IMG/VR virus record: IMGVR_UViG_3300050132_000504
Span: 114,102-178,101 of that record
From: a virus
DNA: 64,000 bases
Direction: 5' to 3' (one strand)
Below, one piece after another: positions 1 to 64,000 of this stretch. The notes under the pieces were generated by a model. It worked only from the letters and a program-made list of their open reading frames with translations, made no database searches and was not told the origin of the DNA. Every line of letters starts with the position of its first letter. The stretch's first letter is position 1. Made by a program: the position numbers and the translations under genes.

Positions 1-539
1 AGCAGTTCATTTGAAAAGGCTTCCGCCATCTTGCCGAATCGCCCATATAAGGAGCTGGAGGTTACCTGAATCAAACACCCCTGACGCATGAAATCGGCAA
101 GCAACTCAGGCTGGCGATGCAATGCCAGGTACCGCTCCGGATGGGTGATGATCAGGGTATAGCCTGCCAACTGCAACCTGAACATGGCGTCGGTTAATTG
201 GGGAGGAATTGCCACGTTGGGAAACTCGATCAGCAAGTACCCTTTACCGTTGATCGAGTAGCGCAAAGGGTTAGCCACCGCTTCGAAAATGTTCTCCGCG
301 GTCAGGTGAAAGTCGCACCCCAAACTCAATCCGACACTGTCCTTCAGCAACTCGCGCAACTCGGCCAAGCGCTCTTCGATGACCTGAGCCTGGTAAGGAT
401 ACCTGTCACTTGCGTGAGGGGTGCAAACGATGTGTGTCACGCCTTCGTCAGCGGCCTCACGTGCCATGGCTAGAGATGTTTCAAGGTCCGGCGACCCGTC
501 GTCCACCCCGTAGATCAGGTGCTCATGAATGTCAATCAT
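1..539 (-). CDS. PHP-domain tyrosine-protein phosphatase, CpsB/CapC/YwqE-like (3' part cut by window edge)
   Basis: Translating the minus strand from the ATG at 537-539 gives about 179 residues running off the left edge. The N-terminus [15 protein letters not shown] carries the DxHxH metal motif and VDDG of the family, followed by [17 protein letters not shown] and ITHPERY, all expected metal or active-site blocks of PHP phosphatases. In bacteria these manganese-dependent enzymes dephosphorylate the tyrosine kinase that controls capsule or exopolysaccharide export. It is the only gene here with a clear capsule-locus flavour and it points away from the rest. It may be flanking host DNA or a phage-carried gene; the window cannot decide. 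Confidence 0.85.
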
Positions 540-792
540 CGCGTTTCGCTTTCCAGTTCCTGCCACAAGAGCTTGAATGAGCTGCGAGAGTCTCAATCAT
601 CGAGGCAAAGAGATTCCAACCATGCATACGATCCTAGCAGCACGTGATGCAATGGGACAGGTTTAGCATGGTTTCGAACCTAAGGGGATGGCGGTCTTCG
701 ATGTGGAGATGACCCAGCACTGCATCGCGTGCCACTTGAACAGGTAGCGGCCTGATGGCGTCAGTCACGTACTGATCCAACTGGAGAGAAAG

Positions 793-948
793 ATGATTCA
801 ACCGATTGATTCAGCCGAGCACGCTCTGCATGAAGCAGATGCGCTGCCCAGCTTCTTTCATCCTGAGACACATCTGATCTTACGGGTGCTGATCTACTGC
901 GCGTTCATGCTGGAGAAGATCTACGCCAAGGTGGAACCGCTGCGGTAG
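793..948 (+). CDS. small hypothetical protein, 51 aa
   Basis: ATG at 793 follows a GGAGAG ribosome binding site at the usual distance and the frame stays open for 51 codons to TAG. The product begins MIQPIDSAEHALHEAD and contains a short hydrophobic stretch (LILRVLIYCAFML) followed by a basic end. It is the first + strand gene after the minus-strand phosphatase. No family recognised; the hydrophobic block could be a peripheral membrane helix. Confidence 0.5.
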   Translation: MIQPIDSAEHALHEADALPSFFHPETHLILRVLIYCAFMLEKIYAKVEPLR

Positions 949-994
949 CTTTGGTAGCCGGCGAGACTCTGCTGTACTGAACACCGGAGAAATC

Positions 995-1300
995 ATGGGT
1001 AAACAAGTCGTATTCACAGACCTCGAATGGGAGTTCTTCCAGCAGCAGACCCATCAGGGTCTCCTCAATCTGGCCATGGACGCCTATGCCCCAGGATTGC
1101 CCACATCTGCGCTCCCTCCTTCGCGGGAGGAACTGGTGGAAGACAACCTGGCTGAAAACTGCTTGGCCCGGTTGGCAGCGGCAATCACAGTACCAGATCC
1201 AGGACCCCCGGTAGCATCTCCCGGCGCTCCGCAGGCAATGGGGCCTGAGGTGGTTGGCTATGTGGCGCCTCCGCCGGAGCCGCCTCCAACCTTTTACTAA
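995..1300 (+). CDS. hypothetical protein with proline-rich C-terminus, 101 aa
   Basis: ATG at 995 is preceded by CCGGAGAAATC. The first 60 residues look globular (MGKQVVFTDLEWEFFQQQ) and the last 40 are rich in proline and alanine, ending PPPEPPPTFY, probably a flexible tail. No family recognised. The next gene begins 40 bp downstream. Confidence 0.55.
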   Translation: MGKQVVFTDLEWEFFQQQTHQGLLNLAMDAYAPGLPTSALPPSREELVEDNLAENCLARLAAAITVPDPGPPVASPGAPQAMGPEVVGYVAPPPEPPPTFY

Positions 1301-1340
1301 GCGATTGAAATCGCTCAATTGGTTGGATTGGGAGAAGACG

Positions 1341-1553
1341 ATGGATTTCGACATTGAAGTTGCAGGTACTGGGTTTTACTCAATTCAAGGCCGAAGCGAA
1401 GAAGGGGCCGCCTGGGTTCGGAAGAATGTTCAAGATTCCGATCCTCAAGGTTTAGCCTATACCGACGATTCCCGACTCGCGTTGGAAATCGTGAAAGGCG
1501 TATCGAACGATGGCCTTTCTGTTTCGATCGACGGTCGCAAATACACGGAGTAA
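1341..1553 (+). CDS. hypothetical protein, 70 aa
   Basis: The frame is open from 1254, but the best start is the ATG at 1341, which has GGGAGAAG just upstream; the upstream extension overlaps the previous gene and is arginine-rich and unconvincing. The product starts MDFDIEVAGTGFYSIQG and is a small alpha/beta-like acidic protein. No family recognised. The 284 bases after it hold no convincing gene, only an AT-rich block near 1770-1810 that could contain a promoter. Confidence 0.55.
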   Translation: MDFDIEVAGTGFYSIQGRSEEGAAWVRKNVQDSDPQGLAYTDDSRLALEIVKGVSNDGLSVSIDGRKYTE

Positions 1554-1837
1554 TCGAGTTTGGGTGCGGATGGGTAGCGGGCGACGGGTTGATATTCCCG
1601 CCGGCGAAGTCAGGGCAGGAGCCGAAAGACGTTGACTGCAATGACTTCGTGGCTGACCAGTGCACGGGAAACCAAGAGTAGGCCAAACGCAAAGTAGATT
1701 CAGTTCGAAACGCAAAGTAGCCCAGACGGAAGTACCTTCGACACACAGCGGACGAGGCTTTGGCTGCACCCAATTAAGTGTTTTCACCTATTTTGCATTT
1801 TCCAAATTCATCGCATTCTCGGATCAAGGAGAAAAAC

Positions 1838-2410
1838 ATGATTTACGGTTGCAAATGGCCTAATGGCGACCTGTCGTTTGTGGTAGCGCCTGACAAAATC
1901 ACAGCAATCATAACTCTTGATGAAGAGGGTGGTGCGGGTGAAGAAGATCTATTTCAGATTCCAACCAATGTCGGTAACGGCATTGCAATCCATCTGAAAG
2001 CTGCTGATCCTTCAGTAACAGAAGGCGCGGCCTTCGTGTTGGAAGGCTTCAGCGAGGCACTGAGTGATATTCTCCGTGCTCAAGAGATTGTCACATACCG
2101 GGAGCCGGAGGAAAACGACATTCAATCGGAAGCTGTCTACCAACTTACCGTTCGTGACACCCTCGTTGACACCATCGCTGCAACCATTCTGTTCCGCGAT
2201 CCAGAAGAGCGACCCATCCTTGCATTCACCAAAGAAGCAACGGAGAAAGCTGAGGAAATATTCGCCCGGTACAAGGACGAATTTCACAGTTTCCATGTGG
2301 ACTTTGTTGTTCCTTCAGAGGAAGCAGTTATTGCAGGTTCCTGGCCAGATGCCATCAAGCTGATCGAGGCCAAGGCGGAAGAACTGCTGACCTGCGATCT
2401 GGATGCGTAG
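1838..2410 (+). CDS. hypothetical protein, 190 aa
   Basis: ATG at 1838 sits behind a strong CAAGGAGAAAAAC ribosome binding site. The acidic 190-residue product starts MIYGCKWPNGDLSFVV. No motif or family is recognised and no signal peptide or membrane segment is visible. It ends immediately before the tmRNA acceptor piece, so its transcript may run into the RNA gene. Confidence 0.65.
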   Translation: MIYGCKWPNGDLSFVVAPDKITAIITLDEEGGAGEEDLFQIPTNVGNGIAIHLKAADPSVTEGAAFVLEGFSEALSDILRAQEIVTYREPEENDIQSEAVYQLTVRDTLVDTIAATILFRDPEERPILAFTKEATEKAEEIFARYKDEFHSFHVDFVVPSEEAVIAGSWPDAIKLIEAKAEELLTCDLDA

Positions 2411-2528
2411 TTTCAAACAGATTGGGTACCGCATAGAGCTTCCCTGGCAACAGGGAGTGTAAAGCTTGTGAAACTACTGCAGTCGAAGACATTTTCGGAC
2501 CTCGGTTCAACTCCGAGCGGGTCCACCA
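2411..2528 (+). ncRNA. ssrA: permuted tmRNA, acceptor piece (alanine-tRNA-like 3' half)
   Basis: The piece ends GGGTCCACCA at 2519-2528. Just before it is a perfect T-arm, CTCGG TTCAACT CCGAG. The seven bases before the discriminator A (CGGGTCC) pair with GGGCCCG at 2602-2608, and the third pair is G-U, the G3-U70 identity element for alanine charging. This acceptor half lies upstream of the coding half, the circularly permuted order that is processed into two RNAs in alphaproteobacteria and some other groups. CCA is encoded. A CCCTG-GCAA-CAGGG hairpin lies upstream at about 2441-2456. The 5' end is uncertain. Confidence 0.85.
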
Positions 2529-2601
2529 TAAGCCCCTGAGAGGGATCGTACAGCCGTTAATGTCGGCAGTCATCGGTCATCCGACCTCAGAGGCTTATGT
2601 T
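2529..2601 (+). ncRNA. intervening segment of the permuted pre-tmRNA
   Basis: These 73 bases join the CCA end to the 5' end of the coding piece. Their ends are complementary (TAAGCC(C)CTGAG with CTCAG(A)GGCTTA), so they would extend the acceptor stem into a long hairpin. That is the expected shape of the removed loop in permuted tmRNA precursors. The processing sites are inferred from the mature acceptor-stem ends. Confidence 0.7.
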
Positions 2602-2828
2602 GGGCCCGTCACGGTTTCGACGGAAACAGTTGACGATGTGCAGACAAGCCGGATCGGTCGCCCACGTTACGGGAGGCCAGACGCATATATGCCAACACTG
2701 GGTATGTCGCCAGCATGACGTTTGAGGTCTTCGAACCGGCCACGGCCGCGGAGAACACCCTGGGCGTTCTTGCTGCTGTCTAGTCCGAAAGACTAGACGG
2801 GGCCAAGTCTGCTTGGCCTGGCAACAGA
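2602..2828 (+). ncRNA. ssrA: permuted tmRNA, coding piece with tag reading frame
   Basis: Begins GGGCCCGTCACGGTTTCGACGG, in which the GTTTCGACGG block is the conserved tmRNA 5' signature. A pseudoknot-like pairing GGTC(G)CCC with GGG(A)GGCC precedes the tag. An open frame from GCC at 2691 runs 30 codons to TAG at 2781-2783 and ends ENTLGVLAAV; the true resume codon could be a later one. The stop lies inside an 8-bp hairpin (GTCTAGTC / GACTAGAC), followed by a second hairpin (GGCCAAG / CTTGGCC). The LAAV end differs from the usual LAA or AVAA degradation signal. The 3' end of the mature piece is not known. Confidence 0.82.
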
Positions 2829-2829
2829 A

Positions 2830-2847
2830 GGGCGCCTTCGGGCGCCC
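2830..2847 (+). terminator. UUCG hairpin terminator after tmRNA
   Basis: GGGCGCC-TTCG-GGCGCCC is a perfect 7-bp stem with a UUCG tetraloop directly after the tmRNA coding piece. No long T-run follows, so termination efficiency is uncertain. The identical 18-base hairpin recurs at 3777-3794. Confidence 0.6.
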
Positions 2848-2904
2848 AGCAGGCCGGACGCGAATTATACAGAAACATTATGTGTTCTATATCACAATCG
2901 ATTC

Positions 2905-2924
2905 ATAGAGGCTTTCCCCTATCC
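2905..2924 (+). promoter_or_regulatory. recurrent 20-bp element, copy 1 (before response regulator)
   Basis: ATAGAGGCTTTCCCCTATCC lies 50 bases before the response regulator start. It matches five other intergenic copies with a common form near YTARGGGNTTYMCYYKAT. The right end CTATCC could be a -10-like part. Function as promoter is inferred from position only. Confidence 0.5.
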
Positions 2925-2973
2925 TCAAAGTGGCCATCTTCCGGCCTGATATTAGCTGAGAGGAAAAAGGCCA

Positions 2974-3597
2974 ATGATTCGATGTGTAATGGCAGACGAC
3001 CATGTTCTGGTCCGTGAAATTCTGTGCAAGATCATGGAACAGACTTCCACGATCCGAATCATCGGGGATCATGGAGATGCGCGCGAAGCAGCAGAACATG
3101 CTGTCGACCAGAAGGTCGATGTTCTCATCCTCGATGTGAATATCCCAGGCGCTGATCCATTTGAAGCGGCTCGATGGGCCAAGTCTTCTCACTTTCCGTT
3201 GAAAGTGATGTTCCTCACCGGATCGACTGAAGAAGAGCACATTCTCAATGCGATCGAAGCCGGCGCTTCCGCGTACATGACAAAGACGTGCGGTTTCGAT
3301 GAACTGCTACAAGCAATCACAAGGGTTCACCGCGGCGATTCCTATCTTCCCATCCTGCCCAAGTTCACGGGCCAAGGACACTCTGCCGGCTTCCATCGGC
3401 TGTCTCCTCGGCAGAATGAGGTTCTGAAGATGCTCGCCGAGGGAAACAGTGTCAAGGAAATCTCCATCCTCCTCGGTTTGAGTGCAAAGACCGTGGAGGT
3501 ACACAAATCGACCATGATGGAGAAACTTGGGATCCACAATAAAGTTCAACTCGTCATGTACGCGGTACGCCACAAGCTGGTCGCCGTCAGTGTCTGA
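2974..3597 (+). CDS. NarL/FixJ-type response regulator
   Basis: ATG at 2974 follows GAGAGGAAAAAGGCC. Residues 1-120 form a receiver domain: acidic pair in MADDHVLVRE, phosphate-acceptor Asp in LILDVNIPGADP (about residue 51), FLTGS and the conserved Lys in YMTKT. Residues 140-205 are a LuxR-type helix-turn-helix (LSPRQNEVLKMLAEGNSVKEI ... KTVEVHKS). 207 aa is normal for the family. No histidine kinase is nearby, so it may answer host kinases or small phosphodonors, or act on phage promoters. A copy of the recurrent 20-bp element and the tmRNA lie just upstream. Confidence 0.9.
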   Translation: MIRCVMADDHVLVREILCKIMEQTSTIRIIGDHGDAREAAEHAVDQKVDVLILDVNIPGADPFEAARWAKSSHFPLKVMFLTGSTEEEHILNAIEAGASAYMTKTCGFDELLQAITRVHRGDSYLPILPKFTGQGHSAGFHRLSPRQNEVLKMLAEGNSVKEISILLGLSAKTVEVHKSTMMEKLGIHNKVQLVMYAVRHKLVAVSV

Positions 3598-3615
3598 CGA
3601 AAGCGCGAGGCAGCG

Positions 3616-3771
3616 ATGAAACTGAAGATTGAACAGCTCGACTCTTCTGTGAAGGGCCGGGTAATCAGGAAGACGTACAAGCGGCGCAATGCCAAGTTGA
3701 ATCGACGCCTGGCAAAGGCCGATCCAGAGAATGCACCGACCAAGCCTCGATACCGAGGGTATGTGTCGTGA
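3616..3771 (+). CDS. small basic hypothetical protein, 51 aa
   Basis: ATG at 3616 with a modest GAGG upstream; 51 codons to TGA. The product (MKLKIEQLDSSVKGRVIRKT...) is very rich in Lys and Arg, which suggests nucleic-acid or ribosome contact, but no family is recognised. It is followed within 6 bases by the UUCG terminator, which supports a real transcript end here. Confidence 0.5.
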   Translation: MKLKIEQLDSSVKGRVIRKTYKRRNAKLNRRLAKADPENAPTKPRYRGYVS

Positions 3772-3776
3772 GCCAG

Positions 3777-3794
3777 GGGCGCCTTCGGGCGCCC
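3777..3794 (+). terminator. UUCG hairpin terminator
   Basis: GGGCGCC-TTCG-GGCGCCC, identical to the hairpin after the tmRNA, directly downstream of the small basic gene and upstream of a copy of the recurrent 20-bp element. It separates two transcription units. Confidence 0.6.
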
Positions 3795-3803
3795 TTCGTA
3801 CGT

Positions 3804-3823
3804 TTAGGGGCTTTCCTCTATCC
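3804..3823 (+). promoter_or_regulatory. recurrent 20-bp element, copy 2
   Basis: TTAGGGGCTTTCCTCTATCC, the closest match to the consensus, lies between the UUCG terminator and the gene that starts 47 bases downstream. The terminator-element-gene order is what a promoter would show. Confidence 0.55.
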
Positions 3824-3869
3824 AATTCCAGCCAACAATTCCGTAGGATGCAGTTGTATCGGAGAAACG

Positions 3870-4484
3870 ATGAGACAGTTCAGCGAGGTCACCTTGAAGG
3901 TGACCGTTGAAAAGCCGTATGTGGGCGAAACCCGGCAGTTGCTGGTGCAAGCGGTCGATACGATCCACGAGAGCAACTACGTCTTCGAGCATCGGGTGAC
4001 GGACATAGATGTGCCGGCCCCGGCAAATGCGGACGAAGGGACTGAAGCTGAGGAGATCTCGGAAGAGCGGATCTATGTGATCGTTCCAGAAACCGTTCAG
4101 GTCACTCCGCCCGACAGTTCGCCGCGATCGATTTTCATGGGGCCCGGCCGGCTGATGGTGCAGTGCGCCCAAGTCGTATCGGCCATGCGCGGATGCGAGA
4201 TCATTAACAACGGCGATGAAGCCATTCTTGAGCCAATCACGACGATCGTGCTCAGCGTGCGAAACAGCCGGGAACTGAAGATGATTCGGGAAGCCCTCGT
4301 TCAGGATTCCTTGACGGGAACCGCCGGAATCGAAGGCAACTGCCGCTATCGCGTCCAGTCGTTCCAGGACAGCAATCCTCCGTTCTATGGAACGGAAGAG
4401 AGTGTCCTGACTGCCATTTGCACCACGCCTGTTTGCAAAGCCGATGTAGACGCCGTAATCGGCCACCTGGAGCTTTATGCCTGA
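3870..4484 (+). CDS. hypothetical protein, 204 aa
   Basis: The frame is open from 3768, but that would cross the terminator and the regulatory element. ATG at 3870 has GGAGAAAC immediately upstream and is chosen. The product begins MRQFSEVTLKVTVEKPYVGE and is a soluble alpha/beta protein without recognised motifs. First gene of a run extending to the RlpA-like gene. Confidence 0.65.
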   Translation: MRQFSEVTLKVTVEKPYVGETRQLLVQAVDTIHESNYVFEHRVTDIDVPAPANADEGTEAEEISEERIYVIVPETVQVTPPDSSPRSIFMGPGRLMVQCAQVVSAMRGCEIINNGDEAILEPITTIVLSVRNSRELKMIREALVQDSLTGTAGIEGNCRYRVQSFQDSNPPFYGTEESVLTAICTTPVCKADVDAVIGHLELYA

Positions 4485-4556
4485 CAAAGAACTGTAGATC
4501 CCTGTGCCAGCACTTCATCAAACGGAACAATCTAGCCCTCGGTAAAGGAGAGCCAT

Positions 4557-4715
4557 TTGAAGAAGCCAAAACTGCTGAAACCGGGCTGGCAATGCGGTAT
4601 GTGCAAGAAACGCAATCCTGCCCGTAATCGCGCGCGCTGCAATGCTTGCGGCGCCGTCAAGGGAATGGGAATATCTTACCGGGAAATCCCGGGCGAATTG
4701 GTGGATCAACCATGA
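4557..4715 (+). CDS. small RanBP2-type zinc-finger protein, 52 aa
   Basis: TTG start at 4557 with AAAGGAG eight bases upstream; 52 codons to a TGA that overlaps the next ATG (ATGA). The core GWQCGMCKKRN-x7-CNACG fits the RanBP2/NZF zinc-finger pattern W-x-C-x2-C-x3-N-x6/7-C-x2-C. In eukaryotes this fold binds RNA, ubiquitin or partner proteins; tiny versions occur in bacteria and phages without known roles. Partner unknown. Interesting beside the ubiquitin-like cassette 4 kb downstream, though no link is shown. Confidence 0.65.
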   Translation: MKKPKLLKPGWQCGMCKKRNPARNRARCNACGAVKGMGISYREIPGELVDQP

Positions 4716-4921
4716 AACAGTTAGTGGTCAAAGTCGACATTGGGATTCTGGAAACCGGCATCAATCTAGGCGACGCTATCCAGGCCATTCAGACTTCTCT
4801 CGAACCGATCAAGGCCAAGGCCTTCGCAGACGATGCGATCTCGACGATGTCGGGCGAGATCATCGACGAAGTGAATGGCGGCGAGCTGATCGGATTCTGG
4901 GAGCTCGGAGACCGGAAGTAA
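4712..4921 (+). CDS. hypothetical protein, 69 aa
   Basis: ATG overlaps the stop of the zinc-finger gene (ATGA), implying translational coupling. Product begins MKQLVVKVDIGILETGIN and is acidic. No family recognised. Confidence 0.6.
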   Translation: MKQLVVKVDIGILETGINLGDAIQAIQTSLEPIKAKAFADDAISTMSGEIIDEVNGGELIGFWELGDRK

Positions 4922-5071
4922 ATGGGCATCCTCGACGCAAAGACGAAAGCGGCAATCCGCCGCGGCGCATGGTACAAGACCGTCAACGATCCGATCCCAG
5001 AGCACCTGAAACCGCAGATGTATCCGGGGTCGGTCAGTCTCGAAATCACGAAAGCGAATCCCCTTGGATAG
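4922..5071 (+). CDS. small hypothetical protein, 49 aa
   Basis: ATG directly abuts the preceding TAA. The product MGILDAKTKAAIRRGAWY... is basic with no recognised family. Support is from tight packing and the open frame only. Confidence 0.45.
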   Translation: MGILDAKTKAAIRRGAWYKTVNDPIPEHLKPQMYPGSVSLEITKANPLG

Positions 5072-5393
5072 CACAGATCGTTGCCAGTTGATTGCCGACA
5101 TCGCAGAGTACCTGAGCTTCAGGATGAGTGAAGGTGTTGTGATTGGTTCCAACGCCTGGTTCGATCTGGCTTGGGTGATCTTCCCGGCCATCGCTCAAGA
5201 CAAGGTGTGCTACTTTCCATCGGTACGCATGAAGATTCTTGCCCTGCTGAAGAAGAACCCACCTCTATATGCCCGCTTGACTGAGTTCATTCAGATTAAC
5301 TCGGCGGCCTATCCCTTGCTCGAACGGAAGCGCGTGAACGGCGATCCCGACATGAGTAAGTACCTCGATAGCTTAGGCATTCCATCTGCATGA
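5064..5393 (+). CDS. hypothetical protein, 109 aa
   Basis: Likely TTG start at 5064 overlapping the previous stop. Alpha-helical, moderately hydrophobic product (AWFDLAWVIFPAIAQ) without a clear membrane segment or family. Coupled to its upstream neighbour by the overlap. Confidence 0.5.
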   Translation: MDSTDRCQLIADIAEYLSFRMSEGVVIGSNAWFDLAWVIFPAIAQDKVCYFPSVRMKILALLKKNPPLYARLTEFIQINSAAYPLLERKRVNGDPDMSKYLDSLGIPSA

Positions 5394-5416
5394 ATTCAAT
5401 CCTGTAAGGAGGCACC

Positions 5417-5797
5417 GTGCCCCAGTTTAAGCGCTCCGTTTGCGTTTTGATTCTGTGCCTGTTCTTGTTTGTTACGGCAACAGCAAGAGCAGTCACAAGA
5501 ACCGTTAAGACCGTGGTTGGCATCGCCAGTTATTACGGGCACGTCCACCAGGGCCGGCGCATGGCCAATGGCCAGAGATTCGACGAGAGCAAGCTGACAG
5601 CGGCCAGCAGGACGCTGCAGCTGGGTACGCGTGTGAAAGTCACCTCGCTGCGAAACCAGAAGTCTGTCATCGTCACCATTACCGATCGAGGCCCCGCTGT
5701 AAAGACGAGAGTGATCGATCTGTCTACCGCAGCGGCGCGCGCCCTCGGAATGATTTCTAGTGGGGTGGACAAGGTCAGAGTAGAACCTCTGTATTAA
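5417..5797 (+). CDS. RlpA-like septal-ring / double-psi beta-barrel protein (secreted)
   Basis: GTG at 5417 is preceded by TAAGGAGG. An N-terminal signal peptide (KRSVCVLILCLFLFVTATARA, cleavage near residue 25) is followed by the RlpA-type barrel: GIASYYG, GRRMANGQRFD, LTAASRTLQLGTRVKVT, ITDRGP and DLSTAAARALGM. RlpA proteins act in the periplasm on peptidoglycan, binding or cleaving strands lacking stem peptides. At 126 aa it lacks the SPOR domain of cellular RlpA. In a phage it could help remodel the wall or alter host division; whether it is active is unknown. Confidence 0.85.
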   Translation: MPQFKRSVCVLILCLFLFVTATARAVTRTVKTVVGIASYYGHVHQGRRMANGQRFDESKLTAASRTLQLGTRVKVTSLRNQKSVIVTITDRGPAVKTRVIDLSTAAARALGMISSGVDKVRVEPLY

Positions 5798-5813
5798 GGG
5801 ATTCCCCTGATAC
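5794..5813 (+). promoter_or_regulatory. recurrent 20-bp element, copy 3
   Basis: TTAAGGGATTCCCCTGATAC overlaps the stop codon of the RlpA-like gene and lies 30 bases before the next start. It is a weaker match than copies 1 and 2. Confidence 0.4.
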
Positions 5814-5842
5814 CGCAGGCTACCAGGAAAGGAAACACTGAA

Positions 5843-6049
5843 ATGGATGTGACCGCACGAAAGCTCGCGGCTTATCCCAGGATTCTGGCTGTAGCCAAGC
5901 GTGCCGAATTTGGACTCGGCATCTACAGTTGCTGTCCAGAATGCAAGGGGTGTGAACACCACGACCCAACCTGCGAACGCGGTCAGTTGTTTGCCATGGC
6001 CGCGACGATTGAGAAAGACGAGAAGGAAGCATGCCCAAGTTCCGAGTGA
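5843..6049 (+). CDS. cysteine-rich hypothetical protein, 68 aa
   Basis: ATG at 5843 follows AGGAAAGGAAACACTGA. The middle YSCCPECKGCEHHDPTCERG holds five Cys and two His and probably binds zinc or an iron-sulfur cluster. No family recognised. Its 3' end overlaps the next gene by 19 bases. Confidence 0.55.
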   Translation: MDVTARKLAAYPRILAVAKRAEFGLGIYSCCPECKGCEHHDPTCERGQLFAMAATIEKDEKEACPSSE

Positions 6050-6213
6050 AAGTAACAACGGAAGCCCTGGTCACCACCAATATGGAGATCGAGGCGCTGA
6101 CCGAGAACGACGCCATCGAAGAAGCCGCAACGCAGGCACGGGAAAACGGCGGCGATCACATCTGGGCCTATGACGGCTTGATCGAAGACGCCCCGATCAC
6201 GGCAACGCTATGA
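6031..6213 (+). CDS. hypothetical protein, 60 aa
   Basis: ATG at 6031 behind GAAGGAAG, within the end of the preceding gene. The sequence MPKFRVKVTTEALVTTNMEI followed by a helix (ENDAIEEAATQA) resembles small single-domain beta-beta-alpha proteins common in phages. No function recognised. Confidence 0.6.
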   Translation: MPKFRVKVTTEALVTTNMEIEALTENDAIEEAATQARENGGDHIWAYDGLIEDAPITATL

Positions 6214-6238
6214 CCAACAAAAGGTTTGAGAACTGACC

Positions 6239-6832
6239 GTGCCACGACTGACGATCGAACTTGTGCCCGCCTCCTGCTGGTTCTCGAATGTGAGATCCAG
6301 CGTTCCTCTTTCCGTGTGGGAAGTTCTGAAGAAGCAAACCTCGAAGCTGACCCGGCACCGCTGCGAGATCTGCGCGGGCCGTGGCCGCCGCTGGCCTGTT
6401 GAGTGCCATGAGGTCTGGCTGTACGACGACAGGACGCACACCCAGACTCTGGTGAGGCTGATAGCCCTGTGTCCCATGTGCCACAAAGTCAAGCACATCG
6501 GATTAGCCAGCGTGAATGGCGAGTTCGAAGAAGTCCGTGCCCACCTGATGAAGGTGAACCAGTGGCCACAACAATCGACTGCTGAGGCCTATATCGCCAG
6601 GGCATTCGAGATCTTTGAGGAACGCAGCCGGCACGAATGGACTCTGGACATCTCGTATCTGAAGCAGTTCGGGATCGATCCGGCAACAATGAAGCGGCCT
6701 CTCGCTGGCACCGTTCGGTTACTTCCTGTGATGTCACCGATCAGTGTCCTACCAAATAGTGATGTGCCCTTTGTTTCCGAAGCGGACTTCGATCCGTTCG
6801 ACCACATCATCAACAACGAAAGGGTTGCATGA
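6239..6832 (+). CDS. HNH-type zinc protein (putative endonuclease)
   Basis: GTG start at 6239. Residues 40-90 hold a CEICAGRGRRWPVECHEVW block and LIALCPMCHKVKHIGLA, i.e. CxxC, a His-Glu pair, CxxC and His, arranged as in HNH endonucleases. 197 aa. Unlike the mobile HNH genes farther on, its base composition and domain form match its neighbours, and this HNH form is also found as a conserved chromosomal or phage protein. It may be a resident nuclease rather than a homing enzyme. Substrate unknown. Confidence 0.7.
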   Translation: MPRLTIELVPASCWFSNVRSSVPLSVWEVLKKQTSKLTRHRCEICAGRGRRWPVECHEVWLYDDRTHTQTLVRLIALCPMCHKVKHIGLASVNGEFEEVRAHLMKVNQWPQQSTAEAYIARAFEIFEERSRHEWTLDISYLKQFGIDPATMKRPLAGTVRLLPVMSPISVLPNSDVPFVSEADFDPFDHIINNERVA

Positions 6833-6833
6833 C

Positions 6834-7013
6834 ATGGCTGAATTGGAAGATGTCTGGATTCTGCTGGACCGTAGGAAGAAGGGGCCAATGCTTTTGGTTC
6901 TGCGTTGGTTTTCATCCAGAGAAGAAGCAGAAGGTTTTGCCACGAATATGCTTGGTCTCGGTCCTTTAGGGTTTCAGACGTATCACTTGAATAATGAGGA
7001 TCGCGTTGCCTAA
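6834..7013 (+). CDS. hypothetical protein, 59 aa
   Basis: ATG at 6834, one base after the preceding TGA. Product MAELEDVWILLDRRKKGPML... ends HLNNEDRVA. Small alpha/beta protein; no family recognised. The tRNA-like gene follows within a few bases. Confidence 0.55.
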   Translation: MAELEDVWILLDRRKKGPMLLVLRWFSSREEAEGFATNMLGLGPLGFQTYHLNNEDRVA

Positions 7014-7017
7014 CCAG

Positions 7018-7102
7018 AACGTGCGGTAGCGAAGTGGTCAAACACGGCAATCTGCAAAACTGCTGGCTCAAGCCTTCGTGGGTTCGAATCCAACCGCCGT
7101 CA
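7018..7102 (+). tRNA. tRNA-like gene with GCA (Cys) anticodon and long variable arm, degenerate
   Basis: Anticodon arm GCAAT-CTGCAAA-ACTGC places GCA at 7054-7056 with U33 present. T-arm GTGGG-TTCGAAT-CCAAC has one G-A mismatch. D-arm GCG...CAC contains the GG pair in AAGTGGTCAAA but one C-A mismatch. Acceptor AACG(T)GCG pairs with CGCCGTC only if one T is bulged. The variable region is 14 bases with its own stem GGC-TCAA-GCC, a class II feature normal for Ser, Leu or Tyr but not Cys tRNAs. CCA is not encoded. It may be a divergent functional tRNA or decaying. Confidence 0.6.
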
Positions 7103-7116
7103 AACTTTGGAGAAAC

Positions 7117-8304
7117 ATGGCAGACACCCCAATGAACGAACACACTCATCCCCCTGAATGGTGGCGGGAGCAGGAGCGGATCGCTGGTTTAACCACAGCG
7201 ACAGCGCTTGAGCCAGATGAACCATGCAGCCATGTCGGCTGTTTATCCCACACCAGCCATCCTTGCGAAGGGTGCGGCCGTACCGGCGACGCAGTTGCAC
7301 ATCAGGAAGATATTCCTGACATGAGTGACTACGACCCCTCGACAGATCGGTTCGCAGAGTTCGGCGCGCCTGGTTCACCAGAGCGCCATGAGTTTTCTCT
7401 TGCCATGATGAAGGCAAGTATAGCCGCCGGGGAAGAGTGGTTGAAGAAGCCCGAGTCGGAGAGATACAAGCCCAAGGGACCCATCTGGGATGTGTCATGG
7501 CCGACCTACATCGAGAGCTGGCCGAATGCTTTGCACAGCTTGTCAGTTCCCTCAGTAAGGGTTCAGATGACGCTGGAAGAAGCGCGCGTCATGGGCAGCT
7601 ACATCATCGAGCTGGGCGAAGGCTTTACCGAGGGTGTGCCCGAGAACCACGAGACGGTAAAGGATCATCTGATCGCACGGCTGGACAAGGCCGTTCAGCA
7701 GTTCCCAAAGGGTATCTTTGTCCGCCTTGGCTCGCGCAGTCCGAAGGATGCTTTCTACTGGGGATGTGGCCTAGGCGAAGGCGTTCAGTTGCCAAATGGC
7801 CAGATCAGCTCAGGCCGGATGGCTTTCGATCTCCTGACCTGCTGTTCCGAGGGCATCTATGACGACCTGCACATGCAGATCGCCATGAACTACCCGCCCA
7901 GTGTTTGGATTCGTGAAGGTCTGGACCTGCCCGAGTGGTCAGAGTTCCGTTGCTTCATGCAGGACCGCAAGCTCGTCGGGATCAGCCAATACTACTACCG
8001 CGGAGTGTACTCGGAGATTACCGAAGACGCCGCCGGCATCAAGTGGGCGATCGAGCAGTTCTTTGACAAGGAATTGCGAGATACTTCTCATCTCGATTCA
8101 GTAGTCTTCGATGTGTTCATCAAGCGCCGGCGGAGTCTTTCTGACAGCTATAACCAGTATGGTGTCAAGCTGTTGGAAATCAATCCCTTTTACAACCTGA
8201 GTGATCCGTGTCTGTTCGATTGGAACCGGCCGGAGGAATTGAAAGGTCAGATCCGATTCAGGACTGAGCTTGGCGGCCACCGTTCCGGTGTAACCGATCT
8301 ATAG
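7117..8304 (+). CDS. CDC123/D123-like ATP-grasp protein
   Basis: ATG at 7117 follows TTTGGAGAAAC; the frame extends upstream into the tRNA-like gene, so this start is preferred. After an N-terminal zinc-like segment (CSHVGCLSHTSHPCEGCG, residues 34-51), the C-terminal 250 residues show the CDC123 pattern: FVRLGSRSPKDAF, a DLL segment, WIREGLDLPEWSEFRCFMQD, LVGISQYYYRGVY and LLEINPFYNLSDPCLFDW. CDC123 is an ATP-grasp family; the eukaryotic member assembles initiation factor eIF2, and bacterial or phage members have been proposed to modify proteins. The phage substrate is unknown. The ubiquitin-like cassette begins 33 bases downstream. Confidence 0.75.
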   Translation: MADTPMNEHTHPPEWWREQERIAGLTTATALEPDEPCSHVGCLSHTSHPCEGCGRTGDAVAHQEDIPDMSDYDPSTDRFAEFGAPGSPERHEFSLAMMKASIAAGEEWLKKPESERYKPKGPIWDVSWPTYIESWPNALHSLSVPSVRVQMTLEEARVMGSYIIELGEGFTEGVPENHETVKDHLIARLDKAVQQFPKGIFVRLGSRSPKDAFYWGCGLGEGVQLPNGQISSGRMAFDLLTCCSEGIYDDLHMQIAMNYPPSVWIREGLDLPEWSEFRCFMQDRKLVGISQYYYRGVYSEITEDAAGIKWAIEQFFDKELRDTSHLDSVVFDVFIKRRRSLSDSYNQYGVKLLEINPFYNLSDPCLFDWNRPEELKGQIRFRTELGGHRSGVTDL

Positions 8305-8337
8305 CCAACATCAACAGCCCATTGGGCAAGGACAACC

Positions 8338-8925
8338 ATGTTCACAGAACTGATGCCGATTCTGAAGAGTCGGCCCGTGACGATTACGATCACCGCGGTT
8401 GACAAGACCAAAATCAGGGTCAACGTCATCCCCAAGGCGGTCGACAGTGACAGCCAGCTGACCCGCGACGTGACCCAGAAGGAAGGCGTGACAAAGGAAG
8501 ATGTTGCAGCCTTGATCACACCCCTATCCTTGGTGGGCACACCCGAAGAGATCGACGCTGAGCTGCCTCAATTGCTGGCCAGCTACTCCGACGGCCACAC
8601 AACCGTTCTGGAAAGCCTGAAGGAACTCCAGGAGACGCTTGCCGAGGTTGCCAAGTCAGCCAAGGAAGCAACGGCGAAGGCCAAGACCAAGGTGACGCCG
8701 GCGAAGGCCGACAAGAAGGATGAAGGCAAGCCTGCCGTTCATCCAACCAAGACAACGGCTGGTACTGCCCAGGCCCCGGATACCTTCACACTCTGGGAGG
8801 CCGCGGGCGATGCCAATGCCGCTGCCGCCGTTCACGCCGAGGAGCCCGCCGCGGCGCCGCCGGCAGAAGACGGCGAACTTCCCGCTGAACTACCAGACGG
8901 ATTCGACGAAGGCGAGGCCGAATAA
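8338..8925 (+). CDS. PRTRC system protein E
   Basis: ATG at 8338 after GCAAGGAC. The first 45 residues (MFTELMPILKSRPVTITITA ... RVNVIPKA) and PLSLVGTPEEIDAELPQLL match my recollection of PRTRC protein E. The second half is low-complexity, rich in Lys, Ala and Glu, with a coiled-coil-like stretch (LKELQETLAEVAKSAKEA), and ends acidic. PRTRC (ParB-related, ThiF-related cassette) genes are known from plasmids and integrated elements; E has no known activity. First gene of the cassette; its TAA overlaps the ATG of protein C. Confidence 0.85.
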   Translation: MFTELMPILKSRPVTITITAVDKTKIRVNVIPKAVDSDSQLTRDVTQKEGVTKEDVAALITPLSLVGTPEEIDAELPQLLASYSDGHTTVLESLKELQETLAEVAKSAKEATAKAKTKVTPAKADKKDEGKPAVHPTKTTAGTAQAPDTFTLWEAAGDANAAAAVHAEEPAAAPPAEDGELPAELPDGFDEGEAE

Positions 8926-9134
8926 TGGCAGTCAAAGTCGAGAAAATGACGCGGGAGTTCGTGTTCGATGATGCAGTGTTGCCGGATCCCAATCCGGAAT
9001 TCACCATCGAGCAGGTGCGGGCGATGTACGCTCCGCAGTACCCCGAGATCACCACAGCAACAGTTGTGGGCCCTGAAGCCCGCAACGGCAAGCTGCGGTT
9101 CCGCTTCGGTCGGGCAGTGGGCGCCAAGGGGTAG
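8925..9134 (+). CDS. PRTRC system protein C (ubiquitin-like)
   Basis: 69 aa, start overlapping the stop of E. The sequence FDDAVLPDPNPEFTIEQVR, YAPQYPEITTATVVGPE and the end FRFGRAVGAKG match PRTRC protein C. Comparative genomics has placed this family among prokaryotic ubiquitin-like beta-grasp proteins. It ends in a single Gly rather than Gly-Gly, with no peptide beyond it, so if it is conjugated no C-terminal trimming would be needed. The likely E1 (ThiF) and E2-like (B) partners lie downstream in the same operon. The conjugation role is inferred, not shown. Confidence 0.85.
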   Translation: MAVKVEKMTREFVFDDAVLPDPNPEFTIEQVRAMYAPQYPEITTATVVGPEARNGKLRFRFGRAVGAKG

Positions 9135-9138
9135 TCAG

Positions 9139-9351
9139 TTGACCAGATCATCAAAGAAGGTTGCCTTGATCCGCATGCTCAATGAGTTTGCGGATCAGGG
9201 TGATCCCGCTTCGATTGCCATTGTTGGCGAGGTTGTGAAATGCGAATCCGCGCGAAAGATAGGGCAGGCTCTGCACGTGCTGTTCGACAGAGGTCAAGGA
9301 AACAAAGAGCTGCTCACTCCCGCCGCGAGTCTGATCCATCCGTTGGTCTGA
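9139..9351 (+). CDS. hypothetical protein within PRTRC operon, 70 aa
   Basis: TTG at 9139 has AAGGGG upstream; an alternative ATG is at 9175. Product RMLNEFADQGDPASIAIVGEV... is helical, with no family recognised. It lies between protein C and the F-like gene and overlaps the long N-terminal extension of the latter. It is not one of the standard PRTRC members I know. Confidence 0.5.
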   Translation: MTRSSKKVALIRMLNEFADQGDPASIAIVGEVVKCESARKIGQALHVLFDRGQGNKELLTPAASLIHPLV

Positions 9352-10346
9352 TCGCGCCGGCCAACTTTCTCCGCCTGCCAAGTCTGCGCGGGGTGCAGTT
9401 CCAGTACACGGTTCGCCGCGATATGGAGCTGGCTCTCAAACCACTGGAAGTTCTGGTGGACAAGGGCTACGTGAAAAATGAACACATCGAGGGCGCCAAA
9501 GATGTTATTGAAGTCCTGATCCGGGCGCTGAAAGACATGCTGGCTTCCTGTTGGTGCGATGAAGGGTTTGAGATTCACTTCGAGCTGAGCAGTGAAGAAT
9601 GGATGCGGAAGGCAAAGACGGAACCGTTGTACTTGTGTTTCTCCTGGACCAATGGGTCGATGCAATACATGGCACTGGACACGGTGGTCCAGCGCCTGGG
9701 CAATGCTCCTGAGTACGAGAAGCTGATGGCGACTTTCTACTGGCTGATCTATGGCGCAGCCTGTGCCGTGACGATGCCTTTCTCTTTGAATGAAGCCAAA
9801 GCAGAATATGAAATACGTCAGGATTACCTGGCTGAAGAGAGGGAGCAAGGGGAAGAGCCTCTGGCTGAGGAACTCGCCGATCCCAATGACTGTCCGGTGT
9901 ATCTCAAGGAAGCCAGCCGGTTAAAGTTCGCCGAGCGTCGCATCAAAGCAGCCTTCGACACCATTCCTGATGAGGAATGCAAGGCACTCTTCCTGACCTG
10001 CTTGGAAGCCTACAAGCTTTCCAAGACGATCAAGTTGTCGAAGACAATCCCCGAGCTGGAATACTCCGTCGGGAATGCCCGGTATTACGACGGCGCTTCG
10101 CAGATCGGTCTTGCCCTCGGTGTCGACAGGAAGGACAACATCACCGCCTGGATCGATGAATACCAGCAAGACCTGTACAACAGCGGCTGTGACCCGGCGC
10201 CAACCATCGTCCGGGGTTACCGGCCTGATGACTACCAGGCATTCGCGCAGCTGTTCGAAGCTCTGCCTCGGATGGTCAAGCTGATTGGTCTTCTGAACAA
10301 ATGCGTGATGACGGTTGAGGAGTGGGAGAAATGCACCTCGAAGTAA
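9240..10346 (+). CDS. PRTRC system protein F-like
   Basis: 368 aa from ATG 9240 (GCGAGG upstream). That start overlaps the preceding gene by over 100 bases; alternatives are a GTG near 9393 and ATG 9423. The FLRLPSLRGVQFQYTVRR segment and the G-rich helical start resemble the N-terminus of PRTRC F, and the position E-C-F-B fits the usual cassette order. The rest (CWCDEGFEIHFELSSEEW, MATFYWLIYGAACAV) is not diagnostic. Identity as F rests mainly on gene order. Function unknown. Confidence 0.6.
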   Translation: MRIRAKDRAGSARAVRQRSRKQRAAHSRRESDPSVGLIAPANFLRLPSLRGVQFQYTVRRDMELALKPLEVLVDKGYVKNEHIEGAKDVIEVLIRALKDMLASCWCDEGFEIHFELSSEEWMRKAKTEPLYLCFSWTNGSMQYMALDTVVQRLGNAPEYEKLMATFYWLIYGAACAVTMPFSLNEAKAEYEIRQDYLAEEREQGEEPLAEELADPNDCPVYLKEASRLKFAERRIKAAFDTIPDEECKALFLTCLEAYKLSKTIKLSKTIPELEYSVGNARYYDGASQIGLALGVDRKDNITAWIDEYQQDLYNSGCDPAPTIVRGYRPDDYQAFAQLFEALPRMVKLIGLLNKCVMTVEEWEKCTSK

Positions 10347-11044
10347 ACATTGGGATGCGCCATGAGTACACCCTGAACAAGGTGCTGCTCTACTATGCTG
10401 GCGGAACCGAGAAGGACAAGTCCGGATTCTTGACTGAACATACGCCGGTTTGCCTGGATGGGGAGTTGCAGGTCGGCCCTGGCAGCCTCATCTCGATCGA
10501 GTTGTTGACTGAACTCCTGGAGACTCTTGGCCAGAAGACCGGTCTGGTTTACCTGCCGCCGAATGTCATCGCCTGCAACTCCAACGCGATTGTCTGGTGG
10601 ACGCCGGCAAGAAAGCGGGCCATGTTCTTCCACAAGGAAGAGGCTGCAGCTCTGAATGGCCAGGTGTTTCCTCACCCGTCTTTGATCTGGATCGTCAACC
10701 GCGGCCGCTTATCCTTGCGCGCTCTGGCTGGAGATCACCGTCCTGATCCGGAAGATCCACTCTTCGTGGCTCCCTACTGGAACACCGAACCAGGTCGAGG
10801 AAGTGTCTGCTCCGGCAGCATGAAGCGGCCGAGGGTCACCGACGTGTCCACGTTGGAAGTCTGGGAAGAAGGCTTTTTCGATAGCGAGTTCACCCATCCC
10901 AGTGGAGCTGGCGTGCTTACCAAGCACCCCGGAGGTTTCCTTGGGCTGTGGACGGAGCTGGCCGGCGCTGAAGCCTTCGGCATCGAGTATCTGCACTCCT
11001 CCAAACAGACAGTTCGTGACTTGCTGACTGAAGGATGCCAATGA
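10331..11044 (+). CDS. PRTRC system protein B (E2-like)
   Basis: ATG at 10331 inside the end of the F-like gene, with GAGTGGGAGAA as ribosome binding site; 237 aa. Diagnostic blocks are VWWTPARKRAMFF, HPSLIWIVNRGRLSLRAL, DPLFVAPYWNTEP, GSVCSGSMKRP and WEEGFFDSEFTHP. The family has been assigned to a prokaryotic E2-like (ubiquitin-conjugating) fold, and the Cys in GSVCSGS is the natural candidate for the thioester residue. That assignment is from memory of comparative-genomic work and is not tested here. Its stop overlaps the next gene. Confidence 0.85.
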   Translation: MHLEVNIGMRHEYTLNKVLLYYAGGTEKDKSGFLTEHTPVCLDGELQVGPGSLISIELLTELLETLGQKTGLVYLPPNVIACNSNAIVWWTPARKRAMFFHKEEAAALNGQVFPHPSLIWIVNRGRLSLRALAGDHRPDPEDPLFVAPYWNTEPGRGSVCSGSMKRPRVTDVSTLEVWEEGFFDSEFTHPSGAGVLTKHPGGFLGLWTELAGAEAFGIEYLHSSKQTVRDLLTEGCQ

Positions 11045-11325
11045 AGAACACAATCGCTGTTACCGTTGGGTTGCGTTATCGCTTTCAGGACTTTGAAATC
11101 GGAACCATCCTGGAGTGCAAAGGCAGCTTCTACATCAAGACCACGGGCAAGTATCCGCTGGTCGATCTAACGACTGGGGTGAGCCTTCACTACGCCCTGG
11201 TCGAGAAGATGGAATTCTCTCTGCTGAACATGGGCTCGCGGTTGACGATCACAATCGTCAACAAGCAGAGGCTACGTCTTCGCAACAAGTACAAGCGAGT
11301 CAAGAGATCGGTGGCAATCCCTTGA
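11041..11325 (+). CDS. hypothetical protein between PRTRC B and ThiF, 94 aa
   Basis: ATGA overlap with the end of protein B. The basic, beta-rich product (MKNTIAVTVGLRYRFQDF ... KYKRVKRSVAIP) is unrecognised. In many PRTRC cassettes this slot is held by protein A, a JAB/Mov34-type peptidase. No HxH...D JAB motif is visible here, so A appears to be missing or replaced. Confidence 0.6.
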   Translation: MKNTIAVTVGLRYRFQDFEIGTILECKGSFYIKTTGKYPLVDLTTGVSLHYALVEKMEFSLLNMGSRLTITIVNKQRLRLRNKYKRVKRSVAIP

Positions 11326-12149
11326 ACCACAAGCTGGATCACAGATGCTCACGGACCCGCGTCGCAGTGGTGGGATGTGGAGGGACAGGTAGTGCGCTGG
11401 CCGGCGGCTTGCCGTACATCAACCAGTCCCTCCTTGCCGAGGGACAGCCAGGTCTCAATGTCATCTTCGTCGATGGCGATCGCATCTCCTCCACCAATTG
11501 TGTAAGGCAGCCTTTCTCCCAGTCGGAGATCGGCCTGTACAAGTCACTGGTTATTGCCAACAGGCTGAACCTCTTCTGGGGACTGAAATGGAACGCCTCC
11601 ACTGGGCACTTCACAGAGAAGACAGATGGGGTTGTAGACATCCTGATCACCTGTGTGGATACGCGGGCGGCCAGGCTGGCCATCAGCCGGTCTCCAGCCT
11701 TCAAGAAGACGCTCTACTGGCTGGACATCGGGAACAATGCCGACAACGGCCAGTTCGTTCTGGGCCAGCCCCGGAACCGGCGCAATCAGCATGCCAAGTA
11801 CCGTCTGCTTACGGTCGCGGAACTCTACCCGGAGATCATCGATCCCAGACAGGACGGCGAGGACACGCTGCCCTCCTGCAGCTCCGTCGAGGCGTTGAAA
11901 CGACAGGAGCCCTTTGTGAACCAGGTGCTGGCCAATCACGCGCTCGCTTTGCTGGCGCGGCTGTTCAGGCACCGCGAGGTTTCCTATCAAGGAGGCTTCG
12001 TCAACCTCGCCACCGGCCAGATGGCGCCTATACCGGTGACCCAGTGCGAACGCAAGAGGAAACATGCTGCAAGAGATTCTGTTTCGCCAGCTCGACCCGG
12101 CGGAAGAGGCCGATTTCCGCAAGTACGCTCAGGAGAACGATCCGCCTGA
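11322..12149 (+). CDS. PRTRC system ThiF-family (E1-like adenylating) protein
   Basis: TTG at 11322 overlaps the previous TGA (TTGA). The Rossmann motif VAVVGCGGTGSALA is near residue 20, followed by VIFVDGDRISSTNCVRQPF, the Asp of VDGD and the Arg of the adenylating site. ITCVDTRAAR and PSCSSVEALKRQEPFVNQVL follow; the Cys in PSCS is the likely thioester Cys. E1-like ThiF proteins adenylate the C-terminal Gly of a ubiquitin-like partner, here most likely protein C. About 275 aa. The last 28 codons overlap the next gene. Confidence 0.85.
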   Translation: MNHKLDHRCSRTRVAVVGCGGTGSALAGGLPYINQSLLAEGQPGLNVIFVDGDRISSTNCVRQPFSQSEIGLYKSLVIANRLNLFWGLKWNASTGHFTEKTDGVVDILITCVDTRAARLAISRSPAFKKTLYWLDIGNNADNGQFVLGQPRNRRNQHAKYRLLTVAELYPEIIDPRQDGEDTLPSCSSVEALKRQEPFVNQVLANHALALLARLFRHREVSYQGGFVNLATGQMAPIPVTQCERKRKHAARDSVSPARPGGRGRFPQVRSGERSA

Positions 12150-12243
12150 GATAGCCAAGTGGTGGATCTATCATCCCGTCTGCCGCCAGGAGTGGGAGAA
12201 GCGCGGGTTGGTTGCGCCACCTCTACCTGCAGAGCAAGCCTAA
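12064..12243 (+). CDS. small hypothetical protein, 59 aa
   Basis: ATG at 12064 with AGAGGAAAC upstream, in a different frame inside the end of thiF. Product MLQEILFRQLDPAEEADFRK... IYHPVCRQEWEKRG is helical and unrecognised. Last gene before a regulatory gap, so the likely end of the PRTRC operon. Confidence 0.55.
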   Translation: MLQEILFRQLDPAEEADFRKYAQENDPPEIAKWWIYHPVCRQEWEKRGLVAPPLPAEQA

Positions 12244-12259
12244 GGGCTTTACCCGAATG
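12240..12259 (+). promoter_or_regulatory. recurrent 20-bp element, copy 4
   Basis: CTAAGGGCTTTACCCGAATG overlaps the stop of the preceding gene; the ssb start is 109 bases downstream. The match to the consensus is partial. Confidence 0.4.
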
Positions 12260-12281
12260 CAGTCCGGTGTCTGGCGAGCTA

Positions 12282-12294
12282 CCTTACGGTTAGT
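12282..12294 (-). promoter_or_regulatory. ACTAAC near-palindrome, site 1 (upstream of ssb)
   Basis: On the minus strand the site reads ACTAACCGTAAGG, matching the family ACTAACMGTWAGG found at 16711, 17428, 50252 and 56400. It lies 74 bases before ssb. The near-palindromic core suggests a dimeric repressor operator. Confidence 0.45.
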
Positions 12295-12367
12295 TTTGTA
12301 CTCGCTCAGATTGATGTCAACTAAGAGAATCCCCGGCCGTATGGCTGGATGAAAGAGGAAGAGAAGC

Positions 12368-12985
12368 ATGGCAGGAATCAAGGTTCATTTCGATGGCAAG
12401 ATTGGCAAGCAGCCGGAGTTGCAGGGTGAAGGCGACAAGGCTTGGGTGCAGGTCGGCGTCGCCACCGAGCGGTGGGTCGGCGAAGGCAAGGGCGACGTCC
12501 GCAACTACAACGGCCAGGATCAGACCACGGCCTACAAGACCACTTGGGTCAACGTGGTTGCATTCGGCCGTCAGGCTCAGTATGTTGCCGAACGGTTCAG
12601 CCCCGGCGACACGATCGTCATTAACGATGGCGAGATGGAGTTCACGACCTATTCGAAGAAGGACAAGCAGAGCGGCAATGTGATCGACAACGCGGCCGTC
12701 GGCTTCCGCTGCGTTGCGCGCGACATATCCGGTCCGTTCCGTGTGGTGCCCAAGAGCGAAAACAACGGCAACAGCAACGGGAATGGCGGGAACGGGAACC
12801 ATCAGCAGGCCGCTGCGCCCGCACAGCAACCGGCCCCGCGTCAGGCGGCAGCTCCTCGTCAGGCCGCGGCGCCCCGCACACAAGCGGCAGCTCCCGCAGC
12901 CCGGCAGACACAGCAGCGGCAATCCGCCCCTGCGGCTGTCCAGCCCGCGCAGCAGGCCCTGATCGACGACGACATCCCCTTCTGA
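12368..12985 (+). CDS. ssb: single-stranded DNA-binding protein
   Basis: ATG at 12368 with GAAAGAGGAAGAGA upstream. Residues 1-125 form the OB-fold (VHFDGKIGKQPELQ, KTTWVNVVAFGRQAQYVAER, GDTIVINDGEMEF). Residues 130-195 are a disordered linker rich in Asn, Gly, Gln, Ala and Pro. The last six residues DDDIPF are the classic acidic tip that binds partner repair and replication proteins. 205 aa. It coats single strands at the fork and likely pairs with the primase-helicase and Rad52-like protein. It stands alone between a regulatory gap and a terminator, suggesting its own transcript. Confidence 0.95.
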   Translation: MAGIKVHFDGKIGKQPELQGEGDKAWVQVGVATERWVGEGKGDVRNYNGQDQTTAYKTTWVNVVAFGRQAQYVAERFSPGDTIVINDGEMEFTTYSKKDKQSGNVIDNAAVGFRCVARDISGPFRVVPKSENNGNSNGNGGNGNHQQAAAPAQQPAPRQAAAPRQAAAPRTQAAAPAARQTQQRQSAPAAVQPAQQALIDDDIPF

Positions 12986-12996
12986 GGCGGAAGAGA

Positions 12997-13019
12997 GCCG
13001 GGTGGTAACCCCACCCGGC
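12997..13019 (+). terminator. hairpin terminator after ssb
   Basis: GCCGGGTGG-TAACC-CCACCCGGC, a perfect 9-bp stem followed by TTC, 12 bases after the ssb stop. The T-run is short, so strength is uncertain. Confidence 0.6.
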
Positions 13020-13029
13020 TTCAAGAGCT

Positions 13030-13626
13030 ATGACCGAACTCGTTGTTTCAGCACGGATCATGATCGAAGAAGCCGTCAACTATGTGTATATGTCGCGGGT
13101 CGGAATCACTTGTCTGAACCGATTTGGAGAGTTGATCAGCTTCGTGTTGGACCCCAATGAGGCGCCCTACACCGTAGTGGTGCAGGATTGCCTCGTGCTT
13201 CCTGGTCTTCATCTGATGGTCAGTCACGTTTTCGTCGACCGGTACATGAAGTGGGCCGGTCTGGACGAACCGTTTCAAGTTTGGCGCTGGCATCTCGATG
13301 TCTATCCGCCCATGGGAATCGTTCCCGTCCAGTACGGTGTCTACGGTGATTCGGTTCTGCGGAAAGACAGGATCTACCGCTCGTCTTTTGAACCAGTCGG
13401 CGGTCCTGAACTGACTGATCCGGTTCTGCTTGGGATGCAGTTCGCAGCAAAGGATATACCTACGGCAGCTTGCAGCTGTGATCTGGTTGCAGAGCGGCAG
13501 TTGTATCGGCGGAACTCTCCGTTCCTGCCACATCCCGGTAATTTCGATGCCAGGCTTGGCATCCTGGTCGACTACGAGTCAGTGCTCGAACAGGACAAAA
13601 CACCAAAGCAAGAGTGGGTGATGTGA
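13030..13626 (+). CDS. hypothetical protein, 198 aa
   Basis: ATG at 13030 just after the terminator; ribosome binding site is weak. Beta-rich protein (MTELVVSARIMIEEAVNYVY) with no recognised motif. Its TGA overlaps the next ATG, starting an operon that includes deformylase and RNase H. Confidence 0.6.
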   Translation: MTELVVSARIMIEEAVNYVYMSRVGITCLNRFGELISFVLDPNEAPYTVVVQDCLVLPGLHLMVSHVFVDRYMKWAGLDEPFQVWRWHLDVYPPMGIVPVQYGVYGDSVLRKDRIYRSSFEPVGGPELTDPVLLGMQFAAKDIPTAACSCDLVAERQLYRRNSPFLPHPGNFDARLGILVDYESVLEQDKTPKQEWVM

Positions 13627-13961
13627 TGAGCTTGAATGCAGCACTGAACGCTACCATCGCGTTGATTGAGAACCGGCCGGCGCAGTTCCGGGAAATGCTG
13701 CGCGAACCGACATCGGATGTGAAGAACATCTCGCCGGTGTACAGCCGCATGATCCGCTCTCTGGACTTCTATGCGGCCACAAAGATCCGTATCGCCCTGA
13801 TGGCAGCCTTGCATATGCAACCGACAGAGGAACAGCTCACTGCGTGTCCGGACTACACGAAAGCAACGCGCGCCGATTTCGAGCGGAGCTTCTTCGACGG
13901 CGTGACCGCTGTTGAAAAGGTCTTTGAAGGCATTCTCAACATGCTGGAGGAAAAAGAATGA
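13626..13961 (+). CDS. hypothetical protein, 111 aa
   Basis: ATG at 13626 overlaps the preceding TGA. Helical product (MSLNAALNATIALIENRPAQ) with no recognised family. Its end overlaps the deformylase start (ATGA). Confidence 0.6.
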   Translation: MSLNAALNATIALIENRPAQFREMLREPTSDVKNISPVYSRMIRSLDFYAATKIRIALMAALHMQPTEEQLTACPDYTKATRADFERSFFDGVTAVEKVFEGILNMLEEKE

Positions 13962-14479
13962 CCGCAATCTGCGAATATCCGGACGGCGTAATTCTCAAGA
14001 CCTGCGAACCAGTTGATGCTGAGTTCGGCGAGGGTCTCACAAATCTGATCGGCGACATGAAGGAAGCTTGCCTCTCCTTCCGCGGACAGGGCCTGGCCGC
14101 CAATCAGATCGGCGTCTTGAAGCGGGTCATCATCTACCAGGACAGCCAGGGACAGATGCAGTCCCTGACCAATCCCGAGATCATTGAGTTCGGTTCCGAA
14201 ACATCAGCGGCCGCGGAGGGTTGCTTGAGCCTGCCCGGCTTGCAGGTCAAGGTCACACGTCCAACGGAGATCACCGTCACCGGGCTGACCGAAGACTTTC
14301 AACCGATCACTATGGTCGCCGAGGGCCTGGAAGCACGAGTCATCCAGCATGAGATCGACCATCTCAACGGCATCTTGATCGTCGATCACCTGGGTAAGCT
14401 GAATCGGAAGATGACCCTTGACAAGTGGATGAAGAAGACGATTCAGTTCCGCCGCCATGAACGGAAACTGGCGGCATGA
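13958..14479 (+). CDS. def: peptide deformylase
   Basis: 173 aa with all three family motifs: GQGLAANQIG (motif 1), EGCLSLPG (motif 2, Cys as metal ligand) and QHEIDHLNG (motif 3, HExDH with two His ligands and catalytic Glu). It removes the N-formyl group from nascent proteins. Phage-encoded deformylases are known, for example in marine phages, where they are thought to speed processing of phage or organelle-type proteins. Start overlaps the preceding stop and its own stop overlaps the RNase H gene. Confidence 0.95.
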   Translation: MTAICEYPDGVILKTCEPVDAEFGEGLTNLIGDMKEACLSFRGQGLAANQIGVLKRVIIYQDSQGQMQSLTNPEIIEFGSETSAAAEGCLSLPGLQVKVTRPTEITVTGLTEDFQPITMVAEGLEARVIQHEIDHLNGILIVDHLGKLNRKMTLDKWMKKTIQFRRHERKLAA

Positions 14480-15096
14480 AGCTGATTATCTACACGGATG
14501 GTGGCAGCCGTTCAAACTCAGCCACCGAGCCGGGCCCAGCGTCCTGTGCCTTCGTCGCATTCGATGAGCAGCACAAATACGTTGCCTGCCTGAACGAGTC
14601 TCTGATCGGCAGCAACAACGTTGCTGAGTACCGGGGTCTGCTGCTGGCTGTAAACAGCCTGGACCCGTTGCTCGACTTCACATCCGACGTCGATCGTATT
14701 GAGTTCCGCGCGGACTCCCAGCTCCTGGTCAATCAGATGACCAGAGAGTGGAGATGCAAGGACGAGAACCTGATCGTACTTCAACATCGGATCAGGGAAA
14801 TCCTGGCTTTCTATCCAGGCATTGTCATTTCGTATGTGTGGTATCCGCGGGAAGAAAACAGAGAGGCCGATTATCTCTGCAACCTCGCTCTCGACGGCAC
14901 CATCATCGACAACATGTTCGGGCCGCTGCCTGTCAAAACCAATGTCAGAGGCATCTCTGCCGGCCAACTGTTTCGTGCCGGCCGTTTGACCGAATCCCGG
15001 CCTCTGCGTGTAGATCCCGAGGGCTATGCCCTCTGTGGCTCCTGTAAAGAACGTCTCACCAACTGCAAGTGCCCGCCACTTGAGGAAGCAGTATAG
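14476..15096 (+). CDS. RNase H-like protein with C-terminal zinc-binding tail
   Basis: Residues 1-140 match the RNase HI fold: YTDGGS (Asp 7-8), NNVAEYRGLL (Glu), FRADSQLLV (Asp) and READYLCNLAL (final Asp). The tail (residues 185-206) carries CGSCKERLTNCKC, a likely zinc knuckle not usual in RNase HI. 206 aa. Expected to remove RNA primers or R-loops. Coupled to the deformylase by ATGA. Confidence 0.8.
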   Translation: MKLIIYTDGGSRSNSATEPGPASCAFVAFDEQHKYVACLNESLIGSNNVAEYRGLLLAVNSLDPLLDFTSDVDRIEFRADSQLLVNQMTREWRCKDENLIVLQHRIREILAFYPGIVISYVWYPREENREADYLCNLALDGTIIDNMFGPLPVKTNVRGISAGQLFRAGRLTESRPLRVDPEGYALCGSCKERLTNCKCPPLEEAV

Positions 15097-15098
15097 GC

Positions 15099-15797
15099 AT
15101 GGGCTGGATCTCTGGATACTACTCACGCAAGTCACTCATCCGTCAACTGACCACGGACAGCGAACACGGTGGAACTACCCGACGCTGTCTCAAGAAGGTG
15201 ACGAAGGGCAACATCTTATGGTCGGTCTGGGAAATCTCTGCACCAGGCGTGGCCTCGCATCGCTACATCGGATACGACATCATGCAGCGTTTCAAAGGGG
15301 AAGGCTGGGGAGTCAAGTCGCTCGATGAGAGCTGCGGACCTTCCCACTACACCTGTCCGTTGACCTTCTTCACCGATGTCCCTGAACCGCCGAACGACTA
15401 TGCCGCGCGCTGGCGTGCAACGATCAAAGAGCAGGCGGCTGGCCGCAGGGGATTCAAACCTGAAGGTTGGATCAAACTGAAGAGCAACTGCAAGCCTCTC
15501 TTTGTGAGGTGCCGTTCAGTCCGTCCTTTCCGGTGTTATGGGTACAGAATTACCCGCAGGCTTCTGGAAAGACCGGTGCCTGAACTCGACGAACTGCTCG
15601 CCAAGATGGACACTGCATTTGGCGCGTTCGGCCGCAACAGCTGGCACGATATGGATCCTGACGCGGAGACCAGAGCGAAGATGCTAGCCTTTGCGGAAGC
15701 CAACCCATTTCCTGTCGATCGCAAGTTCTTCGAGTGCGAATGCGTGACACCGGCGCTGACAGAGGCTTGGTATCCACAGGAAAGAGAGGCAGCATGA
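15099..15797 (+). CDS. conserved hypothetical protein (resembles DUF6927), 232 aa
   Basis: ATG at 15099, two bases after the RNase H stop. The MGWISGYYSRKSLI start, GNILWSVWEI, RYIGYDIMQRFKGEGWGVK, DESCGPSHYTCPLTFF and YAARWRATI resemble a protein family seen in phages and plasmids, annotated from memory as DUF6927. No catalytic motif is known. Its TGA overlaps the next ATG. Confidence 0.6.
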   Translation: MGWISGYYSRKSLIRQLTTDSEHGGTTRRCLKKVTKGNILWSVWEISAPGVASHRYIGYDIMQRFKGEGWGVKSLDESCGPSHYTCPLTFFTDVPEPPNDYAARWRATIKEQAAGRRGFKPEGWIKLKSNCKPLFVRCRSVRPFRCYGYRITRRLLERPVPELDELLAKMDTAFGAFGRNSWHDMDPDAETRAKMLAFAEANPFPVDRKFFECECVTPALTEAWYPQEREAA

Positions 15798-16036
15798 CGG
15801 AAATCATCGGTGCAGAAGACAACCTTCGAACTTACACCTTCTATTTCCAGATGCCGGAGCTGACCAGTGTCAACATGGGGCAATCGGCAACCGCCAAGGC
15901 TAGCGATTATGGCACGGCGTTCAACCGTGCCTGGAAAGAAGTCAAGAAGCGAAAAGGCGTGAAGGGTCACAGCATCACCCAGATGAAAGTTTCGATTGTG
16001 GTTGCTGAGAAGCCGAAAAACAACACCAATGGCTGA
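15794..16036 (+). CDS. hypothetical protein, 80 aa
   Basis: ATG overlaps the previous stop. Small beta-alpha protein (MTEIIGAEDNLRTYTFYFQM), no recognised family. The following gene starts inside its last codons. Confidence 0.6.
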   Translation: MTEIIGAEDNLRTYTFYFQMPELTSVNMGQSATAKASDYGTAFNRAWKEVKKRKGVKGHSITQMKVSIVVAEKPKNNTNG

Positions 16037-16298
16037 CCCCTTCCTTGCCGAGATCTCGGGGATGTCGGACGAGAAGATCGAGAGGTGCCTGGAGTTCGCA
16101 CAGAAGATCCGTCAGGCAATAACCCAGCAATCCCGATCCAAGGTGCGTGGCTTGCCCAAGCACCTGAAGGATCAGGAAAAGGCTCTTCTGAGGGAGAGGG
16201 CTCGCCGACGCGGCGAAGTGGTGGAAAAGGAAAGTCTGACTGCAGCGCAGGTAGATTACGCCACTTTGTCCTTCTTCTCGACGGATCGTTCGGCATAG
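16029..16298 (+). CDS. hypothetical protein, 89 aa
   Basis: ATG at 16029 inside the preceding gene end. Highly charged helical product (KIERCLEFAQKIRQAITQQ). Its 3' end overlaps, tail to tail by 43 bases, the minus-strand XRE regulator gene. The + strand operon that starts at 13030 ends here. Confidence 0.55.
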   Translation: MADPFLAEISGMSDEKIERCLEFAQKIRQAITQQSRSKVRGLPKHLKDQEKALLRERARRRGEVVEKESLTAAQVDYATLSFFSTDRSA

Positions 16299-16666
16299 AA
16301 CTTGTCAATCATCTTGATGATGGGCTGGCGTATTGGCTGGGGCAGAGCGTAGAGCTTCTGACCCAGCCGATTGGCCTTGGCGGTCTGAGCTGTTTGTTCT
16401 TGTGTCAGGTAGCCCACCAGGCTTGGGTAGACGTCTGCAAAAGCCATCTGGATCATCTCGAGGACCGGAACCTGCAAGACTTCCGCCAGAGCAGGTAACC
16501 GTTCGAAGTTTGGCTTGCGAAGGCCGGATTCGATCATGCCAACAAACTCAGGCGCAGAGACCTTGAGAGCCGCAGCGACCTCGCGCTGCGTCAGGCTCAA
16601 CTCGCGTCGCCGCCGTCTGATGAATGGACCGAAGTGATTGGTGTGCTTTCCTAAAGTGCGTGGCAT
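16256..16666 (-). CDS. XRE-family helix-turn-helix regulator
   Basis: The only complete minus-strand gene seen. Its ATG at 16664-16666 has CCGGAGG upstream; a longer frame to 16711 exists but lacks a better start. Residues 12-70 are a Cro/C1-type HTH (LSLTQREVAAALKVSAPEFV, GMIESGLRKPNFERL), followed by a helical region that probably dimerises. 136 aa. The divergent intergenic space holds an ACTAAC near-palindrome (16711-16722), a natural operator. Likely represses its own and nearby genes. Confidence 0.85.
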   Translation of the reverse strand: MPRTLGKHTNHFGPFIRRRRRELSLTQREVAAALKVSAPEFVGMIESGLRKPNFERLPALAEVLQVPVLEMIQMAFADVYPSLVGYLTQEQTAQTAKANRLGQKLYALPQPIRQPIIKMIDKFYAERSVEKKDKVA

Positions 16667-16710
16667 TCTGCCTCCGGGTTCATTGTCAATCCGAGACCGA
16701 GCCGGAGTCA

Positions 16711-16722
16711 ACTAACAGTTGG
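16711..16722 (+). promoter_or_regulatory. ACTAAC near-palindrome, site 2 (between XRE gene and 16735 gene)
   Basis: ACTAACAGTTGG within the larger palindrome CAACTAACAGTTGG, located in the 68-base divergent gap between the XRE regulator and the next + strand gene. Confidence 0.5.
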
Positions 16723-16734
16723 ATAGGAGAAGAA

Positions 16735-17043
16735 ATGGCAAATCCTTTGGATCGTACATTGGACAAGACGGGGCGCCTGGACGACGAAACAATCCGGGTG
16801 CTTGAGTCTGTCCTGTGCGACATACATCCCCCGATCAACCCAGCGGTCTTATTGTTGGCGATGCGGAACTGGTACCTGGTTTACGGATCAGGTCCGATCA
16901 TCCGGGCATGCACCGACTGGTTTATCCAGGTGGTTCAACTGGACACACACAGGTCCGATCTGTACGACTGCTACCGGGAAGGCCAGGCGCTCTTCACAGA
17001 GAAGACTGGTATCGATCTCGCAGAGAGAGTCGGCGCCCGATGA
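16735..17043 (+). CDS. hypothetical protein, 102 aa
   Basis: ATG at 16735 with ATAGGAGAAGAA upstream. Helical acidic protein (MANPLDRTLDKTGRLDDETI), no recognised family. First gene rightward of the XRE regulator, hence a candidate target of its repression. Stop overlaps the next start. Confidence 0.6.
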   Translation: MANPLDRTLDKTGRLDDETIRVLESVLCDIHPPINPAVLLLAMRNWYLVYGSGPIIRACTDWFIQVVQLDTHRSDLYDCYREGQALFTEKTGIDLAERVGAR

Positions 17044-17387
17044 GAAGCCGCTACACATTCCGGTTGGGCAGGAAAGAACCAACGGGCCTCGAGTTCCTGT
17101 TCAATATCGATGCCGACTGTTCTTCTCAAGCAGTTGCTTCCGGGAACGTTCTGTTGAAGCCCTGTCATCTGGGGTTCCTGGGGCTCCTCGCAAAGCGTTG
17201 GGAATACCTGCGCGGTGCCGAGAACCTTACCGAGGACAACCTCGTTGGGATTCAACCACTCCCATGCCGGCGTCCGGTTCAATTGACGCTGACCTTTGCA
17301 CCCGAGCCGGCGCCCCCGCTCCTGGAAGAGTTGGTGTCACCACAGTTCACCGGATGGGTGCCTCTCCCCGAAGAGCTTTGCTTCTAG
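17040..17387 (+). CDS. hypothetical protein, 115 aa
   Basis: ATGA overlap with the preceding gene. The product MRSRYTFRLGRKEPTGLEFL... ends in a proline-rich stretch (FAPEPAPPLLEELV). No family recognised. Confidence 0.55.
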   Translation: MRSRYTFRLGRKEPTGLEFLFNIDADCSSQAVASGNVLLKPCHLGFLGLLAKRWEYLRGAENLTEDNLVGIQPLPCRRPVQLTLTFAPEPAPPLLEELVSPQFTGWVPLPEELCF

Positions 17388-17403
17388 GGGTTTCCTTCTA
17401 TAT
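17384..17403 (+). promoter_or_regulatory. recurrent 20-bp element, copy 5 (before recD-like gene)
   Basis: CTAGGGGTTTCCTTCTATAT overlaps the TAG of the preceding gene and lies 44 bases before the helicase start. An ACTAAC near-palindrome follows at 17428, so both motif types sit in this 60-base gap. Confidence 0.5.
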
Positions 17404-17427
17404 CATTGCCAGTCCCAGAACTGGCAG

Positions 17428-17440
17428 ACTAACAGTTAGG
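17428..17440 (+). promoter_or_regulatory. ACTAAC near-palindrome, site 3 (before recD-like gene)
   Basis: ACTAACAGTTAGG contains the perfect 11-bp palindrome CTAACNGTTAG. It ends 7 bases before the GTG start, partly overlapping the AGGTGG ribosome binding site, so a bound protein could block initiation as well as transcription. Confidence 0.5.
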
Positions 17441-17447
17441 TGGATTT

Positions 17448-19769
17448 GTGGACGAGCAACAGCATTTCAGGGGTCAGGTTCTATGGCAACGGTATCCCCG
17501 TGTCATGGACAAACCACCCGAGACCACGACCGAAGGCAGCGAGCCTGAGGACAGTTGTACCTTTCGGATTCTGACCGTGCATCCGGTTGAACCGGGGCAG
17601 AAGGATCTGGCTGTCAAATGCAATTCATTCCCCGACTGGGATCCAGATGATCTGTTCGAGTTCCACGGCAAGATGGTTGACGACTCGAAGTATGGGCCAA
17701 CATTCGATGCTGAGCAGGCGGTAAGAGTCATCCCCGATACCATCCGAGGCATCCAGAAGTACCTGGAGAATCACGTCAGGGGCATCGGCAAGAAGACGGC
17801 TGCCGTTCTGATGGCGAAGTTCGGCGTCTCGATCATCAACGTGTTCGACAACTCCCCTGAGCGCCTTACGGAGTGCGACGGCATCGGAGCGGATAAAGCC
17901 GATAAGATCGTGGCATCCTGGAGAAGCCAGCACGACCCAGTGCTTCGCCAACTGGAATTGTGGCTGGCACGTTTCGACATCGGCGGTTCCTGGGGCAAGA
18001 AGTTCCTCGCCGCATTCGGCAAGGATGCTATTCCGATCCTGGAGAAGAATCCCTATCGCTCCATGAAACTGAGTGGGATCGGCTTCAAGAAGGCAGACGA
18101 GATGGCTGCCCGCATGGGCTGGCCGGAATGTTGCCCGGAACGGACCGAAGGCGCAGTCACCTATGTGGTCTCGGAGGCAACCAGCAATGGCCATTGCTTT
18201 CTTGAGCACAACGAGATCGTGGGTACGGTTCGGAAGATCGCCAGCAGCAGGAAAGGCACACTCAACGAGAAGGAACAACTCTCGATGGAGGATGCCCAGC
18301 AGGCGATCATCCGGGTTGTCGAGCGCAAGCAACTGATCATGGAGCCTGTGAAGATCAAGGGAATATCCCTGATCTTCTACTACCTGCCAGTCTTTCACGC
18401 GGCCGAGAAGCGGCTGGCGCAACGGATCGGAGAGCTGCAGAGCTTTCCGCATATTGCGCCTCGCGGCATCGAGGAGACACTGGAACGTGTCGAGAAGGAC
18501 CTGGGCCAAGAGCCGAACGAACAACAGCGTCAGGCGGTCATTGCAGCTCTTCGGAACAACCTGTCGATCCTGACCGGCGGTCCCGGCACTGGCAAGACAA
18601 CCACCCTCAAGATGCTGTTGCGCACGGCAGCCCGACTGGGTCTCAACGTCGAGCTGTGCGCGCCTACTGGCCGCGCTGCCAAGCGCATGGCTGAAGTCAC
18701 CGGTCAGGAAGCGCAGACGGTCCACAAACTGCTGGAGTGGAGCTATGAGGACAATGACTTCCAGCGCAACAAGAAGAACCCGCTCAATTGCAGCCTGCTG
18801 ATCTGCGATGAAGCTTCGATGCTGGATCTCCAGCTCGCCGATTCCCTGATGGACGCCGTACCTGACTCCTGTTCAGTGGTATTTGTGGGTGACGTGGACC
18901 AGCTCCCTTCGGTTGGGCCCGGGATGGTCCTCCGCGACATGATCAACTGCGAGAAGATCCAGGTCACCAAACTGGAGACCATCTTCCGTCAAGCTGAGAA
19001 CTCGCTTATCATCCGCAATGCCTACAAGATCAGGACCGGACAGACGCCGATCTTTCCGGACGTGAAGAAGGGGCAAGGCATTGAAGCCGACTCCTACTTC
19101 ATGGAAGTTCCCAGGGGACCGGAGGGCAAGGACGATCTGGAGTGGATCAAAGCGAAGCTGCCTCCGGTCATTCAACGGATCGTTGCCAAGCACGCCGTCG
19201 ATCCTATCAGGGACATTCAAATCCTGACGCCGATGCGAATCGGCCCAGCAGGTTCGATTGAGTTCAACAAAGTTCTCCAGGAAACACTGAATCCCAACGG
19301 CAAGGAAGTAACTGTCAAAGGTCACAAGTTTCGGACCGGTGACCGTGTGATGCAACTGGCTAACAACTACCAGCAGGGCATGGAGATCTCGAACGGCGAC
19401 ATCGGGTTCATCAAGGAATTCGATGAAACCCATAAAGAGATCCTGATCGATTTCTACGGCCGATTGGTTCGTTATCCCTTCAAGGAGACGGACAACCTGT
19501 CGCTCTCTTACGCAGCCACGACTCACAAGAGCCAGGGCAGCGAGTTTGAAATTGTAATTCTCCTCATGACGATGCACCACTATCCGATGCTTGAGCGTAA
19601 CCTTCTCTACACAGCGAACACCAGGGCCAGGAAGATGATCGTCTTCCTCGCGTCCTGGGCCGCGGTCAAGCGGGCAGTGGAGCAGTGCAACGTCAACTGC
19701 CGGAATACCTTCCTTGTCCAACGTATTCGCAAGGAGGTCAAGGCAGTCGAGTTGCCGGCGGCTGCTTAG
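17448..19769 (+). CDS. RecD2-like SF1B DNA helicase
   Basis: GTG at 17448 with AGGTGG upstream; 773 aa. The N-terminal part has RecD2-type helix-hairpin-helix repeats (VRGIGKKTAAVLMAKFG, CDGIGADKADKI, LSGIGFKKADEMA, residues 100-225). Motor motifs are GGPGTGKTT (about 377), CAPTGRAAKRM, ICDEASMLD (about 452), VGDVDQLPSVGPG, TPMRIGPAG and the C-terminal ATTHKSQGSEFE (about 689). RecD2 proteins are 5'-3' helicases; there is no RecB or RecC here, so it probably acts alone in replication or recombination. Confidence 0.9.
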   Translation: MDEQQHFRGQVLWQRYPRVMDKPPETTTEGSEPEDSCTFRILTVHPVEPGQKDLAVKCNSFPDWDPDDLFEFHGKMVDDSKYGPTFDAEQAVRVIPDTIRGIQKYLENHVRGIGKKTAAVLMAKFGVSIINVFDNSPERLTECDGIGADKADKIVASWRSQHDPVLRQLELWLARFDIGGSWGKKFLAAFGKDAIPILEKNPYRSMKLSGIGFKKADEMAARMGWPECCPERTEGAVTYVVSEATSNGHCFLEHNEIVGTVRKIASSRKGTLNEKEQLSMEDAQQAIIRVVERKQLIMEPVKIKGISLIFYYLPVFHAAEKRLAQRIGELQSFPHIAPRGIEETLERVEKDLGQEPNEQQRQAVIAALRNNLSILTGGPGTGKTTTLKMLLRTAARLGLNVELCAPTGRAAKRMAEVTGQEAQTVHKLLEWSYEDNDFQRNKKNPLNCSLLICDEASMLDLQLADSLMDAVPDSCSVVFVGDVDQLPSVGPGMVLRDMINCEKIQVTKLETIFRQAENSLIIRNAYKIRTGQTPIFPDVKKGQGIEADSYFMEVPRGPEGKDDLEWIKAKLPPVIQRIVAKHAVDPIRDIQILTPMRIGPAGSIEFNKVLQETLNPNGKEVTVKGHKFRTGDRVMQLANNYQQGMEISNGDIGFIKEFDETHKEILIDFYGRLVRYPFKETDNLSLSYAATTHKSQGSEFEIVILLMTMHHYPMLERNLLYTANTRARKMIVFLASWAAVKRAVEQCNVNCRNTFLVQRIRKEVKAVELPAAA

Positions 19770-19774
19770 TTTCT

Positions 19775-20146
19775 ATGACACGCTTTCTCACAGGAATGAC
19801 TCACGCAATCGTCACTGTTCCCGAGCGCAAGGACTCGGACAGCAGTGGCATCAGAGCCACGGTCTCCTTTTGCTTTGGACCGGGTGATGAGAATGCCATT
19901 ACCTGCATTCATTACCGTCGCTGCGAGAGCGGAACCTTTTGGACGGTTCCGCACGTAGAGATCATCGAAGCCGGTCGCAAGACCATGGTTCCGGTGTTTC
20001 GTGGCGAACTGCTGGAGAAGATGTGCCAAGCCGCGGCCCGCGCACTTGAGCGAGTCAAAGAACAAATCGGCGCCCCGCAATGGGGCACCAGCTACCGGGT
20101 CTTTGGAAGCCCCGACGGTTCACCTATGGTGGAGGTAATCACGTAA
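19775..20146 (+). CDS. hypothetical protein, 123 aa
   Basis: ATG at 19775 shortly after the helicase stop; a second Met is at 19796. Beta-rich protein (RATVSFCFGPGDENAITCIH) without recognised motif. Its TAA overlaps the next ATG. Confidence 0.55.
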   Translation: MTRFLTGMTHAIVTVPERKDSDSSGIRATVSFCFGPGDENAITCIHYRRCESGTFWTVPHVEIIEAGRKTMVPVFRGELLEKMCQAAARALERVKEQIGAPQWGTSYRVFGSPDGSPMVEVIT

Positions 20147-20526
20147 TGGTACTCGTGGAACGTATGGTCCTGTTGCTGATTGAGATGGCTCCCAACAACT
20201 GTATGACGGAAGCGAACTTACTGTTAGTTTGTTCCGTGATGAACAAACGGCACGGCCTGCAACTGGGAAATGGCCTTGACCACTTTCACCAGATGCTCAA
20301 CTCGCTGAACGAGTTGTATATCGAGCGAGGCCCGTACGGTTTCCGCCTGGGTGAGGGTGGCCGTGCCGAGCTGGAAGAAATTCACAGACGGCAGGCCCCT
20401 TTCTGCCGCAAGTTCAAAGCGGTCGTTAGCCCGATCATCAACCGCACCGTTCCACCGAGGAGTTGTTCAAATGCCACTGTACGAATTCAAATGCCCCGAC
20501 GAGAAGAAGTGTGGGCATCAATTTGA
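20146..20526 (+). CDS. hypothetical protein, 126 aa
   Basis: ATG overlaps the preceding TAA and has GGAGG 11 bases upstream. Helical, perhaps winged-helix-like (NELYIERGPYGFRLGEGG), but no family recognised. The sequence near 20217-20229 (minus) resembles the ACTAAC motif, although it lies inside the gene. Its end overlaps the zinc-ribbon gene by 56 bases in another frame. Confidence 0.5.
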   Translation: MVLVERMVLLLIEMAPNNCMTEANLLLVCSVMNKRHGLQLGNGLDHFHQMLNSLNELYIERGPYGFRLGEGGRAELEEIHRRQAPFCRKFKAVVSPIINRTVPPRSCSNATVRIQMPRREEVWASI

Positions 20527-20638
20527 AGAACTGGTGCCGATGGGCACTGAGCAGAAACCCTGTCCGAAGTGTGGGGCTCCGGCCAAACACATTCCGAGCG
20601 GCGGCCAACGGTTCCATTTCAATTGGTTCGAGGAATAA
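20471..20638 (+). CDS. FmdB-type zinc-ribbon protein, 55 aa
   Basis: ATG at 20471 with GAGGAG upstream. MPLYEFKCPDEKKCGHQFEE, then KPCPKCGAPAKHIPSG, is the typical small FmdB/CxxC regulatory-type zinc ribbon. The function of this family is poorly known; phages often carry it next to recombination genes. It sits immediately before the Rad52-like gene. Confidence 0.75.
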   Translation: MPLYEFKCPDEKKCGHQFEELVPMGTEQKPCPKCGAPAKHIPSGGQRFHFNWFEE

Positions 20639-20640
20639 TC

Positions 20641-21567
20641 ATGCCACCGAGAAAGAACAATGCACCCGCACTGGTTGCGGCTGCTACCACTGCTGAAGTT
20701 ACCTCTGCTGTCGAGGTGCAGGAACCTGAAGCTGTCGTTGAACCTCATGTTCTGACAGACATCGACCGGCTCATGCGCGGCGGCGGTCAAGACGAGCGGG
20801 CTCTTCCGCTTTACCTGCAGGACTGGGCCAAAACGATCGAGCTGCTGAAGGCGCCATTCCATCCCGACGATGTGTCATTCCTTCCCCAGACGATCGATTA
20901 CACGGCCAAGACCGCAACCGCGGCAGCCTATGCCGACTCGCGGGTTTATACCGCACGAATGAACGAAGTCATCGGCTATGGCTTCTGGCAGTCCGAAGTG
21001 ACCCGGGTGGACATCGCGCCGTTCACCAAGATCATCAAGGCCAAGCTCGATTACAAAACCAAGGAAGTCATCTCGCCGCAGTCGGAGATCAGTGCCCACA
21101 AGGTGGGTGCGGTCGTCCGGGTCGGCATCTGGATGGGACCGCTTTTGGGATGGGTCTGGCAGGATTCGAGCGGCGCCAAGGACACAGCGGACGAGAACTG
21201 GATCACCTCGGCAGAAGCGCAGGCTTACAAGCGCGCCATGTCCAAATGGGGTCCTGGGATCTACTTCTATTCCTTCGGAAAGCTGAGCTATCCCTATGAC
21301 CCGAAGACCGGGCAATGGAAACAGCAGCCCCAGATCCCCGAATGGGCCTACCCGATCAACTACTGCAACGATTGCGGTGAGCAGATCGTGACCATCCAGT
21401 ACACGGACAAGGACAACATCACCCAGTCTATGCACGCCTGGGACATCTACCTGCGGGGCATGGCCCAGTATGGCGTCGGTGTCTGTCCGAAATGCTCCAA
21501 GGCGCGACGTAATGCCGCGACCAGTCCGGAGGCTCAGAGCCGACTGCAGGAACAGCAGGCAGCCTAA
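20641..21567 (+). CDS. Rad52-like single-strand annealing protein
   Basis: ATG at 20641 with GAGGAATAATC upstream; 308 aa. After a disordered start of about 40 residues comes a Rad52-type core: YADSRVYTARMNEVIGYGFW, GAVVRVGIWMGPLLGWVWQD, ENWITSAEAQAYKRAMSKWG and GIYFYSFGKLSYP. The C-terminal part has a zinc ribbon (CNDCG ... CPKC). Phage annealing proteins pair complementary strands during recombination-dependent replication. It is followed by the sliding clamp after a terminator. Assignment is by pattern; Erf- or Sak-type relatives are alternatives. Confidence 0.75.
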   Translation: MPPRKNNAPALVAAATTAEVTSAVEVQEPEAVVEPHVLTDIDRLMRGGGQDERALPLYLQDWAKTIELLKAPFHPDDVSFLPQTIDYTAKTATAAAYADSRVYTARMNEVIGYGFWQSEVTRVDIAPFTKIIKAKLDYKTKEVISPQSEISAHKVGAVVRVGIWMGPLLGWVWQDSSGAKDTADENWITSAEAQAYKRAMSKWGPGIYFYSFGKLSYPYDPKTGQWKQQPQIPEWAYPINYCNDCGEQIVTIQYTDKDNITQSMHAWDIYLRGMAQYGVGVCPKCSKARRNAATSPEAQSRLQEQQAA

Positions 21568-21573
21568 CCCAAA

Positions 21574-21591
21574 GGCGGGAGCGATCCCGCC
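21574..21591 (+). terminator. hairpin terminator between Rad52-like gene and clamp
   Basis: GGCGGGA-GCGA-TCCCGCC, perfect 7-bp stem with a GCGA tetraloop, followed by TTGCATTTC, 6 bases after the stop codon. Confidence 0.65.
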
Positions 21592-21617
21592 TTGCATTTC
21601 TCACGGAGAACCAACAC

Positions 21618-22817
21618 ATGAAATTCCAGATCAAGGTCGGAGACCTGCTCGCTGCAGTGAACGACGTCTCCTTCACGATTGACAAGAAGAGCACGGAAGG
21701 TTCCGGCGGAATCCTGGTCAGGGCGTTTAAGACTGAGACCGAAGCAGCCGTTCTGTTGTACACCACCATGCACAAAGCCGAGACTGTCATCAAGCATTCA
21801 GCCACGGTCGAATTGCCTGGTCAAGCCTTACTCGATCCAGGGCAGCTTCGTGCCGGCCTGCTCCACCGCGACCCGGATGATATTGCCGACGTCTCGCGCA
21901 TCGAGAAGAAGGATCAGCCGACCAAGATCCAGGTGAAGATCGGCAAGAGCATCTTCCATCTGAGCGACAATCCGACCGGCATGGATGAGATGGCCAAGCG
22001 GATGCAGGAGATTCCTTTCCGGCAGCCCGAAGCCTACACCATGAAGGGGCAGGCTTTGTCCGAGTTCGTACGCCGGGTTTCGTTCTGCATCCCCGACGAG
22101 AACGAAGGCACCCAGCAGTTCGAGCTGGGCGGTATGCGCCTGCTCTGCGGCGATGAGGGCTTTGAAGCGCAGGCGACGGACGGCCACGCTTGCGCGCGGA
22201 TCATTATCAAGGGCGAGAAAGGCCCGCAGAAGATGGAGAGCATCCTGCTCCCGCGTCTGGCGCTGCCTGCCCTGGCCAAGCTGGTCAAGAAGGAAGACGG
22301 TGTGAAGGTCATCGAAGGCCCGAAGAATGGCCGTAACGATGTCGTCAAGCTGTTCTTCAAGATCGGCGACAACACCTTCTTCGGCACCAGGCTACTGCTC
22401 GGAACCTTCCCGGCCATCGTGAGTGTTCTTCGGACTCACGCCCCGGACTTCTGGTTCAAGATCGACCGGGAACAGCTCAAGCAGGTGCTCGAACGCGCGC
22501 CGGCTTTCGATGAGCTGTTGCTGGTGAAGCTCCAGGTTGTCGGTGACGTGATTCGTGTCATCACCAAGGGCAAGAATGCCGACATCACAGACGAGCTTCC
22601 GATTGAGCGGGAAGAGGGAATGCCGGCAGATCTCAACATCTCGATCACCACCAACCTCCCGTATGTGAAAAACGTGGCCAGCGGTTCCAACCTCGAGAAG
22701 CTCCGCTTCGGAGTGAGTGACTACAACGTGAAGGCGAAGGCGGCCAAGGCGTTGATCGTGGATGACGCGAACGATGGGATCGACGCGACCTACGCGATCA
22801 TGCCGGTGAGGCCCTAG
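21618..22817 (+). CDS. dnaN: DNA polymerase sliding clamp (DnaN/beta-like)
   Basis: ATG at 21618 after CACGGAGAACCAACAC; 399 aa, close to the usual 370. Family features include RRVSFCIPDENEGTQQFELG, MRLLCGDEGFEAQATDGHA (the ATDGHR-type block), FFKIGDNTFFGTRLLLGTFP and the C-terminal ATYAIMPVRP, equivalent to the VxPMRL end. The ring tethers the polymerase to DNA and would be loaded by the DnaX-like protein 3 kb downstream. Its divergence from bacterial DnaN suggests a long phage history. Confidence 0.85.
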   Translation: MKFQIKVGDLLAAVNDVSFTIDKKSTEGSGGILVRAFKTETEAAVLLYTTMHKAETVIKHSATVELPGQALLDPGQLRAGLLHRDPDDIADVSRIEKKDQPTKIQVKIGKSIFHLSDNPTGMDEMAKRMQEIPFRQPEAYTMKGQALSEFVRRVSFCIPDENEGTQQFELGGMRLLCGDEGFEAQATDGHACARIIIKGEKGPQKMESILLPRLALPALAKLVKKEDGVKVIEGPKNGRNDVVKLFFKIGDNTFFGTRLLLGTFPAIVSVLRTHAPDFWFKIDREQLKQVLERAPAFDELLLVKLQVVGDVIRVITKGKNADITDELPIEREEGMPADLNISITTNLPYVKNVASGSNLEKLRFGVSDYNVKAKAAKALIVDDANDGIDATYAIMPVRP

Positions 22818-22819
22818 CC

Positions 22820-22984
22820 GTGGACATCCTGGCTTTTGTTGTTGCCAGACTGTTCACGAAGACTTTCTGGCTCCTGGTGGGTGTGACATTTGTGGGCGTC
22901 GTAATGATGGGCGCCCGGTCTTCCTACCGTAACAGCATCTTCCAGGCGGCTGGAGAAACGATTGGCAAGAGGTTCAATCGCTGA
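22820..22984 (+). CDS. small membrane protein, 54 aa
   Basis: GTG at 22820, two bases after the clamp stop. Residues 5-30 (AFVVARLFTKTFWLLVGVTF) form one transmembrane helix, followed by a basic tail, so it is probably an inner-membrane protein with cytoplasmic C-terminus. No family recognised. It overlaps the start of the UDG gene. Confidence 0.5.
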   Translation: MDILAFVVARLFTKTFWLLVGVTFVGVVMMGARSSYRNSIFQAAGETIGKRFNR

Positions 22985-23711
22985 CATGTTTACACTCTTC
23001 GATGGGCTTGAAGTTCAGCAGGAGAAGATAAGCGACGTCATCAAGGCGCTTTGTGTTCCTTGTGACGGCTGCCGGCTCAGTCTGATCCATCCTTACAACC
23101 GTGGCTTCATTTACCGCGGCGATCCCAACGCTCGGATTGCCGTGGTGTATGAGGCTCCACGGGACGCGGAAACTGAACGTGGAGTTTCGATGGTCGGAGC
23201 CCACGGAAAAGCCTTCGAGAAATGGATGAGGCTCCTCAAACTGGACACAACCAAAGACGTGTTCATCACCAGTATGGTGCAATGCCAGCCTCCGCTGGAA
23301 CGGAAGGGCGATGAGAAACAGCAGCGAGAGCCGGACAAGTCCGAGATCTCAGCCTGCTTCGGTCCCAGATGCCTCCGTGTAATCCGTGCCATGCCCAATC
23401 TGGAAGCTGTGATGATTCTCGGTTGGACGGCCGCCGGGGCCATGCTTGGCTTCGTCGAAGAAGCTAACGACAAGCCGAAGGCCAAGACGCACGACACCCA
23501 GTGGTTTGAGAGCTCGTTGCTGCCAGGCATTCCGATCTTCTGCATGGTCGATCCGGTCTGGGTGATCAAGAAGCCCTCCCCGGATAAGAATGCAATCGTC
23601 GAGCGGGCACTCGACTACTTCCGGCGCGAGTTCCTGGAACAGACCAGGATCGCCGAGCTGGCGCGCGCCGCGCGCGCACGGCGCGAAGAGTTGGGACTCG
23701 GATTGATCTGA
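22962..23711 (+). CDS. uracil-DNA glycosylase, family 4/5-like
   Basis: TTG at 22962 has GGAGAAACGA well placed; ATG at 22986 (241 aa) is the alternative. Cysteines CVPCDGC (near residue 31), MVQCQPP and ACFGPRC fit the four-Cys iron-sulfur cluster of UDG family 4. VVYEAPRDAETERGVSMVGA corresponds to the GEAPG active-site motif and VMILGWTAAGAML to the later conserved strand. The canonical HPS motif near the C-terminus is replaced by DPVW, so activity may be altered. Probably removes uracil or deaminated bases, or processes modified phage DNA. Confidence 0.75.
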   Translation: MARGSIADMFTLFDGLEVQQEKISDVIKALCVPCDGCRLSLIHPYNRGFIYRGDPNARIAVVYEAPRDAETERGVSMVGAHGKAFEKWMRLLKLDTTKDVFITSMVQCQPPLERKGDEKQQREPDKSEISACFGPRCLRVIRAMPNLEAVMILGWTAAGAMLGFVEEANDKPKAKTHDTQWFESSLLPGIPIFCMVDPVWVIKKPSPDKNAIVERALDYFRREFLEQTRIAELARAARARREELGLGLI

Positions 23712-23723
23712 ACAACATAAGTT

Positions 23724-23954
23724 TGCAACGGCTCGCGGTGTAGGACCGCGGCTTTACTAGGGAGCGATTCGATATTGTATGTGGCCCCTGCCTGGTGACA
23801 GGCAGAAACTGTGCGGCCATGCCCAGGGGTAACCAATCCCGCTTGTACGGCGACAAGGGCGTCGAGGGCTTTTCGGCAATCCACAGAGGCCGGGTGTTCC
23901 CGGTTCTATCCCGGTCATACCGAATCAAGTCGGCAACCAATCCGACCCGTTGCA
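23724..23954 (+). ncRNA. unidentified structured RNA, about 231 nt
   Basis: A 260-base gap without a convincing + strand gene is closed by TGCAACGG (23724-23731) pairing with CCGTTGCA (23947-23954). Inside are CGCGG/CCGCG with a 7-base loop (23734-23750); TGGCC/GGCCA (23782-23819) enclosing TGCCTG-GTGA-CAGGCA; CTTGT/ACAAG (23842-23857); CCGGG-TGTT-CCCGG (23890-23903); and GTCGG/CCGAC (23929-23946). Six nested helices in one gap is far from chance. No match to tRNA, tmRNA, RNase P or 6S signatures, and the cobalamin box is absent. It could be a leader of the small gene and ligase, or a free RNA. Confidence 0.55.
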
Positions 23955-23972
23955 TTTAGAGCCAGGATATCC

Positions 23973-24191
23973 ATGCGCATCTACAACCCGATTCATTTCT
24001 GGCGTACGTTCTGGGCCTATTGGAACGAGTTCGATGGCCAGCCGATCTGCAAGCGCCCACGGCGGCGGCTACACAGTTCCTGGGTGCAAGCGACATGTGT
24101 TCTTGTGCCCTGGATCGACTGGCCAAAGCACAAGTTCAAGCAGCCTTCTGATTGGCCACCGAAACAGTTACAGCAAAGGAAACAACGATGA
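23973..24191 (+). CDS. hypothetical Trp-rich protein, 72 aa
   Basis: ATG at 23973 with CAGGATATCC upstream. Aromatic, basic product (NPIHFWRTFWAYWNEFDGQP ... RPRRRLHSSW). No family recognised. Its stop overlaps the ligase start (ATGA). Confidence 0.5.
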   Translation: MRIYNPIHFWRTFWAYWNEFDGQPICKRPRRRLHSSWVQATCVLVPWIDWPKHKFKQPSDWPPKQLQQRKQR

Positions 24192-25225
24192 GCCCATTTC
24201 TTTGGGATGAGCTTGAGCCTGGCGAGCAGGTAGTCGAGATCATCACTGTTCAAGGCCCGGTGGTTGTCCGCCGCAAGCGCGAGGGCATCCAGCTGTGCAA
24301 GGTCTACGACCCGAAGAAACCACCCAAGTTCCGGGAGGTGTACCTCGAGCCCAAACTGGATGGCATCCGTGGCATTGTGGTGGTCAAGGACGGAAAGGCG
24401 GTTGCCTACAGCTCGACAGGATTGCCGCACTACAACGTCGGTCACATCCTGAAGATCTTTGAAGAGAGTGCCGTCCTCTATCCAGCTCTGGTTGACAACC
24501 GTACCTTCGATGGTGAGTTCCTGATCCATGGGATCGACCAGCCCGAGGCATTCGATGTCACCAGTGGCCTGCTTCGCCGGCATGACTTCGATGAGCGCAG
24601 TCTGGCCATTGACTTCCATGTCTGGGACACGATTCTGACCTCTGAGTTCGAAAGCAAGACCTGCGCTCGAACACAAGAGAGCCGGAAGATCTCCCTGGAC
24701 TGTGCGACCGATGCCATCAATCACTTGCAGATCATCAAGGTCGTTGCCTACCGGGCGCCGAACAACTCGGAAGCCATCAAGCACTGGACAGACCTGTATC
24801 TGGAACAGGGCTACGAAGGCATCGTTCTCAAGGATGTAGATGGCATATACCAGTTCCGGAAGTCTGGTGTCTGGCTCAAGTGGAAGCCGTTCATCGACGG
24901 CGATATGGAGATCATCGGTGCCATGGAAGGCCGCGGCAAGCACGCCGGCATCCTGGGCAACCTGATGGTCAGAGGCTATCTCTGTGATGACGGTAACATC
25001 TCACCGGATCGGGACAGCGACAGTGTTCCCGGCGGACAGATGATCGAATGCGAAGTCGGCATGGGCAAGAAGGTTTCCGACCTGGACCGTGACCGGCTCT
25101 GGAAACAGCACCTTCGGGGCGAACTGGTCGGCCTGGTGGCCGAGATCTATTACCAGAACCTGACCAAGGATGGCGCGGCGCTTCGCATGGGCAAGTTCCG
25201 CCGGCTGCGGGAGGACAAGTCATGA
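24188..25225 (+). CDS. ATP-dependent DNA ligase (first of two)
   Basis: 345 aa. Nucleotidyltransferase motifs are EPKLDGIRG (motif I, Lys is the adenylated residue, near 57), FDGEFLIHG (motif III), GYEGIVLKD (motif IV) and VWLKWKP (motif V). A small OB-like C-terminal region follows. It seals nicks at replication or repair, using ATP rather than NAD. The product is compact, like phage ligases. A second ligase lies 2.8 kb downstream. Confidence 0.9.
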   Translation: MSPFLWDELEPGEQVVEIITVQGPVVVRRKREGIQLCKVYDPKKPPKFREVYLEPKLDGIRGIVVVKDGKAVAYSSTGLPHYNVGHILKIFEESAVLYPALVDNRTFDGEFLIHGIDQPEAFDVTSGLLRRHDFDERSLAIDFHVWDTILTSEFESKTCARTQESRKISLDCATDAINHLQIIKVVAYRAPNNSEAIKHWTDLYLEQGYEGIVLKDVDGIYQFRKSGVWLKWKPFIDGDMEIIGAMEGRGKHAGILGNLMVRGYLCDDGNISPDRDSDSVPGGQMIECEVGMGKKVSDLDRDRLWKQHLRGELVGLVAEIYYQNLTKDGAALRMGKFRRLREDKS

Positions 25226-25491
25226 AGATGAAGTACAGCATTGAGTTCATCTACTCGGACAACAACCAGGTGTACCTGGATGATGTCGAACTTGAACTCG
25301 AAGAGTTCACGCGGGTCAGTGCCTTTCTCTATGCGCTTGAGAAAGCAGGCGTGATCGAAAAGGAAGGTGGGGGAGGCGAGCTGATCTATCCATTCTCCGA
25401 GCCTGAGTTCAGCAGCTTTGAAGACCTTCAGAAGAGATGGTCAGAAGGTTCCCTGGTCTCGATGGGCGCTGACTATGAGATCGAGCTATAA
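25222..25491 (+). CDS. hypothetical protein, 89 aa
   Basis: ATGA overlap with the ligase. Acidic product (MKMKYSIEFIYSDNNQVYLD) with a small alpha/beta look. No family recognised. Confidence 0.55.
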   Translation: MKMKYSIEFIYSDNNQVYLDDVELELEEFTRVSAFLYALEKAGVIEKEGGGGELIYPFSEPEFSSFEDLQKRWSEGSLVSMGADYEIEL

Positions 25492-25536
25492 GCCTCCACG
25501 AGATCGTCAAGGGTCTCAAACAACGGAAGGGTAAGC

Positions 25537-26592
25537 ATGCCTGACACACAAGAACGGAACCTGAGCGTCTCACTGCGGCCGCGACGTTTCAGCGAGGTGA
25601 TCGGTTACACCGACACCATCGAACAACTCAAGAACCAGTTCACCGCCGGCCGTGTTCCAACCGCCCTAAAGTTTGTCGGGGTTTCGCGCGGCGGCAAGAC
25701 CACCCTGGCCAGGATTGTGGCCATGTCTGTCAACTGTACCCACGGCGAGTTCGGGGAACCCTGTGACGCCTGCCTGGAGAACGCTGACTTCGAGATCAAT
25801 GAGATGAACGCTGCGGCCTTCGGCAAGGCAGAGGACATGCGCGATCTGTTGAATGATCTGCGCTGGACACCGCGAGCCGGTTTCTACCGGGTATTCATCC
25901 TCGACGAGTGCCAGCAGATGACGACGGCCGCCCAGAACATTCTGCTCAAGCCGCTTGAGCAGGCTGACTCCTGCAACATCTTCATCTTCTGCACGACCGA
26001 TCCAACCAAGCTGATCCCGGCGCTTCAGAAACGCTGTGGGAGCTGCCAGTTCACTGTGGATGGGCTGAGTGCTTCAGAGATTGAACAGTTGATCAATTAC
26101 GCCTCTCCGTTTGTGGTGGAAGGCGGCTTCGATCAGCAGACCGTTCTGGCTCTGACCCAGCTTCTGGTTGAGCGGAGCATCTTCGCACCAGGCGATGTCG
26201 TGTCGGCCGTTGAACGGCTGTCCAATGGCGCCACACTCGAAGCTGCAGCCGTGTCTTCCGACTTCTCCGGCAAGGTTGACATCAAGGTGCTCAACGCCGC
26301 AGTGGTCAGAGGAGACTGGGACACCTGCCGGAAACAGCTCGCCCTGGCCGAGCCTCGTGATGGCGACGAGATCAGGGTGAGGCTCACTGCCCACCTGCGC
26401 TATCTGTTGCTCGATCAAGGATGCCAGCCTGTCCGTGCGGATCTGTTGTCGCAGTTCATTCATGAGTTGACGGACCACGATACACCGATCAGCGGCCTCG
26501 TGCTGTCCGCAACAGTGGCATCGGTTCTCAAGATCTGCAACATCGTCCGGGAAGCAGCAGCCCGGCGTACGCAGTTCCAGAGGGCGGCCTGA
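25537..26592 (+). CDS. clamp loader ATPase, DnaX (gamma/tau)-like
   Basis: ATG at 25537, 351 aa. LRPRRFSEVIGYTDTIEQLK is the usual N-terminus; Walker A is GVSRGGKTTLAR (about 48-58); a zinc-binding set includes CTHGEFGEPCDAC; Walker B is VFILDECQQM; NILLKPLEQ and FCTTDPTKLIPALQKRC (sensor 1 and SRC-like Arg finger) follow. Like the gamma form, it lacks the long tau tail. It loads the clamp encoded at 21618. Delta subunits were not recognised, so it may act as homomer or use host subunits. Confidence 0.9.
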   Translation: MPDTQERNLSVSLRPRRFSEVIGYTDTIEQLKNQFTAGRVPTALKFVGVSRGGKTTLARIVAMSVNCTHGEFGEPCDACLENADFEINEMNAAAFGKAEDMRDLLNDLRWTPRAGFYRVFILDECQQMTTAAQNILLKPLEQADSCNIFIFCTTDPTKLIPALQKRCGSCQFTVDGLSASEIEQLINYASPFVVEGGFDQQTVLALTQLLVERSIFAPGDVVSAVERLSNGATLEAAAVSSDFSGKVDIKVLNAAVVRGDWDTCRKQLALAEPRDGDEIRVRLTAHLRYLLLDQGCQPVRADLLSQFIHELTDHDTPISGLVLSATVASVLKICNIVREAAARRTQFQRAA

Positions 26593-26975
26593 TGCAGCTC
26601 AATGAACTGACAGCCAGAACCGTGGGCTGGATCACCAGCAGTTTCGGGTGGGAGGTCTTCCGCGACAAGCATGAACGCGGGAGGCGCTTCCTGGAAGAGG
26701 TGGTCGAGTTGAACCAGGCGATGGGCGTTCCTCACGAGGATGCCCTTCGCATTGTCAACCACGTCTACTCCCGGCCGGTCGGCAAGGTTGAACAGGAGAT
26801 GGGTGGAGTTGGCATCACCCTCCTTGGGTTGTGTGGAGCTTTGTCGCTGGACTTCCAGAAGCTGACCAAGCGAGAGCTGGACCGTGTGCTGGCTCTCCCG
26901 GCGGATCACTTCCGCAAACGCAATGTCCTGAAAGCTCAGGCGGGAATTGCCATGTTGCCGACAGGCACAGATTGA
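26592..26975 (+). CDS. MazG-like NTP pyrophosphohydrolase
   Basis: Start overlaps the clamp-loader stop. The 127-aa all-alpha protein has RRFLEEVVELNQAMG (EExxE metal motif) and SRPVGKVEQEMGGVGITLLG (second ExxxD/E-like helix), the layout of all-alpha NTP-PPases. It would hydrolyse non-canonical or regulatory nucleotides, for example dUTP-like pools or ppGpp-related compounds. A second, different NTP-PPase is at 33324. Confidence 0.75.
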   Translation: MQLNELTARTVGWITSSFGWEVFRDKHERGRRFLEEVVELNQAMGVPHEDALRIVNHVYSRPVGKVEQEMGGVGITLLGLCGALSLDFQKLTKRELDRVLALPADHFRKRNVLKAQAGIAMLPTGTD

Positions 26976-26990
26976 GATTGGAGAAAGAGA

Positions 26991-28085
26991 ATGAGTGTGC
27001 AGTCAATCAGCCTCGCGTACCGCGACGGCAGCTCCGACAAGGTATACCACGCCCAGATCGAGGAGAAAGACAACGGATATGTTGTCAATTTCCAGTACGG
27101 TCGGCGGGGTTCGACGCTGAACAGCGGAAGCAAGACCGCAACGCCGGTAGCCCTGGCCGCGGCACAGAAGGTCTACGACAAGCTCGTAGCCGAGAAGAAG
27201 GGCAAAGGCTATTCCGAGGGCGAAGATGGCACGCCCTACGCCGGCAGCGAGCTAGCTGGCCAGCAAAGCGGGTTGATCCCGCAGCTCCTGAACGCTGTCG
27301 ATGAAGAGCAGGTGGAGTTTCTGCTCGACAGCGAGAACTACTTCATGCAGGAGAAAAAGGACGGTGTCCGTCAGTTTGTCACGCGCGCTGGTGACCAGAT
27401 CACCGGCGGCAACCGCAAGGGTTTGATCGTTGCTGTTTCCCAGTCCATCGCCGCCGGCGTTCTGAGTCTTCGCACCAAGCGGGATGCTGACTTCATCCTG
27501 GACGGCGAAGCGATTGGCGACGTGTACTGGCCCTTCGATGTTCTTCGTTACGGCGGCCAGGATACGACCGGCATGCCTGTTGAGAACCGCTGGTCCTTGT
27601 TGGAGGGCCTGTTGGGGACGACCTCCTTGCCGGCGATCGGGTTCCTGACGACGGCTTACACACCCGAGACCAAGCGCGCCCTCTTCGACAAGATCAAATC
27701 CGAGCGTGGTGAAGGCGTGGTCTTCAAGAAGCTGGGATCCAAGTACGTGCCCGGCCGGCCGAACTCCGGCGGCAACCAGCTCAAGTTCAAGTTCACACAG
27801 TCTGCAACCTGCTTTGTCCGTGCAATCAACGGGTCCAAGCGGAGCATCGCTCTGGGCATGGAAGCCGGCGAGGGCCTGACCGGTGTTGGCAACGTCACGA
27901 TTCCGGTGAACTGCAATATCCCGAATGAGGGTGATCTTGTTGAAGTTCGTTATCTATACGCCTTCCCCGGCGGGTCATTGTTCCAACCGGCGTACTTGGG
28001 CTCGCGTGAAGGTGAGCTTGATAAAGCAGACGACATCAGCACTCTGAAGTTCAAGCAGAGTACGACCGACGAGGACGATGCCTAA
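26991..28085 (+). CDS. WGR domain fused to ATP-dependent DNA ligase (second ligase)
   Basis: ATG at 26991 after GGAGAAAGAGA; 364 aa. Residues 1-75 form a WGR-type domain (YRDGSSDKVYHAQIEEKDNG, YVVNFQYGRRGSTL, KTATPVALAAA), a nucleic-acid-binding fold known from PARPs. From residue 115 a ligase core follows: FMQEKKDGVRQF (motif I), DFILDGEAIGD (motif III), GEGVVFKK (motif IV) and LKFKFT (motif V). The C-terminal 80 residues look like an OB domain. The WGR part may direct it to broken ends. Confidence 0.85.
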   Translation: MSVQSISLAYRDGSSDKVYHAQIEEKDNGYVVNFQYGRRGSTLNSGSKTATPVALAAAQKVYDKLVAEKKGKGYSEGEDGTPYAGSELAGQQSGLIPQLLNAVDEEQVEFLLDSENYFMQEKKDGVRQFVTRAGDQITGGNRKGLIVAVSQSIAAGVLSLRTKRDADFILDGEAIGDVYWPFDVLRYGGQDTTGMPVENRWSLLEGLLGTTSLPAIGFLTTAYTPETKRALFDKIKSERGEGVVFKKLGSKYVPGRPNSGGNQLKFKFTQSATCFVRAINGSKRSIALGMEAGEGLTGVGNVTIPVNCNIPNEGDLVEVRYLYAFPGGSLFQPAYLGSREGELDKADDISTLKFKQSTTDEDDA

Positions 28086-28293
28086 GCTCTTTTGGGAACC
28101 CCACAAGGTCATCAAGCGCCACCACTGGCCGTTCAACTCCCAGTTCTGGTGGTGGCTTCTGCGCGGCGTCAAGTCATCCGACTGGCGCCGCGTGTGCTGG
28201 CGTTGCCGGTACACCGGCCAGGCACACCTTCATCGGGAGTCAGGCGCTTGCCAGCGTTTCAAGCATCCGCCTGTTTTCAAAGGAGTGCTATGA
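28078..28293 (+). CDS. hypothetical protein, 71 aa
   Basis: ATG overlaps the ligase end by 8 bases. Basic product with many Trp (HHWPFNSQFWWWLLRG) and a CRYTGQAHLHRESGAC segment that may bind zinc. No family recognised. Confidence 0.5.
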   Translation: MPKLFWEPHKVIKRHHWPFNSQFWWWLLRGVKSSDWRRVCWRCRYTGQAHLHRESGACQRFKHPPVFKGVL

Positions 28294-28565
28294 GCTGGCA
28301 CGGGTACGAAGAGCGACCTTCAACTCCTCTTTCAACCAGTATTCCTCGGCGAGAACAACTGGTGGCAGCTGTTCGTGTGCAGCAAAAGCGAGCAGCCCGG
28401 AGGGCAAATGCCTCCTTGGCTTTGGCCCGGCCCTATTACGCACCCCCGGTTACAGTGCTCAGTCATTCGGAGATCCACTATCTGATCGACAACAATTCTA
28501 GGACCATCGCCAGTCTTGTCGATCCTCGCATCGCCGGCGCGATCGCCGACTTCCTGAACAGCTAG
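28290..28565 (+). CDS. hypothetical protein, 91 aa
   Basis: ATG at 28290 with AAAGGAG upstream, overlapping the previous stop. Basic, Ala/Arg-rich product (QQKRAARRANASLALARP). No family recognised. Last gene before the RNR unit. Confidence 0.5.
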   Translation: MSWHGYEERPSTPLSTSIPRREQLVAAVRVQQKRAARRANASLALARPYYAPPVTVLSHSEIHYLIDNNSRTIASLVDPRIAGAIADFLNS

Positions 28566-28581
28566 GGGATTTACCTGATCG
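28562..28581 (+). promoter_or_regulatory. recurrent 20-bp element, copy 6 (before RNR)
   Basis: CTAGGGGATTTACCTGATCG overlaps the TAG stop of the preceding gene and lies 25 bases before the reductase start. Partial match to the consensus. Confidence 0.4.
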
Positions 28582-28605
28582 CGGAACAAACGGAGGGTAG
28601 GTAAG

Positions 28606-31482
28606 GTGTCAATGAAGGGAAGCATCGTGAATCAAATCGAGGTCAATCGGTACTTCGCCAAGGGTGAAGATCCGTATACCGCCATCAAGTGGGAAGAGCG
28701 CACCGCTCGGATCACCAACTTCAAAGGTGAAGTGATCTTCGAGCAGAAGGGCGTGCGCGTTCCCGAGAGCTGGTCGGTGACCGCAACCAACATCGTGGTC
28801 AGCAAGTATTTCTACGGGAAGCTTGAAACCGCCGAGCGCGAGACTGGCGTTGATCAGCTTGTTCGCCGCGTTGTGAAGACCATCACCGCTGCTGGTATTG
28901 CCCAGGGCTATTTCGACAACGAGAACGCCGAGATCTTCGCCAATGAGCTGGCGTTCCTGCTCCTCAATCAGTACGGTGCATTCAATTCTCCGGTGTGGTT
29001 CAACGTGGGTTGTGAGCAATACGAGCCCAATGCCCAAGCAGGAAGCTGGCACTGGGGTCCTATGTACCCGGATAGCACTCTCATGGCCACTGTCCATGGT
29101 GCGACCGGTTACAAGAATCCTCAATGCTCGGCCTGCTTCATCAACTCCGTCGGAGATTCGATGGAAGAGATCATGGCCTTGGCCAGGACCGAGGCTCTTC
29201 TGTTCAAGTTTGGCTCCGGGACCGGGACCAACTTCAGTCCTCTGCGGTCCAGCAAGGAGTCGGTATCAGGCGGCGGTGTCGCCAGCGGCCCACTGTCCTT
29301 TATGAAGGGCCTGGACGCTTTCGCCGGCGTGATCAAGTCAGGCGGCAAGACGCGGCGTGCAGCCAAGATGGCCATCCTGGACATCGAGCATCCCGACATC
29401 GTGGACTTCATCGAGTGCAAGCTGCTGGAGGACAAGAAGGCCCAGGCGCTGATGCGCGAAGGCTATGACGGAACGAGCGGGCCGGACAGTCCGGCGTACG
29501 CTTCGGTGTTCTATCAGAATGCCAACAACTCGGTGCGCGTGAGCGATCAATTCATGTACGCGGTCGAAAAGGACCTCAACTTCTGCACATTGACCGTCAA
29601 AACCAGAGAAGAGGTCGAAAACTACCGCGCGCGCGACCTGATGCACAGAATCGCCCAGGCCACATGGGAGTGTGGCGATCCTGGAATGCAGTTCGATGAC
29701 ACCATCAACAAGTGGCACACCTGCAAGGAGAGCGGCCGCATCAACGCCTCGAATCCCTGCTCCGAATACCTCTTTTTGGACGATTCGGCCTGCAATCTGG
29801 CTTCGCTGAATCTGTTGAAGTTCCTCAGGAACGGCGTTTTCGATGTCAAGGCATTCGAGCAGGCAGTGACTTTGTTCACGATCGCGCAGGACATTCTGGT
29901 CGATCTGTCGGGGTATCCGACTGAGCGCATCGCAAAGAACTCGCATGACTACAGGCCTTTGGGGCTAGGATATGCCAACCTTGGCGCGCTTCTGATGGCC
30001 CTCGGCCTGCCCTATGACTCCGATGAAGGCCGCAGCTATGCCGCGGCGATCACCGCGATCATGACAGGACGGTCCTACGCCACCTCGGCTTTCCTGGCTG
30101 AGAATCTGGCACCTCTGCAGTCGGCTACAGGCTTGAGGTCAGGAGACACAGGGGCTTGCCCCGGTTGGTTCAGCAACAAGGAGTCCTTCCTGGACGTGAT
30201 CCGGATGCACAACGAGGCCCTGGATCATATCGATCGCAGCACCATTCCGAACGAGCTGTTCAGTGCAGCGGTGTCCAACTGGCGGACTGCCTACGATCAG
30301 GGCTTCATTTACGGCTACCGCAATGCCCAAGTGTCGGTCCTGGCGCCCACCGGCACCATCGGGTTCCTCATGGACTGCGATACCACAGGCATTGAACCTG
30401 AGCTGGCTTTGGTCAAGTACAAAAAGTTGGTCGGCGGTGGACAGCTCAAGATCGTCAACGAGACCGTTACCCAGGCACTGGAAAAGCTTGGCTACGACCC
30501 TCAGAAGATCGACGATTTCATCGTCTACATCGACAAGTTCGGGTGCCTGGAAGGAACCACGCTGAAGGCTGAACACATGGCTGTCTTCGACACGGCTTTC
30601 AAGCCGACCAAGGGCGAGCGATTCATTCAATACATGGGCCACGTCAAGATGATGGCGGCCACGCAGCCCTTTCTTTCCGGCGCAATCTCGAAGACCGTGA
30701 ACATGCCTGCCACAGCAACCGTCGAGGAGATCGAGGATGCTTACATGCAGGCCTGGAAGCTGGGCCTGAAGGCTGTTGCAATCTACCGCGATGGCTCGAA
30801 GTCCAACCAGGTGCTGGTGACCAGCAAGGAAAACAAGAAGGCCGAGACAGTTCAGGACATTCTGAACGAGCTCGATGCCAAGGCTGCTGCTGAAGCAACT
30901 CTGGATGATCCGAATGCGCCGCCGCGCGCTGTGCGCCATCGTCTGCCGGATACTCGGCCGGCCATGACCCACAAGTTCGCCATCGCTGGACATGAGGGTT
31001 ACCTGACGGTCGGACTCTACGAGCACGGCCAGCCTGGTGAGATCTTCATTGCCATGGCCAAGGAAGGCTCGACCATCTCCGGCTTCATGGACTCGTTTGC
31101 CCTGGTGTTCTCGATTGCACTCCAGCATGGCGTGCCCTTGGAGACGCTGGTCGGAAAGCTGGCTCACACCCGGTTTGAACCTAGCGGATGGACTGGTAAT
31201 CCCGAGATCGGCTATGCGAAGTCCATCATGGACTACGTTGCCCGATGGCTGGAACATCGGTTTCTCAAGCCGCATCAGGGCAAGCTGTTCCCTGAGCATC
31301 CGATCCCGGAGCTGGTCATCGAGGACGAAGCCCCTCGGCCTACCAGCGGCGCAGTGCAGGCGTTGTCAGCTGTCATGAGTATGACCGACGCGCCGGCGTG
31401 CCAAGTTTGTGGCTGCATTATGGTCCGCAATGGGGCTTGTTATAAATGTTTGGAATGTGGATCAAGTAGCGGATGCTCATAG
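28606..31482 (+). CDS. nrdJ: class II (adenosylcobalamin-dependent) ribonucleotide reductase
   Basis: GTG 28606 or ATG 28612, both served by GGAGGGTAGG; 958 aa. Signature blocks: FNSPVWFNVGC; NPQCSACFINSV (redox Cys, about 171); FGSGTGTNFSPLR; the radical loop NPCSEYLFLDDSACNLASLN (about 381-400); APTGTIGFLMDCDTTGIEP. A zinc-ribbon tail follows (CQVCGCIMVRNGACYKCLEC, about 933-952). No small radical subunit is nearby, consistent with B12 chemistry. It converts ribonucleotides to deoxyribonucleotides. An HNH gene is inserted directly behind it. Confidence 0.92.
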   Translation: MSMKGSIVNQIEVNRYFAKGEDPYTAIKWEERTARITNFKGEVIFEQKGVRVPESWSVTATNIVVSKYFYGKLETAERETGVDQLVRRVVKTITAAGIAQGYFDNENAEIFANELAFLLLNQYGAFNSPVWFNVGCEQYEPNAQAGSWHWGPMYPDSTLMATVHGATGYKNPQCSACFINSVGDSMEEIMALARTEALLFKFGSGTGTNFSPLRSSKESVSGGGVASGPLSFMKGLDAFAGVIKSGGKTRRAAKMAILDIEHPDIVDFIECKLLEDKKAQALMREGYDGTSGPDSPAYASVFYQNANNSVRVSDQFMYAVEKDLNFCTLTVKTREEVENYRARDLMHRIAQATWECGDPGMQFDDTINKWHTCKESGRINASNPCSEYLFLDDSACNLASLNLLKFLRNGVFDVKAFEQAVTLFTIAQDILVDLSGYPTERIAKNSHDYRPLGLGYANLGALLMALGLPYDSDEGRSYAAAITAIMTGRSYATSAFLAENLAPLQSATGLRSGDTGACPGWFSNKESFLDVIRMHNEALDHIDRSTIPNELFSAAVSNWRTAYDQGFIYGYRNAQVSVLAPTGTIGFLMDCDTTGIEPELALVKYKKLVGGGQLKIVNETVTQALEKLGYDPQKIDDFIVYIDKFGCLEGTTLKAEHMAVFDTAFKPTKGERFIQYMGHVKMMAATQPFLSGAISKTVNMPATATVEEIEDAYMQAWKLGLKAVAIYRDGSKSNQVLVTSKENKKAETVQDILNELDAKAAAEATLDDPNAPPRAVRHRLPDTRPAMTHKFAIAGHEGYLTVGLYEHGQPGEIFIAMAKEGSTISGFMDSFALVFSIALQHGVPLETLVGKLAHTRFEPSGWTGNPEIGYAKSIMDYVARWLEHRFLKPHQGKLFPEHPIPELVIEDEAPRPTSGAVQALSAVMSMTDAPACQVCGCIMVRNGACYKCLECGSSSGCS

Positions 31483-31483
31483 T

Positions 31484-32110
31484 ATGACCAAGACGAGTCC
31501 CGCCAAGCAAGCTGAAGCTACAAAACGCTGGAAAGAGAAGAAACGTCGGGAGGGGCTTTGCGAGCAATGTGGCAAAGTTCCTCCTTGGCGGCCAGAAAGT
31601 ACCGTTTGTCGAGAATGTGCAGACAAGTTCAAGAAACGACAAGAGAAGCGTGATCGAAAGCGCATCGCCGATGGTATGTGTACTCGTTGTTTTGTCAATC
31701 CAGTTGAATCCGGAAAGACAAACTGCGAAGTGTGCATCCAGAAAGCAGTCGAATTCAATCGGCAGCAAAGGCGCGAGGCGAAGATTGCAGTCATTGGCCA
31801 CCTCGGTGGAAAGTGTACAGGCGAAGGGTGCCAGGAATCAGACATTCGAGTTCTCACTTTGCACCATCCTGATAAAGATGGAGCAGAACACCGTAGAGAA
31901 CTTGGAGGCCGAGGCGGAGCCCGCATGTACATCCAATTGAACCGTCTCTTGAAGGCAAGGAAGCCATTCCCAACAAAACTGCAAGTGCTGTGTTTCAACT
32001 GCCACGCAAAGAAGGACCTTCTTGCGTGGTGGGATTCTTGTACCTTTGGTAGTTGGATGGGCTCGGAACATACTGAGCCCATCAAACTCGCAATCTCACC
32101 TGGGAGGTGA
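31484..32110 (+). CDS. HNH endonuclease with zinc clusters (probably mobile)
   Basis: ATG at 31484, two bases after the RNR stop. 208 aa, Lys/Arg-rich. CEQCGKVPP...CREC and CTRCFVNP...CEVC are two zinc pairs. The C-terminal part has LTLHHPDKDG and LQVLCFNCHAKK, the HNH core. The DNA is visibly more AT-rich than its neighbours, and position flush behind nrdJ is typical of free-standing homing endonucleases. A hairpin (GATGGGCTC / GAGCCCATC) lies inside its 3' end at 32056-32083. Confidence 0.75.
   Translation: MTKTSPAKQAEATKRWKEKKRREGLCEQCGKVPPWRPESTVCRECADKFKKRQEKRDRKRIADGMCTRCFVNPVESGKTNCEVCIQKAVEFNRQQRREAKIAVIGHLGGKCTGEGCQESDIRVLTLHHPDKDGAEHRRELGGRGGARMYIQLNRLLKARKPFPTKLQVLCFNCHAKKDLLAWWDSCTFGSWMGSEHTEPIKLAISPGR
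32056..32083 (+). terminator. hairpin within HNH gene end (possible displaced nrdJ terminator)
   Basis: GATGGGCTC, 10-base loop, GAGCCCATC: perfect 9-bp stem near the 3' end of the HNH frame. It may be the former terminator of the RNR unit. No T-run follows. Confidence 0.35.
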
Positions 32111-32116
32111 ACAACA

Positions 32117-32359
32117 ATGGCACTCAGCGACAAAGTTCGCTTGCTCGTCAACGCTATCTATCGGAATGGCATTCCACTGTTCAACAGCAAAGAGATCGTG
32201 GCCGATTCTGAGATCTCCAAGCCACGGGATGGCTCGGACATTCGGGTTGTCACCCTCCGATTTGCCGCGCCGAGTGGTGTTGCTCACCAGATCCTCCATG
32301 CCTTCAAGACAGGGGAAGCAGAACTGAACATTCAGGAAGTCCTGCCACTCGAAAAATGA
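32117..32359 (+). CDS. hypothetical protein, 80 aa
   Basis: ATG at 32117 with CTGGGAGGTG upstream. Product MALSDKVRLLVNAIYRNGIP. No family recognised. Overlaps the next gene by ATGA. Confidence 0.6.
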   Translation: MALSDKVRLLVNAIYRNGIPLFNSKEIVADSEISKPRDGSDIRVVTLRFAAPSGVAHQILHAFKTGEAELNIQEVLPLEK

Positions 32360-32760
32360 ACCCACAAGATATGAAGCAAGTCATGGAAGCCTTGCAGAAT
32401 GCAGCTTCCAAGGTCGAGCTCGAACCTGCGCCCGGCATGGGCAATCTCATCAAGATCACTACCCAGTTCAGGGACCGGAACGGAAGTCCATTTGCTTTCT
32501 ACGCTTACACACGCGGGAAGCGCAAGAAGATCTTCCTCACCGATGCCGGCTTGATTCTGGGGACTCTCCAGAAGTCTGGCATGGGGCTGCAGATGGGGCT
32601 TGTTCAGAGCCTGCTTCGCACCTATGGCCTGATGTTTACCCAGGAGGGTGTGGTCATCGACCAGTCCGATCGTTCAATCGAGGAACGGGTGACATATCTC
32701 TTCCAAGCCTGGTGCGCCGCTGATGGCGTCCTGCGCACTTGGACCCGCCAGGAGGGTTGA
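32356..32760 (+). CDS. DUF1828-like hypothetical protein, 134 aa
   Basis: LIKITTQFRDRNGSPFAFYA then KKIFLTDAGLILGTLQKSGM resembles the DUF1828 pattern of an ITTPF-like strand and a TDxG turn. No biochemical role known. Coupled to both neighbours by overlapping stops and starts. Confidence 0.5.
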   Translation: MNPQDMKQVMEALQNAASKVELEPAPGMGNLIKITTQFRDRNGSPFAFYAYTRGKRKKIFLTDAGLILGTLQKSGMGLQMGLVQSLLRTYGLMFTQEGVVIDQSDRSIEERVTYLFQAWCAADGVLRTWTRQEG

Positions 32761-33020
32761 TGGCTGACAAGATGTATCAGATCCGGCGGAAGTCGGATGG
32801 GCTTTACTCCACGGGCGGAACCTGGCCGAGCTTCAACAAGGTCGGCAAGATATGGACCAGACCGGGTTCTTTGAAGAACCACGTCGTCATGGTCAACCAA
32901 CAGTTCAAGCGGTATCAGGAGCATTATCCCTACGGAGATTGCGAGATCGTGACTCTGGTGATTCACCGAGACGAGCTGACGACTCTTCCGGTGGTGGATT
33001 GCTCCAAGCTGCAGAAATAG
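32760..33020 (+). CDS. hypothetical protein, 86 aa
   Basis: ATG at 32760 overlaps the preceding stop, with CCAGGAGGG upstream. MADKMYQIRRKSDGLYSTGG and WPSFNKVGKIWTRPGSLKNH suggest a small phage family of unknown role often seen in replication regions. Confidence 0.6.
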   Translation: MADKMYQIRRKSDGLYSTGGTWPSFNKVGKIWTRPGSLKNHVVMVNQQFKRYQEHYPYGDCEIVTLVIHRDELTTLPVVDCSKLQK

Positions 33021-33027
33021 GACCCAA

Positions 33028-33315
33028 ATGATTTATGACGTGCGAGTCGGAGCCCTCTTGGACGGCTCTCAGGAAATCTACACCATCATCCAGTCAGTCG
33101 AAGCTTCCTCGGCGCAGGAAGCTGCCGAACAAGTCGTCCGTGGCTTCGAAGATGGTGCGGAAGGTCACGAAGAAGACTGGTATGACGGCGACAACGATGA
33201 GTGTGTGGACTGGCAGTTTGACGGAGAACACACAGTCGAGATCGATCCCGTAGTTGGGGTCACACAAACGATCACCGTTGACCACAAAGCAACGATCAAG
33301 ATCATCACGGAGTAG
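33028..33315 (+). CDS. acidic hypothetical protein, 95 aa
   Basis: ATG at 33028. Middle part extremely acidic (EGHEEDWYDGDNDECVDWQF). No family recognised; could mimic DNA charge, but this is only suggested by composition. Confidence 0.55.
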   Translation: MIYDVRVGALLDGSQEIYTIIQSVEASSAQEAAEQVVRGFEDGAEGHEEDWYDGDNDECVDWQFDGEHTVEIDPVVGVTQTITVDHKATIKIITE

Positions 33316-33323
33316 GAGCAGGC

Positions 33324-33821
33324 ATGATTGGTGAAACTGTTTACCAGCCTCAGCGGGACATCGCGGAGCTGATGAAGTTGTATGACCAGGAGGTTCGGGA
33401 GTTCCCGAGCATTCCCGACCGGGTGATGTTGCTGCTGCGGGCCCGGCTGATCTTTGAAGAAGCCATGGAGTTTGTCGAGGCTGCAGGTTGTTCCGTCCCG
33501 TTGTTGGACAAAGGGATCGGCCCCTATGTGGTCATCGACGAAACGGCCGCGCCCAACCTGGTCGAGATGGCCGACGCGATCGGTGACACCTTGGTGGTCA
33601 CCTACGGCGCCGCAAATGCTCTCGGTATCCAGGTGGAACCCGTCTGGGACGAGATCCAGCGGAGCAACCTGTCCAAGGTCTGGCCTGATGGCGCCATTCA
33701 CAAGCGGGAAGATGGCAAAGTCATCAAGCCCAGCACCTATTCACCGGCTGCCATTGATGGCGTGCTGGCCCAGCAGGTCGATCAGTACCTGCAGAATCTT
33801 TCCAACAAGGCGGCAGCTTGA
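33324..33821 (+). CDS. NTP pyrophosphohydrolase, HisE/MazG-like all-alpha
   Basis: 165 aa. RARLIFEEAMEFVEAAG (EExxE), then NLVEMADAIGDTLVVTYGAA (ExxxD) are the two metal helices; EIQRSNLSKVWPDGAIHKRE and KVIKPSTY are the usual tail of phosphoribosyl-ATP pyrophosphohydrolase-like phage proteins. Probably trims unwanted nucleotides. Distinct from the enzyme at 26592. The next HNH gene starts on its stop codon. Confidence 0.8.
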   Translation: MIGETVYQPQRDIAELMKLYDQEVREFPSIPDRVMLLLRARLIFEEAMEFVEAAGCSVPLLDKGIGPYVVIDETAAPNLVEMADAIGDTLVVTYGAANALGIQVEPVWDEIQRSNLSKVWPDGAIHKREDGKVIKPSTYSPAAIDGVLAQQVDQYLQNLSNKAAA

Positions 33822-34360
33822 TAAGCCGAGTCAAGGATCGTACTAGAAAGCGATTTGGACGTCTGGTGGTCCTTGAACAGGCTGGATTCGACCATTCTTA
33901 TCACGCGCGATGGCTTTGTCAGTGTGATTGTGGGAAGACGATTGTCGTATCAAGCAGCAACCTCGGACGAAGCACACAAAGTTGTGGTTGCTATCGAGAC
34001 GAGCATTATGGACAGGGTCGTCAGAAGAAGCACGGGTTGTGGAAGTCTGACCGTTGGTGGATGTACCAGAGTGCTCGTAGCCGTGCAAAGAAGAAGAGCA
34101 TTTCCTTCTCTATTAAAGTGACAGACATTCCTGAAATCCCGTCGCACTGTCCAATCCTGGGTTTCCCTTTGGTTCGAAGTGTTGGAGTTGGCAGCCAGTC
34201 ATTTAACAGCCCAACACTGGATCGTATTAAGCCAGAACTAGGTTATGTGCCGGGAAATCTGCAGGTTATCAGTCAACGCGCCAACGTCATCAAGAATGAT
34301 GCATCGGCAGAGGAGATCAGAAAAGTGGCAGATTACATGGCCAAGCTGGAGGCAGCTTAA
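33818..34360 (+). CDS. HNH-type homing endonuclease
   Basis: TTG start overlaps the previous TGA; 180 aa. The N-terminal zinc module WLCQCDCGKTIVV...SCGC is typical of phage HNH/AP2-type endonucleases. The C-terminal SPTLDRIKPELGYVPGNLQV and ISQRANVIKND block is an HNH-like nuclease end. AT-richer than its neighbours and lodged exactly between an NTP-PPase stop and the tmk ATG. Confidence 0.75.
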   Translation: MISRVKDRTRKRFGRLVVLEQAGFDHSYHARWLCQCDCGKTIVVSSSNLGRSTQSCGCYRDEHYGQGRQKKHGLWKSDRWWMYQSARSRAKKKSISFSIKVTDIPEIPSHCPILGFPLVRSVGVGSQSFNSPTLDRIKPELGYVPGNLQVISQRANVIKNDASAEEIRKVADYMAKLEAA

Positions 34361-35142
34361 TGGTATTCATTCCAAAGGGATACCGAGGATTCTTTATTTC
34401 CTTTGAGGGAATTGATGGATCTGGAAAGTCTGTGCAGGCCAAGAAGCTGGTTGAGAACCTCGACCAGTCCGGCTATGACGTGCTCCTTACCAAGGAGCCC
34501 GGCGACCGAAACACCGGCTCCAATGTTGGCGCCGGCGTCCGCAACCTGGTATTCAAAGACCCGACAACCCTGAAGATGCGGCCAGGTGTGGCTGATCTGC
34601 TGTTCCTGGCTGACCATATCCAGACCGCCGGCGACATCGAAGAGGCTGTCAGCGCCGGCAGGATCGTCGTCTCGGATCGGTATGCCGATTCGCAGTGGGC
34701 CTACAACGCCTCGGCCAGCAAGAATTGTCCCCAGTGGGTGATGGACTTGTTCGAGCAGCAGTACGGCATCATCCCGGATATGACCGTTCTTTTGATTGCC
34801 CGCGGCAAGCAAGTCCTGGTGCCAAGTCACGCGAACCTGGATTCATCAGGCGAGATCAGCATCGCTGGTCCCATGCGCGAGGACATCTCCTGGGCTCTGG
34901 CCCGTGGAAAGGCCCGCCAAGGCTCTGAGGCGGGCAAGCAGGACGGCAAGGCATGGAACAACGTCGAAGACCAACGGCGCATCCAGGACGCCTACCTGCA
35001 CTATCTGCAGGCCCTTCCTCGCACTTTCATCGTGGACGTTTGGGACCACATGACACCGGGCGATCTTTCCGTGCCCATTCTCACCGAGGTATTGCGCCGG
35101 ATCGGCAAACATACAGTTAGTTCGGCATACGAGGCAGCGTGA
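34360..35142 (+). CDS. tmk: thymidylate kinase
   Basis: 260 aa. P-loop FEGIDGSGKSVQAKKL (about 15-30); LLTKEPGD (dTMP-binding region); DRYADSQWAYN is the DRY motif that contacts dTMP. Residues 150-210 hold an insertion relative to the usual 210-aa enzyme (NLDSSGEISIAGPMRED and following). It makes dTDP from dTMP for the phage dNTP supply. The start overlaps the HNH stop; the end overlaps the polymerase N-part. Confidence 0.88.
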   Translation: MVFIPKGYRGFFISFEGIDGSGKSVQAKKLVENLDQSGYDVLLTKEPGDRNTGSNVGAGVRNLVFKDPTTLKMRPGVADLLFLADHIQTAGDIEEAVSAGRIVVSDRYADSQWAYNASASKNCPQWVMDLFEQQYGIIPDMTVLLIARGKQVLVPSHANLDSSGEISIAGPMREDISWALARGKARQGSEAGKQDGKAWNNVEDQRRIQDAYLHYLQALPRTFIVDVWDHMTPGDLSVPILTEVLRRIGKHTVSSAYEAA

Positions 35143-36542
35143 TGGCAAAAGGAGCGCGCATTGGCGGCCGTGCTAGAGGACCAGTCTGTACTCCATTGGA
35201 GATGCATGTGCCAGTGGAGTACAAGATCGTGGGAACACATGACTGGTTGCAAGGAGCATGGGATCCGGGCGCATGGGACTCCGATCAGATCATTCCTGTT
35301 TCATCGTCAGGAGATCTGGCGGAGATCAAACGGTTCCTGAACAAGCTTCCAGTTCACGGCATTGACACCGAAACCACAGGTCGCGTCGTCAAGGGCGACA
35401 AATACTATTCGATGAATCCGGTGAATCCGGATACACGGATGGCGTTGTTCCAGATCGGCAATGAGGACATGGTGTATCTGATCCAGCCTGAACTCGTTGT
35501 CGAGTTCAAGGAGTGGTTGGAGTCCGCCTGCTTTCTTCATCTGCTGCATAACGCGATCTACGACTTCAAATGGCTGCTGGTGAAATACGGCATTCACATG
35601 CAGCGCATCTTCTGTTCCATGCTGGCCGAGCAGCTCCTGGTTGCCGGCCTGCTGGCTATGAAGGTCGGTCTGGCTGATTGCAGCCGCCGGCATGCACCGT
35701 TCTGGCTGATCAACAAGGCTGTCCGTGACAGTTTCATCACACTGGATCATGACGGCCGGAAGATGACCCGCGAGATGGCCTATTACTCGGCCCGCGACAT
35801 CGTTCTGATGTTTCCTCTGATGCGCGACCAGGCCAGGATGCTGAAGCATTGGCAGCTGACCACGGTGGCGCAAGACGAGTTCGATGTCATCTACCCAACT
35901 GCGGAGATGGAGATCGAGGGCGTCACTCTGAGCCTGCCGATCATGCGTCAGATCATCGAGTATTGGGAACAACACGAGATCGACGTAGCCAACGAGATCT
36001 TCAATGTCTTCGGCGAAGAGAAGCGCGAGCAAGGCGACCTGGCCGAGACACTCATCCCTGAGCTGACCTACGTCTTCAACCTCAAGTCGAACGCCGACAA
36101 GCTGTCGGCCCTCCGCGAGATCGACATTGATCTGGACAACATCAAGCGTGAGTCGCTGAAGGAAGTCTCGAAGAACGAAAAGGACTTCTCCCCGCGGCAA
36201 CGGAAGCTGGCCAAACTGCTGGCCGAGTTCTCCAATGTCACGAAGATGACGACCACCTATGGCAAGAACATGGTGGACAGGATCAATCCCAACACCAACA
36301 GATGGCACCCTCGCTTCAAGCAGTTGGGATCGGGAGAAGAGGAAGGCCGCAAGAGCGGGGGCGAGGACAAATCGACCATTGCTACCGGCCGATTCAGCTC
36401 TGACGCCCAGCAGTTTCCGAAGCCGAAGGAGTTGTTTGCTCCGGTTCGCAAGCCGGATGAAATCAACCATGTCATGGCAGTCTTCGCCGACAAGATCGCG
36501 GCGATGAAGGCCGAACAGGCGCAGTTGCAGGAGGCTGCATGA
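35142..36542 (+). CDS. family A DNA polymerase, N-terminal part (3'-5' exonuclease + start of polymerase domain)
   Basis: GTG 35139 or ATG 35142, with GAGG placed for the latter; 466 aa. Exonuclease motifs are GIDTETTG (Exo I), LLHNAIYDFKWL (Exo II) and YYSARDIVLMFPL (Exo III). Polymerase thumb-like helices follow, and the chain reaches TGRFSSDAQQFPKPKELF, the equivalent of the PolA TGRLSS...QNIP segment. It stops there, before motif A, and ends QAQLQEAA. The rest of the polymerase is encoded at 37323. The break is clean; no intein motifs are seen. Confidence 0.9.
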   Translation: MAKGARIGGRARGPVCTPLEMHVPVEYKIVGTHDWLQGAWDPGAWDSDQIIPVSSSGDLAEIKRFLNKLPVHGIDTETTGRVVKGDKYYSMNPVNPDTRMALFQIGNEDMVYLIQPELVVEFKEWLESACFLHLLHNAIYDFKWLLVKYGIHMQRIFCSMLAEQLLVAGLLAMKVGLADCSRRHAPFWLINKAVRDSFITLDHDGRKMTREMAYYSARDIVLMFPLMRDQARMLKHWQLTTVAQDEFDVIYPTAEMEIEGVTLSLPIMRQIIEYWEQHEIDVANEIFNVFGEEKREQGDLAETLIPELTYVFNLKSNADKLSALREIDIDLDNIKRESLKEVSKNEKDFSPRQRKLAKLLAEFSNVTKMTTTYGKNMVDRINPNTNRWHPRFKQLGSGEEEGRKSGGEDKSTIATGRFSSDAQQFPKPKELFAPVRKPDEINHVMAVFADKIAAMKAEQAQLQEAA

Positions 36543-36709
36543 GCAAAGCGAACTACACGATCGCCAAGCATAACGACCAGCTGGTCCTTGTCATGAATGA
36601 GAGGACTGCCGGGCTGGTCAAGTCTGCCCTGGAGATCATCAACCCTGACAGCCAATTTGACGAGAATCTGGCGCGCAATCTGGCGATGGATCTGGAGAAC
36701 AAACTATGA
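36539..36709 (+). CDS. small hypothetical protein between polymerase halves, 56 aa
   Basis: ATGA overlap with the end of the polymerase N-part. Product MSKANYTIAKHNDQLVLVMN ... DLENKL. No family recognised. Its stop overlaps the next ATG. Confidence 0.6.
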   Translation: MSKANYTIAKHNDQLVLVMNERTAGLVKSALEIINPDSQFDENLARNLAMDLENKL

Positions 36710-37140
36710 GTCAAGACAACAGACGCCGGGCTTTCAAGCCCTTGCGGTTGCGGTTATCCGAGATACAGGACCCGGAAGTCCGGTCCGATCTCGAAATGCG
36801 GTTTGAAGGCGTTCAGGTGCAGCGCGAGCTGGCCGTCGCCGCTGCCCGGCAGTCGGCCATTGCCGACCGTAATCGGCAGATCGCCACGGCGGAGGCCGAG
36901 ATCGGCTTCATCAAGCTGATGCAGGAAGCCGGCAAGCATCTGGACCCAATTAACAGGGAGCCCGTTTGGGCGGCGTTCCGCGACAACGGAGAAGTTGTCT
37001 TTGAATGCCCGTTCAGTGAAGGCGATATGCGCAATGCCATGAAGGTCAACCGTGCGCAGCTGGAGCAGGCTGCCCGGCAAGTGGATGAAAACGGCGGAGA
37101 CGATCTCTACCGCGGCGGAGACGAAGAGCCGGAGGCGTAA
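36706..37140 (+). CDS. hypothetical protein between polymerase halves, 144 aa
   Basis: ATGA overlap with the preceding gene. Long charged helices (AVAAARQSAIADRNRQIATA) suggest a coiled coil, followed by an acidic tail. No endonuclease motif is present, so this is not an obvious homing gene. Unknown role. Confidence 0.6.
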   Translation: MSQDNRRRAFKPLRLRLSEIQDPEVRSDLEMRFEGVQVQRELAVAAARQSAIADRNRQIATAEAEIGFIKLMQEAGKHLDPINREPVWAAFRDNGEVVFECPFSEGDMRNAMKVNRAQLEQAARQVDENGGDDLYRGGDEEPEA

Positions 37141-37143
37141 ACC

Positions 37144-37323
37144 GTGCAATCAGCGAACGTGCCACCTGACGGCCAAGACTATTGGAACGACGAGGATCCA
37201 GAGCATCCCTTTGCTGAGTGGCAAAGGGAGGTCGCCGCTGGTGAAACCCGTGCAGGGTATTGGGAATGGGCGTTCGACATACGTTCCCTTTGCTCCGATA
37301 TGGAAGGCCAACCGGAGGTGTAA
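37144..37323 (+). CDS. small acidic hypothetical protein between polymerase halves, 59 aa
   Basis: GTG at 37144. Product MQSANVPPDGQDYWNDEDPE ... GYWEWAFDIRSL, acidic and Trp-rich. No family recognised. Its TAA overlaps the ATG of the polymerase C-part. Confidence 0.5.
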   Translation: MQSANVPPDGQDYWNDEDPEHPFAEWQREVAAGETRAGYWEWAFDIRSLCSDMEGQPEV

Positions 37324-38273
37324 TGGGCGCAACAACTCAAGCCAGAGCTGTACTCGGGATGGTCGGGGACAAGACCTATTACTGGAACTTCCAGACGGAC
37401 AGTCTGGAATGGTCAGTCCCTGATCCGCGGTCTGCGATTCGAGCGGAACCCGGGTACAAGATCCTGGCGGCCGATTACTCACAGATCGAAGTGAAGCTGA
37501 TGGCCCACGCATCGGGAGATCCAATCCTGATCGCGGCCATCAACTCCGGGCAGGATGTTCACAGCTTCAATGCAACGAAGGTATTCGGCGCCCGCTACAA
37601 GTTCACCTACGAGGAAATGGAACTGGCTCGTCACTCCGAGAGCCATCCTCGCCACAACGAACTGTCGCTGATCCGCTCCCGCATCAAGACGGTGACCTTC
37701 GGCGTGCCCTACGGCGCCGGCCCGACTCGTGTGGCGCTGATGACCGGCATGAGCATCGACGAAGCCAAAGCGTTCATCGAGGAGTTCTTTGGCACCTTCA
37801 AGGTGCTGAAGCAGTGGCTGGAACGTCAGGGCCTGCTGGCAGTCGAACTCGGCTACAGCTGCAGCCCCAGAGGCAGGAAGCGGTTCTATACGCTGCCCGC
37901 CGATGACGCTGAAGATGCCAAGGAGCTGATCGCACAGATCAAGAGGTGGGCCGGCAACATGCCGATCCAGGCCGGAAACGCCGACATCCTCAAGGTCGCA
38001 ATGCGAAACATCTACCTGGCGGTTCGCGGCGGTTCCTTCGTCGGCAAGAAGCTGTACGACGTCCGATTCCTCCTCGTTGTCCATGACGAGATCGTTATGG
38101 TCTGCGCGGAGAAAGACATCCCGGCGGTCAAGGCCATCATGGCCAAGTGCATGAACGATGCCTACCACCAGATCGTTCCGAAGTTTGGTGAGCCTGGCTG
38201 GATTGCCCTGGGTCCAGAGAAGCATGACTGGGGAGTTGAAGTTGTCGAGGCAGAGATATGGGCCAAAGCGTAA
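37323..38273 (+). CDS. family A DNA polymerase, C-terminal part (palm and fingers)
   Basis: ATG at 37323 with CCGGAGG nine bases upstream; 316 aa. Motif A is AADYSQIEVKLMAHASGD (about 49-66, catalytic Asp), motif B RSRIKTVTFGVPYGAG (about 118-133, Arg, Lys and Tyr-Gly) and motif C LLVVHDEIV (about 251-259, catalytic Asp-Glu pair with His). The short N-terminus (GDKTYYWNFQTDSLEW) precedes RAEPGYKILAADYS, so it resumes where the N-part stops. The two must assemble to give a working enzyme. Confidence 0.9.
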   Translation: MGATTQARAVLGMVGDKTYYWNFQTDSLEWSVPDPRSAIRAEPGYKILAADYSQIEVKLMAHASGDPILIAAINSGQDVHSFNATKVFGARYKFTYEEMELARHSESHPRHNELSLIRSRIKTVTFGVPYGAGPTRVALMTGMSIDEAKAFIEEFFGTFKVLKQWLERQGLLAVELGYSCSPRGRKRFYTLPADDAEDAKELIAQIKRWAGNMPIQAGNADILKVAMRNIYLAVRGGSFVGKKLYDVRFLLVVHDEIVMVCAEKDIPAVKAIMAKCMNDAYHQIVPKFGEPGWIALGPEKHDWGVEVVEAEIWAKA

Positions 38274-38569
38274 AGCGGAAGCCCGTCAAGCAGGGGATTG
38301 GCCGAAACAATCCCCTGGCTTTGGTACTTGTCAGCCGAGGCTGTAGTTACAGGGCAGCCAGGAAGATCGTGAATTTGATCTTCGATGAAATCAAGGCTGC
38401 TTTGAAGCGACACGAGGATGTTGACCTGCCTTTCGGAACCTTCCGGGTTGTAGAGCGCGGCCAGCGGCCACATCGGCGCTGGCGGTTCGGGCAACCCCAG
38501 TCCGTCTTCAAGCAGCGTTACCGTGTGGCGTTTTTACCTCGAGAAAGGGATGCCAGTGGGGAATCATAA
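38258..38569 (+). CDS. HU/IHF-like DNA-binding protein
   Basis: ATG at 38258, overlapping the polymerase end by 16 bases; 103 aa. SYRAARKIVNLIFDEIKAAL followed by VDLPFGTFRVVERGQRPHRR and a final YRVAFLP resemble helix 2, the GFGTF turn and the VxFxP end of HU/IHF proteins. The arm region is Arg-rich. Probably bends or compacts phage DNA. Similarity is moderate. Confidence 0.6.
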   Translation: MGQSVKRKPVKQGIGRNNPLALVLVSRGCSYRAARKIVNLIFDEIKAALKRHEDVDLPFGTFRVVERGQRPHRRWRFGQPQSVFKQRYRVAFLPRERDASGES

Positions 38570-38576
38570 GGCGGGA

Positions 38577-39395
38577 ATGAGCAAGAACCCGTTCGGCGGA
38601 TACGACAGGCTGGACAAGTGCAATCTTCAGGGACCGTCGATTCTTGGCGGCTTGCTCATTGACGTCTTCTCGGACGTTCCAGGTGAACGCACGATGATTT
38701 GCAAGATGTTTCTGGACGACTGCAACAACTATGTCAACTACGCCCTCGCAGCGCAGAACGGCACCAGTCTGGACCAGTTCTTTTACGCGAGCGAGTTTCT
38801 CTTGAGAGTCAGGGCTTCCAAGCCGGAGACGTGGCAAGGCGCACGTCTCATGCGAACGACCTACTTTGATGAGTATCTTGGCAGGCGGGTGACGCGCGCG
38901 CAGGCGTTGACGGACGACCAACTTCGTATGGGCTGTGCGGATTATTTGTGGGGGCTCATGGAGATGCCGATGGAGTTCGAGGACTTCATCGCTGCTCTTC
39001 GAGCCGAACGGCGCAAGAGAATCCAGAAGAGCCAGGAACAGGTCGATGAGTTCATCGCCCTGATGAACAGCTCTTCGCTGTCACGGAACATTCTTCACAA
39101 GGAAACGATTCCGCTCAAGCTTTTGAGCCAGTCTCCGGAAGATATTCTGACCGATCCAACTATCAATCCAGTAGACCTTTGCCACCTGATCAGTTACCAG
39201 CCAAGGAGGCGGAGAAGGTCTACGGGATCGCCTGCAGGTCACTGTGTTCGCGGCAGACGAATACGCATCTGCGAGAAGAAGCCGGCTGTGAGGCAAGCCC
39301 AGCCAACTAAAGGAGATCTCTTTGCTTGTTTGGAAACCAATTCTCCTGAGTCTGCTGACAGTGCTGGGTGTTGTGCTGTTGGGCTGTCTGCTTGA
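38577..39395 (+). CDS. hypothetical protein, about 272 aa (C-terminal end uncertain)
   Basis: ATG at 38577 with AAGGCGGGA upstream; an earlier ATG at 38550 is possible. Residues 1-205 look globular and helical (MSKNPFGGYDRLDKCNLQGP ... FEDFIAALRAERRKRIQ). The last 65 residues are oddly Arg/Cys-rich, and the frame runs 74 bases into the next gene. The -1 frame from about 39170 gives a more protein-like end (LPAKEAEKVYGIACRSLC...) stopping near 39310, so a frameshift or sequencing slip is possible. No family recognised. Confidence 0.5.
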   Translation: MSKNPFGGYDRLDKCNLQGPSILGGLLIDVFSDVPGERTMICKMFLDDCNNYVNYALAAQNGTSLDQFFYASEFLLRVRASKPETWQGARLMRTTYFDEYLGRRVTRAQALTDDQLRMGCADYLWGLMEMPMEFEDFIAALRAERRKRIQKSQEQVDEFIALMNSSSLSRNILHKETIPLKLLSQSPEDILTDPTINPVDLCHLISYQPRRRRRSTGSPAGHCVRGRRIRICEKKPAVRQAQPTKGDLFACLETNSPESADSAGCCAVGLSA

Positions 39396-39486
39396 TTCAG
39401 GGTTCCTCTATTACCAGGCCACACGAGGAGTGAAGCTGCCTTTCAAGGTCAAGCTTCTCCCCGTCATGGGCGGAGACTTAGGATGA
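39322..39486 (+). CDS. small membrane protein, 54 aa
   Basis: TTG at 39322 with AAAGGAGATCTC upstream. One transmembrane segment (ILLSLLTVLGVVLLGCLLDS) with a Cys that could be a lipoprotein site (LLGC), then a basic tail. Stop overlaps the helicase ATG (ATGA). No family recognised. Confidence 0.5.
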   Translation: MLVWKPILLSLLTVLGVVLLGCLLDSGFLYYQATRGVKLPFKVKLLPVMGGDLG

Positions 39487-42395
39487 GAAGGCCGAGTGCA
39501 AAGCAATTAGTTCACACACTGGCATTTGACTTTCCAGTCATCCTGGATTTGTCGAAGCCCAGTGTCACCCTCCACAAGAATGGCAAGTATCTGCTATTCA
39601 AACCCAACGATTTAGCCGCAGCCGACATCCTGCGTGAGCTGAAGATCCGTATGGAGTGCAACAAAATGCACCTCACGTCCTTCTTCGGCTTCGTTGAAGA
39701 AGAGACGGTTGAGATGCCCGTCGCCGACGGCGTGGTGAAGACCCATAGGCACAAACAGGTGTCCGGTTGGGGCCGTGTCGAATTGTGGAAACACCTCGGA
39801 GGCGATGTCAACAAGCATCCCCTCTGCGACATGCTCCGGTCCTATGGTGTTGAGGTCGGTACGTCTTCGACCTTAAAGGGCTACATCCTGAAAGAGCATC
39901 GGCGCCGCGTGCTGGAGGAATTCCCCTACCCGGCTTCCCCGATCGTCAAGGACGACGTGTCCCTCTTCGGACGATGCTGCCCTGGCACTACCCTGGTCTG
40001 TGTCAAGAACTTTGCGCCCGCCGGTGCAACCGCCGCCCTCTTCAAGAAGGGGTCACGCTACCTCGTTGCCTCTACTGGTGAGAGCGACGGTTGCGATCAG
40101 ATCCAGATCTGCACGGAAGCGATCACTCACAACGCAAAGCTGAACCTGGTCGGCAAGGGCAAACTGCACAGCTGGACCGAGTTCAACCCTGCGATGGAAG
40201 AGTGGTTCGACGACACCGAGACTATGGACTTCGGTAAGACGATTGATCAGGTCTATCCGGACCGGGTCAAGCAGATGGAAGACCGCCTAGCCAAGCTTTC
40301 CTATATGCAGAAGGCAGTCGAGGCCGGCGACAGGCTGCCTCTCTTTGAGCATGTCCGCAAGGACGCTGTCCTGGAGGCGCTCAAGCGCGGGGTCATCAAC
40401 TGCAAGCTCATGCGAATGGGCAAGACTTCCGAGGCCATTACGATCTGTGAACTCTGGGGCTCCCAGAAGATCGGTATCGTTGGCACCAGGAATGTTCGAC
40501 TGGCCTGGCGCAAAGAGTTCCGGCGCCTGGGTATGAAGAACTTCGTCTTTGTGAACAAGCTTGAGGATCTGGACAAGGAGGGGAAGTATTACCTCTTCAC
40601 GCTCGATTGGCTCAAGGACTACACGGACCCCAGCCGGGGATCACGAAAGAACTTTGAGAACTACTTGCGTGCGTCGGAGCGGAAGGTTCGCCGGACTGTT
40701 AAATGGTCCTGCAAACCGGAAGAGATCACGGTTTACCAGCACAATACCTGCCCGCATTGCCAGTCGCCCTTGGAACGGCCGCTGTTCAGTGAGGAAGGGG
40801 TTACGACCAAGGTCGGCTGGACCACCGACAAGGGGTATCTCTGCCGGAATCAGGGTTGCTCCTGGACAACGGACAACCGGTGCAAGCCTGGTCGCAAGAC
40901 CGTTCATGACAGCCTGTCCCATCGCGGAGCTGCCTGGGCAGCTGAGGATGATCGGGTTATCACTCACAAGCCTGGTGCCTATGTGGATGAAGCCCTGGCC
41001 CGCCATGCGCGGTGCTCGGGCGAACACATCAAAGGCCGCATGTGCTTGGAGTGCGGCGCCGTAGACGGCACCTGGATTCCGCCGCGGTATCGCCGGGTGA
41101 AGGACTTGTACTCGGCCGTGGTCGGAGACGAGATCCACAATGCCAAGGAATACAACACGCAAAATGCTCGCGCAATGTACTCCTTCCGTTCGCGCCGGCG
41201 GATCGCCATGACTGGCACTCTGCTGTCCAACTCTCCGCTGGATGCGTACTGGCCGCTGCACTGGGCCGTTGCCCGGCCGTGTCCTCAGTTCCCTTGGCAG
41301 GGTGCCGAGGGCAAGAAGGAGTTCGAGAACCGGTTCTGCGACTTTGTCTACCTGGAGAAACCGACTGGGGAGATCGACGAAGAGACTGGCGTGGAGATCA
41401 CCAAAACGATCAGAAAGCGCACTCCGTTCCTCATCAATCCTCCGGACTGGTGGAGAACGATGCAGCCAAAGATCGTTCGCCGCAACTACTCTGACCCGCT
41501 GTTCCAGCAATCTTTGCTGGAAGCCGGCATGAAGCTGCCCCGTGTGTCGATCAAACGGACGATTGTCCCGATGGCTTCCGCGCAGGCAAAGCTGATGCTA
41601 GCAGCTCTCAGGGACTTCCGGGTGCAGTTCGAACAGATGGTTGAGGAGGCCGAGGCCAAAGGAAACGAGGTCAACAAGGCTCTGGTCATCGCCAAGATGT
41701 CCGCGCTGCGCACTATCGCCACCTCGCCGGAGCGCCTCAACCAGAAGTTCGGATATGAGGTCTACAACGGGCCACCGGGCGGTGGCAAGATGCGGCAGAT
41801 CGTCAACCTGGTTGCTGACTCCGTTGCCCAAGGCAAGAAGGTCTTCATCCTCTCGGACTTCATCGAGATGCAGATCCAGGTCGAGAAAGCGCTTCATGCC
41901 TACAACCCCATCAGGATGCCATCCAGTTGGGGTGACGAGAAGCGCGTCGAAGCCATGGAACTGTTTGCTCACGATCCGGAACGCCACGTCTGGGTTTCCG
42001 GCACGCGCTCCGTGCGCGAGGCGATCGATGTCTCCTGTGCCGATGTGACCATCTGCTGCGACCTGTTGTGGTCGCCGGCCTGGCAATGTCAGGCATGGTC
42101 TCGCACCATGGCCCCCACAGAAAGGGACCGTGACTGCGAGGTTTACCTTATGTTGTCCCAGAACTCTTTGGACGAGTATATCTACACAGTCTTCTATAGC
42201 AAGATGGTGGGCGCTGAACAGGCGCTTGACCGCAAGGTCATGAACCGTCGTGCTCTGGACTTCGATGTAAAGTTCTTCGCCCAGCGAGTTCTCGAAGAGG
42301 AAGAAGCTCTTTCACTTCAGATCAGGGACGACTTTGGCGACACCGAGATGGTGTACATGCCGGAGTTGGAACTGGCAGAGGAGCGCGCGTCATGA
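39483..42395 (+). CDS. SNF2-like SF2 helicase/translocase with inserted zinc fingers
   Basis: 970 aa. The motor starts late (from about residue 300): VINCKLMRMGKTSEAI is motif I (RMGKT in place of GLGKT), SAVVGDEIHNAKEYNTQ motif II (DEIH), RRIAMTGTLLSNSPLDAY motif III and SPAWQCQAWSRTMAPTERDR motif VI. Between I and II an insert carries CPHC...CRNQGC and CSGEHIKGRMCLEC zinc sites. The first 300 residues are unrecognised. It probably moves along duplex DNA using ATP, remodelling or displacing bound proteins. Confidence 0.8.
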   Translation: MRRPSAKQLVHTLAFDFPVILDLSKPSVTLHKNGKYLLFKPNDLAAADILRELKIRMECNKMHLTSFFGFVEEETVEMPVADGVVKTHRHKQVSGWGRVELWKHLGGDVNKHPLCDMLRSYGVEVGTSSTLKGYILKEHRRRVLEEFPYPASPIVKDDVSLFGRCCPGTTLVCVKNFAPAGATAALFKKGSRYLVASTGESDGCDQIQICTEAITHNAKLNLVGKGKLHSWTEFNPAMEEWFDDTETMDFGKTIDQVYPDRVKQMEDRLAKLSYMQKAVEAGDRLPLFEHVRKDAVLEALKRGVINCKLMRMGKTSEAITICELWGSQKIGIVGTRNVRLAWRKEFRRLGMKNFVFVNKLEDLDKEGKYYLFTLDWLKDYTDPSRGSRKNFENYLRASERKVRRTVKWSCKPEEITVYQHNTCPHCQSPLERPLFSEEGVTTKVGWTTDKGYLCRNQGCSWTTDNRCKPGRKTVHDSLSHRGAAWAAEDDRVITHKPGAYVDEALARHARCSGEHIKGRMCLECGAVDGTWIPPRYRRVKDLYSAVVGDEIHNAKEYNTQNARAMYSFRSRRRIAMTGTLLSNSPLDAYWPLHWAVARPCPQFPWQGAEGKKEFENRFCDFVYLEKPTGEIDEETGVEITKTIRKRTPFLINPPDWWRTMQPKIVRRNYSDPLFQQSLLEAGMKLPRVSIKRTIVPMASAQAKLMLAALRDFRVQFEQMVEEAEAKGNEVNKALVIAKMSALRTIATSPERLNQKFGYEVYNGPPGGGKMRQIVNLVADSVAQGKKVFILSDFIEMQIQVEKALHAYNPIRMPSSWGDEKRVEAMELFAHDPERHVWVSGTRSVREAIDVSCADVTICCDLLWSPAWQCQAWSRTMAPTERDRDCEVYLMLSQNSLDEYIYTVFYSKMVGAEQALDRKVMNRRALDFDVKFFAQRVLEEEEALSLQIRDDFGDTEMVYMPELELAEERAS

Positions 42396-42691
42396 CCACC
42401 ATCCAGAAGAACGTGATGATCGTTATTGATGCCATGCTCTTCCTGACCTGGCCTCCTCGCACCAGCGCATTTACCTGGACACGGCTGCTCAAAGCCGTGT
42501 CTCTGGGCCAGAAGATGGTCCTGAAATCGCAAGAGGCTTTCTATCTGGTGATGAAGGTTGAGCCTGTTGTGTTCGAGAGACTCTTGCCGTTCCTGGAGAT
42601 CACAGCGCGGCAAGGCGCAGGCCTCTTCGAGGCGCACAACAATCCGGCAGAGGTTGCTCTCCGCCGGAAAGCTTGGAGGGGCTACTATTGA
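42392..42691 (+). CDS. hypothetical protein, 99 aa
   Basis: ATGA overlap with the helicase. Helical protein (MTTIQKNVMIVIDAMLFLTW) without recognised family. Its stop overlaps the next TTG start. Confidence 0.55.
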   Translation: MTTIQKNVMIVIDAMLFLTWPPRTSAFTWTRLLKAVSLGQKMVLKSQEAFYLVMKVEPVVFERLLPFLEITARQGAGLFEAHNNPAEVALRRKAWRGYY

Positions 42692-43437
42692 TCGAATTTA
42701 TCGGTAAGCCTGGGTCTGCAGCTTGCAGCATCCAGTTCTCTCCGCGGTCGGCCTACAAAGGCGATCCCAGGTACACGCGATTTGAACGGGACCTGATGTA
42801 TGGCCATTACTGTCCGACCTGCGGCAATGTCGTGCAGGCCTGTTTCCTAACTGCAAAGCCGATTGACCTCTGGTTCTACGAAGAAACCAACGTCATCAGC
42901 GCTGCGAACGACGAGAAGAAGTTCGGGAACGTCCTCAAGATTGTTCCCAACCAGGACTCGAAGTTCGGTTACAGCCAGTACACGTCCACCGTCCTCCGGA
43001 CGGCAGGTGGAACGGCTCAACACCTGACCCTCAAGAATCACATCGTCAAGTACCACGGGATCAATGAGGCCACTCATACTTCCGATCGGTACTTTGAGCC
43101 CGGCGGCCACACCTGCGCCTACACGGGCCTCTTCAGTCTGCGGGAAGACCTTGCTCTCAAGGATCTGTGCATGCTGTGGAGATTCCCGGAAGGCCACGGC
43201 GACAACCTGAACGATTACAAGTTCACGAAGGTTGCCGAAGTGCTGGACCATTTCATCACGAAGGAAGGGTCTCATCTCAATGGCCTTTCGTTCCACGGAG
43301 TCAGGGCGCTTCCGGCTTATGGACAGGCGCCGCCAGTGCTCGTCTTTCCTCGAGACAAACTGACCGGCAACTATGCGCCGTGGGGCCAGATCTCCACGCT
43401 CATGAGCCGAGCTTTCAAGAAGGAGCAGAACGTATGA
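42688..43437 (+). CDS. hypothetical protein, 249 aa
   Basis: TTG at 42688 with GGAGGGG seven bases upstream. Beta-rich protein with a zinc-like HYCPTCGNVVQACF segment (about 40-53). No family recognised. Overlaps the next gene by ATGA. Confidence 0.6.
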   Translation: MIEFIGKPGSAACSIQFSPRSAYKGDPRYTRFERDLMYGHYCPTCGNVVQACFLTAKPIDLWFYEETNVISAANDEKKFGNVLKIVPNQDSKFGYSQYTSTVLRTAGGTAQHLTLKNHIVKYHGINEATHTSDRYFEPGGHTCAYTGLFSLREDLALKDLCMLWRFPEGHGDNLNDYKFTKVAEVLDHFITKEGSHLNGLSFHGVRALPAYGQAPPVLVFPRDKLTGNYAPWGQISTLMSRAFKKEQNV

Positions 43438-43850
43438 GCAGTTTTCGACAGCTCAAGGCAGGGACGATGAATGACAGACGTTGTCTCGTCGACACCCTCA
43501 AGAAGATGGGTTACAACCCCATCCTCGGCAAGAACCAAACCGTCCGTGGCGATCAGAGCTACGACAACCGCAACGGTTACGACATCGTGCTGAAGAAGGA
43601 AGACACGGCGCTTCGCGGGGACATCGGGTTCCAGCGTGGCGACGATGGCTACTACACCGTCGGCATGGATTCGTACATCATCCGCCAGTTCACGCCCGAG
43701 CAGTTCGTCAAGAAGGTTCAGGGCGAGTACACGGTGGCCAAGGCACGGGCGACGGCCGAAACACTTGGCCTGAGCCTCATTGGCAAGCAGGAACTGGTTG
43801 TCGACGGCCGGCCGATTGTCCGTTACCAGTACGAGAAGGTGGGCGCTTAG
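43434..43850 (+). CDS. DUF1257 (Ycf35)-like protein, copy 1
   Basis: 138 aa. MSSFRQLKAGTMNDRRCLVD and TLKKMGYNPILGKNQTVRGD, then YDIVLKKED...RGDIGFQRGDDGYYTVGMD match the DUF1257/Ycf35 layout (short start, L-x-D-x-x-L helix, DIGF strand). A second copy follows directly, then a DUF2997-like gene. In bacteria these families often neighbour a Ycf46-type AAA+ ATPase, which is present 4 kb downstream. Function unknown. Confidence 0.65.
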   Translation: MSSFRQLKAGTMNDRRCLVDTLKKMGYNPILGKNQTVRGDQSYDNRNGYDIVLKKEDTALRGDIGFQRGDDGYYTVGMDSYIIRQFTPEQFVKKVQGEYTVAKARATAETLGLSLIGKQELVVDGRPIVRYQYEKVGA

Positions 43851-43858
43851 GCGCCCCG
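43843..43858 (+). terminator. hairpin at stop of DUF1257 copy 1
   Basis: GGGCGC-TTAG-GCGCCC: 6-bp stem with the TAG stop of the gene in its loop, followed by CGCCTTTCC. Could attenuate transcription or protect the 3' end; a similar stem core is used in the UUCG terminators. Confidence 0.4.
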
Positions 43859-43876
43859 CCTTTCCGAAAGGAAGTC

Positions 43877-44284
43877 ATGTCCCTTTACCGGGAACGAAAG
43901 ACCAAGATCAACGATGCGCGCGCCCTCGAAGAAGCTCTGAAGCAGAAGGGCTTCTCACCCTTGCGCCACAGCCAACCTGTGCCTTTGGAAGGCTACATGG
44001 GTGATAAACGCAAGGACACTGCGGAGATCATCATTCCACGCAAGCAGGTTGGCCGCGCTTCGAATGACATTGGGTTCAAGCGGCAGGAAGATGGTTCGTT
44101 TGCGGCCATCATCAGCGACTTCGACAAGTCCCACGGCTATGGCGACGGTTGGCTCAAGGAGATTATCGGCCTTGCAACCGAAGCCAAGGCAATGCGAATT
44201 GTCCAGAAACTCGACCTGGAGCAGATCAGCCGTACGGAACTTCCGAACGGCAAGATCCGGCTCCAATTCACTCAGAGAGGGTAG
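43877..44284 (+). CDS. DUF1257 (Ycf35)-like protein, copy 2
   Basis: ATG at 43877 with GAAAGGAAG upstream; 135 aa. The same order as copy 1 (INDARALEEALKQKGFSPLR, then SNDIGFKRQEDGSFAAIISD) shows tandem duplication with strong divergence. Function unknown. Confidence 0.65.
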   Translation: MSLYRERKTKINDARALEEALKQKGFSPLRHSQPVPLEGYMGDKRKDTAEIIIPRKQVGRASNDIGFKRQEDGSFAAIISDFDKSHGYGDGWLKEIIGLATEAKAMRIVQKLDLEQISRTELPNGKIRLQFTQRG

Positions 44285-44286
44285 CA

Positions 44287-44484
44287 ATGCCACAGAAGAT
44301 TGTCACCATTGACATCGACAAAGAGGCAGGCACGTTCTCCGTGGATACCGAAGGGTTCCACGGTCAGGGCTGCCAGGCCATTCACCAGGCTTTTGAATCC
44401 ATGGGTACGGTCACCAAGGAAACCATCAAGCCTGAATTCTACGCTGGGCCCGGCAACGGAAACCGAGTCACGTCAGGACGGTAG
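44287..44484 (+). CDS. DUF2997-like protein, 65 aa
   Basis: ATG at 44287, two bases after the previous stop. IVTIDIDKEAGTFSVDTEGF, HGQGCQAIHQAFESMGTVTK then KPEFYAG follow the DUF2997 pattern (strand pair, GFxGxxC helix, KxExY). It completes a DUF1257-DUF1257-DUF2997 set. Function unknown. Confidence 0.7.
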   Translation: MPQKIVTIDIDKEAGTFSVDTEGFHGQGCQAIHQAFESMGTVTKETIKPEFYAGPGNGNRVTSGR

Positions 44485-44486
44485 TT

Positions 44487-44732
44487 ATGCCCGAGCCACA
44501 GATGGTCCACGCACTGGTTCACCATCATCAGTACGGTGAAACGGTGTACCTCTACCGCGGAGCACCGGATCGTGACGCCAGGGAAATCGCCATCAAGCTC
44601 AAGGTTGATTTGGAACCTGAGAAGGGCGAATGGGTCGCCATTGATTCAGTCGACATCGCCAACATTCCCGAGCTGGATAACACTCCTGTCGAGTACGACG
44701 ACGATGACGACGAAGACGAGGACGAGGCTTAA
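44487..44732 (+). CDS. hypothetical protein with acidic tail, 81 aa
   Basis: ATG at 44487. A small fold with HALVHHHQYGETVYLYRG ends in YDDDDDEDEDEA. Acidic tails of this kind serve as protein docking or DNA-mimic segments; none is shown here. No family recognised. Confidence 0.6.
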   Translation: MPEPQMVHALVHHHQYGETVYLYRGAPDRDAREIAIKLKVDLEPEKGEWVAIDSVDIANIPELDNTPVEYDDDDDEDEDEA

Positions 44733-44734
44733 AC

Positions 44735-45076
44735 ATGGCAAGTTCCATCGTGATGATGGAGCAGGACGTAAGTGCGGAGGACATCGACCCTCGGAACATT
44801 CAGTGTCCTAACTGCAAGTCAACAACCTTTGTGCTCTACGGCAACAGCCAGGTGAGGAGAACGGAAGCATGGGAAAACGGAGTAGTCACCTTCACGGAGA
44901 CCGATCCGAAGTCCCATGCTTTCGAGGTTGAAGCCATCGAATGCCTGCACTGCATGACGCGCGCACAGATCAAGACAACCGAGGTCATGACTTTAAAGCG
45001 GCAAACTTATCAGCTTCGCCAGGCGGTGATCGATCTTGGTGGTCCCGATCCGTTCGGGCTGGGCAAACCCTGGTAG
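44735..45076 (+). CDS. zinc-ribbon protein, 113 aa
   Basis: ATG at 44735. NIQCPNCKSTTFVLYG and EAIECLHCMTRAQIK give two CxxC pairs of one zinc ribbon, with a helical tail ending GLGKPW. No family recognised. Confidence 0.6.
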   Translation: MASSIVMMEQDVSAEDIDPRNIQCPNCKSTTFVLYGNSQVRRTEAWENGVVTFTETDPKSHAFEVEAIECLHCMTRAQIKTTEVMTLKRQTYQLRQAVIDLGGPDPFGLGKPW

Positions 45077-45082
45077 TATTGC

Positions 45083-45171
45083 GACCGGGTGATTGGGTAA
45101 ATGGTCGTGGCAATTGTGTCTCTTCGGAGCCTGATTGACTGCGATGCCATGGTTCACATATTCACGCGGTC
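45083..45171 (+). ncRNA. tRNA-like nested hairpin element upstream of HNH gene
   Basis: GACCGGGTG (45083-45091) pairs with CACGCGGTC (45163-45171) with one mismatch. Inside, GATT/GGTC could form a D-arm with GG in the loop. CGTGGCA (45106-45112) pairs with TGCCATG (45145-45151), and CTC-TTCG-GAG caps the middle. It resembles a tRNA with acceptor, D and anticodon stems but no proper T-arm and a 32-base central loop. It fills the only gap in this stretch. Could be a tRNA relic or a regulatory fold. Confidence 0.3.
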
Positions 45172-45188
45172 TGGCACCAGGAGTAGCA

Positions 45189-45965
45189 ATGTCAAACAAT
45201 CGCTTTGTCGATCTTTCAAAGAAACGATTCGAACGTCTTGTCGTAACCGATATGCATGAGATTCATCGTTCTGCGAACGGTCACACTCGGCGATTCTGGC
45301 AGTGCGTCTGTGACTGCGGACAGACCTTGTGGGTCGCGGCCGCTGATTTGAATTCGGGCAACACCAAGAGTTGCGGTTGTTTGCCAAAGAAAAAGCCGGC
45401 TAAGTTTGTAGATCTGACGGGACAACGATTCGGAAGGCTTGTGGTCCAGAAAGAATATGAATGCCGCCGTGCATCCGGAAGGGTGAGAACCTTCTGGCGA
45501 TGTCTTTGCGATTGCGGGAATGAAATCTGGGCTCAGGTAAATACTTTGACCAGCGGACACACCCGCAGTTGCAAATGTCTCTGGGACAGTACCCTGCCTT
45601 ATGGTAACGCTGATTTCAATGCAAGATGGAACAGCTACCGGGCAGGTGCCCGTAGACGGAAGATCGCGTGGTCTCTGACCAGGGATGAATTCCAGACAAT
45701 CGGAAGTGGTCCTTGCCACTACTGTGGCGACGCCGCAATAGAACGTAAGATCCGTTCTTGCTTGAATGGTGGGTCTGTGTTTAACGGCATCGACAGAATC
45801 GACAGCACCGGTCCTTACCGTAGTGACAATTGTGTTCCGTGCTGTTCTCGTTGCAACCGTCTCAAAGGTGATCTTCCATACGATGAGTTCATTGCATGGT
45901 GCAAACTGATCGCAGAAAGGTTTACAAATCACAATGCTTATTCACTCGAGAATTGCTCGAAGTGA
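45189..45965 (+). CDS. HNH homing endonuclease with two zinc modules
   Basis: ATG at 45189 after CCAGGAGTAGCA; 258 aa. Two copies of the RFxRLVV ... FWxCxCDCG ... SCxC module (residues 10-60 and 80-135) precede the HNH core: CHYCGDAAIERK, FNGIDRIDS, NCVPCCSRCNRLKGDL. The core is closely similar to those at 47689 and 61522. AT-rich. Its last 11 codons overlap the start of the radical-SAM gene. Confidence 0.85.
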   Translation: MSNNRFVDLSKKRFERLVVTDMHEIHRSANGHTRRFWQCVCDCGQTLWVAAADLNSGNTKSCGCLPKKKPAKFVDLTGQRFGRLVVQKEYECRRASGRVRTFWRCLCDCGNEIWAQVNTLTSGHTRSCKCLWDSTLPYGNADFNARWNSYRAGARRRKIAWSLTRDEFQTIGSGPCHYCGDAAIERKIRSCLNGGSVFNGIDRIDSTGPYRSDNCVPCCSRCNRLKGDLPYDEFIAWCKLIAERFTNHNAYSLENCSK

Positions 45966-46614
45966 GGCGAATGGACCTGGTGATCGCTGTGTTGTTTGGA
46001 CAGCTGGATGCACCTTGAAATGTTCTGGATGCTGGAACTCCGAGACCCATCCTTTTGTCAAAGACAAGGACATGCTCATCAGCGAACTCGCCGACTGGAT
46101 TCTCAACCAGAATGTGGAAGGTGTGACGTTCTCCGGGGGTGAGCCCTTCCAACAAGCGCCGGCCTTGGAGCTGCTTATCAGCTTCATAAAAGAACGTCGG
46201 CCGGAACTGTCTATCGGTTCCTTCACGGGATACACCCTGCAGGAGCTGCGGGATGGCAAGTTCAACTGGTGGCACCCGGAACTCCGCACTATGATTCCCG
46301 GCGACGCCAAACTGTCCAACTCCATTCTCAAGCAGATGGACTTCATCATCGCCGGCCGCTACAACCAGTTGCAGCGTTGCGACGACAAACCGCTTTGTGG
46401 TTCGCGGAACCAGGAAGTTCACTTCCTGTCCTCGCGGTATAACCCCAAGGATCTTCACGCCAACATCGTCGAGATGGTTGTTGACCCGGAAGCAGGGCTG
46501 GTGCAAATCACCGGCTTTCCTGACTCTCTGACCGCCATCGACGGCAAAGAAGGGTGCGAAGACTACTCCCACAAAGACGAAGGCCCTGACGATCAGATGC
46601 TGGCCTGCGCCTAA
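45934..46614 (+). CDS. radical-SAM activating enzyme, NrdG-like
   Basis: ATG at 45934 within the end of the HNH gene; 226 aa. GPGDRCVVWTAGCTLKCSGC contains the CxxxCxxC iron-sulfur motif (about 26-33). GVTFSGGEPFQQ is the GGEP SAM-binding motif. NrdG-type enzymes install the glycyl radical of class III RNR, but the RNR here is class II and no glycyl-radical protein is in the window. The partner may lie elsewhere, be the host's, or the enzyme may do a different reaction such as base modification. Confidence 0.75.
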   Translation: MLIHSRIARSEANGPGDRCVVWTAGCTLKCSGCWNSETHPFVKDKDMLISELADWILNQNVEGVTFSGGEPFQQAPALELLISFIKERRPELSIGSFTGYTLQELRDGKFNWWHPELRTMIPGDAKLSNSILKQMDFIIAGRYNQLQRCDDKPLCGSRNQEVHFLSSRYNPKDLHANIVEMVVDPEAGLVQITGFPDSLTAIDGKEGCEDYSHKDEGPDDQMLACA

Positions 46615-46623
46615 CGAGGAACT

Positions 46624-47208
46624 ATGGATTTCATTGATCGCTCTCTGGTGATCGTGGACCTGGGAACAACAGGTCTCGACCCACTCGTACACGAAGTCAT
46701 CGACATCGGTGCCGTTCGTGTGGACCAGGCCAGCCTGGACATCGAAGCCACTTTCAGTGCCAAGCTTCGGCCATGCCACATTGAGCAGCAGCCCGATCCA
46801 AAAGCGTTGGAGGTCAACGGCTATGCCCCTGAAGCTTGGAAGAACGCCGTAGATCAATTTGACGGCTGGCGCTCGTTCTTCTTCTTTGCACGACAGGGTG
46901 TGTTCTGTTCCTACAGAAATGACTTCGATTGGAGCTTCACCGAGGAAGCTCTTCGCCTCTACTGGCCGAAGACTGGGGATCGGGACAAGGACCGCTTTGG
47001 TCCATTCGATCGCCATCTGATTGACATTCCCAGCATCGCCTGGGGCGTCCTTGGCCCGCTGCCTAAGATCGGCAAAAACCCGGTTGCTATTCATCTCGGC
47101 ATCGGGGAAGAGAAGAAGCCTCATGGCGGGCTGAATGGCGCATTGCACGCTTTGGAAGTTCTTCGGAGCCTGCGTGCCCGGAGGAACTTCTATGCCAAAG
47201 CAGCGTAG
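46624..47208 (+). CDS. DnaQ-like exonuclease-fold protein, catalytic residues degenerate
   Basis: 194 aa. IVDLGTTGLDPLVHEVIDIGA is the DnaQ Exo I segment, but DxE reads DLG (Glu to Gly). The C-terminal HGGLNGALHALEVLRSL corresponds to HxAxxD but lacks the Asp. Overall fold and LEVNGYAPEAW block fit DnaQ-type exonucleases. It may bind DNA or RNA without cutting. ATG at 46624 just after CGAGGAAC. Confidence 0.65.
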   Translation: MDFIDRSLVIVDLGTTGLDPLVHEVIDIGAVRVDQASLDIEATFSAKLRPCHIEQQPDPKALEVNGYAPEAWKNAVDQFDGWRSFFFFARQGVFCSYRNDFDWSFTEEALRLYWPKTGDRDKDRFGPFDRHLIDIPSIAWGVLGPLPKIGKNPVAIHLGIGEEKKPHGGLNGALHALEVLRSLRARRNFYAKAA

Positions 47209-47425
47209 ATTCCACGAGTACCGGGTTGAATTCTCCGGTGTGGCCGAGGTTCCATTCACGGCCTTCAAGAATCAGGTTGCAGACAATGCAGAGGAAGCAG
47301 TTCGGCTCTTCAAGAAGGAACTGAAGGCTGCTCCTCTGGATGCTCTCGATCCTCGAATCTCCACCGGCCGGCTGAAGATCAAAAAGCTTCGTCTTGAAGT
47401 GATCGTTCCACCCAAACAAGACTGA
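47192..47425 (+). CDS. hypothetical protein, 77 aa
   Basis: ATG at 47192 with GGAGGAACTTCT upstream, overlapping the DnaQ-like gene. Product MPKQRRFHEYRVEFSGVAEV, basic alpha/beta. No family recognised. Confidence 0.6.
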   Translation: MPKQRRFHEYRVEFSGVAEVPFTAFKNQVADNAEEAVRLFKKELKAAPLDALDPRISTGRLKIKKLRLEVIVPPKQD

Positions 47426-47433
47426 GAGGTTGT

Positions 47434-47688
47434 ATGGCTCGAGGTCCAGAGGACCTGTTCGAGATCGCTCTCGACGTTGAAGCCCGTGTGTCCCTTGACA
47501 TGGAACGTATTGAGAGCGATCCCGTTTATCGGCAGTGCATCACGATTGAACCCGACTCGGCTTTGGCTCTGCAGGCGTACATCGAGCACTATGTCGCGCG
47601 CGATCGGTTTCTTCGGGATGTTCCTTCAACGAATGGCCCCGGACGATTCACAGTAGTCTGTATTCACGACCACAACAAGGAACTGTAA
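47434..47688 (+). CDS. hypothetical protein, 84 aa
   Basis: ATG at 47434 after GAGAGGTTGT. Helical acidic product (ALDVEARVSLDMERIESDPV). No family recognised. The HNH gene begins on the next base after its stop. Confidence 0.55.
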   Translation: MARGPEDLFEIALDVEARVSLDMERIESDPVYRQCITIEPDSALALQAYIEHYVARDRFLRDVPSTNGPGRFTVVCIHDHNKEL

Positions 47689-48255
47689 ATGGCATCATCC
47701 CAAGTCATTGATCTTTCAGGAAGACGGTTTGGCAAACTTGTTGTTCAACCTGAACATGAAAACAGAACTGTATCCGGCAGAACAGCAATGTACTGGCGAT
47801 GCATCTGTGATTGTGGAACAGAACTTTGGCTTCCTCGAAAGAAGCTCACGAGCGGTCATCGCCAAAGCTGTAAGTGTCAATGGGGAACTCCCTTGGAATA
47901 TGGTGAAGCCGATTTTAATGCCCGTTGGAAAGACTATCGAACAAGTGCTACGAAGCGTGGCATCAAGTGGATGCTTACCCAAGAGGAGTTTCGTGCTGTA
48001 GGTATTCAGCCTTGTCATTACTGCGGTGAAGCTGCCGTTGAACGCAAGCCTTCTAAGAAGTTCAATGGAGGGTTTGTATTTAATGGCATCGACAGAATTG
48101 ACAGTTCGGGTCCGTATCAACGAGATAACTGTGTGTCGTGTTGTACTCGATGCAACCGCATGAAGAGCGATCTGTCTTATGAAGAGTTTGTTTCAACCTG
48201 TAAGAAGGTTGCAGAAAGGTTTGCAATAAACAATGCCTCCCAAAGCAACAGTTAA
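47689..48255 (+). CDS. HNH homing endonuclease
   Basis: 188 aa, starting right at the previous stop. One zinc module (FGKLVVQ ... YWRCICDCGTELW ... SCKC) and the HNH core CHYCGEAAVERKPS, FNGIDRIDSSGPY, NCVSCCTRCNRMKSDL. It looks like a recent relative of 45189, since PLEYGEADFNARW matches PYGNADFNARW there. AT-rich. Overlaps the AAA+ gene start by 23 bases. Confidence 0.85.
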   Translation: MASSQVIDLSGRRFGKLVVQPEHENRTVSGRTAMYWRCICDCGTELWLPRKKLTSGHRQSCKCQWGTPLEYGEADFNARWKDYRTSATKRGIKWMLTQEEFRAVGIQPCHYCGEAAVERKPSKKFNGGFVFNGIDRIDSSGPYQRDNCVSCCTRCNRMKSDLSYEEFVSTCKKVAERFAINNASQSNS

Positions 48256-50212
48256 AAGCCCTCGGGTAGTGCAACGCGGCGTGCCTGACTTTGTCAGGCT
48301 CATCACGGATGACTACCAGGCGCAGATTTCCCACGTTTTCATCCTGCACGGCAACATCTACGACTTCGTAGATAATGCCGGCAATGACCTGCCGATCAGG
48401 AAGGTGTTGGCCTCCTGTTACGACGACAACATCCAGAAGAGTCTCAATCCGAATGCAGTCTCGGACAACAAGGAAGCCGGCATTCAGTCGGTCCGGCGTG
48501 TATCGCAGAAGACTCGCATTATGGCCTTCTACAACACGTCCACTGGCCTGGATTTTCCCGATCCGAAGAGCAAGACGATGTGGATCGAGACCTTCAAGCA
48601 GGTGCTTGGCGAAGACGTGATCGAAGACATGGGCAAGACCTACTTCGAGCCCAAAAGTCCGGAAGCGGCAATGAAGCTGCTCAATGACTGGTTCGCTATC
48701 TCGAAGAAGATCCTGACCGACAACAAGATCAAGCTCACACAGGACCAGGCTTTGCAGCGGGAGCTGTGTCTGACCCTGGTGTTCACTGATTCCGACAGCC
48801 TATTCCCGCGCGGCGACATCGCCAACCTGGGATGCGACCGTGGCGCCATTGTGAACATCCGGAACTGGGCCCAGGACAAAGCGATTGGAGACCGGAATCG
48901 GATCATCTTGATGACCCGGCACCTGTCCGATATTCATGAGTCGATCCGCGGCGAGCTGGCTGTCAGCCATATCGTCCGGAAGCCTAACCTGCAGGACCGG
49001 TTGGAATGGCTCAACAACTTCGAGACCAACATCAAGAACCGGGTTGTAAAGGACGGTGCGCTGACCATCGGCGAGAACACCAATGTAACCGGGATCGACC
49101 TGGCCTGTGATTTCAGCATTCAGGAGTTTGCTCTTCAGTCGGCGGGAATGAATCGGCGCCAGATCAAGGACGTCATCCTGAACTCCTGGCGCAACCAGGT
49201 GCCGGTGGACTTTCCATTGGTTCAGGAACGCAAGAAGCGCGCGCTTGAGGACGAGTACGGCGGCATGATCGACATCAAGGAGCCGTCTTTCGGCTTTGAG
49301 TTGATCGGAGGCCATGACCATTTCAAGGACTTTTGCCAGTGGAAGATCATCAAGCCGCTTCGGTCGGGGAACAAGAAGCTCTGCGCCCGCGGCGCCCTGA
49401 TGACTGGGCCGCCCGGGACCGGCAAGACGATGGCTGCCTGGGCTCTGGCCAAAGAGGCAGGCGTCAACTTCATCATTGTTGACTTCGGCAAGGTCTTCGG
49501 TGGTCTGGTTGGGGAGACGGAATCCAATACTCGCAAGCTGATCGAAGCGATCGAAGCTGCCGCCCCGTGCGTGGTCTTCGGCGACGAACTGGATTCGGTG
49601 TTCTCCAGCGGACGACAGTCGGCAGGCGACTCGGGCACCTCAGCTCGTGTCTTCAACTCATTGATGACCTGGCTGTCGGACCCCGGCCGCGTCGGCAAGG
49701 TCGTGTTCCTGGCGGCGACCAACCGCCCCGAACTGCTGGATGCTGCGTTGATCCGCGCAGGACGTATGGACGTCAAGATCCCGATGCTTCCGCCTGCCAA
49801 GGGGGATGCCAAGGGGCGCTGGGCCATCCTGAAGTCGCAGACCCACAAGCACAAGATTGTCCTGGCCGATGATCTGATTGCTTCCAAGAATAACCCGCAA
49901 GCTGGCCTTGGCCGGCTGCTCTATGACCCGAAGCGGATCTGGACGGGCGCCGAGATGGAGCAGCTCCTTCAGGCAGCCTTCGATGAAACGATCAGGGCCG
50001 AGCGCAAGGCAGACGAGAAGGATGATCTGCGGGTTTTTCTCGCGGACTGGGATGCAGCCTTCGACAACATCATCCCCAACACCGATGAGGTGGAGCGGAT
50101 GACGAATCTGGCGCTGCTCTACGTCGACAACCTTCGCTATGTGCCGGCTGAATGGCGCGAAGCCGCGAGGGACAAGAAGAACCTCAGGGAAGTCTGCGGG
50201 TTGGACAAGTAA
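48233..50212 (+). CDS. AAA+ ATPase, Ycf46-like
   Basis: ATG at 48233; 659 aa. The N-terminal 300 residues (VFILHGNIYDFVDNAGNDLP, LTLVFTDSDSLFPRGD) match the non-motor part of Ycf46-type ATPases. The AAA+ module has GPPGTGKTMAAWALA (Walker A, about 391), VVFGDELDSVFSSG (Walker B, about 445), LAATNRPELLDAALIRAGRMD (sensor 1 and Arg finger). In bacteria and plastids Ycf46 genes occur near DUF1257 and DUF2997 genes, both present upstream. Likely a remodelling ATPase; its target is unknown. Confidence 0.8.
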   Translation: MPPKATVKSPRVVQRGVPDFVRLITDDYQAQISHVFILHGNIYDFVDNAGNDLPIRKVLASCYDDNIQKSLNPNAVSDNKEAGIQSVRRVSQKTRIMAFYNTSTGLDFPDPKSKTMWIETFKQVLGEDVIEDMGKTYFEPKSPEAAMKLLNDWFAISKKILTDNKIKLTQDQALQRELCLTLVFTDSDSLFPRGDIANLGCDRGAIVNIRNWAQDKAIGDRNRIILMTRHLSDIHESIRGELAVSHIVRKPNLQDRLEWLNNFETNIKNRVVKDGALTIGENTNVTGIDLACDFSIQEFALQSAGMNRRQIKDVILNSWRNQVPVDFPLVQERKKRALEDEYGGMIDIKEPSFGFELIGGHDHFKDFCQWKIIKPLRSGNKKLCARGALMTGPPGTGKTMAAWALAKEAGVNFIIVDFGKVFGGLVGETESNTRKLIEAIEAAAPCVVFGDELDSVFSSGRQSAGDSGTSARVFNSLMTWLSDPGRVGKVVFLAATNRPELLDAALIRAGRMDVKIPMLPPAKGDAKGRWAILKSQTHKHKIVLADDLIASKNNPQAGLGRLLYDPKRIWTGAEMEQLLQAAFDETIRAERKADEKDDLRVFLADWDAAFDNIIPNTDEVERMTNLALLYVDNLRYVPAEWREAARDKKNLREVCGLDK

Positions 50213-50251
50213 CCGGACGGGTGCCAGGGCATTGCTTTGGTACCTAACCGA

Positions 50252-50264
50252 ACTAACAGTAAGG
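50252..50264 (+). promoter_or_regulatory. ACTAAC near-palindrome, site 4 (before RecB/Cas4-like gene)
   Basis: ACTAACAGTAAGG ends 7 bases before the ATG and merges into the AAGGTGG ribosome binding site, the same layout as site 3 at 17428. Confidence 0.5.
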
Positions 50265-50271
50265 TGGCAAC

Positions 50272-51549
50272 ATGGGAACGTTCAATGTGTTTTCGTATCT
50301 TGACCCTGCATTGGTCAAGGAAGAGATGGGAGATCCCTATGCTTCCAAGACGCCGGCTGTGTGGCCGTCGGAGGCTTCGGCCGATCGTGTGGACAAGACT
50401 CTCTTCAATATCGTCGGGAAGTGCCACCGTGCATCCTTCATGCGAATGATGGGCTTCTCAGTCACCAACCCTGCCGATGCCACCGGCGCCTGGAAGTGGC
50501 TCATGGGCCGCGCAATTGAGTCGGGCCTGACCGACCAGGCCAAGCTGGCGGGAATCTATGCGGCCAACGGTGTGAAGCACTTCATCCGGGACATTACCTT
50601 GTCTCTGGAGTTCGATGTGATCGCCGTCGATCCGGTAGACAAGCGTGGTTGGATTCTGGAGTGCAAGTCGTACTCCGGCTACTACGCGAAGAAGGAGATC
50701 GAGACGATGAACAAGCCCAAGCTTGAGAATCTGATCCAAATCTGCCTTTATATCCTCGAAGCCCGCACCGGAAAACGCCTGAAAGCCATGATCCAGAAGT
50801 CGCTCGACGAGCGCAAGGTCCTGGACAAGAAGGTCCGTGACTTCAAGAAGAACGGCGAAGTGTTCGAGCATCGCAACCGCTCCGAGGTCGACAAGAAGAT
50901 GGTCAAGAGCATGAGCGATGGTCCGATCGGCGGGAAGCTGCTGTACGTGGACCGCGACTCGGCAAGCCGCAAGGAATTCACCATCGAGATTTACCAGGAC
51001 TTCGACGGCTTCCACTATCCGCAGGTGGATGGTGTGCCGTTCAAGATCTTCACGATGGAATCGGTCTACTCCCGGTACAAGACCCAGCAGGGCTACTGGT
51101 TCCGCGCGCGGGCTCAAGGCGCTCAGAACCTGGCACAGAAGGGTATCCTTCCGCCGCCGTCTCTGAAGCTGGTTTTGTGTGCTCAGGATGTGGTTGACGG
51201 TAACGGCTTCGTTCAGAAGACGCGGGAAGACCTGATCGCTGAAAGCAACTACCTGACGCTGCTGGAAGATGAAGTCCGTCTTTTGCCTTCCTCGTTCTGG
51301 CCGCCGGCCGAATACGAATGGTCCTATTCGCCGGTTCGTGTCGAGCTGCTGTTCGAGCATGGCGCCATCGGCAAGACCAAGTACAACGATTACAAGAAGG
51401 ACAAGATCAAGCGCCTCGGTGACTGGCAATGCAGCTACTGTTCGGTTGCTGGTCATTGCCTTAAAGAAGCGCGCCCAGAGTTGCAGTATCTGATCACCGA
51501 TCTGCAGGGGCTTCTGTCGGACACCAGCGCGGAGGTGGAGATTGGCTAA
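50272..51549 (+). CDS. PD-(D/E)XK nuclease, RecB/Cas4-like with Fe-S cysteines
   Basis: ATG at 50272 with AAGGTGG upstream; 425 aa. LSLEFDVIAVDPVDKRGWIL followed by ECKSYSGYYAKK gives the D...ExK active site, and KPKLENLIQICLYILEA is the QxxxY-type helix. One Cys near residue 50 (VGKCHRASFM) and CSYCSVAGHC near residue 395 form the four-Cys iron-sulfur staple of AddB/Cas4-type nucleases. Probably a 5' or 3' single-strand exonuclease in recombination. It heads an operon with the RecA-like and primase-helicase genes. Confidence 0.85.
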   Translation: MGTFNVFSYLDPALVKEEMGDPYASKTPAVWPSEASADRVDKTLFNIVGKCHRASFMRMMGFSVTNPADATGAWKWLMGRAIESGLTDQAKLAGIYAANGVKHFIRDITLSLEFDVIAVDPVDKRGWILECKSYSGYYAKKEIETMNKPKLENLIQICLYILEARTGKRLKAMIQKSLDERKVLDKKVRDFKKNGEVFEHRNRSEVDKKMVKSMSDGPIGGKLLYVDRDSASRKEFTIEIYQDFDGFHYPQVDGVPFKIFTMESVYSRYKTQQGYWFRARAQGAQNLAQKGILPPPSLKLVLCAQDVVDGNGFVQKTREDLIAESNYLTLLEDEVRLLPSSFWPPAEYEWSYSPVRVELLFEHGAIGKTKYNDYKKDKIKRLGDWQCSYCSVAGHCLKEARPELQYLITDLQGLLSDTSAEVEIG

Positions 51550-52003
51550 CGCCGAGTTTCCCAAACCAACCGTCATGCCTGTCAGTCGGGTCCAGCAGAT
51601 TCTGGCTCTCACCAAAGAGTCCGAACTGATGGCGGAGATGGCCAAGTTTGAGGATGCGATCTATGAGGCAGGAGACCCGCTGTTGCGGCTTCTGCGTCTG
51701 GATGTCCGGTCCAATGATGTGGCCAACCTGCTGGACCACATGACTTCGGTGGAACGCTGGAGGGAACGGACCACACGCTGGTTTGGCTTGGCCACCTGCT
51801 TCGTCTCGCACTGCAAGAGCGATCACTTCATTGTCAAGCGCGAGAAGGGCATCTCTGACTTCGACCGCGAGGCCTATCAGAAGCGTCTCCTGGCTGGTTT
51901 CCTCGGCCTGGAGACATGGCTCGAAGGCCTGGTCAAGTCTGTGGACAGCCGGGTCAACCTCTGCAAGAAACTCCTCGGGATCGAGGAAGGAACCAACAAC
52001 TAG
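51542..52003 (+). CDS. hypothetical protein, 153 aa
   Basis: TTG at 51542 overlaps the nuclease end; GGAGGTGGAGA precedes it. Helical protein (MPVSRVQQILALTKESELMA) lying between a nuclease and the RecA-like gene, where recombination mediators are found in some phages; no sequence signature supports that. Unknown. Confidence 0.6.
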   Translation: MANAEFPKPTVMPVSRVQQILALTKESELMAEMAKFEDAIYEAGDPLLRLLRLDVRSNDVANLLDHMTSVERWRERTTRWFGLATCFVSHCKSDHFIVKREKGISDFDREAYQKRLLAGFLGLETWLEGLVKSVDSRVNLCKKLLGIEEGTNN

Positions 52004-52010
52004 GAGCACT

Positions 52011-53198
52011 ATGCCACCGCGGAAGAAGAAGGAAGAGAAGGAGCCCGTCGGCATCAATGATGCGTTCGAGGCCCAGCTTGCTACGCTGGGTCTTGGCGAC
52101 GCCTTGAAGCTGGCGGACGAATACGACAACGACGTCGTGTGCGTCACGACCGGATTTCCCGGCCTGGATCATGCGATCGACGATCGTGGCATCAACTGTG
52201 GGCTTCCCAAATGCCGCCATTCGGAGATCTATTCGAAGAAGGAGCATGCCGGCAAGACCAGTCTCGCTCTGGCCATCGGTGTGACCTGGCAGTTGCTGGG
52301 TCTTCGCGTGGGAATCCTCGACATCGAAGGCAGCATGACCGCTGCGTATCTGAAGCAGCTGGGATTCATCACCGACAAGGCCGAAGCCGAAGCCAAGGAC
52401 CTTTATGCTGTTCGTCTGGTGCAGGTGAAAGTCAAGGCGGAAGACTGCGAGACCGAGATGGTCTATGTGGAAGCTGTGCTTGACCTCATTGCCAAGGCAG
52501 CCAACGTGTTCGATCTCTTGATTGTCGATTCGGTGGATGCATTGGTCTCTGAAGCCGACGCAGCCAAGACCACGAGCGATAACGATCTGGTCGGCGGCAT
52601 CTCGAAGAAGATGAGGGGCTTTTTCCGCAAGAACACCACCCGCCGTTCACATGTTTGCTGGCTGAATCATGCAAACAAATCCATCGGCGGAACGATGGTG
52701 AGCTACTCGACATCTGGCGGTAAGTCAGTGCCTCGATACAGCTCATTGCGCTTCGAATTGGAAGTGATCGGCAAGCTGGCGGAGGGCGACAAAGATCCAT
52801 ACGGGTTCATCACTCGTGTGAAGTTGGTCAAGGACCGGCTCGGCGCCAACTGGCGCTACACCGATCTCTATTACATCTTCGGTGAAGGGTTCTCCAAGGA
52901 GTACGACTATTTCAAGCAGGCGCTTCGTGTCGGCATCATCACCAAGTTCGGCGGATGGTTCTACATCCTCGGCGAGGGCAAGAATGTCGATGAGCGGAAG
53001 AAGAGCGCCCCTTGGAAGTGTCAGGGCGAACTGGGTTCCTATCGTGATTTGATTGGTGAGCACCGTTCCATCTTCGACGGAATCAAGCAACTGATCGATG
53101 GCGAGGATGTAATACCTGAAGTAGGTGTCGAGCATGGAGACGAGGCGGCGGCGGCAGTAGCTGAGGCTGAGGAGTTCCAAGAAGCTGAGGCGGCCTAG
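52011..53198 (+). CDS. RecA/UvsX-like recombinase
   Basis: ATG at 52011 after TAGGAGC; 395 aa. TTGFPGLDHAIDDRGINCGL precedes a Walker A written EIYSKKEHAGKTSLA, in which GPESSGKT of RecA is altered but HAGKTS keeps the Lys-Thr/Ser. VGILDIEGSMTAAYLKQLG (catalytic Glu region), FDLLIVDSVDALVSEAD (Walker B) and NHANKSIG...STSGGKSVPRYSSLR (L2 and KxxR region) follow. The tail is acidic. Strand-exchange protein for recombination-dependent replication. Confidence 0.88.
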   Translation: MPPRKKKEEKEPVGINDAFEAQLATLGLGDALKLADEYDNDVVCVTTGFPGLDHAIDDRGINCGLPKCRHSEIYSKKEHAGKTSLALAIGVTWQLLGLRVGILDIEGSMTAAYLKQLGFITDKAEAEAKDLYAVRLVQVKVKAEDCETEMVYVEAVLDLIAKAANVFDLLIVDSVDALVSEADAAKTTSDNDLVGGISKKMRGFFRKNTTRRSHVCWLNHANKSIGGTMVSYSTSGGKSVPRYSSLRFELEVIGKLAEGDKDPYGFITRVKLVKDRLGANWRYTDLYYIFGEGFSKEYDYFKQALRVGIITKFGGWFYILGEGKNVDERKKSAPWKCQGELGSYRDLIGEHRSIFDGIKQLIDGEDVIPEVGVEHGDEAAAAVAEAEEFQEAEAA

Positions 53199-53201
53199 TC
53201 A

Positions 53202-53789
53202 ATGCCCGTTGCTGAGTCGTGTGAGTTTGGCGCCAACCGGTGCAAGAACTCGGACACCCTTGTTGGGCCGGTACGAGGCAAATGCTGCCTCTGCCGGCTC
53301 GCTCCGGGTAATGAGGACTCGGGATTGGAACGCTGCTACTGGATTGCCCTTACCGGCAGCAAGCAGCGCACCCATCCTGTGCTGGAACACGAGAAGGCGC
53401 TCGCCCGAATGCAGAAGTCTCGGGACGCACAGCAGACCCGGCTAAAGAAGGACCGCGGCAAGAAGAAGGTTCTGCAACGAGCTGAGGCTGCTGAGCAAGC
53501 AACCGGGAAGCATCTCAACATTACCGCCACCAAGAACTCTGGCCGCTCGAATAAGGACGGCGATCATGTCGCGGCCGGCTTCATCACCCTCGATACAAAG
53601 TTCCAGTCCCTAAGAGAAAACCCGGTAGTGCTGCTGTCTGAACTGACGAAGGTCAGGCAGGATGCGACTCGGGCCAAGATGTCCATTGGCGGATTGGTGC
53701 TGAGAAATCAGCATGGCGTCGGGGTAGTGGTTTTCGATGAGACGGATTTCGCTCGCGTACTCGGCTATCTCACGGAGAAAGACTCATGA
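53202..53789 (+). CDS. hypothetical protein with N-terminal cysteines, 195 aa
   Basis: ATG at 53202. SCEFGANRCKN...GKCCLCRLAPG suggests a zinc or iron-sulfur site in the first 35 residues, followed by a Lys-rich helical middle and a beta-rich end (GGLVLRNQHGVGVVVF). Its stop overlaps the primase-helicase ATG (ATGA), so it may be a replication accessory. No family recognised. Confidence 0.6.
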   Translation: MPVAESCEFGANRCKNSDTLVGPVRGKCCLCRLAPGNEDSGLERCYWIALTGSKQRTHPVLEHEKALARMQKSRDAQQTRLKKDRGKKKVLQRAEAAEQATGKHLNITATKNSGRSNKDGDHVAAGFITLDTKFQSLRENPVVLLSELTKVRQDATRAKMSIGGLVLRNQHGVGVVVFDETDFARVLGYLTEKDS

Positions 53790-56395
53790 CCAGTAGTAGA
53801 CAGGCCCTCGATCAGGTAATCGCGCAGATCAAAGAGCCGATGTACATTACGGAATACCTGACTGCTTGCGGTTACGACACCGGCAAGAGGTTCTCTTGCC
53901 CCAACCCGGACCATCCGGATAAGCACCCTTCAGCAGGTCTCATCCGGTCCAGCAACCGGGGCTACTGCTTCTCGTGTCAGACTTCCTTCGACATCTTCGA
54001 TCTCTGTGTCTGGTTGGAGGGTCGTCCTTCGTCCGGCCCGGGCTGGGTGACCGAGACGGTCAAGTACCTGGCCGATCGATTCAACATTCCGTTTGAAGCG
54101 CCCGATCTGACGACGGAAGAGCTGCGGGAGATGGAAGTCATCACCGCCTACTCGCACGCCTACCAAATCGTTCGGCATGTCAAGGACAATGAGCTTCCTC
54201 CCATCGTCCTGAACAAAGTCCACGAGTTGCGTTGGGATCAAAGCCTTCGCTACAAGATGGGCATTGGCACCGTGAAGTCCTACGATGACTATCTGCACCG
54301 GATGACGGTGCAGTACAAGCACTCGCTGGATCTGCTGCAAAGTTGCGACCTTGCAGACAGCCGGGAGCACCACAACGCCAGCCGAATCTTCAGCCCGGAA
54401 TCCCTGATCTACACCATCCGGGATGTCAATGGCTCGCCCATTGGTTTCTCGGCGCGCGACCTGCTGTTCATTGAGCACCAGGCCGACTTCGATGCCGGCA
54501 AGACCAAACGGGAGGCCAAGAAGTACGTCCACACCCGTGAGGAAGGCACGCTGTTCAATAAGCGGAATCTGCTCTACAACCTGGATCTGGCCAAGAAGTT
54601 CGATGGCCCAATCACGGTGGTAGAGGGAAACCCTGATTGTGTGACCCTGTATGCCGGTGGTGAACTGGGGACAGTCGCCACCTGCGGCACGGCCTTCACC
54701 CGCGAGCACCTGGAGCTTCTGCTGTCGCTTGGCAAGCGGCACATCATTGTCGGGATGGACAACGACAAGGCCGGCAAGAAGGGTGTGGAGCGGGTCGTCA
54801 AGCTGGTCGAAGAGGTCAGTGGCAGTGTGGGCACCCGGTTGGAGGTCATCACCACTCCCGATGGCGTCAAAGATCCGGATGAGTACATTCGCCGGTTCGA
54901 AACCCTGGAGAAAGGAACTGACGCCTGGCGCAAACTGGAACGTCTGGACATGTTTACCTGGAGCCTGAAGTGCAGACGGGAAGCCGGAGAAGATCCGTTT
55001 ACCATCTGCGAGTCGACGATCCCGCTGATTATCAATGAGCCGTCGAACATTCTGAGGATGCGTCAGGCCCGGCAATTGGCCCACTGGACCAACACCAACG
55101 AAGACTTCGTGATGAAGGAAGTCCTCCGTCTGATGGACAAGGAGGATGCCAGGCTGGACGAGGAACGGTCGCTGATCGGCGATACCGTTGCCAAGAAGCT
55201 CCGCCAGGACCCGGCTCACATTGAGGCCCACCTCGCAGCCGCCACGGCGCAGCTTGAGACCCTCAGCAAGAAGAAGATCGGCTACAACCCGGAATCGGTG
55301 CTGAAAACCATCGACGTTCTCTTCGATCAGAAGGAGCGAAATATCACTGAGTACGAGTTGCGGACGGGATACCCGATCTTCGACAAGATGTTCGGTGGCA
55401 TCCCGCGGTATGGCTCCATGCTTTGCTATCCGGGCAAGCCTCACCATGGCAAGTCGATTGTCCTCGACAACCAGATCATCGGGCTGCTTGAGAACAATGA
55501 AGACCTGATCATGCTTCTGCACACGGTCGACGATTCGATGAATGATCGCATCAACCGCCTGCTGGGTGCCTATACAGGGATGCCAAGCGACTGTTTCCGC
55601 CGGCCGGGTTACTACATGAACCACCCGGAGGGCCAGGAGCTTGCACCTGAGGACTTCCACGAACGCTATCACGCCGCCAAGGCCTGGTATCGCAAGATGC
55701 ATGAGGATGAGCGCCTGATCGTTGTCGATCCCTCGATCTTGCCTTCTGATCTGGGCTGTCTGAAGTCGTGGGTTCAGGATCTGCGGAAGAAGTTTCCCGA
55801 TCACGCACTGTTGGTGGTCGGAGACAACTTCCACCTGTACAGCCTGGTCACCAATGAGACAGGCGAGGGTTATATCCGTGCCATGTCTCGCTTCATCAAC
55901 GAGGAGATCGTTGCAGCCAATCGCACGACTGCCTTGTTCACGATGGAGATTCCGAAGGAGCAGTTGCGCCCGGGTTCTCGCCCGACGTATCTGAACCTGA
56001 AGGGATCGGCTGGCCTCTCTTTCGATGCCAAGGCCAACTGCGGAGTCTACAACCAGCTTCAGGACTGGTGTGACGTTCCCAGCAACGTTGACGTCTGGTG
56101 GGAGTCTTCCGAATGGATGGAAACGGTCACGAACCCTGATGGGGTTCAAGCTCGGGTTGCCATCAGGAAGCCGATCATCGAAGTCATCATCGACAAGAAC
56201 AAGATCACCGGCACGAAGGGAACGATCTTCTACCGGCTGGAGGACAAGTCTGGCCAGATGATCGAATGTTCCGACCGGGAACAGCAGCAATACCGTACCA
56301 GGCTGGTCGAAGCAGCGGCTACCAGGGACAAGGCTGACAAGTCGGCACGAGGCACTCTGGCAGGCTCCAGGGCTGCGTACAGGTCCAAGCTGTGA
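53786..56395 (+). CDS. fused DnaG-type primase / DnaB-type helicase
   Basis: 869 aa. Residues 35-70 are a CHC2-type zinc finger (CPNPDHPDKHPSAGL...CFSC). A TOPRIM domain carries VVEGNPDCVTLY (about 277, catalytic Glu) and VGMDNDKAGKKG (about 330, DxD). From about residue 520 a RecA-like helicase follows with YPGKPHHGKSIVLDN (Walker A, about 548-556) and LLVVGDNFHLYSLV (Walker B). The architecture is that of T7 gp4: one polypeptide unwinds DNA and lays primers. Co-transcribed with the nuclease and RecA-like genes. Confidence 0.9.
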   Translation: MTSSRQALDQVIAQIKEPMYITEYLTACGYDTGKRFSCPNPDHPDKHPSAGLIRSSNRGYCFSCQTSFDIFDLCVWLEGRPSSGPGWVTETVKYLADRFNIPFEAPDLTTEELREMEVITAYSHAYQIVRHVKDNELPPIVLNKVHELRWDQSLRYKMGIGTVKSYDDYLHRMTVQYKHSLDLLQSCDLADSREHHNASRIFSPESLIYTIRDVNGSPIGFSARDLLFIEHQADFDAGKTKREAKKYVHTREEGTLFNKRNLLYNLDLAKKFDGPITVVEGNPDCVTLYAGGELGTVATCGTAFTREHLELLLSLGKRHIIVGMDNDKAGKKGVERVVKLVEEVSGSVGTRLEVITTPDGVKDPDEYIRRFETLEKGTDAWRKLERLDMFTWSLKCRREAGEDPFTICESTIPLIINEPSNILRMRQARQLAHWTNTNEDFVMKEVLRLMDKEDARLDEERSLIGDTVAKKLRQDPAHIEAHLAAATAQLETLSKKKIGYNPESVLKTIDVLFDQKERNITEYELRTGYPIFDKMFGGIPRYGSMLCYPGKPHHGKSIVLDNQIIGLLENNEDLIMLLHTVDDSMNDRINRLLGAYTGMPSDCFRRPGYYMNHPEGQELAPEDFHERYHAAKAWYRKMHEDERLIVVDPSILPSDLGCLKSWVQDLRKKFPDHALLVVGDNFHLYSLVTNETGEGYIRAMSRFINEEIVAANRTTALFTMEIPKEQLRPGSRPTYLNLKGSAGLSFDAKANCGVYNQLQDWCDVPSNVDVWWESSEWMETVTNPDGVQARVAIRKPIIEVIIDKNKITGTKGTIFYRLEDKSGQMIECSDREQQQYRTRLVEAAATRDKADKSARGTLAGSRAAYRSKL

Positions 56396-56399
56396 GTCT

Positions 56400-56412
56400 A
56401 CTAACCGTTAGG
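56400..56412 (+). promoter_or_regulatory. ACTAAC near-palindrome, site 5
   Basis: ACTAACCGTTAGG, with a CTAACNGTTAG palindrome, directly after the primase-helicase stop and 49 bases before the next gene. It abuts a terminator hairpin. Confidence 0.45.
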
Positions 56413-56432
56413 CAGGTCCGGCCTGACCTGCC
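56411..56432 (+). terminator. hairpin terminator after primase-helicase
   Basis: GGCAGGTC-CGGCCT-GACCTGCC, perfect 8-bp stem. No T-run follows. It separates the replication operon from the next gene set. Confidence 0.55.
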
Positions 56433-56460
56433 TGGCACAACGAAGTGAAGAGGAGCATCA

Positions 56461-56862
56461 ATGAGCACACGGAACTACAAGGTTGAGTTCGATCCCACCT
56501 TCTTCGGTGGGACCTATACGGGACACGGTAACCATGCCCTTATTCCCGAACAGTTGGTCGAGGAAGTCGGCATGTCCGCGGCGTTCCTAAAGACCACCGG
56601 GCACAACCCGGCCAATATCGTTCACTTTGCTGAAGACCTTCGGTTCGATTCCAAGGGCTTGCTTTGCAATGATGAACCCGCCATCGACACCTCAACGGAT
56701 TCGACAGTTGAGCTGGCGGCCGAGGGAACTGTTCAGATCCCGGCGGATGAATCGATCCAATTCCCGGAGCCAACCGTGATCGAGATTGGTGAACAGCCGG
56801 TTCAGATCGAGACCGAGAGTCAGGACGTGCCAAGGCTGTCCAAGCGCAAGTACGCGGCATGA
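56461..56862 (+). CDS. hypothetical protein, 133 aa
   Basis: ATG at 56461 after GAAGAGGAGCATCA. N-terminal 70 residues look globular (MSTRNYKVEFDPTFFGGTYT), then an acidic Pro/Glu-rich tail ending LSKRKYAA. No family recognised. Overlaps the next gene (ATGA). Confidence 0.6.
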   Translation: MSTRNYKVEFDPTFFGGTYTGHGNHALIPEQLVEEVGMSAAFLKTTGHNPANIVHFAEDLRFDSKGLLCNDEPAIDTSTDSTVELAAEGTVQIPADESIQFPEPTVIEIGEQPVQIETESQDVPRLSKRKYAA

Positions 56863-57551
56863 CAACACTGACTGAGCGGGAAATCGAACTGCATCTGAAA
56901 TGCCCAATGTTCGGCGTAGGGCTGCACCAGCCTGCTCCGTTCGAATGTGCCCAGAAGCTGTTGCGCTGGGCCGTCCTGGATGCTTTCAAGGGCAGGCTTG
57001 TGCCTGTAACCACCTTGCGTGGCAAGTTTGAAAGCATCTGGAACGGGCACACGGCAGGATGGGCTCCCGATCATCAGCAGGCTTACTATGCAGGGCTTCG
57101 TGCCGGCAATACGGCCGCCAGGAAGACGTATCTATTCCTTCAGCATTACGAAGTGCTGAAGCCGGTCGAGGCGTACAGCGTCGAATGTGCGGGCGACTGC
57201 ATTGAAGGCGAGTACGCCGTGGTGCTTCGGCGCCATGACCGGCGCACAGACGAGCGACCGATGATCCTGCAGGCCCACGAATGGCGGCCGGCATATTGCC
57301 AGCAGCCAGGCGCGATCGAGCTGATCCGATATGTGCATCTGATGGCCTCAACCGATTACACAGTTCCGGGGGTTTATCACCTGCCGTTGTTCCGCGGCGA
57401 ACCCTGGAAGATGAAGAACTTCGACCTGCCTTTGGTACGCAAGGCAGTCACTTCCATACTGGACGCTGTTCGGAATACCGGCCATCCGGTGCCCGGTTCT
57501 CACTGTGAGGACTGCGTCGGCAAGCCCTGCAGGAGTCTCGCTCATGCCTGA
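56859..57551 (+). CDS. Cas4/PD-(D/E)XK-like protein with cysteine staple, 230 aa
   Basis: An N-terminal Cys in HLKCPMFG and a C-terminal HCEDCVGKPC mimic the one-plus-three Cys staple of Cas4-like nucleases. A LKCP start followed by a central strand region (VECAGDCIEGEYAVVLRRH) fits, but the D...ExK triad is not clearly present, so it may be inactive. A second protein of this general class after 50272. Confidence 0.5.
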   Translation: MTTLTEREIELHLKCPMFGVGLHQPAPFECAQKLLRWAVLDAFKGRLVPVTTLRGKFESIWNGHTAGWAPDHQQAYYAGLRAGNTAARKTYLFLQHYEVLKPVEAYSVECAGDCIEGEYAVVLRRHDRRTDERPMILQAHEWRPAYCQQPGAIELIRYVHLMASTDYTVPGVYHLPLFRGEPWKMKNFDLPLVRKAVTSILDAVRNTGHPVPGSHCEDCVGKPCRSLAHA

Positions 57552-57813
57552 AACGCTGCCCGTCTTTATGAAGGGCGAACGCAAGCCGATCAACTGCTTT
57601 CGGGATGCCGAAGGCTTTCTCGTCATCGACGCGGTGATTGGAGATGACGATCTTACTGTGGTCAGTCCTGACTCTGGTGAGGAACGGTTCCGCATCACAG
57701 ACGGTGAAGTGATAGACCTTCGTCCACATGAGCATGAGTGGGCCATCGATCACAGCCTTTGCACGGTCTGCAACAAGAGCAAACAACAGATCAACGAGGA
57801 ACAAGATGAATAG
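57544..57813 (+). CDS. hypothetical protein, 89 aa
   Basis: ATG at 57544 with CAGGAG upstream, overlapping the preceding stop. Beta-rich product (MPETLPVFMKGERKPINCFR) with a CTVC near the C-terminus. No family recognised. Confidence 0.55.
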   Translation: MPETLPVFMKGERKPINCFRDAEGFLVIDAVIGDDDLTVVSPDSGEERFRITDGEVIDLRPHEHEWAIDHSLCTVCNKSKQQINEEQDE

Positions 57814-58471
57814 ACCCACCCAACCGCAGTCCAGTAGGCTGCGCGTTCAAGCTGCGACCAGTGCGGTCAATGCTCCCATCGAATGCCCTTCTTGTGGATC
57901 GATCTTCTTTATCGAGGCGCAGGCCGGCATGTACACCACCTCCGGTGCCGGCTATCGCAATGTGAATCAGGCGCCTCAGAAGGTGTACCTGTGCCCGTGC
58001 GGCGAGATCATGATCCCGTCCAACTATAGCTCCGGCGTGCCGGCGGGTTCCGAACGCGACCTGTTTGTCCAGTCTCTGAAGCTGGCGATCGCGCGCAGGA
58101 ACAGCACTACTCTCGATCAGATCGCGCAAGGCACAGTCAGTCTGGCCGAGCACAACAGGTTGAAGGCCCAGTTCGAAGAGCTGGCTACGCGCTTCAATAC
58201 CTGGGCGGCCGGAGGCGAAGTGCCCGAACCTGTTGAGCTGGCGACCAGTGGCGAAGAGGAAGCTCCCGAAGAGGAGCAGGCCTCTGAGCCTGCGGCACGC
58301 ATTACGATGCGCGAACTCGGCGCGGCCCCTCTGATTGCCACAGGCACACGCGGCCGGTCGGCTGCGGCGGCGGTGCAGTCCACGGGCGATCACAAGGAGA
58401 TCACGTCCACACCCGCCACCATCTACACCGGCGGCGCCAGAGAGCGCATGAAGCGTCAAGGGGGCCAGTAA
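57806..58471 (+). CDS. zinc-ribbon protein with disordered tail, 221 aa
   Basis: ATG at 57806 inside the previous gene end. IECPSCGSIFFIEAQ and VYLCPCGEIMIPSN form a zinc ribbon (residues 27-75), then a helical segment (LAEHNRLKAQFEELATRFNT) and an Ala/Glu-rich tail. No family recognised. Confidence 0.6.
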   Translation: MNRPTQPQSSRLRVQAATSAVNAPIECPSCGSIFFIEAQAGMYTTSGAGYRNVNQAPQKVYLCPCGEIMIPSNYSSGVPAGSERDLFVQSLKLAIARRNSTTLDQIAQGTVSLAEHNRLKAQFEELATRFNTWAAGGEVPEPVELATSGEEEAPEEEQASEPAARITMRELGAAPLIATGTRGRSAAAAVQSTGDHKEITSTPATIYTGGARERMKRQGGQ

Positions 58472-58472
58472 C

Positions 58473-58973
58473 GTGCCCAAACGTCAACTTGCTTCCCGGT
58501 CAGTGAATGTTGAGTTCCTGACCGGACTGGAACTTGTCAGTACGAAGATCTTTCCATTGCCGGGTGGTGTTGGCCGTCGTCAGAACCCGACTGCCTATGA
58601 TCCCCGTCTGACCCATTTGTCGGGCCTGACTCCCGTGGGTGATGAGGTCGTGTACTACGAGCACATCGCAACCGTGCGACACAAAGCGACCAACAAGTTC
58701 TTCGTGGCCTTCAAGGAAACGATGGATGCGTTTCTCGCGCGCTCGACTGATCTTCAGAAATATCCCGAGTGGCTGATGAAGCAACCCAACAAGCAGGCTG
58801 AGCGGGAGATCCATATCTATCTGGTCACGCGCACTCCCCAGAGCGTGTCGATCATGAGGAGCCATGAAGATTGGCTGGCTCATATCGCGGATGTCGGAAC
58901 CTTCGACACCCTGGCCTACTTCCTGGCTCAGAACAATGTCATCGATGAGAAGGCCCTGGCCACTCTTCGATAG
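58473..58973 (+). CDS. hypothetical protein, 166 aa
   Basis: GTG at 58473, one base after the preceding TAA, with GGGGCC upstream. Alpha/beta protein (MPKRQLASRSVNVEFLTGLE). No family recognised. Confidence 0.6.
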   Translation: MPKRQLASRSVNVEFLTGLELVSTKIFPLPGGVGRRQNPTAYDPRLTHLSGLTPVGDEVVYYEHIATVRHKATNKFFVAFKETMDAFLARSTDLQKYPEWLMKQPNKQAEREIHIYLVTRTPQSVSIMRSHEDWLAHIADVGTFDTLAYFLAQNNVIDEKALATLR

Positions 58974-58984
58974 CAAGGGGAAGC

Positions 58985-59347
58985 ATGGCCGGACCAGTCA
59001 GTATCGAACGCCGTTCAGCGGCCATGAAGATGGTGCTCACGCACCTTCGGATGCCCACCAGCGATGTTGCACGATTCGAAGTCACTTTCACGGGCAACAG
59101 CGATTGCTTTGTTGCCCGTATTGACTTTCCCGCACACTACGGCGGCGGCTACCAGATCTTTGAGGGCATTCTGGGATACAAGGTGTCACCCAGTTCCTCA
59201 GTAATGGGTAAGAACCGGGTGACACCGAGGTTCCCTTTGCGCTCAACCATCCCACCGCAGACGGCGGAAGACCTCAGGGAAGAAGAGAGGCAGCTTCGGA
59301 TGCGTCTCGACTATGGCGAAACCTTCAACAACGACAGGGTGAGCTGA
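58985..59347 (+). CDS. hypothetical protein, 120 aa
   Basis: ATG at 58985 with CAAGGGGAAGC upstream. Beta-rich front (VARFEVTFTGNSDCFVARID), charged helical end. No family recognised. Its TGA overlaps the next ATG. Confidence 0.6.
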   Translation: MAGPVSIERRSAAMKMVLTHLRMPTSDVARFEVTFTGNSDCFVARIDFPAHYGGGYQIFEGILGYKVSPSSSVMGKNRVTPRFPLRSTIPPQTAEDLREEERQLRMRLDYGETFNNDRVS

Positions 59348-59880
59348 TGCCTCCAACAGAAGATTTGAGCCCGTCAGTTGGAATGGAGGTCACAGCCACG
59401 GATGTTCCATACGGAAGTTCGTACACCAACGGGCATCTTTATGGTGCTCATGCCATGGGAAATATCCTTTCGGGCGACCTTCAGAATCCTGACAGTGCTC
59501 CCTTGGCCGAGGCCTTCGATCCGCGAACTGGAACAACCTACCATGGCTTTCGCTTTCCGGGAAACGTAGTTCAAGATCCACGCATTCCGGTTGGCACCAT
59601 CGCCATGCTCAACAGCAACTGCCACATGGTGCTCATGGCGCCTGACGGTCGAACCGTGGAATGCGATGTCAGAGATGTGATGCTCAACGTCGATCCAGCT
59701 CGTGCCATGAGTGAGCGGATAGCTCTCAAGGCAGGGGAGTTTGGCAGTGGCACGATCCGAGGAACGATGCGGATGTCTCCGGAATCGCACAAGGGGCTGA
59801 TGCGGGTATTCGGATTTGCAGATGAGCCGAAACCGGTGATCGTACCGGAAGAGGATCTATTCGAAGACAGGACCTGGTAA
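59347..59880 (+). CDS. hypothetical protein, 177 aa
   Basis: ATG overlaps the previous stop. Gly-rich, beta-dominated (YGSSYTNGHLYGAHAMGNIL). No family recognised; such composition is also seen in structural or adsorption proteins, but nothing specific supports that. Confidence 0.6.
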   Translation: MPPTEDLSPSVGMEVTATDVPYGSSYTNGHLYGAHAMGNILSGDLQNPDSAPLAEAFDPRTGTTYHGFRFPGNVVQDPRIPVGTIAMLNSNCHMVLMAPDGRTVECDVRDVMLNVDPARAMSERIALKAGEFGSGTIRGTMRMSPESHKGLMRVFGFADEPKPVIVPEEDLFEDRTW

Positions 59881-59899
59881 TGAAAGGAATCATCCTCCA

Positions 59900-60100
59900 A
59901 TGGCCAAAACGACTCGCAAGACGTCGAGCTCCTCGAAAGCCCGTTTTCCGGTGCCCCCTATTAAGGCACCTGCACGCAATGTCAAAGGGATTGGAAAGCT
60001 CGGTCTCTTCGAAGGCGGCCTGACCCCCACGGTTATCAACCCCAAGTATGGTCCGAACGGCGGAAAGCTTGACGGCCAGATCCTTGGCAGACAGAGGTAG
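59900..60100 (+). CDS. small basic protein, 66 aa
   Basis: ATG at 59900 after GAAAGGAATC. Very basic, Pro/Gly-rich (MAKTTRKTSSSSKARFPVPP). Probably disordered and nucleic-acid-binding. No family recognised. Confidence 0.5.
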   Translation: MAKTTRKTSSSSKARFPVPPIKAPARNVKGIGKLGLFEGGLTPTVINPKYGPNGGKLDGQILGRQR

Positions 60101-60105
60101 CTCTC

Positions 60106-60570
60106 ATGGCAGGCCTGTGGTTCAAACCCGTTTGTGACGATTTGCTGGGAAAGATCCACCGCTGGTGGGTCAACTACGAGCGTGGGGAAATCTTCTCCAC
60201 GCGCGAGTGGCTTGACCGAGAGGGCAACAAGGTCGACAAGCCCACCCGCTATGCCTACAGGATTCCCTTCCGGCCTTTGGAGATCCAGCACCTGGTTTCA
60301 ATTCTCGAAGCCCTGGCGCCGGCGAATTCTCTGACCAAGGACATGAAGGAACTTCATGAAAGCATGAAGCACCGCTTCATCAATCTGAACCTGAAGAACC
60401 GGCCGCGCCTGCTGCCCACTGGTGAGTGGATGGTCACCTTGGCCTGGTACAAGGCAGACATCGAAGAGGTTCTCACGCTTTTGCTGGAAGCAAAATCCGG
60501 CAAGTCGCAGACGATTGAGTCCCTGGCCGAACGACAGAAAGAACAAGGGAAGGAGCTCTTTGAGGTATAG
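60106..60570 (+). CDS. hypothetical protein, 154 aa
   Basis: ATG at 60106. Helical charged protein (MAGLWFKPVCDDLLGKIHRW). No family recognised. Confidence 0.6.
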   Translation: MAGLWFKPVCDDLLGKIHRWWVNYERGEIFSTREWLDREGNKVDKPTRYAYRIPFRPLEIQHLVSILEALAPANSLTKDMKELHESMKHRFINLNLKNRPRLLPTGEWMVTLAWYKADIEEVLTLLLEAKSGKSQTIESLAERQKEQGKELFEV

Positions 60571-60572
60571 CC

Positions 60573-60824
60573 ATGGCCAGCAAGCGTTGTATACGGCGCC
60601 GGCGGGAGCGTGTGAGTCGCACGGTGTGCCGCTCCCAGCGACTCCGCATTGAGCGGTGCTGTTTGAACAAGCAGCCCTTTGACACCTTTGATCAGGCGGA
60701 AGGCGAGATGCTCAGCCTGATGGGTGCCTCCTATTACGATGGCGAGGACTTGAACGTCTACCTCTGTCCAGTCACCGGAAACCACTACCACTTCGGCCAT
60801 GTGCCGAGCCAGCTCCGCAGGTAA
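60573..60824 (+). CDS. hypothetical Arg-rich protein, 83 aa
   Basis: ATG at 60573. Arg-rich start (MASKRCIRRRRERVSRTVCR), then YLCPVTGNHYHFGH, a motif seen in small phage zinc proteins. The Cys and His may bind one metal. No family recognised. Confidence 0.5.
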   Translation: MASKRCIRRRRERVSRTVCRSQRLRIERCCLNKQPFDTFDQAEGEMLSLMGASYYDGEDLNVYLCPVTGNHYHFGHVPSQLRR

Positions 60825-60827
60825 ATC

Positions 60828-61544
60828 ATGACTCCCAATGCACCCAAAGTTAGAGTGCCCAAGTTGAAGATCCCGAAGATCGCCGGACTGCCCAAGCCGG
60901 CCAGCACAGCTCTGACCGAAACACGCCTGACCCCTCCGGACTACATCCTGGGCCTCGACATGTCTCTCGAACACACCGGATGGTGTCTGTACAACGTCAA
61001 GACTGGAGTCCGTCAGGAGCGGGTCTTGGAGCCCAATCCGACCAAGTCCAAGAAGGTGACCCCGGTCCTGGGCATGCGCCGTCTGGTCTGGCTGCGGGAA
61101 CGGGTGACCAACCTGGCCATGTGGGGCGCGCCTGAGCGGCCGACAGAAGGTGAACGGATCTCGTGCCTGGTGATGATCGAGGGCTATGCCTTCGGCGCCA
61201 AGGGGTCGAGCGGCATCAGCCTGGGCGAGCTGGGCGGGGTTACCCGCGTGGCGCTGTATGACTTGAATGTTCCGTTCATCGAGATCCCGCCAACGCAGGC
61301 AAAGAAGTTTGTCACGGGCCGCGGCAATGCCAAGAAGGAGCATATGCTCATGGAGACTCTTGATCGGTGGGGAGTCAAGTTTCTCGATGACAACATTTGT
61401 GATGCGTTCGGTCTTGTTCAGCTTGGCCGTGCTATCACGAATACCTACGACAAACCGCTTTTGGTCTTCCAGAAAGAAGTGGTATCAGATGTCGTGAAGA
61501 CTTGGATGAAGGAGCATTCTGATGGCACACGTACGAGCGCGTGA
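60828..61544 (+). CDS. RuvC-like Holliday junction resolvase
   Basis: ATG at 60828; 238 aa. The RNase H-fold set is ILGLDMSLEHTGWCLYN (first Asp, about 42), VMIEGYAFGAKG (Glu), GRGNAKKEHMLME and LDDNICDAFGLVQLG (final Asp pair). A basic 35-residue N-terminal extension precedes. It resolves four-way junctions from recombination or replication. The last 8 codons overlap an HNH gene, which may have replaced the original 3' end. Confidence 0.85.
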   Translation: MTPNAPKVRVPKLKIPKIAGLPKPASTALTETRLTPPDYILGLDMSLEHTGWCLYNVKTGVRQERVLEPNPTKSKKVTPVLGMRRLVWLRERVTNLAMWGAPERPTEGERISCLVMIEGYAFGAKGSSGISLGELGGVTRVALYDLNVPFIEIPPTQAKKFVTGRGNAKKEHMLMETLDRWGVKFLDDNICDAFGLVQLGRAITNTYDKPLLVFQKEVVSDVVKTWMKEHSDGTRTSA

Positions 61545-62097
61545 TCTGGTAGGGCAAAGGTATTTCCGTCTCGTTATAGCCGAAAGGTTTCCCAATCATG
61601 GTCATTCGACCAAATGGAAGGCCATTTGTGATTGCGGGACAGAGATAGAAATACTTGGCTGTAATTGGGGCAAGAAGATCAAGAGTTGCGGCTGTCTTCA
61701 GAAGGAAACGAAGAATGATCCTAAGCCTGATACGGCTCTTCCTTCTGGTGAAGCTGCCAGACGACAGATCGTGAACTCTTATGTTGGTAATGCACGATCC
61801 CGTGCTATTGAGTTCAATCTGACTTACGAGCAGGTTACGATTCTCTTTCAAGGAAACTGTCACTATTGCGGCAGTGCTCCTTCATCGGTTCGTAAAGGCC
61901 GATTTGGATATGGAGACTACATTTACAACGGCATTGATCGTATAGATAGCTCGCTTTCATACAACTGGAACAATGTGGTTTCTTGTTGTTGGAGGTGTAA
62001 TCGGGCTAAGTCCAATAGTTCTTACGAACAGTTCATGACATGGATAGCAGGATTGACTGCTTACCGAGTCCAACATCACCCGGCTGCAGCAGAATAA
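61522..62097 (+). CDS. HNH homing endonuclease
   Basis: ATG at 61522 inside the 3' end of the RuvC-like gene; 191 aa. One zinc module (KWKAICDCGTEIEI ... SCGC) and the HNH core CHYCGSAPSSV, YNGIDRIDSSLSY, VVSCCWRCNRAKSNS, related to 45189 and 47689. AT-rich relative to its neighbours. Confidence 0.85.
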   Translation: MAHVRARDLVGQRYFRLVIAERFPNHGHSTKWKAICDCGTEIEILGCNWGKKIKSCGCLQKETKNDPKPDTALPSGEAARRQIVNSYVGNARSRAIEFNLTYEQVTILFQGNCHYCGSAPSSVRKGRFGYGDYIYNGIDRIDSSLSYNWNNVVSCCWRCNRAKSNSSYEQFMTWIAGLTAYRVQHHPAAAE

Positions 62098-62160
62098 GCT
62101 AATTGGCGCACAGTGCAATCAGCTTGTCTTCGCACGGCCCCAACCGAAACCGGAGGCACC

Positions 62161-62376
62161 ATGAAGTACCACGTCTCTTACATCGAAGACCCGTCGCAGG
62201 ACGTTGACATTGAAGCCGACGACCTGAACCTCGGCGAGCAAACTGTGAGCTTCTACAAAGATCCGAAGGGCACCAGCTTCGTCAAGACGATTGCCATTCT
62301 GACGCTCGTTCCGGGCATGAAGATCATCGGCGACGACAAGGTCGTGTTGGCCGAAGAACTGCCCATCGCTGCCTAG
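62161..62376 (+). CDS. hypothetical protein, 71 aa
   Basis: ATG at 62161 with CCGGAGGCACC upstream. Beta-rich acidic product (MKYHVSYIEDPSQDVDIEAD). No family recognised. Confidence 0.6.
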   Translation: MKYHVSYIEDPSQDVDIEADDLNLGEQTVSFYKDPKGTSFVKTIAILTLVPGMKIIGDDKVVLAEELPIAA

Positions 62377-62430
62377 CTTTGGTAGTACCGGACCCACCAT
62401 CAACAATTCAGAAGTACGAGGAACAGATCC

Positions 62431-62817
62431 ATGGCAACACTCGCAATTGAACAAATGCAGTTTCCATTCATGCCTCCGCCGGCGCCGTTGCCGACCGAGC
62501 TGCACAACCTCAAAGTGAACCGTCTTGAGCCGGGGCAGTTGGGCAACACCATCCGCCGCGGCGACAAGTGGGCCAACGTTCCCAGGGGACATGATCTTCT
62601 TCTGACCCAGGGACCGGATCACAAGATTGTCGGCCACGGCCGCGTGGAAAAGGTCTGGACCGGCCCGTTCAACGAGGTTCCGGCCACCGTGCTCGATCGG
62701 AACCACTCCGGCAGCCAGAGCTACTCCAGCGTCCTGCTCGCCATGCGCGACGCCTACGGCGCGGACTTCTCGGAAGATGAGATCGTCGTCTTCCTCGACT
62801 ACAAACGCATCAGCTAA
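62431..62817 (+). CDS. ASCH/PUA-like domain protein, 128 aa
   Basis: ATG at 62431 after CGAGGAAC. QLGNTIRRGDKWANVPRGHD, LLLTQGPDHKIVGHGRVEKV, NEVPATVLDRNHSG and MRDAYGADFSEDEIVVF follow the ASCH pattern (Gly-Asp turn, RNA-binding barrel, YGxxF end). ASCH/PUA folds bind RNA or modified bases. A role in transcription or RNA handling is possible. Confidence 0.6.
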   Translation: MATLAIEQMQFPFMPPPAPLPTELHNLKVNRLEPGQLGNTIRRGDKWANVPRGHDLLLTQGPDHKIVGHGRVEKVWTGPFNEVPATVLDRNHSGSQSYSSVLLAMRDAYGADFSEDEIVVFLDYKRIS

Positions 62818-62866
62818 CTATCGAGTACGGGCCTTTCTCCGTGTGGGGACACTTTGAGGGGCATCC

Positions 62867-64000
62867 GTGTCGAGATCGTATACTCTGTCAGCAACACATT
62901 ATGCAGCGGGCTGGGTTGTGCCCGATGATGACAACTTCAACGTTCGAACTGAGGTCAACGATCTCGCCATTCGTTACGCCAAGCTGCCAGACGGGCCCGA
63001 TAAAGAAGCGGCCTTTCTGAAGCTGGTGGAGTGTTTCCACGGCTATCTGATCAAGTACACCAACATGGTGATTCGTGGTCAGCTGCCGAACCCGACATCC
63101 CGGGTCGGCAAGGACGCCGCAGAGATGCTGAAGAAGTTGCTGCCGCGGGGATCCAACCCCGACCAGGCCGTCCTGTCGAAGACTTGTCACACCCTGCATC
63201 TGGCCTTCAAGACCATGACCACGGATGACATCTACGACGCGATGGTGATGTGTTTCCTTCGCGCCTGCCGGCGTTACGATCCGCTCTATACGGATAAGGT
63301 CCGTCAAGTCTGTGAGGTATTGGATGAGAAGACATTCTGCCAGCAGTTCACAGCCGACACCGTCTCATCAGTTGTGGGTTTTGACGCTGTTGGGTGTATT
63401 AGGCTGCTGGTTCGCAAGCAGTACCTGGTCTCGGTGGTCGGCAACCAGAGGAAGGTTATCGGTTATCGAAGGGGGCCGGCTTGGCCACCTCAGCAAGCAT
63501 TCTTTGAATCGGGGCCGATTGGGTTTACATACTTCGCGGCCATGTGGTTTCGCTACTACCTGGCGGAACATATTGTGGCGGCGATGGGCGAACTCGAGTC
63601 CAGGGAGGGAGTGCTTCAGCTGGATCGGGGCATCACTTGCATCGGAAAGGTCTCCTCTCACGAGGATTTTGCACACTCCAGCGATGCACTGCCTCATGCG
63701 GACGGCAACTTCGTGGACCAACACGGCACCGCCTGGGCAGCTGACACGTCTCTGATGGAGGCCCAGCTCGACATCAGCGAGATGACCGACGGCTGGGTCC
63801 GACAGACCAGCGACAAGCTGTTCCGCAACTTGACAACTGCTGAACGTTGGCTCCTCCAAATGATCTTCCGGAAGGAGTTCAACTGGGTTCAGATCTCAGC
63901 CATGCTGCAGTGCAGCACGCAGACGGCCCGCCAGCAGTACAGCGATGTCATGAAGTACCTGCGCGGGCACGTTGGCGTTCCGGAAGCGATCGCTGCGTAG
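62867..64000 (+). CDS. sigma-70-like RNA polymerase sigma factor (phage)
   Basis: GTG at 62867 with GAGGGGCATCC upstream; 377 aa, complete to a TAG at the window edge. Residues 45-130 (FLKLVECFHGYLIKYTNMVI ... DDIYDAMVMCFLRACRRYDP) resemble sigma region 2. The C-terminal LTTAERWLLQMIFRKEFNWV, QISAMLQCSTQTARQQYSDV resembles the region 4 helix-turn-helix. It would direct host polymerase to phage promoters, perhaps late ones or those carrying the recurrent 20-bp element. Similarity is remote, so this is moderate confidence. Confidence 0.65.
   Translation: MSRSYTLSATHYAAGWVVPDDDNFNVRTEVNDLAIRYAKLPDGPDKEAAFLKLVECFHGYLIKYTNMVIRGQLPNPTSRVGKDAAEMLKKLLPRGSNPDQAVLSKTCHTLHLAFKTMTTDDIYDAMVMCFLRACRRYDPLYTDKVRQVCEVLDEKTFCQQFTADTVSSVVGFDAVGCIRLLVRKQYLVSVVGNQRKVIGYRRGPAWPPQQAFFESGPIGFTYFAAMWFRYYLAEHIVAAMGELESREGVLQLDRGITCIGKVSSHEDFAHSSDALPHADGNFVDQHGTAWAADTSLMEAQLDISEMTDGWVRQTSDKLFRNLTTAERWLLQMIFRKEFNWVQISAMLQCSTQTARQQYSDVMKYLRGHVGVPEAIAA

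Follow-up and report, generated by a model that had tools for sequence, protein, structure and literature searches.

Do phages that encode a transfer-messenger RNA (tmRNA) want the stalled ribosome back without proteolysis? This testable question is raised by a gene in a 64,000-nucleotide stretch of DNA, hereafter the window, which corresponds to bases 114102-178101 of a myovirus-like virus record of 178,101 bases (G000). A preliminary description of the window had proposed a circularly permuted ssrA with a long tag, the last residue of which could spare tagged proteins from ClpXP. Here we establish what the gene is, to whom it belongs and which tag it encodes, and weigh what that tag might do.

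The locus encodes a circularly permuted tmRNA

ARAGORN called a permuted tmRNA with the 30-residue tag ANTGYVASMTFEVFEPATAAENTLGVLAAV at 2436-2874, and neither a tRNA nor a further tmRNA elsewhere in the window. In agreement, cmscan matched Rfam family RF04321 (tmRNA_permuted) at 2464-2718 with 67.7 bits (cut-off 47, E 7e-11), which places the gene in that family, with a score that is low compared with those of hosts (best scores of 111-166 bits in 103 of the 105 alphaproteobacterial genomes over the cut-off). Two further tmRNA models scored too low: the beta_tmRNA model (RF01850) aligned end to end at 2409-2823, over all 331 positions, with 44.8 bits against a cut-off of 84, and the alpha model (RF01849) matched in part, with 23.8 bits where 50 are required. 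Because the beta score falls short despite the full span, we call the tmRNA beta-like and do not file it as a member of RF01850. No Rfam family besides tmRNA reached its cut-off in the window. With the 5' piece starting at ~2409 by the beta model and the conserved motif GCAACAGAA ending at 2829, the whole gene at ~2409-2829 is confirmed as a circularly permuted (two-piece) tmRNA (Table 1).

The architecture agrees with the preliminary description: an acceptor half with T-arm, encoded CCA and G3-U70 pair, readable in the sequence and in the RF04321 alignment, lies 5' of the coding half, and the 73-nt loop between them has complementary ends that pair in the predicted fold. Sequence, ARAGORN and RF04321 agree on this order, and both features looked for as signs of alanylation, G3-U70 and the CCA end, can be read from the sequence. 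The Ala-Ala degron end is absent from the tag, which ends LAAV in the ARAGORN call; that end is typical of tmRNA tags without defining them, as Mycoplasma tags lack it (PMC3985003).

Table 1. Parts of the tmRNA locus, in window coordinates
Feature	Position	Strand	Evidence
5' part of acceptor piece, with hairpin CCCTGGCAACAGGG	2409..2463	+	RF01850 match start; fold
Helix 2, acceptor-side strand; partner 2621-2649	2464..2496	+	RF04321 pairs; cofold
T-arm	2501..2517	+	RF04321 alignment; sequence
Acceptor 3' strand CGGGUCC	2518..2524	+	RF04321 alignment; sequence
Acceptor part, ending in A73 and then encoded CCA (2526-2528)	2501..2528	+	RF04321 alignment; sequence
Intervening loop, 73 nt, complementary ends, presumably removed in processing	2529..2601	+	fold, -28.4 kcal/mol
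Acceptor 5' strand GGGCCCG, the 5' end of the coding piece; G3-U70 with 2518-2524	2602..2608	+	sequence; RF04321
tRNA-like domain signature GGTTTCGACGG	2613..2623	+	sequence; RF04321 alignment
Helix 2, coding-side strand	2621..2649	+	cofold with 2464-2496
Tag frame ANTGYVASMTFEVFEPATAAENTLGVLAAV: GCC 2691, 30 codons, TAG 2781-2783	2691..2783	+	ARAGORN; resume-site matrix; beta_tmRNA alignment
8-bp hairpin GUCUAGUC-CGAAA-GACUAGAC, holding last Val codon and stop	2778..2798	+	fold
Hairpin GGCCAAG/CUUGGCC, aligned to beta_tmRNA 3' terminal hairpin	2801..2818	+	RF01850; fold
GCAACAGAA motif near 3' end	2821..2829	+	motif comparison, viral tmRNAs
Hairpin GGGCGCC-UUCG-GGCGCCC, no T run on + strand	2830..2847	+	fold; terminator scan

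Motifs resembling GCAACAGAA follow the tag in 18 of the 31 distinct long-tag and 26 of the 70 distinct short-tag viral tmRNAs surveyed below. At 1700-3000, no promoter-like site was found with the sigma-70 consensus, and the single terminator-like site lies on the opposite strand. Downstream of the tmRNA, the first gene to be recognised encodes a LuxR-type response regulator with receiver and GerE domains (2974-3597) and has the orientation of the tmRNA.

The gene is the phage's own

The tmRNA gene lies 116 kb into its record. Among 20 proteins scanned in the rest of that record, tail sheath, baseplate wedge, portal, head proteins and an integrase were matched, the terminase large subunit gave a weak match (E 1.7e-6), and PHROG matches were obtained for ten proteins and not for the other ten. 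The window itself encodes a class II ribonucleotide reductase, a PolA-family protein, a clamp and a ligase, together with a UvsX/RecA-like protein, a primase and a RecD2-like helicase. Moreover, a second record of 124 kb (G001, locus L042) carries the same tmRNA gene in the same context, with 92-97% identity to the window over the longer aligned segments, 72-74% over two short ones, and some gaps. On the strength of the phage structural and replication genes and of this second record, we regard the gene as the phage's own, as had been considered beforehand; as far as the flanks show, it is not the native ssrA of a host chromosome. A host chromosomal ssrA in a mis-assembled or mis-called virus contig was considered, given that the record has no completeness estimate and an integrase at one end, and was rejected on the phage gene content and G001: the gene sits deep among phage structural and replication genes, and a non-identical record repeats its context, which makes such an artefact exceedingly improbable.

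Further features of the record were noted. The integrase (L002:1-1563) is at its very end, which may point to a temperate phage. Window positions 11115-12149 and 13958-14479 encode a ThiF-family protein and a peptide deformylase, respectively, and the class II (B12) ribonucleotide reductase (28606-31482) is 45% identical to one in LR745208.1, a 485-kb uncultured phage in which an RF04321 match is absent. In G001, a 1.3-kb insert with two tRNA genes (G001:C1:64846-66182) has no counterpart at the matching window position, 4495, and the window has a tmRNA without a tRNA. Relatives beyond G001 did not emerge: DNA searches returned no match for the tmRNA in phages and plasmids or for the surrounding 12 kb in phages, tblastn of the tag against phages gave none, and a degenerate pattern for the exact tag retrieved G001 alone.

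The two halves of the RNA have changed together

The two records differ unevenly along the gene. Over ~2678-2874 they show three base differences (98-99% identity), against 92-97% in most neighbouring segments, and the acceptor half, the loop and helix 2 are strongly different. The loop of G001 is 66 nt long and of another sequence, with ends that also pair (-24.2 kcal/mol in the fold). The region 1773-2680 is mosaic, the upstream gene and the acceptor half being replaced or very divergent in G001. Cognate halves nevertheless form a helix 2 duplex of -19.3 kcal/mol in the window and -20.6 kcal/mol in G001, compared with -12.6 and -14.3 kcal/mol when the halves are swapped, and in each record four of 1,000 mononucleotide shuffles of the coding strand reached the cognate energy. 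Pairing of the halves has therefore been kept by evolution in these two sequences; since matched halves pair better than swapped ones despite the divergence, the comparison, of two sequences, suggests that selection acts on the RNA in its two-piece form.

The tag frame starts at GCC 2691

As an open frame of 30 codons is by itself weak evidence of a tag, we scored resume sites with a weight matrix covering -8 to +6, built from 95 other distinct viral sites, at 140 positions (2640-2779). GCC 2691 ranked first with 9.24 bits and GCA 2683 second with -2.86; the training sites had a minimum of 1.69 and a median of 15.06 bits, so that GCC 2691 is a clear resume site, though below the training median. 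It has an A at -4, the base reported to be critical in E. coli (PMC2481249), its frame closes with a stop, and it lines up with the consensus AUGCcAAc in the RF01850 beta_tmRNA alignment. ARAGORN, the matrix and the alignment thus converge on the tag proposed earlier, 30 codons from GCC 2691 ending ENTLGVLAAV. This tag is about three times the usual length (the commonest is 10; PMC11915505), lacks an AN[D/E] start and has Val as its last residue instead of a double Ala.

Alternatively, the real tag could be the 11 codons from GCA 2683 (AYMPTLGMSPA), of ordinary length and also with A at -4, and the 30-codon frame be there by chance; both frames are intact in G001. This short frame was rejected on its resume-site score and is very unlikely to be the tag: the beta_tmRNA alignment prefers GCC 2691, residue 2 of the short peptide is not Asn, and no such ending occurs among the tags observed.

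Viral tmRNAs include a class of long tags

Contrary to the earlier expectation, permuted ssrA genes are not unusual in phages: PMC9004378 reports the form in phages, and ARAGORN called a permuted tmRNA in 175 of 182 viral stretches that we found by pattern. These stretches (85 + 42 + 55; of the 85, 80 were among the matches listed) derive from one pattern family, comprising T-arm, TCCACCA, GTTTCGACG and a loop of 29-121, and are therefore a sample and no census. Together with the window they give 176 permuted tmRNAs with 104 distinct tags, in counts that retain doubtful ARAGORN tags (L060, L105, L149/L177, L044, L160 and L167). Seventy distinct tags have at most 17 residues and 31 have 22-33, and three of 20-21 residues were assigned to neither class. 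An AN[D/E] start within the first few residues is present in 57 of the 70 short tags and in one of the 31 long ones. The short tags end in AA in 66 of 70 cases; 17 of the long tags do so and nine end in -AV.

For hosts, a pattern scan of genome contigs yielded 13 stretches, a poor set for which family searches were substituted. Of 120 genomes from the order to which Chitinasiproducens palmae belongs (Burkholderiales), five exceeded the cut-off, one locus (L218) being one-piece by ARAGORN; of 115 from the class of Aureimonas (Alphaproteobacteria), 105 did. The main host set comprises 90 loci from 89 of these 105 genomes, of which ARAGORN called 78 as permuted and the other 12 not. The host tags end in AA in 77 of 78 cases and never in -AV; the sole exception to AA, L330, is a doubtful 742-nt call, and among the 77, four tags exceed 15 residues (20-25). 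Seven extra loci outside this set (L211-L217) all end in AA. In one alphaproteobacterial genome, a second, weaker permuted tmRNA (L312, G220:C5; 84 bits, tag ANDNSPVAMAA) is possibly of prophage origin. The difference in -AV ends, nine of 31 long viral tags against none of 77 host loci, has a Fisher P value of 5e-6 that is only indicative, as related records are not independent.

The nine -AV tags form two classes, one made up of the window and L042, the other of seven distinct GEVTV...FAV/LAV tags at nine loci (L010, L026, L039, L056, L059, L092, L143, L163 and L166). The second class resembles the window in its long tag (29-31 residues), its final -AV and its lack of an AN[D/E] start, but the rest of the tag shows no resemblance by eye, a terminator-like hairpin with a T run stands where the window has its 2830-2847 hairpin without one, and the class is separate from the window in a phylogeny of poor resolution. 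On that tree of 111 tmRNAs, with 16 of 108 inner branches starred and four host rows that passed the motif filter, -AV needs four changes, of which the starred branches force one; two origins are likely, though not proven. Among scanned proteins of the FAV loci, a phage-type exonuclease was found in L166 and L039, and several more have metabolic functions (Trp halogenase, TctC receptor, UDP-glucose dehydrogenase, TauE, radical SAM). Because several of these proteins are metabolic, the phage origin of the class, on which the -AV comparison leans, rests mostly on the IMG/VR label and is less certain. Another long-tag locus, L014, carries terminase and portal genes.

In the literature searched, mostly outside subscription journals and available in part, we found no description of long or -AV phage tags. 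The viral tags of 22-33 residues, nine of 31 ending in -AV, would amount to a natural experiment separating ribosome rescue from proteolysis. Tentatively, large phages may more than once have swapped the bacterial tag for a long one without AN[D/E] start and Ala-Ala end, so that, in infected cells, stalled ribosomes would be released and their products would escape or delay ClpXP or meet another fate, a proposal that we consider somewhat unlikely as it stands.

The tag may act as a slower degron

Removal of the loop by host RNases, charging by AlaRS, delivery by SmpB and resumption of translation on the tag are established tmRNA biology. Accepting these steps here, the precursor would be transcribed as one RNA, from which RNase P, tRNase Z and further enzymes of the host would cut out the 73-nt loop, leaving acceptor and coding pieces held together by helix 2 and the acceptor stem. 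The molecule would be charged by host AlaRS via G3-U70, and host SmpB would deliver it to stalled ribosomes. Use of the host's SmpB is suggested by our failure to find smpB in the phage record; the protein was found in none of eight long-tag records (G000, G001 and six others), in a search that was positive for 10 of 14 control genomes. Translation would then resume at GCC 2691, adding Ala and 30 encoded residues before the stop at TAG 2781. As the tag has no AN[D/E] start and exposes AAV-COO- instead of AA-COO-, ClpXP would be expected to degrade the tagged products more slowly than host-tagged ones. The phage might benefit in that ribosome recycling would be maintained in infection, with tagging partly uncoupled from fast proteolysis. 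We lean slightly towards this reading as a whole, namely a functional, beta-like phage two-piece tmRNA that relies on the host's SmpB and AlaRS and marks proteins with a slower degron.

Published reporters bear on the last step. Variants of the ssrA tag ending in -AAV are still degraded, more slowly than those ending in -LAA (PMC9382460, PMC9097571). In B. thuringiensis, GFP-AAV has a fluorescence half-life of ~15 min, and the GFP signal relative to untagged protein was 3.5-fold less for -AAV and 33-fold less for -LAA (PMC5732988); a change of the last Ala raises the KM for ClpXP (PMC7652416). The tag thus probably gives slow degradation. Since the -AAV reporters are still degraded, the earlier suggestion, in which the extra Val might protect tagged proteins from ClpXP, goes too far. 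No ClpP was found in G000 or G001, and of six long-tag records searched only that of L158 had one. That record (345 kb; 27-residue tag ending ALAA) encodes a ClpP matched with 258 bits (L340, G240:C1:231626-232168).

The tmRNA could also work with a long tag and a final Val that serve no particular purpose: the RNA would be kept for rescue and the peptide would drift, since release of the ribosome suffices. Between the window and G001, the tag frame has one substitution in 93 bases, and it changes T to I; with a single, residue-changing difference to the sole close relative, selection at the peptide level cannot be shown, and the tag peptide itself may be under none. The Val codon and the stop lie inside an 8-bp stem, so the codon may be there for RNA structure. 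Tag function was also not critical for phage propagation in an E. coli assay (PMC2481249). The FAV class, the -AV class with most sequences, speaks on both sides: its dN/dS is near or above 1 in several pairs though below 1 in most, yet its members differ in length by whole codons, and each of the nine loci has FAV or LAV followed by TAA. The absence of an AN[D/E] start that long tags share likewise argues against drift, and we hold a tag without a role to be rather unlikely.

Alternatively, a protease other than ClpXP could read the tag as a degron, be it Lon, FtsH, Tsp or a phage AAA protein or adaptor. There is precedent in the long Mycoplasma tags, which end AFA and are recognised by Lon (PMC9382460, PMC3985003), and a 659-aa AAA-family ATPase to which no role has been assigned is encoded at window positions 48233-50212. 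No ATP-dependent protease, however, was recognised among ten scanned proteins near the tmRNA, four of which had no Pfam match, and G000 yielded no ClpP; we consider this reading improbable. Finally, the RNA might rescue no ribosomes and serve as a decoy or inhibitor that titrates SmpB or blocks the host tmRNA. The tmRNA of mycobacteriophage DS6A has little beyond the tRNA-like domain and a similar molecule inhibits tmRNA (PMC4131195, PMC11915505), and the phage record lacks a recognised smpB. Against such a role, which we think highly improbable, the window tmRNA has the parts needed for tagging, and nothing else in the locus is as well conserved as its tag half.

Comparison with known tmRNAs

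The permuted form in phages is already known: two-piece molecules make up 53 of 133 unique phage tmRNA structures (PMC9004378), and bacteriophages contribute 79 sequences, counting every form, to the current tmRNA database (PMC11915505). In six named phage regions, picked from longer match lists, ARAGORN called a permuted tmRNA in five and RF04321 matched all six. Xanthomonas phages XacN1, X1 and Rb1, Alcaligenes phage QDWS595 and Acinetobacter phage BUCT628 have a permuted ssrA, as does the window, but their tags have 10-14 residues, four ending AA and that of X1 YA, against 30 residues and LAAV. XacN1 also carries a GOLLD RNA (L335:2842-3255, 227 bits), which follows its permuted tmRNA at a distance of about 1 kb, and neither RNA is among the listed features of that stretch. 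Melnitz likewise has a two-piece phage tmRNA, accompanied there by a glutamine riboswitch (PMC9004378); in the window, tmRNA is the sole Rfam family at cut-off. Compared with the RF04321 and RF01850 families, the window shares the tRNA-like domain, order of halves, G3-U70, CCA, resume context and 3' hairpin, and differs in its lower scores (67.7 and 44.8 bits) and its 30-codon tag ending LAAV.

What makes the locus of interest is less its permuted form than its tag and the viral tag set to which that belongs. Bacterial tmRNA tags have a highly conserved ALAA end, Mycoplasma excepted (PMC3985003). The extended Mycoplasma tag, read by Lon, is long and without an LAA end like that of the window, but is bacterial and ends AFA (PMC9382460, PMC3985003). 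The tag encoded in the window ends in AAV, a triplet chosen for reporters when a weaker degron is wanted (PMC9382460): engineered ssrA(AAV) reporters carry it by design on a short tag, and the phage tmRNA encodes it at the end of a long one.
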